Positions 1 to 33,249 of a stretch of 33,249 nt of DNA are shown here, piece by piece; the first letter of the stretch is position 1, and the number at the start of each line of letters is the position of its first letter. Origin of the DNA: Ferruginibacter sp. (GTDB lineage: Bacteria; Bacteroidota; Bacteroidia; Chitinophagales; Chitinophagaceae); the NCBI GenBank assembly GCA_030655145.1, contig JAURWD010000278.1:1-33249 (forward strand), written 5' to 3'. The notes beneath the pieces are model-generated. The model made no database searches, was not told where the DNA came from, and worked only from the letters and a program-made list of their open reading frames with translations. Position numbers and translations under genes: made by a program.

Positions 1-1089
1 GCAGCAAGGTTTGTGGGACAAAACTGGCAGGACAGTCTAACCATCGGCGCCCTGATGAATACGCGGGGTTTGATGGAACTCGTTGTGTTAAACATCGGCT
101 ACGATCTTGGCATTTTAACGCCTGAAATTTTCGCCATGATGGTCATCATGGCCCTGGTGACAACCTGTATGACCGGGCCGGCCCTTAACCTGATCAATTA
201 TGCATTTCGTAAGCCGGCTGTTGCCGGGGTGGAAACGCAACCGGTGCACAAGGCATTTCGCCTCCTGCTTTCCTTTGGTAATCCCGACACCTCAAAATCG
301 CTCTTGCGGGTGGCTCATAGCCTGGTCAAAAAAAGCATGGGAGACGCAGAAATTACCGCGATGCATCTTTCGCCCAGCAACGAGTTACATGCCTTCAATA
401 TCGATGAGTACGAAAAAGAAAGTTTCAAGCCGATCATAGCTGAATCAAAAAACCTGCACCAGCGCATACAAACTATTTTTAAGGCATCGGGCGACACTGA
501 TGCGGACATTGCCACCATTGCCAACCGGGGCGACTACGATATGCTCTTAATAGGCTTTCAGCAATCCATATACGAAGGAAGTTGGCTGGGAAAGGTGTTG
601 GGTTTACCGGCCCGAATGATAAATCCAAACCGCTTCATCAATAAAGTAACCGGGAAGGAAAAGTTGTTTGAAGGCAACCCCTTTAACCAACGTATGCAAT
701 TGATTCTTTCAAAAACTGAAATACCGGTGGGCATCCTCGTGGATCGCCATTTGTCAAGCATTAAAAAAGCCTTCGTTCCTGTTTTTGATGAATTAGACCA
801 GTTCCTTTTTTCCTACGCGGAGAAATTCCTTCATCATGTTGGCGCACGCATCACCCTTGTAGATATGGCCGGGGATGCCAGCCAGCATACACCAGCTGCA
901 GAATGGATTCGCGAAAGCCAGGTAAAATTTCCAAACCAGGTTACTCTTGGCCGGAACCTGAAAATGGAAAAAAGATTTTTGCAACAATTTGACCTTGTTC
1001 TTATCAGTCTCGACAGTTGGAAAAAATTAGTAACCGCTCAAAGTGACTGGATCAATTTTACTCCCTCAATTTTAATTTTGAAGCCCTAA
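1..1089 (+). CDS. Cation:proton antiporter (CPA2 type), C-terminal part, 5' end outside window
   Basis: The frame is open from base 1, so the gene starts upstream; 362 codons plus the stop are present. The first ~65 residues are the end of a Na+/H+ exchanger membrane domain: the stretch around NTRGLMELVVLNIGYDLG, followed by a hydrophobic helix ending TCMTGPALN, is typical of the last transmembrane helices of CPA2 (KefB/NapA-like) antiporters. The remaining ~280 residues are soluble and resemble two degenerate universal-stress-protein (USP) folds (AFRLLLSFGNPDTSKSLL, later IPVGILVDRH). In this family the tail is thought to sense nucleotides or regulate transport; that role is inferred here. 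The protein would exchange monovalent cations for protons at the inner membrane. The next gene lies 132 bp downstream and is probably a separate unit. Confidence 0.87.
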   Translation, partial: AARFVGQNWQDSLTIGALMNTRGLMELVVLNIGYDLGILTPEIFAMMVIMALVTTCMTGPALNLINYAFRKPAVAGVETQPVHKAFRLLLSFGNPDTSKSLLRVAHSLVKKSMGDAEITAMHLSPSNELHAFNIDEYEKESFKPIIAESKNLHQRIQTIFKASGDTDADIATIANRGDYDMLLIGFQQSIYEGSWLGKVLGLPARMINPNRFINKVTGKEKLFEGNPFNQRMQLILSKTEIPVGILVDRHLSSIKKAFVPVFDELDQFLFSYAEKFLHHVGARITLVDMAGDASQHTPAAEWIRESQVKFPNQVTLGRNLKMEKRFLQQFDLVLISLDSWKKLVTAQSDWINFTPSILILKP

Positions 1090-1221
1090 GTTTTCCTCCT
1101 CCCCAACTTTACTTTCTAACCAATTTTTGCTGTTATTTTTTTATATATAAAAAAGTTAAATCCATCCTACAGCTTTTCATCGTAGCTAAGCAACACGCAA
1201 TTCACCACTAAAAATTTAACG

Positions 1222-2751
1222 ATGAGAAAATCACTTGCTCTTGAAAAGATAGGCATCTGCGCCATCTGCCTGCTCTCCCTTATTTCCTGCAAAAAAGAAA
1301 GTTCCTCGCTGCCTGAAACAGAATCATTCAGCATGAGTATGAAGAAAGATGTCAATGTAACTTTCTATGCACTAGAGGGCGGAACCATGCTCGATAAACT
1401 ATCGACACAAGAACGCCTGCCACTCAGCAGTGCCACCATCACTGGATTACAGATGGGAGAAACAATTTCCGCGATCGACTTCAGGCCCGCAACTGGCCAG
1501 CTATACGGCTTGAGCAGTGCTGGAAGATTATATGTTATTAACCCTGAGACCGGCGCTGCCCGCATGATCGGCAGTTCGGCCATCATGCTTGATGGAACGA
1601 TGGTTGGATTCGATTTCAATCCTACGGTAGATCGCATCCGTGTAGTAACCGATAAAGGCCAGAACCTCCGCCTTAACCCGGAAACGGGCGGTTTAGCAGT
1701 AACTGACCTGCCCATCAATGGTGTAGCAGGAGCGATGGTTACCGGTGCCGCCTATACGAATAACGTGGCCGGTGCTATGACAACAACACTCTACGACATT
1801 GATGTAGCCACTCAAAGCCTGTATAAACAACTGCCACCGAATGATGGCAAACTGGAACTTGTAGGTCTGCTGAAATTAAAAATCAGTGGCGAGGGTGGAT
1901 TTGATATTGAAGCAGGAAGCGGTATCGCTCTCGGCATGTACAAAGTAAACAACCTGCCGGCGCTGATCAAAATTGACCTCATGACAGGGGCTGCGGTTGC
2001 GCTTGACCGTTATGAGAGAAAGAACTACACAGGTATCGCGATACCTACACAACCCGTTGCGTACGCGGTTGATTTGATGAACAATTTACTCATCTTTAAT
2101 CCCACTAACCCAACTACCCAGGTCTCTAAAAAGATCGCTCCTCTTGAAGCAGGAGAAAATATTTTAGGCATCGACTTCAGGCCAGTGAATGGACAGCTTT
2201 ATGCGCTAACCAGCCTCAGCCGGATCCTTACCATCAATGCGTCAAGCGGAGCTGCAGCGGTTGTTGGTACTTTAAGCACATCATTATCCGGGACTGATTT
2301 TGGGTTTGATTTTAACCCCGTTGTGGATCGCATCCGCATCGTGAGTAACACTGGTCAAAACCTGCGTTACAATCCAAATGACCCATTGATGCCAGTTGCG
2401 GTAGATGGCAGCTTAAATCCAGGCACACCGGCTATCACAGCTGCTGCTTATTCAAGCAACTTTGCCGGCACCACGGCTACGATGCTGTTTGATATTGATG
2501 CAAGCACAGACATGCTCTATTTACAAACTCCACCAAACATGGGCACGCTGGTGGCTCGGGGCAGTCTTGGTGTAAATGTTTCTGAAACATCCGGCTTCGA
2601 CATCGGCGGCACAAGTGGTAAAGCATGGGCAATCCTTACGGTACAGGGAACAACAGGTTTGTACGAAATAAACACGGCTACCGGCGCAGCAACATTGTTG
2701 TCAGGCTTTTCATCCGCTGTTAATGGCTTTACAGTTGGGTTAGGTTTTTAA
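1222..2751 (+). CDS. DUF4394 domain lipoprotein with two tandem DUF4394 repeats
   Basis: A 509-residue predicted lipoprotein. The N-terminus has a basic start, a hydrophobic core and a lipobox LISC with the acylated cysteine at residue 23, so it should be anchored in the envelope. The mature part is an internal duplication. Residues ~45-275 and ~278-509 align to each other through IDFRPxxGQLYxLxS, then GFDFNPxVDRIRxVxxxGQNLRxNP, then AAYxxNxAG and a late LYxQxPPN motif. These are hallmarks of DUF4394, a predicted beta-propeller-like domain of unknown function. The start is the first ATG before the signal peptide; no clear Shine-Dalgarno sequence is present, which is normal for Bacteroidota. 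A strong terminator follows 24 bp after the stop, so this is probably a single-gene transcript. The biochemical role is unknown. Confidence 0.88.
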   Translation: MRKSLALEKIGICAICLLSLISCKKESSSLPETESFSMSMKKDVNVTFYALEGGTMLDKLSTQERLPLSSATITGLQMGETISAIDFRPATGQLYGLSSAGRLYVINPETGAARMIGSSAIMLDGTMVGFDFNPTVDRIRVVTDKGQNLRLNPETGGLAVTDLPINGVAGAMVTGAAYTNNVAGAMTTTLYDIDVATQSLYKQLPPNDGKLELVGLLKLKISGEGGFDIEAGSGIALGMYKVNNLPALIKIDLMTGAAVALDRYERKNYTGIAIPTQPVAYAVDLMNNLLIFNPTNPTTQVSKKIAPLEAGENILGIDFRPVNGQLYALTSLSRILTINASSGAAAVVGTLSTSLSGTDFGFDFNPVVDRIRIVSNTGQNLRYNPNDPLMPVAVDGSLNPGTPAITAAAYSSNFAGTTATMLFDIDASTDMLYLQTPPNMGTLVARGSLGVNVSETSGFDIGGTSGKAWAILTVQGTTGLYEINTATGAATLLSGFSSAVNGFTVGLGF

Positions 2752-2774
2752 TCGAAATAAGAATTTTTTTGCGA

Positions 2775-2807
2775 GGCTCCGGGTTCTTCCGGGGCCTTTT
2801 TTATTAT
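2775..2807 (+). terminator. Rho-independent terminator after the DUF4394 gene
   Basis: A hairpin with arms GGCTCCGG and CCGGGGCC (one G-T wobble) and a short loop is followed directly by a run of six T. It lies 24 bp after the stop of the DUF4394 gene. Confidence 0.85.
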
Positions 2808-2957
2808 TCAAAACTTAGTTTCGATTTTTGGCGCGTTGTTGGTTGTTAAATCTTTAAATCCTTCGGATAAAATAATAATTTTACACCGCGACTTTTACAA
2901 GGATCCGTCAAAAGATTTTTAGAAATGTTCGCTCACCCACCAGCAAAATTCACCTAC

Positions 2958-3599
2958 ATGTATTCGCCCAAATGGCTTCTGCCCTTTATTATTATTTGCT
3001 GCCATTCGTATGTGCTGACTGCCCAGCCGATCATTACGAAACTGGCCAAATCGAGCCTGGGAAAATCTTTCAAATATGCCGGCAACTTTATCGATGCCAT
3101 CCAATGGAAAGACAGTCTTGGAGAAAATATTGTCATTCGTTCTCATTCGGGTATTTACCAATCACCCGCCGATCGGGATAACGGCACCAACAGTTCAGCA
3201 CTTTTTGCATACCGCTATATTTTGAAAAATGATACCGCCGACCTCGGGTGGAAGATGACAGATTTTATTAAAGCCTGTGAACTTGATATCACCTGCAATT
3301 TTCTCCAGGAAGGCCTGGTAGTGACCGACCTGGATAATAATAATGTTGCTGAAGTATGGCTGGTCTATCAAAAAGCCTGCAGGGGCGATGTAAGTCCGGC
3401 CGATATGAAAATATTAATGAACGAGGGCAAGAAAAAATCTGTTATGTCTGGCGTGCGCCGGATACAGATCAGCAAAACTGAAGTTATCGGGGGAGAGTAT
3501 AAGTTTGACGCCTCTTTTAAGTCCGGGAATACATTGTTCCGGCAATATGCAAAGAAGCTGTGGAAGCAATTTTTGACGACGGACCTGGAAGCGCTCTAA
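2958..3599 (+). CDS. Secreted hypothetical protein (resembles M949_RS01915-type family)
   Basis: About 213 residues with an N-terminal signal peptide (MYSPKWLLPFIIICCHSYV, likely cleavage after LTAQ). I place the start at 2958 because the signal peptide begins there; an in-frame ATG at 2925 would add 11 residues ahead of it. The mature protein contains VTDLDNNNVAEVWLVY, an FG-GAP/calcium-loop-like DxDNNN motif, then QKACRGDVSPADMKILMNEGKKK. From memory this resembles Bacteroidota proteins automatically named 'M949_RS01915 family surface polysaccharide biosynthesis protein'; that name is not backed by any visible catalytic motif. It is convergent with the nucleotidase gene, leaving a 32-bp gap. 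Its function is unknown. Confidence 0.75.
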   Translation: MYSPKWLLPFIIICCHSYVLTAQPIITKLAKSSLGKSFKYAGNFIDAIQWKDSLGENIVIRSHSGIYQSPADRDNGTNSSALFAYRYILKNDTADLGWKMTDFIKACELDITCNFLQEGLVVTDLDNNNVAEVWLVYQKACRGDVSPADMKILMNEGKKKSVMSGVRRIQISKTEVIGGEYKFDASFKSGNTLFRQYAKKLWKQFLTTDLEAL

Positions 3600-3631
3600 T
3601 CCCTCCTGACGACGCCTTTATAAAATAATCA

Positions 3632-4150
3632 TCAGGAAAGCAGCAGCTTTTCCAATTGCAGCCAGTCATCCACCCGGGTATGAATGCCCGGATCTCTCAA
3701 CTGGTTATGCGGCTGCGTAAACAGGTAGGTTGTCCCGGTAAAAACATCCAGGTTCCTGAAATGATCGTCCACCATAATGTCGGCCTTAATAATATCCTTT
3801 GACCCACAAAAAACCATTTGCCGCCAGGTAATAAATGGAAAGTGTTCATTCAGCCAGGCTTGCTTTTCACCTAAACTATTGGGAAATTCCATCGCGGCAG
3901 AAACAATGAATAACTGGTACTGCTGGTTTATTTTTTCAAGCACGCGCTGTCCATGAGCCATCAGCGGTGCAGAACGAAAGAAGCCCGGGCTATTAACATA
4001 ATCAAGCGCATTTGGAAATGCTTCTCCTTCCGGCCTGCCGATGGTGTCTTCGTGCTTCATTACCTTACCCGTTTCTTCGGTATAGTAGCGGTCAAACTGG
4101 CTATACACATCTGCCAATACACCGTCCATATCAACTGCAATTCTTTTCAT
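3632..4150 (-). CDS. 5'(3')-deoxyribonucleotidase-like HAD phosphatase (NT5C type)
   Basis: A 172-residue cytosolic enzyme of the HAD superfamily. Motif I is DMDGVLAD (nucleophile D7, acid/base D9), motif II is the serine in FIVSAA (S84), motif III is a lysine in KDIIKAD (K118 or K122), and motif IV is the acidic pair in MVDDH (D128/D129). The length and the insert after motif I (EDTIGRPEGEAFPNA) fit the NT5C family, which removes phosphate from deoxyribonucleoside monophosphates; substrate preference cannot be read from sequence. The ATG start gives motif I at the expected distance from the N-terminus. The gene is transcribed away from the DUF1624 gene across a 229-bp divergent region. Confidence 0.87.
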   Translation of the reverse strand: MKRIAVDMDGVLADVYSQFDRYYTEETGKVMKHEDTIGRPEGEAFPNALDYVNSPGFFRSAPLMAHGQRVLEKINQQYQLFIVSAAMEFPNSLGEKQAWLNEHFPFITWRQMVFCGSKDIIKADIMVDDHFRNLDVFTGTTYLFTQPHNQLRDPGIHTRVDDWLQLEKLLLS

Positions 4151-4379
4151 TGTCGCCTCTTTTATTTTTTTCGCAATAGCCTAACAGCAACGATTGTCCG
4201 AAAAATTAATTTGCGAACAAACAGTCATTGATCGCTTCAAACTTTTCGTCAACAAAGCTAAGGACTCTGCCTGATTCCGATGATGCAGAAACCGTTGCAG
4301 CTCCCCAAATAGATTATTTACAGAAGAAGAATTCTAAACCGCAGAAGATCTCTGTTGTTCTCTTTCATATCTTAGAAGC

Positions 4380-5549
4380 ATGGATACACGCCATTCTTCG
4401 CGCATCACCTCGATTGATATTCTTCGCGGCCTTGTTATGATCATCATGGCACTTGATCACACCCGCGATTTTTTTCACGTTACCGCCATGACTGCCGATC
4501 CCCTGGCTACGACTAACCCGGACGTTCCCTTGTACTTCACCCGCTGGATCACCCATTTTTGTGCACCCATCTTTGTTTTCCTTTCGGGCCTGTCAGCATA
4601 CCTTTCTTCAAAAAACAAAACAAAAGCAGCTGCCAGTGCCTTTCTTTTGAAAAGAGGTTTTTGGTTGCTAGTTGTCGAGGTGGTCGTAATTACCCTGGGA
4701 CTCACCTTTAATCCGCTGTATAGTTTCGTCTTGTTGCAGGTGATCTGGGCCATTGGCTGGAGCATGATCATCCTGGGGTTGCTGCTGCGTTTTTCTTTTG
4801 CAGCTGTGCTCGCGGTAGGATCAATTCTCTTTTTCGGGCACAACATTTCTGATCTATTGACTTTACCCCAATCTGGCTGGGCGGGCAACCTGGTTAAAAT
4901 ATTATTTACGGCAAGAGGAACCATTTTGCCGGTTTCCAGTACACATATTATTGGCGTATTTTATGCAATCCTTCCCTGGACCGGCGTTATGCTTGTTGGC
5001 TACTGCGTTGGTTACTGGTATCGCAAAGAATTTTCAGCGGTGCAAAGGAAAAAGCTGCTGCTGGTCACAGGGCTTACAATGATTGGTTTATTCATCCTGC
5101 TTAGATTTTTTAATTGGTATGGCGAGCCGACCAGCTGGGACAAAGAAACAATTCTCTCCTTCCTGAACACAAGCAAATACCCACCTTCGCTGCAGTATCT
5201 TTTTATGACGCTCGGACCGGGATTTGTCCTTCTCTCCCTGCTTGAGAATGTCCATACAAAGCTGTCGGAAGTCATTTCGGTTTACGGTCGCGTTCCGTTT
5301 TTTTATTACGTGCTTCATTTCTACATCCTTCATACCTTATTGGTTATCTTATTTTTCGCGACAGGATACAACGCGTCTCAGATCGTTGATCCGCAGGTGC
5401 CCTTCCTTTTTCGCCCCGCAAATTTTGGTTTCAACCTGGTGATCGTTTATGTGATCTGGATGTCAGTAGTCGCTGTGCTCTACCTGCCTTGCCGCTGGTT
5501 TCATCAATTTAAATCGACCCATTCGCAATGGTGGTTACGATATCTGTAG
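4380..5549 (+). CDS. DUF1624 / heparan-alpha-glucosaminide N-acetyltransferase-like membrane protein
   Basis: A 389-residue polytopic membrane protein with roughly ten hydrophobic helices. The N-terminus carries the family signature SIDILRGLVMIIMALDHTRD (residues 11-30), matching the DxLRGxxxxxMxxDHxxDF pattern of DUF1624/HGSNAT_cat proteins. Relatives include the human lysosomal acetyltransferase HGSNAT, which moves an acetyl group across a membrane. Bacterial members are usually unassigned, so an acyl transfer to a cell-envelope sugar is inference only. The ATG was chosen because the signature then lies at its usual position. The CsbD-like gene follows after 48 bp on the same strand and could be co-transcribed. 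Confidence 0.85.
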   Translation: MDTRHSSRITSIDILRGLVMIIMALDHTRDFFHVTAMTADPLATTNPDVPLYFTRWITHFCAPIFVFLSGLSAYLSSKNKTKAAASAFLLKRGFWLLVVEVVVITLGLTFNPLYSFVLLQVIWAIGWSMIILGLLLRFSFAAVLAVGSILFFGHNISDLLTLPQSGWAGNLVKILFTARGTILPVSSTHIIGVFYAILPWTGVMLVGYCVGYWYRKEFSAVQRKKLLLVTGLTMIGLFILLRFFNWYGEPTSWDKETILSFLNTSKYPPSLQYLFMTLGPGFVLLSLLENVHTKLSEVISVYGRVPFFYYVLHFYILHTLLVILFFATGYNASQIVDPQVPFLFRPANFGFNLVIVYVIWMSVVAVLYLPCRWFHQFKSTHSQWWLRYL

Positions 5550-5597
5550 TCCTGGGGTATAATAGAAAGATGGCTTAGATATTGATGTCCACATCGT

Positions 5598-5810
5598 ATG
5601 GATACACAACTTAAATTAGAAGCTCCCTGGGAAGAAGTAAAAGAAAAACTGAAAGAAGTGCACGCTGATTTAACAGATGAAGACCTTGAATACGCACCCG
5701 GCCAGGAGCAGCAATTGCTTGAACGTGTTTCAAAGATCATTGGGAAAGACATTGCTGCAACAAAGGGTTGGATCGAAAGCGTTTCTTTCAACAAGAATAT
5801 TGCCTCCTGA
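5598..5810 (+). CDS. CsbD-like small stress protein
   Basis: A 70-residue acidic helical protein. The order WEEVKEKLKEVHADLTDEDL, then YAPGQEQQLLERVSKIIGK, then a final tryptophan-containing helix (TKGWIES) matches the CsbD/UPF0337 pattern, in which a lysine-rich helix is followed by LTDxDL and a GKxxELxGRLQ-type helix. In other bacteria such proteins are induced in general stress; their molecular role is unknown. The start is the only reasonable ATG, 48 bp after the DUF1624 stop. The 232 bp that follow (5811-6042) show no gene or clear terminator. Confidence 0.82.
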   Translation: MDTQLKLEAPWEEVKEKLKEVHADLTDEDLEYAPGQEQQLLERVSKIIGKDIAATKGWIESVSFNKNIAS

Positions 5811-6042
5811 GTTTAATATTCAATGCTACACTGGTTGTGCCTTTATTCGGCAAATGCCTCCACATGGCATAGCGTTACCGTGATTTTTATCGCCTGATTT
5901 CAAACGGTGAAGTGAAAATTTATCCTGTCTTTATTAGGATAAGATTTGAATTCTTGATAAGCTTACGGCATGAATCCTGCCTTCTTAAGGGCAAGTTCTC
6001 AACCTTTTTCCTGGGTTGGTTGAACGTCAATTAACCGCTACA

Positions 6043-6660
6043 TTACTGCAGGTAGAAATGATCTTCTTCGCTGTTCTCTGTCCAGTCATACTCGATCTCA
6101 AAAGCAACTTTTCGGGCAAATTCAAGGCCGTGCTGATCAGCGAGGAAACCCAGGACCATGTCCATCCCGGCACTTACGCCAGCTGAGGTATAAAATTTTC
6201 CATCCTTAACCCAGCGTGCTTTTTTTACCCATTCAACCTGCTCGCGCTGAGCGACCACCCAATCAAAGGCGCGCTTGTTCGTGGTGGCTTTGCGCCCGTC
6301 GAGCAGGCCGGTTTTAGCCAGCAATGCCGTGCCGGTGCAAACGGTCAACACGTGGTTCGTCTTGTTTGAAATTTCGCGTAGAAAGTCAATAAGTATTGCG
6401 TTCTCAACTCCGGGCCTGGTACCGTAGCCACCCGGGACCAGGAAGATGTCGCATGCTGTCAGTGCATCTAACGGTTGAGATAAGATGGAGACTCCGTGGT
6501 AATTGGAGACAAGTCCGCCGGCAAGCGAATAGAAAGATACCTTATAGTGATCTTTTAGCCGGCCAAAAATCTCCACCGGTCCGAAGACGTCCAGGGTTTC
6601 AAAATCTTCAAATAGTAGCACGGCTACCGTATATTGTTTAGCTGGTGAGTTTTCGTCCAT
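6043..6660 (-). CDS. DJ-1/PfpI family protein (class I glutamine amidotransferase-like)
   Basis: A 205-residue predicted cytosolic protein. It has the family's nucleophile elbow LTVCTGTALLAKTGLLDG with the reactive cysteine at residue 108, an acidic residue near the N-terminus in LFEDFETLDVFGP (E21) that could tune it as in DJ-1, and the conserved LVPGGYGTR loop around residue 75. The ATTNKRAFDW segment after the cysteine is typical of the subgroup that includes isonitrile hydratase and the N-terminal domains of some AraC-type regulators. There is no DNA-binding domain here, so it is a stand-alone enzyme-like member. The substrate is not predictable. The hypothetical secreted protein gene lies upstream on the same strand, 36 bp away, so the two may form an operon. 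Confidence 0.86.
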   Translation of the reverse strand: MDENSPAKQYTVAVLLFEDFETLDVFGPVEIFGRLKDHYKVSFYSLAGGLVSNYHGVSILSQPLDALTACDIFLVPGGYGTRPGVENAILIDFLREISNKTNHVLTVCTGTALLAKTGLLDGRKATTNKRAFDWVVAQREQVEWVKKARWVKDGKFYTSAGVSAGMDMVLGFLADQHGLEFARKVAFEIEYDWTENSEEDHFYLQ

Positions 6661-6696
6661 ATTTCAAACTATTGATCCGGCAATCCATCGCACGGT

Positions 6697-7335
6697 TTAT
6701 AAATAAAGCTCTTCCTTGTATTTCGGGAATACAATTTTGATATCCTTCAGATTTCTATTTCCCAGGTTGAGTTTTATTCCTTTCCTGTACATCACTTCTT
6801 CTTCCCTTTTGTAAATCTCCTGGTCCTTTTCGCAATCTTCAAACTCTTTTTGATAAAGCAATTTCCCGGTAGAAAGATTAAAGTCGATGGTCGTCCAATA
6901 CTCACAGGGTTTACCCGCATGGCTGGAATAACCGATCAGTTCGAACTCGTTGTGCTGAAACCGGTATTTATCATGATGCGACCATTTCCAGCTACTGCCA
7001 CCCGCGACACTAATGATGAGCAGTCCATTTTTAATGTCGATCTCCTGGAAGGGATCGCCCATCATACCACCTTGTTCACTTTTCAAAACTGCGTTGACCG
7101 ATCTTTTCCAAACTGTCCATTTTGAATCTTTTTGTTTTAGCACAAAGATTTCCCGCGTAATGCCATCTTCCGTGGTGTCAGTCGTATTATACACGCCCAC
7201 CTTTTCAGGTACACCATCTTTATCCAGGTCCCCGGTTTTTTCTTCGAGTAATACATAATCTTTCGGAATTACAAATTCCTGGGCGCTGAGGGTAATTTGT
7301 GTGAAAAAGCAGAACAGGATAATGATCGGTTTCAT
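6697..7335 (-). CDS. Secreted hypothetical protein
   Basis: 212 residues with a clear signal peptide (MKPIIILFCFFTQITLSAQ, cleavage likely after SAQ). The mature protein begins with GDLDKDGVPEKVGVYN, which resembles an FG-GAP/VCBS or calcium-binding loop, followed by WTVWKRS and a lysine- and glutamate-rich C-terminus. The overall theme, a short secreted protein with a DLDxDxxxE motif, is shared with the protein at 2958-3599, but I see no convincing full-length similarity. It lies 36 bp upstream of the DJ-1/PfpI gene on the same strand and is divergent from the small membrane protein at 7369. The function is unknown. Confidence 0.75.
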   Translation of the reverse strand: MKPIIILFCFFTQITLSAQEFVIPKDYVLLEEKTGDLDKDGVPEKVGVYNTTDTTEDGITREIFVLKQKDSKWTVWKRSVNAVLKSEQGGMMGDPFQEIDIKNGLLIISVAGGSSWKWSHHDKYRFQHNEFELIGYSSHAGKPCEYWTTIDFNLSTGKLLYQKEFEDCEKDQEIYKREEEVMYRKGIKLNLGNRNLKDIKIVFPKYKEELYL

Positions 7336-7368
7336 AAATTGTGTGATCTTTCAAATCAAGCTTGCACC

Positions 7369-7560
7369 ATGACCTTTTTGTCTGAAATCTCGTTCCTGGG
7401 ACAAAACATTTTAGCAGCATTTGCCTGTTTTATGTTTGTGCTGTTTATGTCTGTATTGCTGATGGTATTCTACATCACCAAGAAGCAACTAAAGCACCAG
7501 ATTCAACAGTTAACCCTGGAAAATAATCGCCTGCAGGAGAGATTGGCTGAGCATTCCTAG
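7369..7560 (+). CDS. Small membrane protein with coiled-coil tail
   Basis: 63 residues. One strongly hydrophobic helix (ILAAFACFMFVLFMSVLLMV) is followed by a basic stop-transfer (KKQLKHQ) and an amphipathic leucine-zipper-like helix (QQLTLENNRLQERLAEH) with leucines at heptad-like spacing. I chose the ATG at 7369; an upstream in-frame start would add a polar segment overlapping the divergent gene. Its start is 33 bp from the divergent gene at 6697-7335, so the two share a very short promoter region. The layout resembles single-span scaffold proteins such as those of cell-division or envelope complexes, but no family is recognised. Confidence 0.6.
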   Translation: MTFLSEISFLGQNILAAFACFMFVLFMSVLLMVFYITKKQLKHQIQQLTLENNRLQERLAEHS

Positions 7561-7579
7561 AAGCGATCGTCACCCGGGA

Positions 7580-8530
7580 TCATTTCACAGGTGTGGGTAT
7601 GCGCAATTCCTTTTTAAAAAAATTCCAGGCTTCCAGGTATACGTCAATATCCTTCGGGTAATCGTGTTTCCCGTTATTTACGGTCAATAATTCCACTGAA
7701 GGTTTTCCCCTTTTTCGGTAACTGCTGCGTACGATGGTTTTTCCGTCGGTAGGGTCTACGTCTGGTAACAAAGTTGTTTTGGGTTTGCCCTTGTATCCCG
7801 CGAGTTGTGCCCAGTATTTGAAAGTAGCTTCTGTGGATCTAACGGTGCCGAGGCGTGCGCCCGTAACTTTTACTTCACCTCCGTTGAAAGGATTTACCGG
7901 GTCATCCGTTCCGTTGATGATCATAACCGGAACCGGGATCCCGCTGGCGACACAATCCATGTTTGCGGAATCCGGAAGGTTAGCAACGATCGCGGCGATC
8001 GCGGAAATTTTCCCGGGCATAGTCAGCGCCAGTTTGTAGGCCATATGACCCCCTCCTGACATTCCTGTTGCAAATACGTGCCGTTCATTTACCTCGTAAC
8101 GCCGGCTAAAATAATGGATCATTGAATCAAAAAACGCGGCTTCATTTACATTTTCCTGGTTGGCGGCGGAGGTTGCTACCAGGCGGCATTCGTTCCAGTA
8201 TTTTTTGTACCCGTCCGGATAAACGATGAGCAAATTCTCGCGCTCACTCATCGCCTCAATTTTGGCAGCGCCGTTAATCATCTGCCGGCCGTTCCCTCCC
8301 GAACCATGCATGATGAAAAACAGGCTTCTTCCCGCAGACGGGCTGGCAGATTTGTTGAAATGAAAGCTCCGATAATTTCCTTCGATCAATACGGAATCGC
8401 TTATCAGCTGCGCCTGGCTGACGTGACTGGTTATCGTTACTCCTATCATCATCACGAATGTTGGCGCTGAGAATCGTTTCAGAAGTTTATGCATTCCTGT
8501 AAAATAATTCATGTTGCGATCATTGGTCAT
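7580..8530 (-). CDS. Secreted PHB-depolymerase/feruloyl-esterase-type alpha/beta hydrolase
   Basis: 316 residues. A signal peptide lies near the N-terminus, with the hydrophobic core at residues 22-40 and cleavage probably after SQAQ; the ATG at 8530 gives a long n-region, and in-frame ATGs at 8512 and 8494 are possible. The fold signature is complete: oxyanion segment HGSGGNG (75-81), nucleophile elbow GMSGGGHM with S158, acid in NGTDDPVNPFNGG (D209 or D210), and histidine in NNGKHDYP (H289). This matches the esterase/LpqC family (esterase_PHB), whose members cleave polyhydroxybutyrate or feruloyl and acetyl esters on plant polysaccharides. The exact ester is not predictable. It is divergent from the membrane protein/HTH pair and shares its operator-bearing promoter region. 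Confidence 0.87.
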   Translation of the reverse strand: MTNDRNMNYFTGMHKLLKRFSAPTFVMMIGVTITSHVSQAQLISDSVLIEGNYRSFHFNKSASPSAGRSLFFIMHGSGGNGRQMINGAAKIEAMSERENLLIVYPDGYKKYWNECRLVATSAANQENVNEAAFFDSMIHYFSRRYEVNERHVFATGMSGGGHMAYKLALTMPGKISAIAAIVANLPDSANMDCVASGIPVPVMIINGTDDPVNPFNGGEVKVTGARLGTVRSTEATFKYWAQLAGYKGKPKTTLLPDVDPTDGKTIVRSSYRKRGKPSVELLTVNNGKHDYPKDIDVYLEAWNFFKKELRIPTPVK

Positions 8531-8578
8531 TTTTCAAAGAAGTTTTTACTGAGACCTACTAGGCTGTGTTAAAATTAT

Positions 8579-8627
8579 CTTACATAATGTAAGAAATACC
8601 TTACTCAATGTAAGGAATACATTACAT
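8579..8627. promoter_or_regulatory. Three operator-like sites phased at 21 bp
   Basis: The divergent promoter region holds a perfect inverted repeat CTTACAT-A-ATGTAAG at 8579-8593. A second site in the same register, CTTACTC-A-ATGTAAG, lies at 8600-8614, and a third half-site, ATTACAT, at 8621-8627. The starts are exactly 21 bp apart, two helical turns, so all would face the same side of the DNA. The most likely ligand is the XRE regulator encoded at 9112-9312 (autoregulation); this is inference. The sites could also act on the esterase gene at 7580-8530. Confidence 0.7.
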
Positions 8628-8645
8628 TTGGAAAAACATCAAACC

Positions 8646-9122
8646 ATGTCACACCATTTTTTATTCCCGCACAAACTAAAGCTCCTGGGTTGGGTCATCC
8701 TGGTTCCTTCGATCGTGGCCGGCCTTTATCTCACCATTACCGATGCCGATCCCTCCTGGCTAAATGCCAAAATGCTTTCACTATTTCCGAGCAAACTCTA
8801 CGGAACTAAACAAGCCTTTAGCATCATCTCGGTGAATTTGGCTGGTACCCTTGCCGGCGTAGGTTGCATCATTGGGGGTGTGCTCGTAGGGTTTTCGAAA
8901 GAAAAGCAGGAAGATGAATTTATTGCCAGTACCCGGTTGTCATCCCTGCTATGGGCGGTATTTGTTAACTATGGGCTTCTTTTGATCGCGTTTATTTTCG
9001 TGTACGAGACAGCATTTTTAAGTGTGATGGTGTATAATATGTTCACCGTTTTGCTGCTCTTCATTATCCGCTTCAACTATCTTTTGTTCCAATCCACTAA
9101 AACAGCTTCCGATGAAAAATAA
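8646..9122 (+). CDS. Four-helix membrane protein paired with an XRE regulator
   Basis: 158 residues with four predicted membrane helices (LLGWVILVPSIVAGLYLTI; IISVNLAGTLAGVGCIIGGVLVGF; LLWAVFVNYGLLLIAFIFVY; VMVYNMFTVLLLFIIRFNYLLF). Between helices 2 and 3 lies a charged segment SKEKQEDEFIASTRLSS, which I associate with Bacteroidota membrane proteins encoded directly before a small HTH regulator. I chose ATG 8646; an upstream TTG at 8628 would add six residues and overlap the third operator half-site. The end overlaps the regulator gene by 11 bp, so the two are translationally coupled. The function is unknown; a membrane sensor or partner of the regulator is a guess based on the pairing. Confidence 0.82.
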   Translation: MSHHFLFPHKLKLLGWVILVPSIVAGLYLTITDADPSWLNAKMLSLFPSKLYGTKQAFSIISVNLAGTLAGVGCIIGGVLVGFSKEKQEDEFIASTRLSSLLWAVFVNYGLLLIAFIFVYETAFLSVMVYNMFTVLLLFIIRFNYLLFQSTKTASDEK

Positions 9123-9312
9123 CATAAAAGTGGAACGGGCTATCAAAAACATCACCCAGGAAGAGTTGGCGCAACTGGTATCTGTCAGCCGGCAAACCAT
9201 CAATGCCATGGAAGCCAATAAATATGTACCCTCGACCGTGTTAGCCCTGAAGATTGCACGGGTTTTTGAAAAACCTGTCGAAACTATTTTCCTGCTGGAA
9301 GGCTCAGATTAA
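9112..9312 (+). CDS. Small XRE-type helix-turn-helix regulator
   Basis: 66 residues that consist almost entirely of an HTH_3/XRE DNA-binding domain: ITQEELAQLVSVSRQTINAMEANKYVPS, then LALKIARVFEKPVETIF. This is the compact YozG-like type, without an effector domain. The ATG overlaps the last 11 bases of the preceding membrane-protein gene, giving coupled expression. The phased inverted repeats at 8579-8627 are the obvious candidate binding sites. In related small regulators of this class the regulator usually represses its own operon; that is inferred here. Confidence 0.88.
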   Translation: MKNNIKVERAIKNITQEELAQLVSVSRQTINAMEANKYVPSTVLALKIARVFEKPVETIFLLEGSD

Positions 9313-9589
9313 GTTGTAGGGGCGATACCAAACGTGTGGCTCGGTAATAACCGCCCGGAATAATTTTCGGATAAACTGTCCTGTTAGTAAAGTTTTCGGC
9401 ATCGCCTCTACTGGTTTTCAACCTCTCGGCCATCACAGCCAACAGATTGTTAATCTGGTTTAACCTCCAACTTTTGGTACACTTTTTACGTATCTAAGGT
9501 GGGAAGACATTATGAAACCCAGGCCAGCCATGGCTTCAAGTACAATAATTGCCTTCCCACATCGTTAAACCTCAATAAATACCCTAGCC
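9313..9589. other. Intergenic region with an inverted repeat; likely long leader of the small ORF
   Basis: No protein gene is apparent in these 277 bp. A pair of 8-base arms, GTGGGAAG at 9499-9506 and CTTCCCAC at 9553-9560, could close a structured stretch that contains a smaller palindrome (GCCATGGC, within 9526-9536). This would sit in the leader of the small gene at 9590. A -7-like TATCTAAG near 9491 with TTTTGG about 19 bp upstream is a weak promoter candidate. Confidence 0.35.
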
Positions 9590-9727
9590 ATGCCAGACAC
9601 ATACAAAAAGAACAGCTCCAACCCGTTGATCCAACTGGTGAGAAGCATCTTAAACAAATTTTTACAGACCCCTGATATTTATCCCATCAGATATTATAAG
9701 AAAGGAAAACGCTTTCGTCGTTACTGA
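9590..9727 (+). CDS. 45-residue basic small protein
   Basis: An ATG at 9590 opens a 45-codon frame ending in TGA at 9725-9727. The protein starts MPDTYKKNSSNPLIQLVRSI, has a short amphipathic helix (LIQLVRSILNKFLQ) and ends in a strongly basic, aromatic tail (YYKKGKRFRRY), so it could bind a membrane surface or nucleic acid. It is followed 30 bp later by a strong terminator and preceded by a possible structured leader, which supports a real transcript. I recognise no family. Confidence 0.6.
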   Translation: MPDTYKKNSSNPLIQLVRSILNKFLQTPDIYPIRYYKKGKRFRRY

Positions 9728-9757
9728 CTTAAAAAATAAGAATTTGTACCCTTTGAT

Positions 9758-9783
9758 AGCCTTCCATCGAGAAGGCTTTTTTT
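9758..9783 (+). terminator. Rho-independent terminator after the 45-codon gene
   Basis: Arms AGCCTTC (9758-9764) and GAAGGCT (9771-9777) with a 6-base loop are followed by a T run to 9783. It lies 30 bp after the small gene's stop and 62 bp before the dienelactone hydrolase start, so it isolates the two genes. Confidence 0.85.
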
Positions 9784-9845
9784 GTGTCCGCCAGGCATCC
9801 GCGTCACCGTGCTTTTTGTATCTTTAGAGACAACAATTATTTGCT

Positions 9846-10697
9846 ATGCAACAAGAAATCATCAACCTGTACGACGAATACACGCACAAACCCCTTACCC
9901 GGCAAGAGTTTATGAGTCGCCTCGTAAAAATGGTAGGTAGCACGGCTGCAGCTATGACCATTTTGCCCTTGCTGGAAGTAAACCAGGCACATGCCGCTAC
10001 CGTTAAGGAGGAAGATCTTTTTACGGAAAGGATCAAGTACCCGGGAGTGAATGGCGAGATGCAAGCCTATGTCGCGAGACCGAAAGCTGAGGGTAAGTAT
10101 CCCACCGTAATTGTAATTCACGAAAATCGTGGGCTCAATGCACACATTGAAGATGTTACACGCCGGGCAGCAGCCGCGGGCTTCCTTGCCATAGCGCCCA
10201 ATGCGCTGTCTCCACTCGGCGGAACCCCGGCGGATGAAGATGAGGCGCGCAAATTATTTCAGCAGTTGAAGCCAGACGAAAGCAACCAGAATTTCTTCAA
10301 AGTCTTTGACTACATACCGACCCGGAAAGACACCACCGGCAATATTGGCTGCATTGGGTTCTGTTGGGGAGGTGCCATGGCCAACCGCCTCGCCGTAAAT
10401 ATTCCTTCCCTTAAAGCAGCTGTTCCGTTTTATGGCGGACAACCAGATGCGGCAGATGTTCCAAAAATAAAGGCCGCTCTGCAACTGCATTATGGTGGCC
10501 TGGACGAACGCGTTAACGCCGGCATCCCTGCTTATGAAGCCGCACTTAAAGCTGCCGGCACCCGGTATGAAATATTTGTTTACGAAGGCGTGAACCACGC
10601 TTTTCACAACGACACCGCTCCAACACGCTACAACGAAGCCGCCGCAAAACTGGCCTGGCAGCGAAGTATGGATTTCCTGAAAAAGCATTTAGCCTAG
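9846..10697 (+). CDS. Dienelactone hydrolase family protein, exported
   Basis: 283 residues. The N-terminal ~50 residues (LTRQEFMSRLVKMVGSTAAA then a hydrophobic run ending QAHA) look like an export leader of the type often seen on DLH proteins with a membrane-proximal N-terminus; the arginines come before a modest hydrophobic core, without a clean twin-arginine motif. The catalytic domain has E93 in VIHENRGLN, the cysteine nucleophile C173 in GFCWGG, D220 in YGGLDERV, and H251 in EGVNHAFHND. That is the Cys-Asp-His triad and Glu of carboxymethylenebutenolidase-like enzymes. The natural substrate of such exported Bacteroidota members is unknown. It is convergent with the giant glucan synthase gene, with a shared bidirectional terminator between them. 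Confidence 0.87.
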   Translation: MQQEIINLYDEYTHKPLTRQEFMSRLVKMVGSTAAAMTILPLLEVNQAHAATVKEEDLFTERIKYPGVNGEMQAYVARPKAEGKYPTVIVIHENRGLNAHIEDVTRRAAAAGFLAIAPNALSPLGGTPADEDEARKLFQQLKPDESNQNFFKVFDYIPTRKDTTGNIGCIGFCWGGAMANRLAVNIPSLKAAVPFYGGQPDAADVPKIKAALQLHYGGLDERVNAGIPAYEAALKAAGTRYEIFVYEGVNHAFHNDTAPTRYNEAAAKLAWQRSMDFLKKHLA

Positions 10698-10705
10698 ACT
10701 CATAA

Positions 10706-10738
10706 TAAAAAGCCCCGACGAATTGCCGGGGCTTTTTA
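10706..10738. terminator. Bidirectional terminator between the DLH and glucan synthase genes
   Basis: Arms AGCCCCG (10711-10717) and CGGGGCT (10727-10733) are flanked by an A run on the left and a T run on the right. It can therefore end transcripts of both convergent genes. Confidence 0.88.
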
Positions 10739-10752
10739 TTATCAGACAGGAG

Positions 10753-13700
10753 TTACGCGGGTGCTACGGTTTGTAGTTTCCCGGCACTGCTCAATTTAAC
10801 CTGGTGGGTGACCTTATCATTGACCATGTGGAGTACATTGCCTTCCATTTGCACTCCATCCATGGTGATCTTTGTCTCCGTGCCATTTTCAGGCGTAGCC
10901 GTAACCACTTCGATCTGGTACATCGTATCATGGAAACGGTAGCTAATCTTAACCATTGGCCATTCTGCCGGCGTACAAGGTAGAAATTGTAAAGTATCGC
11001 CGATTCGTTTTAATCCAATAAATGATTCTATCAGCAACTGGTACATCCAGCCGGCTGACCCGGTATACCAGGTCCACCCGCCACGTCCTTTGTGTAGCGT
11101 TTGTCCATATACATCTGCGGCAATCACATACGGCTCTACCTTGTATTGAGAAGTGTCACCCGGGTTATCTCCGTGGTTTATTGGATTGATCATCTTGATG
11201 AGTTCCCAGGTTTTCTCGCGGTCGCCCATGGTTGCAAAGGCCATTACCAGCCACACCGCAGCATGTGTATATTGACCACCGTTCTCTCGTACACCGGGCA
11301 CATAGCCTTTTATATAACCCGGGTTCAGAGCCGACTTGTCAAAAGGTGGATCGAACAACTGGATGATCTCATCTTCTTTCCGAACCAGGTATTTATGCGC
11401 CGATGCCATGGCTGTTTTTGTGCGGGAAGCTTCGCCGGCTTTTGATAGAACCGACCAACTTTGAGCAATAGAATCGATCTTACATTCTTCGTTTTCTTTC
11501 GACCCGAGCGGGGTGCCATCATCAAAATACGCCCGGCGATACCATTCACCGTCCCAGGCATTTTTCTCTATATTCAGGCGGAGCTGTTCGGCAGCATCCC
11601 GGCATTTTTTCTCGACGGCTGCGTCTGCTTTTCCAACCGCCACATCCGCAAATTTCACCAGCACATCATACAGGAAGAAGGCCAGCCACACACTTTCACC
11701 TTTGCCATGTTCACCCACCTTATCCATGCCATCATTCCAGTCACCGGATCCGATGAACGGCAAGCCATGCACGCCGAATTTCAGCGCATGATTTATCGCC
11801 GTAACGCAGTGTTCGTACAAGGTTGCTTTTGTTTCCGATTGAACCGGCAGGTCGTAGAAGGATTCCTCACCGGGGTTCAGCAAGCGGCCTTCAATGTAGT
11901 GCACTTCTTCATCGAGGATTCCACTGTCGCCGGTTGTGATCACGTACCTGCTGGCTGCAAAGGGCAACCACAGGTAATCATCCGAACAGGTGGTACGAAC
12001 GCCGCGTCCTAATGGCGGATGCCACCAGTGTTGTACATCCCCCTCGCGGAACTGGCGCGAAGCGTGGAGCAGGATTTGTTGCCGCACCATCTTCGGCCGT
12101 GTATGAAGAAGTGACAAAGAATCCTGTAGCTGGTCGCGGAACCCGAAAGCACCACCAGATTGGTAGAAGCCACTGCGGGCCCAGATACGACAGGCAATGG
12201 TTTGATAAGTTAACCAACCATTGGCCAGGATATTTACTGCCGGATCGGGGGTTTCGATCTGCACGTTCGACATTACCTCGCCCCAGAACTGGTTCACTTT
12301 TTTGATCGCCTGCTGCGCCGCGCCACTTCCTTCAAATCGTTCAATTACTTCGAGCGCTTCCTGCATTGTTTTTCCCGCCCCCAGGCGGAAAATTACCTGG
12401 TGCTCCTCGTCTTCGGCGAGATCAAAAGCCACCTGCAGGGCGGCACATGGATCAAGCGCCGCGCCTATCTTTCCGGAAAGCCTTGTTTTGCTCATACATT
12501 CCGGGTTGGCCAGGGTTCCGTTACGTCCTATGAATTCCAGCCTATCGCAGGTAAAGGACTTGTTTGGATCGTCTACGTCAAAAAATGCAACCCGACCCGT
12601 GAACTCTGTATTGTATGCATTCGACGCGAGGATAGCCCCTGTTGCGGGATCCAGCTCCGTAGTGATATGCATTTGTGAACGCGAGCGTAAATCACCCAGG
12701 ATCCACTCCACATAACCGGTTGCTGATATTCTCCGCATGCGGTTGCTCGTATTTCGAACTTTTAGCGTGATGAATTTTACCGGGTTGTCCACGTCCACGA
12801 ACATGCTCATTTCCGAATGGATCCCATCTTCACTATGTTCGAAAATGCTGTATCCAAAACCGTGTCGGGTTATGTACGGCGAGTTTCCTTTAACCGGCAA
12901 AGGCGCCGGCGACCAGAAGCGCCCGCTTTCTTCATCCCGCAGGTAAAACGCTTCTCCCTTCAGGTCATTGATGGGATCGTTGTTCCAGGGAGTGAGCCTG
13001 TATTCGTGCGCATTTTCCAGCCAGGTGTATGACTGTCCATTTTCGGAAATTATACAACCAAAGTCGGGGTTTGCGAGCACGTTGATCCAGGGCGCCGGTG
13101 TGGATTTGGTTGGTGTTGTTACAATCACATATTCTTTACCGTCGGCAGAAAATCCACCCAGGCCATTAAAGAACCTGAGATCGGTCCGGGGTTTTACTTC
13201 TGTAAAAACAGAAGAGTGAAATTTTGTTGGATTGAACATCGGGATCGGCGACTTCAAGCGCGTGCGGCGATTGAGTTGTTCCTCGAGAGTTCCTAACCTG
13301 TCTGACAAAACGATGTGTGCCACCGTTTGGAACAGGATGCGATCTTCCGCAGAGATCTGTTCCGCTGAACGGATGAAAATACCGCCTGGTTGGTCTTTTA
13401 CATCAGACATAGCAGGTGTGATCAGCCCCAGGATCTGGTTATTCAAATCTGCCCTGTAACCGCCACGATCTTCGTTCCAGATCACCAGGTCCATACTGAT
13501 ACCTTTCAGGCGCCAGTAGTAATGTGCCTGCACCATCTGTTTCACCAGGTCTATGTTCGCTGAATCTTCTATCAACAATAACACGATCGGCAGATCTCCC
13601 GAAATTGAATAGCCCCAAAGCCCCGACTGGCCACGGCGGTTTTTTATAATGATGCCGGGATCGGCGCGAAGTGCCGGGTTGGTGAATATGACGGAAGATG

Positions 13701-16700
13701 ACAATTTCGCGTACAGTTGCGCATCCGCTTCGGTCGCATTTATCTGGCGCACGATGAGTTGACTGTGTGTCCAGGCTAATTCGAGTACGCGACGGGTGAG
13801 TTGACGATCCTGGTATTTCTCAATTAGGCTGGTGCAGATCTCTTTATTTTCCGCCATCCCAGTAATAATGTCAACAATGGCCGTTTCGCCGGCGTCAATG
13901 ACGATGCGATACTGGATGGAAACAATTGGATCAAGCACAGAACCCTGCGTACCCGAAAGCGGCGCTTCCTGCGACAAGGCCGTGGGGTGTTGCAACGTGT
14001 AACCTCTTCCAATAAAGTTGGCGCGACTGGTTTCGTAAGAAATATTTTTAACCTCCGTGTCGTGCACCTTCATCAGGTGAAACATCCACGGCATTTTTTC
14101 TTCCTGTGACCGCGGGCGGCGCGTGCAGGTAATGGCATGGCGTTGCTGGTTAATTTCTGTTTGAACAAACAGGTTGCTAAACGCAGGATGCACTTCATCG
14201 GCCAATGCCGCTGCCATAACTACCTCGGAATAACTCGTGACCTCGATCACGCGTTTGCGCCGGCTGCGGTTAGTAATATGAATTCTTCTTAATTCAATGT
14301 CATCTTCAGGTGAAACAACGATCTCGGTATGCGTGTCGAGGGACATATCCCGGCGACGGAACTCAGCCCTTCCCTGGGAAAATACCGCTTCATAATTTTC
14401 TCCCGCCTGTAAGGTCGGGTGATAAGAATTAGACCAGAGCGCATTATTATCGAGATCGCGGATATAACAGAAAGAACCCCAGTTATCGCAGGTTGCATCC
14501 TCTCTCCACCTTGTAACTGCGAGGTTTCTCCAACGGCTGTAACCACCGCCACCATTCGTAACCATCACATGGTAGCGCCCGTTCGACAACAGTTCCACTT
14601 CCGGTAAAGGAGTATGTGGCGTGTTGATTACCCGCATAGAACTGTCAGCGTATGGCGTAGACGCGATGTCTTCAGCATGAACGCTTGGTGAGTAGAAGGT
14701 TGCAACTCTTGGTACTTTCTCCTGCAGTAACAGCAACGTGGATTTTATTTCAACATCGGCTTCAAACAATTTTTGCATTGGCTGGTCGAGTAACAAATAG
14801 GCCAGCGAAAGGAAACTCATACCCTGGTGATGCACCATGAAGGATTTAACCGTAGCATAAGTTTGTTTTCGCACCATCCGCGATGGGGTGTAATCGATCG
14901 CTTCATAAAAACCGTACTTGCTTTCAAAGCCACTCTCCCGAAGGTCCTGCAGGTTTTCATAGGCTTCATCCGGAGCAACCATGAGCGCCATGATGGTAGA
15001 GTACGGCGAGATCACCAGGTCTTCACTCAAACCTCTTTTAAAACCAAGACCCGGCACACCAAAGGCGCGGTACTGGTAATTGAGGTTGGTGTCAACCATA
15101 TTGTAGCCAGACTCCGATATACCCCAGGGCACATTTCTTTTTCGTGCATAATCGATCTGCTTTTGAATGATGGCCTTGTACGTTTGATCCAATAGCGTGT
15201 TATCGTAATTTGGCATCACGAGCAATGGCATCAGGTATTCAAACATCGATCCGCTCCAGGAAAGCAGGATCGGGCTGGTGCCGAGATTAGTCAGTTGGCG
15301 TCCTAATGCAAACCAACTTTCCTGTGGTAATTTACCTTGTGAAATGGCCACGAAAGTGGTAAGCCGAGCTTCCGACGCAAGAAGATCATAAAAACTGTTA
15401 TCACGCCGTTGCTCTTCCACATTGAAACCAATGGACAACAGATGTTGGCTGCGGTCGTAGAGAAAATCATATTCCAGGTCTGCGAGTTCCGTCGCTTTGA
15501 TCACAAGCTGATCGGCAGTTAATACAATTTCTTTTGCACGCCTCGCTGCTTCGGTGATGCGTTCGCGGAAGTTATTGAGCCACAGATTTTCTTCCGGGGC
15601 ATTGCCGGGAGCGTAACAGTTGATCAAACTATGGAGGATGGTTTCCTCGATCTTGGTCAATTGCCGGGTAGTCGGCACCAATGGCAACATTGGTATGAGG
15701 TGTTCAAATTTGGTAGGCGCTTCGGGAAGGTCGAGCCAGGGAACCATCACCAATAATTCTTCTTTTACATTTCGTACCTGGTCAATTAGTTTTTGTAACC
15801 ACCAGCTGCTTTCCGGCGGTTCGTTCTCCTCCAGGTCATCTTGCAAAATATCCAGCGCTTCTTCAAATTGATCTATTTGAACCTTTGTTTCTTCGAGGGT
15901 AAGTTGTTGGTTGCCGCGGAGCGCTTCGATGGATTGTATTATTTTTTCAAGCTGCTCTTTATGCGTGCAATATTCAGCAAGCACGCCGAGGCCGTCTGCA
16001 AACCCATCAAACATGGCAGGATTAACAATCCTTTTATCTGGTACAGTAATAAGTGCCTGCTTTAAGGTTACGAGGTGACCGGCCAGGTTTCCGCTGTCCA
16101 CGGTTGAGATGTATCTTGGTCGTAAAGGAACCAGCGAAATGGTGTCGTACCAGTTATAAAGATGACCGCGGAAACGCTCCATCCGCATCATGCTGTCGAT
16201 GGTATTGCGGGTCCGTTCGATCATCTGGCCGGCACCGATGTAGCCAAATTCAAAGGCTGTTACATTCGCCAGCAATGAAAGCCCAATATTCGTTGGAGAT
16301 GTTCTATGTGCGATGCGCTCGACCGGGTCTTCCTGGTAATTATCTGGCGGCAGCCAATTATCTTCTTCCCCTACAAAGGTTTCAAAGAAAGCCCAGATCT
16401 TGCGGGAGAGTTTACGGAGGTAGGCAATTTCATTGGACGCTAATTGCACCCGCTTGGTTTCAAAAGAATGGCTTGCCCACCATACCAGCATTGGGGATAT
16501 CAACCAAAGAATTAATATCGGCAAGGCAATCAACAAACTGATCGGTGCATACAACGACAAATAGATAAACAGCGCTATTGAAAGAAAGGGTGAGAACCAC
16601 ATGGTTTTATAAGAACTTACCACGGTTTCTTCTTCGGCCCCATGCCCATACGGATTCCATTGTAACAAATTTTTACGCGTAATGAACATTCGCCACAGCG

Positions 16701-19602
16701 TGCGGAGGATGGCGTCAATATTCGTAAAAGCTTCGAAGGGCAGACAGGTCAGGTCCAGCAAGTGTTGGATAAAATTGGTCGTTGCGGATTTAAGCGAGAA
16801 ACTTAAATGCTGTCGGAAGGTTTCATCAGCGGGTTTCCAAAACAACTCCCAGATAAAATTTACTACCGAAGGCATCACGATGATCAGGGTGATCACGAGT
16901 GTCCAAAACCACGGAACTGGCGACAGGATCCAACCATATAAAAACAGCAATAACAAAGCGATGGGCACAAGGCTGCGACGCATGTTATCGAATATCTTCC
17001 AGCGACTAAAAAGCGAGATGGGATTTTTACGGAACCCCTTTGTTGCACCCGGCACGAAGGGTAATGTCCAGGAAGCGATTTGCCAGTCGCCCCTGATCCA
17101 GCGGTGACGGCGCTTCATATCTGTCAGGTATCGGGCGGGATATTCTTCATACAGCTGTACATCGGAGATGAGGCCAGAACGGGCATAACATCCTTCCAGT
17201 AAATCATGACTTAAAATTCGATTGGCTGGAAATTTATTTTCCAGCGCAAGCTCAAAAGCATCGATGTCATAGATGCCCTTACCGATGAAGGAACCTTCTT
17301 TGAAAAGATCCTGGTAAACATCTGAAGTTGCACGGGTGTAAGGATCGGTGCCGGGTTCATTACCATGAATGCGGGCATACAGCGAACTGTTACCCTGTGG
17401 CATACTGTTAGACACCCTCGGTTGCAGGATTGAATATCCCTCTGTAACACGGCCTTTTTTAGGATCATAAAACGCGACATTCAAAGGATGCGCAAGTGTA
17501 CCGACCATTTGCCAGGCTGTATCCCTGGGAAGCTGGGTATCGGTGTCAAGGGTGATGACATATTTTATTGAAGTGTAAATGGCTTCCTCTCCAACGATAA
17601 GTGAAAAGTTTTCTTTTGCCTTTCCCCGTACGAGTTCATTGAACTCCTGCAGTTTCCCACGCTTTCTTTCATAACCCATCCATACTTTTTCTTTCGGGTT
17701 CCATTTACGTGGCCGATGAAACAGCAGGAATATACTGTTCGTATTGTGACCGTACTTGCGATTCAACTCGATCACCTTCCGGCGGGCGGCATCCAGGATC
17801 GGCTCGTCGCCAGCAGTAGTTTCCGTTGCGGCATCTTTGAAATCAGTTAACAGGGCGAAACAAACATTCCTGTCACGGTTTGCTAAAAATCTTACTTCTA
17901 AACTCTCTAACAGATCGTCAATGCCGCTTACGCTGGTTAACAGCGTAGGGATAACCACCATGGTGCGATATTCATCTGGTATGCCCTTGGAAAAATCCAT
18001 TCGTGGCAACAAGTGCGGCCGGGAAAGAATGGTGCTGACCCAGTTGACGAGAGACAGTGCCAGGCGGCTGGTAGCGATAACGATTACAATCAGCAGCGCT
18101 GCGAGCAAATATTTGTGTAGTCCTTCGGAGAAGGCTCTCGCAAATAAGCCCCAGCACATCAAGGCTGTGAGGAGTGCAAATCCACCAAGGTATACACCGA
18201 GCGGATTATTGTTCGCGATGTTGCGGGTATATTCGGCCCTGGTAACTTTAGAGTGCGCTTCTTTTTTAACCAGCGCAAACCCTTCGCAGGTAAGATAGTA
18301 GCCAACATGCTGGAACCGCTGTTCCATATTTTTTTCCCGGGCTTCCTGCGCAAAGCGCATAGCCAGCTCCGCGATCTCCTTTTCCGAAAGCTCACTACGT
18401 TTTGCGATCTTTTCAACCGAATGACGGTAGTTATCGCGGGTATGAAAATCCATGCGGCTATAAACATCATCAATGTCCTGCCGCAGTATTTTTTCAACGA
18501 CACTCGTGTTCTCCACGAAGTCGCGCCAGTCGGTGGTACTTAAAAAACGAAGACTGCTAATGCTGTTGCTGATAGATACCTGGTCAGCGGCCTGCTTTTG
18601 GTTTTCGAGTTGGATCAATTCGCTGCTGGTGGATCCGTTCTCCGATAAGCGCTGTTCAATCCAGTTTAACGGCAAGGTAACCGAGCTCCCTTTTTCCTGC
18701 AGGCGCCGCGATAATTCCGCTACGAAAGAACTTTCCATGGGGGGATCGGAACGGGCCATATCGGCGATGACCAACACCAGGTTTTTTGGATCTTTCTCAA
18801 CAACCTCCAGCATTTCATCGGCCCATTGCCCGGCTAACATTTTGTTGTTGATATCGATGGCGATCTGGATGGAAATACGTCGCAGGTTTTCAATCAACGC
18901 CAGGCGCAACATGATCGGTATGGCCCACAGTTCGCCGAGTTTTAGGGCGGTTTCACTTTGATAAGCGTTTACAAAACTTACCAGGCTGTTTATATCGACA
19001 TGACCGTCGCTGTGGGAAATAATTTCTACAGCAAGGTCGTAAACCCTCGGTAGGCCGGCAGACTTTCCTTTTGCGAGCTGCGGCAATCCCCTGCTATATC
19101 CCTTTGGTAAATGCTTCTTACCGGTATATATCTGTTCTTCAATAAGATAAAAATTATCAAGGAGCCATTCACCTGCTGGAGCGATGCGATTATTTTCTTT
19201 TACCGCTTCGGTCAACAATGCGTGAACCTCGAGGAGAATTTTTTCATTCTCATCGAGGCGTTTCAATAATTGCTCGGAGGGATGCTCTGAGATCAGCAGG
19301 TGGCGGGCCGCAAGGCCTTTGGCATGCTGTTCCAACTGTTCTTCTGTAAATAATTCGGAACGAAGCGGGGGACGCTCGTCTGCATATTTTTCATTCCAGT
19401 TGTCGCCAAAAATAGGCTCGATAATATTTTTCTTAAAAGATGTTATTGCCTGCGGAAGCATTTCAAAGATTTCCTTCGGCCTGTTTTTTCTTTGATCTGC
19501 TTTCATTCGTCTCGGTATTTGTTTTTCAAAAAATTGCTTGTAGGATAAAAACTTCTCCTGGATTGAAGAAGTATCTATGCCAATACTATACCTGTTTAAC
19601 AC
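10753..19602 (-). CDS. ndvB: Giant cyclic beta-1,2-glucan synthase-type protein (GT84 + glucoamylase-like + GH94)
   Basis: 2949 residues, close to the ~2800-2870 of rhizobial/Brucella NdvB/ChvB/Cgs. In order: a large N-terminal region; membrane helices at ~467-527; a family-84 glycosyltransferase domain with TLDTDTQLPRD (~686), a later acidic site in LSHDLLEG and the RHRWIRGDWQ motif (~832); further helices at ~877-920 and ~1007-1040; a glucoamylase-like domain with SWSGSMFEYLMP and GISESGYN (~1420-1590); then two GH94-N-like domains (from ~1667 and ~2167) and the GH94 catalytic domain with SGDWNDGMD (~2622). In known members a protein-linked UDP-glucose-derived chain is extended, length-controlled and cyclised at the inner membrane. 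The start is GTG with AGGA five bases upstream; ATG 19506 is an alternative. No ring-exporter (ndvA/cgt) gene is visible nearby. Confidence 0.88.
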   Translation of the reverse strand: MLNRYSIGIDTSSIQEKFLSYKQFFEKQIPRRMKADQRKNRPKEIFEMLPQAITSFKKNIIEPIFGDNWNEKYADERPPLRSELFTEEQLEQHAKGLAARHLLISEHPSEQLLKRLDENEKILLEVHALLTEAVKENNRIAPAGEWLLDNFYLIEEQIYTGKKHLPKGYSRGLPQLAKGKSAGLPRVYDLAVEIISHSDGHVDINSLVSFVNAYQSETALKLGELWAIPIMLRLALIENLRRISIQIAIDINNKMLAGQWADEMLEVVEKDPKNLVLVIADMARSDPPMESSFVAELSRRLQEKGSSVTLPLNWIEQRLSENGSTSSELIQLENQKQAADQVSISNSISSLRFLSTTDWRDFVENTSVVEKILRQDIDDVYSRMDFHTRDNYRHSVEKIAKRSELSEKEIAELAMRFAQEAREKNMEQRFQHVGYYLTCEGFALVKKEAHSKVTRAEYTRNIANNNPLGVYLGGFALLTALMCWGLFARAFSEGLHKYLLAALLIVIVIATSRLALSLVNWVSTILSRPHLLPRMDFSKGIPDEYRTMVVIPTLLTSVSGIDDLLESLEVRFLANRDRNVCFALLTDFKDAATETTAGDEPILDAARRKVIELNRKYGHNTNSIFLLFHRPRKWNPKEKVWMGYERKRGKLQEFNELVRGKAKENFSLIVGEEAIYTSIKYVITLDTDTQLPRDTAWQMVGTLAHPLNVAFYDPKKGRVTEGYSILQPRVSNSMPQGNSSLYARIHGNEPGTDPYTRATSDVYQDLFKEGSFIGKGIYDIDAFELALENKFPANRILSHDLLEGCYARSGLISDVQLYEEYPARYLTDMKRRHRWIRGDWQIASWTLPFVPGATKGFRKNPISLFSRWKIFDNMRRSLVPIALLLLFLYGWILSPVPWFWTLVITLIIVMPSVVNFIWELFWKPADETFRQHLSFSLKSATTNFIQHLLDLTCLPFEAFTNIDAILRTLWRMFITRKNLLQWNPYGHGAEEETVVSSYKTMWFSPFLSIALFIYLSLYAPISLLIALPILILWLISPMLVWWASHSFETKRVQLASNEIAYLRKLSRKIWAFFETFVGEEDNWLPPDNYQEDPVERIAHRTSPTNIGLSLLANVTAFEFGYIGAGQMIERTRNTIDSMMRMERFRGHLYNWYDTISLVPLRPRYISTVDSGNLAGHLVTLKQALITVPDKRIVNPAMFDGFADGLGVLAEYCTHKEQLEKIIQSIEALRGNQQLTLEETKVQIDQFEEALDILQDDLEENEPPESSWWLQKLIDQVRNVKEELLVMVPWLDLPEAPTKFEHLIPMLPLVPTTRQLTKIEETILHSLINCYAPGNAPEENLWLNNFRERITEAARRAKEIVLTADQLVIKATELADLEYDFLYDRSQHLLSIGFNVEEQRRDNSFYDLLASEARLTTFVAISQGKLPQESWFALGRQLTNLGTSPILLSWSGSMFEYLMPLLVMPNYDNTLLDQTYKAIIQKQIDYARKRNVPWGISESGYNMVDTNLNYQYRAFGVPGLGFKRGLSEDLVISPYSTIMALMVAPDEAYENLQDLRESGFESKYGFYEAIDYTPSRMVRKQTYATVKSFMVHHQGMSFLSLAYLLLDQPMQKLFEADVEIKSTLLLLQEKVPRVATFYSPSVHAEDIASTPYADSSMRVINTPHTPLPEVELLSNGRYHVMVTNGGGGYSRWRNLAVTRWREDATCDNWGSFCYIRDLDNNALWSNSYHPTLQAGENYEAVFSQGRAEFRRRDMSLDTHTEIVVSPEDDIELRRIHITNRSRRKRVIEVTSYSEVVMAAALADEVHPAFSNLFVQTEINQQRHAITCTRRPRSQEEKMPWMFHLMKVHDTEVKNISYETSRANFIGRGYTLQHPTALSQEAPLSGTQGSVLDPIVSIQYRIVIDAGETAIVDIITGMAENKEICTSLIEKYQDRQLTRRVLELAWTHSQLIVRQINATEADAQLYAKLSSSVIFTNPALRADPGIIIKNRRGQSGLWGYSISGDLPIVLLLIEDSANIDLVKQMVQAHYYWRLKGISMDLVIWNEDRGGYRADLNNQILGLITPAMSDVKDQPGGIFIRSAEQISAEDRILFQTVAHIVLSDRLGTLEEQLNRRTRLKSPIPMFNPTKFHSSVFTEVKPRTDLRFFNGLGGFSADGKEYVIVTTPTKSTPAPWINVLANPDFGCIISENGQSYTWLENAHEYRLTPWNNDPINDLKGEAFYLRDEESGRFWSPAPLPVKGNSPYITRHGFGYSIFEHSEDGIHSEMSMFVDVDNPVKFITLKVRNTSNRMRRISATGYVEWILGDLRSRSQMHITTELDPATGAILASNAYNTEFTGRVAFFDVDDPNKSFTCDRLEFIGRNGTLANPECMSKTRLSGKIGAALDPCAALQVAFDLAEDEEHQVIFRLGAGKTMQEALEVIERFEGSGAAQQAIKKVNQFWGEVMSNVQIETPDPAVNILANGWLTYQTIACRIWARSGFYQSGGAFGFRDQLQDSLSLLHTRPKMVRQQILLHASRQFREGDVQHWWHPPLGRGVRTTCSDDYLWLPFAASRYVITTGDSGILDEEVHYIEGRLLNPGEESFYDLPVQSETKATLYEHCVTAINHALKFGVHGLPFIGSGDWNDGMDKVGEHGKGESVWLAFFLYDVLVKFADVAVGKADAAVEKKCRDAAEQLRLNIEKNAWDGEWYRRAYFDDGTPLGSKENEECKIDSIAQSWSVLSKAGEASRTKTAMASAHKYLVRKEDEIIQLFDPPFDKSALNPGYIKGYVPGVRENGGQYTHAAVWLVMAFATMGDREKTWELIKMINPINHGDNPGDTSQYKVEPYVIAADVYGQTLHKGRGGWTWYTGSAGWMYQLLIESFIGLKRIGDTLQFLPCTPAEWPMVKISYRFHDTMYQIEVVTATPENGTETKITMDGVQMEGNVLHMVNDKVTHQVKLSSAGKLQTVAPA

Positions 19603-19951
19603 AGGCTTCCTGGGTCACAATGGTTTGCTGGAAAGGTCTTCGTTAAAAAACCGTGGGTGGGCTGGAGGCTAAAAGTACAAAAAACACGGCAGCCGTTGAT
19701 CGCAATGTGTGCTGATGGGCCGTTGCAACGCCTTAAACACGCAGTCAACAACAGCAAATTGTAGTTCGGTATTTAACCTGGGCGCTTCAATGTTGAGGAC
19801 GAAGCAGTAACCAACCGTCTCGAAGTTCATGTATTCATGCGATAACAAAAGCCATTGAAAGACGCTTTAGTTAATCGCATAAAATTTACATCAGGTGGCA
19901 GGCTGATTTTGTTTTTCCAAATTGGTTATTTTTAGCGAAACCAATCCGGGT
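19603..19951. other. Divergent promoter region between glucan synthase and D-amino-acid oxidase
   Basis: 349 bp without a credible gene. At the right end a perfect inverted repeat, ATTGGTT (19921-19927) and AACCAAT (19939-19945), lies just before the oxidase ATG. A -7-like TATTTTTAG sits between and beside its arms and a TTTTG lies upstream, so the repeat could be an operator over the promoter. The left part carries the Shine-Dalgarno sequence of the glucan synthase and otherwise shows nothing distinct. Confidence 0.4.
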
Positions 19952-20914
19952 ATGATTCAAAAAATAGCTATTGCAGGTGCAGGGATAAGTGGCATGTCGA
20001 CTGCTTACGTTTTACAAAAAAAAGGGTATGAGGTCACAGTTTTCGCCAGGGCCTTTTCTCCATTGATCACTTCTAATAAGGCCGCAGCATTTTGGTTTCC
20101 CTATCATATTAGAAATGATAAACGAGGGGTGGACTGGTGTACAACGAGCTACCGGTATTACCAGGATTTTATGAAGGATCCTTCAACCGGTATCAGCATG
20201 CATCAACTCTTGAAAGTGTTACGCCAGGGCGAAGAAGAGGAGGAGCCCATCTGGAAAGAATTTATGCCTGCCGGATCTTTCGGCGAGGTTGAGCCACCAG
20301 AACTACCATCAGGTGTCGCCAGGATGTATGATGTGCAAGTGCCCCTGATAGAAACACAACTTTTTTTACCTTGGTTGCACGATCGGCTTAGAGAAGCCGG
20401 CGTTCAATTTATTCAAACTAACCTCGACGGTTTTGAACAGCTTTCCGAAGATTTTGACCTGGTCATAAATTGTACAGCCCTGGGATCACGGGAACTTTGT
20501 GGTGATGAGACGCTGGTGCCGGTGCGTGGTCAGGTAGGACTGTTGGCTCCAGGTCCAAAGCTCCCGATCTATTTGGATAATGAAATGCCGCTGTACGTCG
20601 TACCGCGTAAAGATGCCATCATTGTTGGTGGCACCTATGAACCCCATGAATTGAATGAGCAAACGGAACCACCTACCATTGAACGAATCCTCAATAACGC
20701 TTACCAGGTATTCCCGGAATTAAAACAACAGTCCGTTATTGGAAGCTGGGCCGGACTGCGTCCTTACCGGCCGGACATCAGGCTGGAACGAGAACAAGGG
20801 ACAAACATCATCCACAATTATGGGCATGGTGGAAGCGGCTTTACACTTGCCTTCGGATGTGCCGAAGGCGTGGGCAAACTTGTTGACGAAGGCCTTTTAA
20901 AACGAGTTGTTTAA
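19952..20914 (+). CDS. D-amino-acid oxidase-type FAD oxidoreductase
   Basis: 320 residues. The N-terminus is a Rossmann FAD site (AIAGAGISGMSTAYVLQKKG, GxGxxG at 9-14). The C-terminal half has the DAO signature GLRPYRPDIRLE (269-280), with the arginine that binds the substrate carboxylate in this family, and HNYGHGGSGFT (288-298). RGQVGLL around residue 193 also fits. Together these place it with eukaryote-like D-amino-acid oxidases and D-aspartate oxidases, which turn D-amino acids into 2-oxo acids, ammonia and hydrogen peroxide. Which D-amino acid is used cannot be said. I chose ATG 19952 because the Rossmann motif starts there; a TTG at 19922 would lie inside an inverted repeat. No signal peptide is present, so it acts in the cytosol. 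It is convergent with the S9 peptidase gene. Confidence 0.9.
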   Translation: MIQKIAIAGAGISGMSTAYVLQKKGYEVTVFARAFSPLITSNKAAAFWFPYHIRNDKRGVDWCTTSYRYYQDFMKDPSTGISMHQLLKVLRQGEEEEEPIWKEFMPAGSFGEVEPPELPSGVARMYDVQVPLIETQLFLPWLHDRLREAGVQFIQTNLDGFEQLSEDFDLVINCTALGSRELCGDETLVPVRGQVGLLAPGPKLPIYLDNEMPLYVVPRKDAIIVGGTYEPHELNEQTEPPTIERILNNAYQVFPELKQQSVIGSWAGLRPYRPDIRLEREQGTNIIHNYGHGGSGFTLAFGCAEGVGKLVDEGLLKRVV

Positions 20915-20944
20915 AACTTACAGTTCTCCTCTTTTCCAGGTTAC

Positions 20945-22924
20945 TTATTTCAGGTATTTATCAAACCATTTGATGTAGCGCACGAACCGGTCTACCTGGT
21001 ACGAAGGCTTGGTGATTCCATGAAACTGCCCCGGGTAAATGATCAATTGAGTGGGTATGTCCAGTGACCTTAAGGCCTGGTACATTTGCTCGCTTCCTGC
21101 TGTAGGCACATTAAAATCCTTTTCGCTTGCCATGAACATTGTTGGCGTTTTTATTTTGTCTGCTTTGAAGAACGGGTACGACAGATCTATCCATTTTTGC
21201 GGATTTTTCCAAGGTGCACCAAGCTCAGTTTCATACTGTGTAACATACTGATCCACTCCGTACATGCTAAACTGCAAGGAACTTCCTGCCCCGCTGGCGG
21301 CGGCTTTAAATCGTTGATCAGTTGCGATCGTATAATTTGTGAGGATACCGCCATAGCTCCAGCCGCCGATGCCCATTTTTGAAGCATCTGCAATACCTTT
21401 TTGCACCAGGTAATCGGCTGCGCCAAGAATATCAGCCACTTCTTTGTTGCCCCAGTCTGCATAGATCGCCTTGGTATACTCCAATCCGCGGCCACTGCTA
21501 CCCCGATAGTTGACACCGGCAACAGCGTAACCCGCTGCGGCAAGTATTTGTCGCGAAAGGTCGAACCCGAAGTCATCCTGGCCCACAGGTCCGCCATGAA
21601 TAAATAAAATGAGCGGAAGTTTTTGAGTGGCCTGTGCGCCTGGTGGCAGGAATAAAATATTGGAAACCTGGTTGCCATCTTTGCTCGTTGAGGTGAAACC
21701 TTCCACCCTTGCGAAGTTGATCTTGTTTACAAACGAGTCCTGCACGTGTGTTAGTCTTCTCGGTGTCGAACCTTCTACTACGTAAATTTCGGTTGGTAAA
21801 GTTGGCTCGCTCATCAGGGCAACCAATGCCTTTGATGCCGGGTTCACTTCGATGGTGGAATAGCTGCGATCACCCGCGGCTACAGTCGATATTTTTTTTG
21901 AAGCAATGTCGATAGAAGAAATGTACTGTCGGCGATCGTCGGAAACGAGACAATAAATATTCTTACCGTCCTTTGACCAATGAATGTCTGCGGCCGGGCG
22001 ATCAAGCGTTGTCGTTAGTGCCTGTACCGGTCCCCCCGTCGCTGCAATAAGCGATACAACTGACTGGCCATACATGGTAAAATTGAGGTTGCTGGAAGAA
22101 CTCGTAAATGCGATGCTTTTTCCATCCGGGCTCCACATGGGATTGCGATCTGCCCCTGGCCAATCGGTCAGCTTTGTAAATGTTGCGCCTTTTTCCGCGC
22201 CCATCACAAAGATGTCATCGTTCTGATTTCGGTCTGGATCCGTGGATCGGTTGCTTACATAGGCCAGCTTCTTTCCATCAGGACTCCACTGCGGTGACTC
22301 CTCATCAAAATTTCCTTTGGTAAGCGTATCAAGTTTTTTTGTTTTGAGATCAAAGAGATACAGGTGTGCGAAGCGACCCTCTACCCAGCCGGACCTGTCT
22401 TGTTTGAAACGATACCGGTCCATCACGAAGGGTGTCCGGGTTTTTGATTTTGCTGTGTCTGAAAAATCCTGGTCGCGTAGCACCAGCGCTATTTGGTTAC
22501 TGTTAGGGCTCCAGGTGTATTCTTCCAGGTCGCCGGTAAGATTTGTAAGTTTTTTTGCCTCACCGCCGCGGGTATCAAGCAGCCAGAGCTGGCCTACCTT
22601 GTCACCGTTACGTGCGGCAACAAAAGATATGTATTTACCATCCGGGCTCCACCGCGGTGAAGATTCTCCGTCCTCGCTATGCGTTAGTTGCACCGCTTCT
22701 TTTCCATCCCAACTGCTCATCCAAATGTCTGAATTGCGTTTATCCTTTGCCGTATCTACGGTACTGATCACATAGGCCACCCATTTCCCATCTGGCGAAA
22801 CTTGTGGATCGGCCAAACCCTTTATTTTATATACGTCTGTTGGTACCAGCATGCGCTTGTTTTGCTGGGCGCTGGCAGAAGAAAAAAGTGTACACAACAC
22901 GATAACGGGAAGGAATAGCTTCAT
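20945..22924 (-). CDS. Secreted S9 family peptidase (prolyl oligopeptidase/acylaminoacyl-peptidase type)
   Basis: 659 residues with a signal peptide (MKLFLPVIVLCTLFSSASAQ). Residues ~30-390 contain repeated PxWSPDGKxIAxxS blades (WD40-like/PD40), which form the beta-propeller that limits access to the active site. The C-terminal alpha/beta-hydrolase domain has GGWSYGG with the nucleophile serine at ~522, the acid in SEKDFNVP at ~602 and the histidine in GQFHGI at ~634. This is the S9C-like architecture of acylaminoacyl peptidases and dipeptidyl peptidases that trim short peptides; specificity is not predictable. It is probably periplasmic. The gene lies downstream of the first RNA-like locus (23058-23508) on the same strand, from which it is separated by a terminator hairpin. 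Confidence 0.9.
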   Translation of the reverse strand: MKLFLPVIVLCTLFSSASAQQNKRMLVPTDVYKIKGLADPQVSPDGKWVAYVISTVDTAKDKRNSDIWMSSWDGKEAVQLTHSEDGESSPRWSPDGKYISFVAARNGDKVGQLWLLDTRGGEAKKLTNLTGDLEEYTWSPNSNQIALVLRDQDFSDTAKSKTRTPFVMDRYRFKQDRSGWVEGRFAHLYLFDLKTKKLDTLTKGNFDEESPQWSPDGKKLAYVSNRSTDPDRNQNDDIFVMGAEKGATFTKLTDWPGADRNPMWSPDGKSIAFTSSSSNLNFTMYGQSVVSLIAATGGPVQALTTTLDRPAADIHWSKDGKNIYCLVSDDRRQYISSIDIASKKISTVAAGDRSYSTIEVNPASKALVALMSEPTLPTEIYVVEGSTPRRLTHVQDSFVNKINFARVEGFTSTSKDGNQVSNILFLPPGAQATQKLPLILFIHGGPVGQDDFGFDLSRQILAAAGYAVAGVNYRGSSGRGLEYTKAIYADWGNKEVADILGAADYLVQKGIADASKMGIGGWSYGGILTNYTIATDQRFKAAASGAGSSLQFSMYGVDQYVTQYETELGAPWKNPQKWIDLSYPFFKADKIKTPTMFMASEKDFNVPTAGSEQMYQALRSLDIPTQLIIYPGQFHGITKPSYQVDRFVRYIKWFDKYLK

Positions 22925-22962
22925 TGCAGATAGTTTTTTACTAAAATAGTGGGTTTAGCTTG

Positions 22963-22984
22963 AAAAAGGTTCAGTTGCCGAACC
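22963..22984 (-). terminator. Possible weak terminator/attenuator upstream of the S9 peptidase
   Basis: On the minus strand GGTTC-N7-GAACC (22984-22968) is followed by five T. It lies 44 bp before the S9 peptidase start and could end residual transcription from the RNA locus upstream, or attenuate the peptidase gene. The stem has only five pairs. Confidence 0.35.
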
Positions 22985-23057
22985 GGAGAAGAAAAGTGAA
23001 AAGAGAAAGATTGCGGTGGATCGGTTTGGGTAACAGGATTGCGTTGGCTTGAGGGGC

Positions 23058-23103
23058 AAAAAAAAACTTCCACAACTACTGGTTTTTCATAGTGTGTGGA
23101 AGT
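23058..23103 (-). terminator. Terminator of RNA copy 1
   Basis: Read on the minus strand, CTTCCACA (23102-23095) and TGTGGAAG (23074-23067) pair, with an inner ACTAT/GTAGT stem (one T-G wobble) and a conserved apical TATGAAAAACC. Nine T follow. The loop sequence is retained in the other two copies, so this hairpin may do more than terminate. Confidence 0.8.
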
Positions 23104-23207
23104 GATCAACTGCGAACCTTTTTGGGGTTCTAAGGGATTTAAGGATGAGGTACTTACCTCTCCGGAAAAATGAATAATCCCGGTTTCATGTGTTTGTTGG
23201 TTTTTTC

Positions 23208-23287
23208 GCCATCATCGCTTCTTACGGCATAGGCAAGGATATTGGGTAATTGGTTTTTGGTCATCATCGCTGGTAAAAGCATAGACC
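23208..23287 (-). repeat. Two stem-loop modules of RNA copy 1
   Basis: Modules at 23259-23287 and 23208-23234, 51 bp apart, each preceded on the minus strand by CCAATATCC. The inner segments TATGC and GCGATGAT are invariant, while the outer stems change together (GGTC/GACC against GCC/GGC). Confidence 0.7.
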
Positions 23288-23373
23288 GGATATTGGTTGT
23301 TTGGTGTTCTGTAGGATTTGGATCTGGATAGAAACTGATTGAGAAACTTCGTTTGATCAATTAATTTCTGATA

Positions 23374-23508
23374 CAAAGATGCACCCGATTACAATCGTAG
23401 ACAAGAGCAATACCGCTCTATTTTGCCGATGGAAAAATTGCTGTGCAATTGGTGTAGTTACGCTATTTCACCCACGGTAAACTACGCGTTCATTCGGCGT
23501 ACAATTAC
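23374..23508 (-). promoter_or_regulatory. Promoter and upstream block of RNA copy 1
   Basis: On the minus strand: CATCTTTG (-7 type, 23381-23374) and TTG (23404-23402) separated by 20 bp; an overlapping inverted repeat AGAGC-N6-GCTCT (23404-23419); and a distal block with TACAATTAC (plus-strand sense, 23500-23508), CATTCG and GTAAACTACG (23477-23486). All of these parts are found at nearly the same spacings in the other two copies. Confidence 0.65.
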
Positions 23509-23793
23509 TTTTTTCAACGGGAATATAAAACCAGCACCCGAGTTTTCTTTAAAATCAGCGCTGGAAGCAGCAGATGCCACTTACGCAATCCCGAAAGAAA
23601 ACACCTGGAAATGTTCCCGTTTGCAATAGGCATCAGTGTTAGGCACGGGCGATTTGCACCGTGCTTAAAGATCACAACAATCATTTGATACCAGGAAAAA
23701 TTTAGCAGTCCCAGCAGTGGCTTCGCCTCACCAGAAGTATTGTTGGGCGAGGTTGAATAAGATGAAAGAAATCCCGGCGAGGGGGGAGAAAGC

Positions 23794-24056
23794 AAAACTC
23801 CCACAGCGCTACGGTTTTTCATAGTCTGTGAGAGTAAGATTTTTAGAACCAACTTGCGTCAGGTCTGTTCAGGATCGAATTCAAGCATTTAGGATTTGCC
23901 TAGCCAGGAAGTATTCATGTTTTCCTCCCGTCTACATTTTTGGTTTTGGATCATCATCGCTTTTAAAGGCATAGATCCGGACATTGGAAACTGGTCGTTT
24001 TTTGGATTTGGATGGATTTGAATCGAATTTGGTTGACTATGCTTTTCAACCATTTT
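23794..24056 (-). ncRNA. Candidate ncRNA, copy 2 (one stem-loop module)
   Basis: A putative ~260-nt minus-strand transcript that starts just downstream of the six-PAS kinase gene. It has one module (23948-23978, outer arms GGATC/GATCC) preceded by an A/C-rich stretch and CCAATGTCC. It ends at a long hairpin with arms CTCTCACAG and CTGTGGGAG (23834-23798, one wobble), with TATGAAAAACC in the apical loop but only four T after it, so termination may be weaker. A 5' frame beginning ATGGTTGAAAAG resembles the ATGAATGAAAAG of copy 3, but the frame runs through the module in a different register. The 285 bp between this locus and copy 1 (23509-23793) hold only a GCACGG/CCGTGC hairpin near 23643-23665. 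Confidence 0.55.
23948..23978 (-). repeat. Stem-loop module of RNA copy 2
   Basis: A single 31-base module with perfect GGATC/GATCC outer arms. It is almost identical to the 80-bp-spaced modules of copy 3, 8 kb away. Confidence 0.7.
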
Positions 24057-24062
24057 CTGATA

Positions 24063-24195
24063 CAAAGATGCAAGGTTAATCCATGCCCGCAAAGAGCAGA
24101 ATTGCCCTTTTTGCACCTTGTTGTAAATACGGCCACCATCGTAATACTGCTGGCAATTACCAAGTAAACTACGTGACCGGCATTCGTATAATTAC
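24063..24195 (-). promoter_or_regulatory. Promoter and upstream block of RNA copy 2
   Basis: On the minus strand: CATCTTTG (24070-24063) and TTG (24092-24090) with a 19-bp spacer; the inverted repeat AGAGC-N6-GCCCT in plus-strand sense (24093-24108), with one mismatch; and a distal block GTAAACTACG (24164-24173), CATTCG (24181-24186) and TATAATTAC (24187-24195). The distal block ends 14 bp before the kinase stop codon. Confidence 0.6.
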
Positions 24196-24208
24196 CTTTT
24201 TAAAGCTG

Positions 24209-27200
24209 TTAGTCAGGTAAACTATCCTTAAATGGAATGGAAAAATAGAAAGTGCTGCCTTTTCCAGGCGTGGATTCTACCCAGATTTTGCCGTGATGTA
24301 ATTCAACTATTTTTTTACAATGCGATAAACCAATACCCGAGCCCTGGTATTCTGTTCGCGTATGTAAGCGTTGGAAGATTATAAAGATCCGGTCGTTGTG
24401 CGCCTTGTCAATACCAATACCGTTATCCCGGAAAGAGAATATCCATTGATCTTCCTCCCTGCGGGCAGCCACCTGAACTTCGGATTGAACATCGGTCCGG
24501 CGAAATTTGATCGCGTTTATTAACAGGTTCTGAAATAATTGTTTGATCTCCGTTGAGTAACCGTTGATGAGGGGCAGTTCACTTATTGTTATGATGGTTC
24601 CCGATTCGGTAATTGCACTGTGCAGGTCGGCGATCACATTTTTGATGATGGCATTACAATCAACCAGCTCAAGTTCATTTTTTGTTCCTATGCGGGAATA
24701 ATCAAGCAGGTCTTTGATGAGCACTTTCATCCTGTCTGAAGACTCATGGATAAAGCGTAGGTATTTATCTGCCCGTTCATCGAGCTTTCCCTGGTACTGC
24801 TGTTTTAATAATTGTACAAAGCTTGAGGTCGTTCGCAGTGGCTCCTGCAGATCGTGAGATGCTACATAGGCAAACTGTTCCAGCTCTGTATTTTTTCTTT
24901 TTAATTCTTTATTGCGAATATCGAGATCAGCTTCGGATCGCTTGATCTGATCCTCATCCATTTTGCGTTTACTGATGTCCGTTACCATTGCAAGCGCGCC
25001 GGTAAATTTATCTTCGGGGTCAAAGATCGGGGAGGCTGAAAGGGTTACCCAAATGCGGCTACCCGTGCTGGTTTGCAACGGCAGGTCGAGGTTATATGAC
25101 TCGCCGTTGCGACTTTTTTGTACCAACGGGTAGGATAATGCAAGATCATTGGGAGCGATGAATGACTTCAAGGAGCTACCCAGCATAGCTTCATTTGAAT
25201 ACCCGAGCAGGTCGCACATTTTTTTATTTACGAAAATGGTATCAAACTTTTCATCCATCATCCAGATTCCTTCCTGTGCAGTTTCAACAATTTGCCGGTA
25301 CCGGGTCTCGCTTTCAGATAGCAGCGCTTCTGCCATTTTGCGTTCTGTAATGTCAATCATAATTCCATAAAATACTTCCACGCCGGAGACGGGATCTTCA
25401 AACCGGGAAATATTTTTAAGCACATGAACTTCTCTTCCTTCTGTTGTTTTAAGGATGACCTCGTGGTTGTAGAGACGGCCTTGTTCCTGCAGTTCTTCCA
25501 GGTAAGTTCCCACGTTATTATTTGGGAGTTCATGGTCTGTAATGTTAGAAAATAACAGATCGGCCGGGTAACGATAGCCAAGCATATTTGCAAAGGCCTG
25601 GTTGCAATTAAGGATGTCGCCGGATAACGTTGTTTGATACACACCCGCAAGATTCTGCTCAAAAAGTAAGCGATATCTTCTCTCGCTATCAGTGATCTGC
25701 TTTACGGCTTTTTTTCTTTCGGTGATGTCACGAATGAAAGCGCAAAAGAATTCTTCTCCTGCCTGGCGAATAGGCAATACCGTTAGTTCCACCGGGAAGT
25801 CTTCACCCGTTCTTCTGATGGCGTTTAATTCAAGCAACACATTCAGTGCTGGTCCTTCACCTGTTTTAAGGTAATTTTTTAATCCCTGTTTATGTCTTTC
25901 GCGAAAACGTTCAGGTATAATCAAGGCGGAGAGAGATTTGCCTTTTACTTCCTCCGACTTCCAGCCAAAAATATTTTCCGCCTGCGGGTTCCAAAAAGTG
26001 ATCTTATCATCGGGATCCATGCAAATGATAGCATCGAGAGCTGCGGACATAATTAGCTCAATACGCTCCTGGCTATCCTGCACGATTTTTTCAGTTCGTT
26101 TTCTGTCCGTGATCTCCACCATGATGCCGCGGACATACCCGCTGCCATCCTCATGGCTCACCACGGTCACATTATCCTGGAACCAAACTTCGCGGCCATC
26201 AGCAGCGATCATCCGGTATTCGAGTTTATGGGATCGTCGTTGCCGCGTGTTTGTCATGAAGCGTTCTACCGTTGCGTCCCGATCTTCCGGGTGCAGGTGA
26301 TCACGCCAAAACATGTGGTCTTCAATCCAGTTTTCAACAGGGTAACCTAGTATCACTTCTGCTTGCCGGCTTACAAAAACAAATTCGAAGCTTACCGCAT
26401 CAGACTCCCACACAATACCTTCAATAGTATTGACCAGTGATTGAAAATTTTGTTGCGACGCTTCATAATTCTCTTCAACCTTCACCCGTTCGCTGATATC
26501 CTGCATGGACCCGATGATCTCGCTGCAATTTCCATGTTGGTCTATCACAGGCGTAATAGTTAATATACCAGTTACCCTCCCGGTTGTTTCATTGTGCCAA
26601 TGCTCTTCCCAGGTCATTGCCTTACCGGTACGGATCGCTGTTCGATACTTTTCAAGTGTATGTTCCCTGTAAACTTCCGGGAGAATGTCTTCCAGGTCTT
26701 TTCCAATTAATTGATCTATTGATGTGCCGGTGGTTGTAGTAAATGCCTGGTTGATCGAAACAAAGCGAAACCTTTCACCAGGCTCAACACTCATCATGAA
26801 AATACTTTCGGTAACGGTATTATAAATGAGGTCCAGCTGGCGCTCGTTGGATAATAATGCCAGCTCTGCTTTTTTTCTTTCTGTAATATCATTTACAACC
26901 CCATCGACCCTGGAGAGCACGTTGTCCACCAACGTAGGTACTGCTTTTACTTCCACCCAACGGATGCTGCCGTCTTTGTGGATGATGCGATAAATGCTTT
27001 CAACGGTTTCTCCATTCATCAACACAGCGGATTCTGTCTCCAGCACCTGCCGGTCTTCCGGATGCACTACCTCGAACCACAACCTGCTATTCGAAAAAAA
27101 TTCTTCTATGCTGTAACCATATATCTTCTCGCAACCGATCGACATATTGGTGTATGCGTCGGCGATAATGTCGCGGGTAAAAAAGCCTTCATGTACCTGG

Positions 27201-27439
27201 GTAAAAAATTCGCTTAGTTCGTCATGCGCTGCCTTTACTTCGGATGTTTCCTTTAAAAGTTGCTGCTCCAGCGAAATGGTTTTCTCCTGCTGCTGCCTGA
27301 TTTGAAGTTTCAATTTTGAAATTTCTGCCTGGTCCGTTTCCATCGCGGCATTAACATCTTCCAGTAATTTGTTCAGGTCTGCCGGCACCCTCCCCATTCC
27401 AAAATGCGCATTCAGCAGGTGCTTGAATTGATTGACCAT
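24209..27439 (-). CDS. Cytosolic sensor histidine kinase with six PAS domains
   Basis: 1076 residues from ATG 27439 (a GTG at 27469 would add ten). After an N-terminal coiled coil (KLQIRQQQEKTISLEQQL) come six PAS domains, at ~75-190, ~200-310, ~325-445, ~455-570, ~575-690 and ~700-815. Most end in a PAC-like DITERKxAE or DISERV. The kinase core has the phospho-accepting histidine in VASHDLQEPLR (~862), the N-box FQNLLINAIKF (~971), DNGIGI and GSGIGLSHCKKIV (~1035). No membrane helix is seen, so the ligands would be intracellular. The core closely matches that of the neighbouring Reg_prop kinase, so one core was probably duplicated. It is the last gene of the regulator-kinase-kinase operon, 57 bp after the previous stop. 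There is no receiver or HTH domain. Confidence 0.9.
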   Translation of the reverse strand: MVNQFKHLLNAHFGMGRVPADLNKLLEDVNAAMETDQAEISKLKLQIRQQQEKTISLEQQLLKETSEVKAAHDELSEFFTQVHEGFFTRDIIADAYTNMSIGCEKIYGYSIEEFFSNSRLWFEVVHPEDRQVLETESAVLMNGETVESIYRIIHKDGSIRWVEVKAVPTLVDNVLSRVDGVVNDITERKKAELALLSNERQLDLIYNTVTESIFMMSVEPGERFRFVSINQAFTTTTGTSIDQLIGKDLEDILPEVYREHTLEKYRTAIRTGKAMTWEEHWHNETTGRVTGILTITPVIDQHGNCSEIIGSMQDISERVKVEENYEASQQNFQSLVNTIEGIVWESDAVSFEFVFVSRQAEVILGYPVENWIEDHMFWRDHLHPEDRDATVERFMTNTRQRRSHKLEYRMIAADGREVWFQDNVTVVSHEDGSGYVRGIMVEITDRKRTEKIVQDSQERIELIMSAALDAIICMDPDDKITFWNPQAENIFGWKSEEVKGKSLSALIIPERFRERHKQGLKNYLKTGEGPALNVLLELNAIRRTGEDFPVELTVLPIRQAGEEFFCAFIRDITERKKAVKQITDSERRYRLLFEQNLAGVYQTTLSGDILNCNQAFANMLGYRYPADLLFSNITDHELPNNNVGTYLEELQEQGRLYNHEVILKTTEGREVHVLKNISRFEDPVSGVEVFYGIMIDITERKMAEALLSESETRYRQIVETAQEGIWMMDEKFDTIFVNKKMCDLLGYSNEAMLGSSLKSFIAPNDLALSYPLVQKSRNGESYNLDLPLQTSTGSRIWVTLSASPIFDPEDKFTGALAMVTDISKRKMDEDQIKRSEADLDIRNKELKRKNTELEQFAYVASHDLQEPLRTTSSFVQLLKQQYQGKLDERADKYLRFIHESSDRMKVLIKDLLDYSRIGTKNELELVDCNAIIKNVIADLHSAITESGTIITISELPLINGYSTEIKQLFQNLLINAIKFRRTDVQSEVQVAARREEDQWIFSFRDNGIGIDKAHNDRIFIIFQRLHTRTEYQGSGIGLSHCKKIVELHHGKIWVESTPGKGSTFYFSIPFKDSLPD

Positions 27440-27496
27440 AGAGTTTTTGTGAATGTTAAAGATATTCACAGTTTCAAAATAATCGACAGGAGGAAT

Positions 27497-30400
27497 TTAG
27501 TTTGGATTTATGCGGGTTGGATCGGGATCATACAAGGTGAAGTAGAAAATACTTCCAAGTCCGGGCATGGACTCTACCCAGATTTTTCCCTGGTGCATTT
27601 CTACGATCTTTTTACAATGCGAAAGTCCGATGCCGGATCCCTCGTATTCAGTTCGTGTATGCAGCCGCTGAAAAATATTAAAAATGCGGTCGTTGTATTG
27701 TTTGTCGATGCCAATTCCATTGTCTTTGAAAGCAAATTGTCGGTACATGCCTTGCCTTTCAACGGATATCTCAATCAATGGAGAAATATTTTTCTTCCTG
27801 AATTTAATGGAGTTGATCAACAGGTTTTGAAAAAGCAATTTTAGTTCGGTACTATGCCCATGTACCACCGGCAGATCATCATAATATATTTCCGCCTTGG
27901 TTTCCTGGATCGCCACAGCAAGGTCAGCAAGCACGTGTTTCATCAGCCGGTTACATTCTACCGGTTCAACAGGATGCTTGATTCCGATCCTGGAAAAATC
28001 CAGCAGGTCGCGTATCAATGTTTGCATCCGGCCCGAGGCATCAGAAATATATGCGAGGTATTTATCAGCTTTTGTGCCGGCAGAACCTTTCAATTCCTTC
28101 TCCAGCAATTTCACAAAACTTGTGGTCGTCCGCAACGGCTCCTGCAGGTCATGAGAAGCCACATAGGCAAATTGTTCCAGCTCCAGGTTTTTGCTTTGCA
28201 ATTCTTTATTGGCGAGTGCTGCTTCCTGCCGGGCAATTTCCGATTCCGCCCGCGATGCTTCAGCTTCGAGTCGCGCCTTTCTCTCTTCCTTATTCAAATG
28301 AACCAGCTGCAAAGTTTGTTCGGCTACTTTTTGTTGCAGTACCACCTGCTGGTGTTTAATTGCCCGAAGTCGAAAGCGGTATACTGCGATGATCAATCCA
28401 ATAAGTAACAGGATCATGGCTGTAACAAACCACCAGGTTAGCCAAAAAGGTGGGAGCACCGTAATTTTTACCGAGGTGCCATTCATGTTCCAAACACCAT
28501 CATTGTTACTGCCACGCACTTTAAAAATGTAAGTACCTGGATTAAGGTTGGTATAGGTTGCTGAACGCTTATTACCTGACTGGTTCCAGTCTTCGTCAAA
28601 ACCCTCCAGCATGTACGCGTAACTGTTTTGTAATGGCTGGGTAAAATTTAAGGCTGCAAACTCAATGGTAAAAACTGATTGACTATACTTAAGAATGATC
28701 TCTTTTGCCTCATTGATAGAATTTTTTAAGGGCGATCCTTCCCCAATGGACACAGGTTTATTAAAGACCTGGAAACCGGTGAGGTACACCGGTGGTACAT
28801 AACTGTTTTCGAGTATGCTGTCTGGATAAAAAGAATTGAAACCATTTACACCGCCTATAAATATTTGTCCCTCCGGGGATTGCCAGGCTGCCTTTGGCTT
28901 AAAGGTGTTGCTTTGAAGGCCATCATGCACATCAAAATTTCTAAAATCTTTCGTGGCCGGGTCAAAGCGTGACATTCCTTTATTTGTGGTTATCCACAAA
29001 CGTTCATTTTTATCTTGCAGAATGCCATAAACAACGTTGTTGGCAAGACCTTGACGCTCTGTATAAACTTTAAAAGTGTTGGTTCTCCGGTTGAAATGAT
29101 TCAGGCCGCCTGCAGTGCCGATCCAGAGATCACCATGCCTGTCTTCGAGGATACAATAAACAATGTTATTACCCAGACTTAGCCGGTTGGCAGGGTCATT
29201 TCTAAAATTGGTAAACTCTCTTGTTTTACGATCAAATAAATCTAGTCCCCGGTCGCCACCTACAAACAACTCGCCCGAGCGGGTTTCATAAACACAATGA
29301 ACCAGGGTACCTGAAATACTTTTCTTGTTTTGGGGGTCTGGAGCGAAGTGATCGAAGGTTTCAGTTTTGTCTTTAAATCGAAATAGGCCCCCATTGTCAT
29401 TTGTGCCAAGCCAGAGATCTCCCTGCCTGTCTTTATAGGTAATGTTGACGCTCTGCTGCGTGCGCCTGTTCAAATTAGGATCCGGGGTCACATAGTGCTT
29501 AAACGTTTTGGCATGTGTATCAAAAATATCTATACCACCACGGTGGAAACCCAATGCTAAAACACCGGGTTTGTATTCCACTGCCGACACCACATAGTTA
29601 TTGAAAATACCAGGTTTGCCGTCACCCTCATTCGAAAAATGGGTATAGTTGCCGGTTGTGGGATCGTAACGATTTAACCCTCCACCGTCGGTACCGATCC
29701 AAACATTTCCGCTTGAATCTCCGGCGATAGACAGGACCATATTACTGCTCAGGCTATTTGAAACATAGGGCTTCTTTGTATGGTGCTGGAATTTGTCACC
29801 GAAAAGTGGCAGAAAATTTATTCCTCCCGACCAGGTGCCTGCCCACATGTTCCCGATATCATCTTTATATAAACAGTACACTGAATTGCCAGACAAACTG
29901 CCTGGATCAATGTCGCTGTTTTTATGGGTGGTGAAATTGCGGGACACGGGATCGTAAATACTGATGCCGCCATTTTCTGTACCTATCCAAACCCGGCCTG
30001 AGAGATCTTCGCTGAAAGAAAGAATGTCATTATACCCAAGACTGGTGCTAATGACCGGATCGTGTCGAAAGCGGGTAAACTGGTTTTGCCTACGATTGTA
30101 CAAGGCGACACCACTGCCTTGCATACCCACCCAGATGTTTCCCTGGTGATCTTTAAACAATGTTTTTACAAACCCCACATCAATACTTCCCTGGTTCAAG
30201 GGATCATGATAGAAGTGCTTAAAGGTCTTTTTTTCCGGGTTAAAAACATTCAGGCCATTTCGCGTCGCAATCCACAGCATCCCTTGTGCATCCTGGATGA
30301 TACGTGTAACAAAATTGTTGCTTAAGCTATTTGAATCTGCCGGGTTGTGCTGGTAAAAACGAAATGTTTTTTGCGCCGGGTCAAATAAACAGAATCCGTC

Positions 30401-30832
30401 TGTCGATCCCAGCCAGATTCGCTTTTTGCCATCGATGAAAATATTTCGAAAAAGCCGGTTAGTATTGGAGGACCGGTGATGAATAAATGTCTCCGACGAG
30501 CGGTCAAATTTTTCCAGTCCACCGGCAGTCACGATCCAAAGATTGCCAGCATCATCTTCGGCGAGGCCGCTGAGCGAATTATTAATGATGCTTGCAGGAT
30601 TTTGTGGGTCGTGTCGGTACACCTGGAAATTATAGCCATCATAACGGTTCAGCCCGTCATCAGTGGCGAACCACATAAAACCACGGCTATCTTTTAAAAT
30701 AGAGAAGATGGAGTTTTGTGATAGTCCATCGGCGGTGGAAAGATGTCGAAACTTGGGGGAAACGACCTGGCCTTTCGCGCCGGTAGCGCAAACCTGCAAA
30801 CATAAAAGCAACAGGAAGGTGCCGAGCCTCAT
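27497..30832 (-). CDS. Membrane sensor histidine kinase with Reg_prop beta-propellers and Y_Y_Y domain
   Basis: 1111 residues. A signal peptide (MRLGTFLLLLCLQVCATGAKG) is followed by a large periplasmic sensor of Reg_prop repeats (pattern LWIGTxxGLNxFDxxxxxFxxY, ~30-640), a Y_Y_Y domain (SYAYMLEGFDEDWNQ; TYIFKVRGSNNDGVWN, ~700-780), one membrane helix (~797-820), a coiled coil, and a kinase core with VASHDLQEPLR (H at ~894), FQNLLINSIKFR, DNGIGI and GSGIGLSHCKKIV. The sensor half matches that of hybrid two-component systems which in Bacteroidota often sense glycans, but the receiver and AraC-type HTH of those proteins are missing. The ATG overlaps the response-regulator stop as ATGA, so the two genes are coupled. 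Confidence 0.92.
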   Translation of the reverse strand: MRLGTFLLLLCLQVCATGAKGQVVSPKFRHLSTADGLSQNSIFSILKDSRGFMWFATDDGLNRYDGYNFQVYRHDPQNPASIINNSLSGLAEDDAGNLWIVTAGGLEKFDRSSETFIHHRSSNTNRLFRNIFIDGKKRIWLGSTDGFCLFDPAQKTFRFYQHNPADSNSLSNNFVTRIIQDAQGMLWIATRNGLNVFNPEKKTFKHFYHDPLNQGSIDVGFVKTLFKDHQGNIWVGMQGSGVALYNRRQNQFTRFRHDPVISTSLGYNDILSFSEDLSGRVWIGTENGGISIYDPVSRNFTTHKNSDIDPGSLSGNSVYCLYKDDIGNMWAGTWSGGINFLPLFGDKFQHHTKKPYVSNSLSSNMVLSIAGDSSGNVWIGTDGGGLNRYDPTTGNYTHFSNEGDGKPGIFNNYVVSAVEYKPGVLALGFHRGGIDIFDTHAKTFKHYVTPDPNLNRRTQQSVNITYKDRQGDLWLGTNDNGGLFRFKDKTETFDHFAPDPQNKKSISGTLVHCVYETRSGELFVGGDRGLDLFDRKTREFTNFRNDPANRLSLGNNIVYCILEDRHGDLWIGTAGGLNHFNRRTNTFKVYTERQGLANNVVYGILQDKNERLWITTNKGMSRFDPATKDFRNFDVHDGLQSNTFKPKAAWQSPEGQIFIGGVNGFNSFYPDSILENSYVPPVYLTGFQVFNKPVSIGEGSPLKNSINEAKEIILKYSQSVFTIEFAALNFTQPLQNSYAYMLEGFDEDWNQSGNKRSATYTNLNPGTYIFKVRGSNNDGVWNMNGTSVKITVLPPFWLTWWFVTAMILLLIGLIIAVYRFRLRAIKHQQVVLQQKVAEQTLQLVHLNKEERKARLEAEASRAESEIARQEAALANKELQSKNLELEQFAYVASHDLQEPLRTTTSFVKLLEKELKGSAGTKADKYLAYISDASGRMQTLIRDLLDFSRIGIKHPVEPVECNRLMKHVLADLAVAIQETKAEIYYDDLPVVHGHSTELKLLFQNLLINSIKFRKKNISPLIEISVERQGMYRQFAFKDNGIGIDKQYNDRIFNIFQRLHTRTEYEGSGIGLSHCKKIVEMHQGKIWVESMPGLGSIFYFTLYDPDPTRINPN

Positions 30833-31314
30833 ATACTTGTTTTTGACTTTGGATGCGAATGACTTCCTTCTGTTCGAGATAATTTGGCAGGTAGCTCGGT
30901 GGTAGGAAGGTGAAAATGGGTTTCGAGTATTGTATGGACCAACTCCGGAGTGATCGGTTTGGTTTCAAATGATGCAATAGCTGAAATCTGTTGAGCCCGA
31001 AGTTTGTCCTCTGGATTTTGGGAGGTGGTCAACATAATTATTACCGGTTGTTGTTCAGCAACTAACTGGCTAAAGGCCTCCATAAATTCCCAGCCATTCA
31101 TCCGCGGCATGTTGATATCCAGAAAGATCAATTGCGGAACCTGGCTTAAGTTACCGGCGATGAGGTTCCGCCTGATATGATTTAATGCTTTCTCAGCATT
31201 TTCAAAAACCAGTACTTGCTCCGCACAGTTCACCTCTTCTAATACCAGGGAGCTGATGAAATTGGTTGGTTCATCGTCGTCAATGATCATGATACAATCC
31301 AACTTTGCGCTCAT
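30829..31314 (-). CDS. Single-domain response regulator
   Basis: 161 residues that form one receiver domain: acidic pocket IIDDDEP (D12-D14), phospho-acceptor D66 in LIFLDINMPRMNGWEF, T96/T97 in MLTTSQ and K119 in FETKP. A short polar, basic tail (LSRTEGSHSHPKSKTS) follows, with no output domain. This resembles Rcp1-type stand-alone regulators that act by protein contact. I chose ATG 31314 rather than an upstream TTG. Its stop overlaps the Reg_prop kinase start by four bases (ATGA). It is the first gene of the three-gene operon; its phosphodonor is probably one or both of the kinases behind it. Confidence 0.9.
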   Translation of the reverse strand: MSAKLDCIMIIDDDEPTNFISSLVLEEVNCAEQVLVFENAEKALNHIRRNLIAGNLSQVPQLIFLDINMPRMNGWEFMEAFSQLVAEQQPVIIMLTTSQNPEDKLRAQQISAIASFETKPITPELVHTILETHFHLPTTELPAKLSRTEGSHSHPKSKTSI

Positions 31315-31695
31315 ATGCCTACAGTTGACGCATGACAAAGGAAAAACTCCTGCTGATGAATTGTAATTCCGACGCTGTAAGTAAAGTGGAGGAAATGAGG
31401 CTTAAAAGGCATTTCTGATTTTTCGTTGGATAAAAAGCTCAATTTGGTTTTTGTTCATGTTGCGACTGTCGCCTGGATATTTTTTTACCGGCGAATTACC
31501 TGGAAATGGTGCCGATACTAACTATTGCATTTGCAGCAAGTTGTATTGTACCAGCTAAAAACGACCGGCTAATATAAACGAACAGTCTGCCGGTAAAATT
31601 GAGGTGGAGTAGCTTGTTTTGGTGTAGCGATAAAGGCAATAACCTTGTAGATAATTTTCTAGTACGGCTGGAAGAATTGATCGGGAGGGACACTA
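31315..31695. other. Upstream region of the signalling operon, no gene recognised
   Basis: 381 bp between the response regulator start and the terminator of RNA copy 3. A short palindrome GCGAC-TGT-CGC-like sequence lies near 31464. A 65-codon minus-strand frame in 31496-31693 has a composition unlike its neighbours and no recognisable feature; I do not call it. The promoter of the signalling operon should be in this region but I cannot place it with confidence. Confidence 0.4.
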
Positions 31696-31696
31696 T

Positions 31697-31743
31697 AAAA
31701 GAAAAACTTCCACAGCTATTGGTCTTTCATAGCCTGTGGAAGT
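31697..31743 (-). terminator. Terminator of RNA copy 3
   Basis: Read on the minus strand, CTTCCACAG (31742-31734) pairs with CTGTGGAAG (31715-31707), with an inner GCTAT/ATAGC stem and apical TATGAAAGACC, followed by TTTTTCTTTT. Against copy 1 the inner stem differs at positions that remain paired. Confidence 0.82.
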
Positions 31744-31840
31744 AAGTTTTTGTTGAACTCTTGTGAAGTTCGTGGGATCATTAATTTTGAGACTTTCGTC
31801 TCCCAGAATTCGTTCCTGGTTTCAGTGTGTTCGGTCTTTT

Positions 31841-32160
31841 GCCATCATCGCTGTGAAGCATAGGCTAGGATATTGAGTTTGGTCTTTTTGGGTTATCATC
31901 GCTTTTGAAAGCATAAACCCGGATACTGGTTTTTTTTGGTCTTCTTTAGGATTAGGATCGTTGGTTTTTGGATCATCATCGCTTTTAAAGGCATAGATCC
32001 GGACATTGGTTTTTTTGGTTTTCTCTAGGTTTTGGATTCTTGGTTTTTTGGATCATCATCGCTTTTGAAGGCATAGATCCGGACATTGGTTTTTTTGGTC
32101 TTCTTTAGGTTTTGGATTCTTGGTTTTTTGGATCATCATCGCTTTTGAAGGCATAGACCC
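31841..32160 (-). repeat. Five tandem stem-loop modules of RNA copy 3
   Basis: Modules at 32130-32160, 32050-32080, 31970-32000, 31890-31920 and 31841-31865. The first four start exactly 80 bp apart. Outer arms, minus strand: GGGTC/GATCC, GGATC/GATCC (twice), GGGTT/AACCC, GCC/GGC. The inner TATGC and GCGATGAT are kept except for natural pairing changes. Each is preceded by CCARTRTCC or a close variant and followed by AAAAACCAA-like sequence. Confidence 0.78.
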
Positions 32161-32246
32161 GGACATTGGTTTTTTTTGGCTTTTGGTAGGGTTTGGATTT
32201 ATTTAAGAATTTGAGTGACGATATCTTTTCATTCATTTTCTTAACA

Positions 32247-32379
32247 CAAAGATGCAGCAGTGACGGTTCTCTGACAAGAGCGTTATTGCTCTTTTTAGCC
32301 GATAGAGTAAATACTGACGCGAGCGTAACATCTGCGTTTTACCCGCGGAGATCTACGTAAGATCCACTCGTACAAGTAC
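32247..32379 (-). promoter_or_regulatory. Promoter and upstream block of RNA copy 3
   Basis: On the minus strand: CATCTTTG (32254-32247), a 20-bp spacer and TTG (32277-32275); the inverted repeat AGAGC-N6-GCTCT (32277-32292); and the distal block with CTACG (32353-32357), ACTCG (32366-32370) and TACAAGTAC (32371-32379). The last element is 94 bp from the TTG, against 96 and 95 bp in copies 1 and 2. Confidence 0.62.
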
Positions 32380-32736
32380 CAGTTTTACCTGCCTTATCAA
32401 AGATATTAGTAGGATGAACTTGATGCAAATCAGCCTGTTAAGGCTGTGAAACAGTTTTTTTGTGTGGTCAACTTTTGGAGCCATTTATCCGTATGAAGAA
32501 AAACATGCCAGTTTTTGAAGATTCTTTAACAGTAAGGCTTTCAGCGGATTGATCTTATATATTACATCGTATTTCCTAATCGTTTTTACCTGCTTAAAAG
32601 GTTATGTTTTCAGCCTTCTCCAGGCAGAAAAATATATTACATAAATCATTTATGGCACGATTTTGGAAATCTAGCGGTCGGGCGCCAAATTTTTATATTT
32701 CTTACGATTTTATTTTTTATCTAAAACAAAAATATC
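32380..32736. other. Intergenic region before the coiled-coil protein, no gene recognised
   Basis: 357 bp. It contains a possible plus-strand terminator at 32431-32461 and a 19-codon frame at 32493 that is too short and unsupported to call. The A/T-rich stretch 32640-32736 presumably carries the promoter of the gene at 32737, but no site matches the Bacteroidota consensus well. Confidence 0.4.
32431..32461 (+). terminator. Possible plus-strand terminator
   Basis: CTGTT (32435-32439) and AACAG (32450-32454) can pair and are followed by seven T; an overlapping alternative is CAGCC/GGCTG (32431-32446). No plus-strand gene ends nearby, so it may stop antisense transcription or be chance. Confidence 0.3.
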
Positions 32737-33249
32737 ATGAGCACTACAGATAATTTTCCAACAACAAATCCAGAAAATAGACCAGTAAAGAAAGACTACC
32801 GTAACGCAGTTATAGGTGTGTTAGCAGCTGGAGTTATAGGCCTGGGAGCTTTTCTCGCAGTTGATAAAAACAAAACCGGCGAGGTTATCAAACAGCAGGA
32901 GACACAGATTGCAACTGTATCTACAGAGAAAAGTGAAGTTCAAAAAAGTTTTGACGCATCTCTTGCACGTTTAGATTCTATGTCAAGCATTAACACTGGC
33001 TTGCAAGCTAAATTGACTGAAAAGAGCGGCGAAATCACGAAAGTAAAAGCAGAGATCCGCAGCATCTTAAATAAGAAAAACGCTACTGCTGCTGAACTTT
33101 CAAGAGCTAAATCTTTGATCGGAACGTTGAACGGAAAAATCGAAAACATGGAAGCCGAAATTGCACGTCTTTCACAGGATAATCAAACACTTACACAAGA
33201 TAAAGTTGTGTTGACCCAGGAAAAAGAGAAATTAACTCAAGACCTGACT
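32737..33249 (+). CDS. Membrane-anchored coiled-coil protein, 3' end outside window
   Basis: An ATG at 32737 opens a frame of 171 codons that runs off the window. After a polar N-terminus (about 20 residues) comes one hydrophobic helix (AVIGVLAAGVIGLGAFLAV), and then a long, charged alpha-helical region rich in K, E, Q, S and L (for example LQAKLTEKSGEITKVKAEIR, later repeated LTQDKVVLTQEKEKLTQDL), which should form a coiled coil. There is no signal-peptidase site, so it is an inner-membrane anchor with the helix projecting on one side. Such proteins can be structural or belong to OmpA- or gliding-related systems; the missing C-terminus would decide. The A/T-rich upstream region has no clear Shine-Dalgarno sequence. 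Confidence 0.78.
   Translation, partial: MSTTDNFPTTNPENRPVKKDYRNAVIGVLAAGVIGLGAFLAVDKNKTGEVIKQQETQIATVSTEKSEVQKSFDASLARLDSMSSINTGLQAKLTEKSGEITKVKAEIRSILNKKNATAAELSRAKSLIGTLNGKIENMEAEIARLSQDNQTLTQDKVVLTQEKEKLTQDLT

Follow-up and report, generated by a model that had tools for sequence, protein, structure and literature searches.

Three loci on the minus strand of a 33,249 nt stretch of DNA (the window) from the genus Ferruginibacter (Chitinophagaceae) look like genes for noncoding RNAs that carry different numbers of the same hairpin module. This raises the question of what such RNAs bind. A sequence-only reading had described the loci as RNA-like, with two, one and five modules, and a covariance model of the module, which finds eight modules in the window, confirmed this. 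The genes and their parts, with the basis of each assignment in brackets, are the following:

31697..32246, minus strand: RNA copy 3 with five modules, predicted transcript of about 550 nt (promoter, modules and terminator in the sequence)
23784..24062, minus strand: RNA copy 2 with one module, predicted transcript of about 279 nt (sequence)
23058..23373, minus strand: RNA copy 1 with two modules, predicted transcript of about 316 nt (sequence)
32247..32291, minus strand: operator and promoter of copy 3, GAGC-N6-GCTCT...CATCTTTG (operator-pattern search of the own genome)
24063..24107, minus strand: operator (imperfect, GGGC-N6-GCTCT) and promoter of copy 2 (operator-pattern search)
23374..23418, minus strand: operator and promoter of copy 1 (operator-pattern search)
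32292..32379, minus strand: distal upstream block of copy 3, TTACG...GTATTTAC (matching blocks in a consensus of 59 upstream regions)
32203..32244, minus strand: short 5' hairpin of copy 3, taken as a shortened form of the 5' domain of the family (inverted repeat I1)
32122..32169, minus strand: copy 3, module 1 (match to the module model, R1)
32042..32089, minus strand: copy 3, module 2 (R1 match)
31962..32009, minus strand: copy 3, module 3 (R1 match)
31882..31929, minus strand: copy 3, module 4 (R1 match)
31831..31876, minus strand: copy 3, module 5 (R1 match)
23940..23987, minus strand: copy 2, single module (R1 match)
23250..23297, minus strand: copy 1, module 1 (R1 match)
23198..23245, minus strand: copy 1, module 2 (R1 match)

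The control elements named in the earlier reading were largely recovered. The promoter CATCTTTG was found in all three copies, the terminator loop CTATGAAA(A/G)ACC was kept in all three, and the distal upstream block is real, since TTACGAT and GTAAATACCGA are prominent in a column consensus built from 59 distinct upstream regions of the family. The inverted repeat AGAGC-N6-GCTCT was exact in copies 1 and 3 only, while copy 2 reads AGGGC-N6-GCTCT. Besides the two distal elements the consensus comprises GAGC-N5-TGCTCTTG and TAnnTTTG. GCTCTTG occurred in 37 of the 59 regions (0.2 in shuffled sequences), the operator palindrome in 30 (0.17) and GTAAATAC or GTAATTAC in 21 (0.3). The promoter spacer of a second paralogue (upstream of L173, L183, L200 and L202) contains TTATCCACA, which resembles a DnaA box, and several further upstream regions contain TGTGGATA. 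A regular expression for the terminator loop, applied to loci L001-L041, matched only L017 outside the own genome, such that the loop is not general; a near variant is present in F. paludis, whose strain CECT 8366 carries an RNA of this family at L113. The own genome holds at least five copies, i.e. the three of the window and two on contig C337 that have promoter, tail and terminator as in the window copies and degenerate modules. When folded as whole transcripts, copy 3 was more stable than its shuffles (z of -3.2), and copies 1 and 2 folded little better than theirs (z of -1.7 and -1.4). The window further contains a 2949-aa open frame at 10753-19602.

The module itself is a real RNA structure. 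Among 142 distinct modules found by the model, 163 stem cells carried a double change compared to 71 in shuffles, a value reached in 0 of 500 shuffles. In a set of 68 modules picked by regular expression the outer stem covaried with 92 double-changed cells (shuffled mean 33, 0 of 500). The covariation score of the module was likewise reached by none of 500 shuffles; two cruder measures, i.e. how many pairs show a double change and how many pair types occur, were no higher than in the shuffles in either module set. Across the 142 modules two inner G-C pairs were invariant and the internal loop UAU/GAUGAU nearly so. The motif CCAAURUCC occurred 2, 1 and 3 times in copies 1, 2 and 3 against an expectation of 0.01 each. 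The modules follow one another at spacings of 80, 56 and 58 nt, mostly no multiple of three, which breaks any reading frame; we therefore read them as noncoding, and a coding repeat is ruled out. Module numbers can be higher elsewhere: locus L088 has seven, and L099 has eight or more.

How far do these RNAs extend beyond the window? A scan of genome contigs with the module pattern returned 46 stretches, 45 of them in an RNA context; the remaining one, from Rhodobacteraceae, was a chance match in coding sequence. Of the 45 stretches, 35 are labelled Ferruginibacter or Chitinophagaceae and the others carry wider or different labels, among them one module-bearing MAG labelled Streptomyces that is probably mislabelled. 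The module model had matches in 12 of 396 searched genomes of the order (Ferruginibacter 10, two borderline); three of the listed Ferruginibacter genomes had none. A model of the 5' domain reached much further: with strict filters throughout, it matched 104 of the 294 Chitinophagaceae genomes searched, and these matches cover 38 of 101 genera. From a sample of 345 genomes of the phylum it returned 6, all of them Chitinophagaceae. In this domain a long-range stem of 15 bp shares one arm with a local hairpin. Within the Ferruginibacter set neither showed covariation above shuffles (30 and 469 of 500 reach it), because these sequences are almost uniform. In 60 sequences from across genera the long stem was 97.7% paired and had 6 double-changed cells compared to 0.8 (0 of 500). 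The first 48 nt paired at least 5 nt of the shared arm in 58 of the 60 sequences, with a z below -1.5 in 42. The 5'-domain model scored the window copies poorly (best E of 4.9) since their 5' end is shortened, and they are tied to the family through further Ferruginibacter genes in which the 5' domain and the modules occur together. The two C337 copies (L012 and L190, at the conserved locus) have kept the 5' domain and have degenerate modules; the dispersed window copies have kept the modules and have a shortened 5' domain.

At the conserved locus a cystathionine beta-synthase gene lies before the RNA and a BtuF-like gene after it, in several genera. The corresponding clusters were present in 28 and 20 of 46 sequences and, in a second set, in 17 and 15 of 39; Pfam confirmed both neighbours in L172 and on C337 of the own genome. 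A second neighbourhood is common to 7 of 34 flank loci, in all seven of which the RNA is divergent from a gene for a LuxR-type response regulator, which Pfam confirmed for six of them. As for the window copies, these are dispersed paralogues that lie next to genes for two histidine kinases and one response regulator. The claim that no known RNA family is involved agrees with a scan of the window against Rfam 15, which gave no match. For seven relatives searched at E<=1 three matches were obtained, all far below the gathering score and none credible. Among the matches listed in a search of open PMC papers we found no published description of such an RNA in Chitinophagaceae, and the main text of PMC11109978 (50 bacterial genomes) does not mention Chitinophaga, Niastella or Bacteroid-.

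A candidate for the partner came from the repeats of the long RNAs, to which we refer in the following as putative decoys. A comparison that covered 22 of 33 putative decoys, drawn from 46 strong matches of the 5'-domain type (R2), showed RUCC boxes to be enriched (ATCCAA 72 times compared to 10.5), and their spacing peaks at 7 nt. A pattern derived from these repeats found nine identical 20-mers in the own genome, and the control found 0. On the opposite strand, the nine matches are short, unannotated genes of about 60 nt (L213-L221) with the layout GGUUUUUCAUAGGAUAUUGGA, A/U-rich stretch, terminator hairpin and U-rich end. The 5' end of this sRNA is GGUUUUUCAUAGGAUAUUGGAUUUU. Its first 21 nt form an invariant seed while the terminator arms differ between the nine copies. 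In every copy the 3' part folds as the terminator hairpin and the 5' end pairs only weakly, in agreement with a multicopy sRNA made of a 5' seed and a terminator. Upstream, TAnnTTTG was seen by eye as an exact match in 2 of 9 copies and as a near match in some of the remaining ones. None of the loci matched Rfam at E<=1. The operator pattern had 6 matches in the own genome, 4 of them at members of the long RNA family, compared to 4 for the reversed-pattern control; another match (C109:530-574) lies about 70 nt upstream of the sRNA copy at C109:644-663, which given this control may be chance.

The same sRNA occurs in genus g36 (genome G105), where it starts at 8224 of L176 on the minus strand, 284 nt upstream of a putative decoy that starts at 7940 on the same strand. 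Related sRNA-like genes with a different 3' part of the seed were found in g51 and in the Ferruginibacter genome G253. In 400-kb samples, G253 and G620 contained related sRNA-like genes, and G039, G018 and G105 contained no convincing copy (G105 has the seed in L176). A second seed variant, TTTTTCATAGGATAAGGTTTAAT with a T-rich end, is present in two genera (L295 of G253 and L328 of G620).

The putative decoys are complementary to the sRNA. Both the terminator loop CUAUGAAAAACC and the repeat unit CCAAURUCC-[hairpin]-AAAACC match the complement of its 5' end. In Ferruginibacter the two half-sites flank the hairpin, with CCAAURUCC matching nt 12-20 of the sRNA and (G)AAAAACC matching nt 1-7. 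In the window the following sites illustrate this:

31721..31732, minus strand: terminator loop of copy 3, CUAUGAAAGACC, pairs with sRNA nt 1-12 with one G-U (complementarity)
23813..23824, minus strand: terminator loop of copy 2, CUAUGAAAAACC, complement of sRNA nt 1-12 (complementarity)
23081..23092, minus strand: terminator loop of copy 1, CUAUGAAAAACC, complement of sRNA nt 1-12 (complementarity)
32081..32089, minus strand: example of a 5' half-site, CCAAUGUCC, pairs with sRNA nt 12-20 with one G-U (unpaired probability 0.70)
32042..32048, minus strand: example of a 3' half-site, AAAAACC, pairs with the sRNA 5' end GGUUUUU (unpaired probability 0.98)

The five putative decoys of the own genome contained 30 complementary runs of at least 8 nt. 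Permuted seeds gave 6.5 on average and none of 100 reached 30, though on such an A-rich target single permutations went up to 29. The runs were distributed as 4, 4 and 10 over copies 1, 2 and 3 and as 7 and 5 over C337a and C337b, numbers that were reached by 2, 7, 1, 0 and 4 of 150 Markov samples, respectively; copy 2 is thus weak when taken alone. The full comparison covered 33 putative decoys, i.e. 28 from outside Ferruginibacter (some from one genome) and five from Ferruginibacter. The 28 had 104 runs of at least 9 nt where 13.8 were expected and all 28 lay above their own Markov mean, compared to 1 run for the antisense strand and to a mean of 9 (maximum 30) for 40 permuted seeds. The five had 15 runs compared to 2.8. 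Half-sites were mostly predicted to be unpaired. Cofolding a module with the sRNA retained the hairpin with both half-sites paired at a predicted -18.3 kcal/mol, and a C337 stretch gave -19.2 kcal/mol. For the terminator-loop site the predicted net interaction was only -2.7 kcal/mol, because the hairpin must open. Pairing of this kind would fit regulation in either direction, and both RNAs could also be copying one common mRNA leader.

Sugar uptake in Bacteroides is regulated by the sRNAs FopS and GibS, and FopS sRNAs bind near start codons, according to excerpts of PMC11697453 and PMC7366714. The partner sRNA resembles FopS/GibS of Bacteroides thetaiotaomicron, as portrayed there, in its 5' seed and terminator and in occurring both as many dispersed copies and on viral contigs. 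Its seed, GUUUUUCAUAG..UAUU.GAUUU, is similar to that of FopS: compared by eye with the R1' consensus GTGTTTTTCATAGTATTAGATTTAAGGTTAACAAA (excerpt of PMC11697453), it has GTTTTTCATAG, TATT and GATTT in common, which suggests common descent. Different from FopS with its 14 members, in the excerpted account, the sRNA has nine copies, and the window RNAs are its counterpart rather than members of it. These excerpts describe neither an RNA that restrains FopS/GibS nor a dedicated decoy.

Viral contigs were searched with a seed pattern, and 11 matched. In five of them (L239, L242, L244, L247 and L245; seeds at L245:5815, L239:6115, L242:10831 and L247:5894) the seed is followed by a clear terminator, and three of these five contigs are longer than 200 kb. 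A further four (L241, L243, L246 and L248) carry the seed with a different downstream sequence that includes a T-run, and the last two matches look like chance. Searching phage records with the sRNA gave 31 weak matches, the best 30 of which had an E of 0.7 or worse. A virus-borne decoy was rejected: the module pattern matched 14 viral contigs that all represent one coding context, and the 5'-domain pattern matched 13, none of which showed decoy flanks by eye.

On these sequence grounds we consider it probable that the three loci belong to a Chitinophagaceae family of long, mostly unstructured decoys for multicopy sRNAs of the FopS type. Our confidence is lowered by sRNA variants elsewhere (in G253 and L328) that lack the UUGG part pairing with CCAAURUCC. 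On activation of its dedicated promoter, a single decoy transcript would hold several sRNAs. Each sRNA would close around the base of a hairpin to form a three-way junction, or alternatively be held by the terminator loop. The hairpin itself is probably not the sponge site, because the complementary half-sites sit on both its sides. By analogy with FopS the sRNA, whose 5' end is anti-CUAUGAAAAACC, would repress mRNAs at their start codons; its seed looks anti-start-codon since CUAUGAAAAACC contains AUG-AAA-AAC. The decoy would relieve this repression, and copy number together with module number would set its capacity.

The direction of regulation might also be reversed, such that regulation is exerted by the nine sRNAs and the long RNA is an effector that they fold, stabilize or destroy, with the hairpins binding a protein. 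The near-invariant internal loop UAUGC...GCGAUGAU of the 142 modules does look like a protein or tertiary contact. In addition, most putative decoys have the 5' site AAAAUCCAAUAUC, in full or in a shortened or slightly altered version, at a position that overlaps the 3' arm of the long stem, through which an sRNA could switch the 5' fold. However, the RNAs of other genera have retained the complementary sites, and detection of the hairpin by the module model is nearly confined to Ferruginibacter. This makes the sites the more general part, and we regard this direction as unlikely. Slightly less probable still is a protein sponge, in which an RNA-binding protein, e.g. an RRM protein or Rho, would be taken up by the A/C-rich RUCC repeats. 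The own genome encodes two small RRM proteins with Gly-rich tails, and the putative decoys combine more C than G with YC repeats, as rut sites do in the excerpt of PMC9160355. Yet the RUCC-AAN-RUCC motif is already explained by complementarity to the sRNA seed, and its spacing peak of 7 nt differs from the 9-13 of the rut descriptors in that excerpt. Moreover, RbpB of B. theta is reported to bind GUAGGAUA, which resembles the sRNA, and not a UCCUGUGC probe (excerpt of PMC12119571); this target is close to AUAGGAUA in the sRNA seed.

A mobile or functionless neutral repeat could account for several copies per genome, tandem as well as dispersed. It is very improbable given the conserved promoter, the covarying module stem and the same position between the cystathionine beta-synthase and BtuF-like genes in several genera; no transposase was seen among the identified neighbour genes, for which a minority of neighbours was searched. 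The sequence-only reading had proposed an RNA that binds several copies of a partner in the way of CsrB, and it rightly left open whether this partner is a protein or an RNA. The multi-site form is supported, and the likeness to CsrB is confined to the mode of action. A CsrB/RsmZ-type sponge for CsrA, suggested by the modular RNA with its dedicated palindromic operator and by the divergent LuxR-type regulator gene at seven loci, has practically no chance of being correct, as both its defining features are refuted: ANGGA occurs 0, 0 and 0 times in copies 1, 2 and 3 (GGA 3, 4 and 5 times, not above shuffles), and CsrA (PF02599) is absent from the own genome but was detected in the controls E. 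coli, B. subtilis and T. maritima.

The proposed decoy differs from known systems mainly in its build. SroC and ChbBC, which also work by pairing with and titrating an sRNA, are fragments of mRNAs or operons with one or few sites; the window RNAs come from independent genes of one family, which have a promoter of their own and carry hairpin modules in tandem. In the plant target mimic IPS1 the site is likewise split by an insert, a bulge, whereas the insert in the window RNAs is a conserved structured hairpin. With CsrB and RsmX/Y/Z, as far as the excerpt of PMC2375449 describes them, the RNAs have in common several copies of a binding unit, an operator and multiple gene copies, but not the GGA sites for CsrA/RsmA. 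Bacteroides, the best-studied genus of the phylum, is reported in the excerpt of PMC12119571 to be without Hfq, ProQ and CsrA.

Overall, the long RNA probably soaks up a small RNA and thereby controls a gene network, as judged from the complementarity. A complete RNA-only titration circuit in Chitinophagaceae is a more tentative proposal, to which we give slightly less than an even chance. It would set promoter-driven tandem decoys with split sites against a multicopy anti-start-codon sRNA, using three-way junctions and a terminator loop that mimics a start codon, and viral sRNA copies may act on the network. An RNA decoy whose site is split by a hairpin would be geometrically unusual. If the proposal is true, a dedicated, family-wide and expandable decoy and its seed-matched partner in one genome would provide a ready test system for RNA titration.
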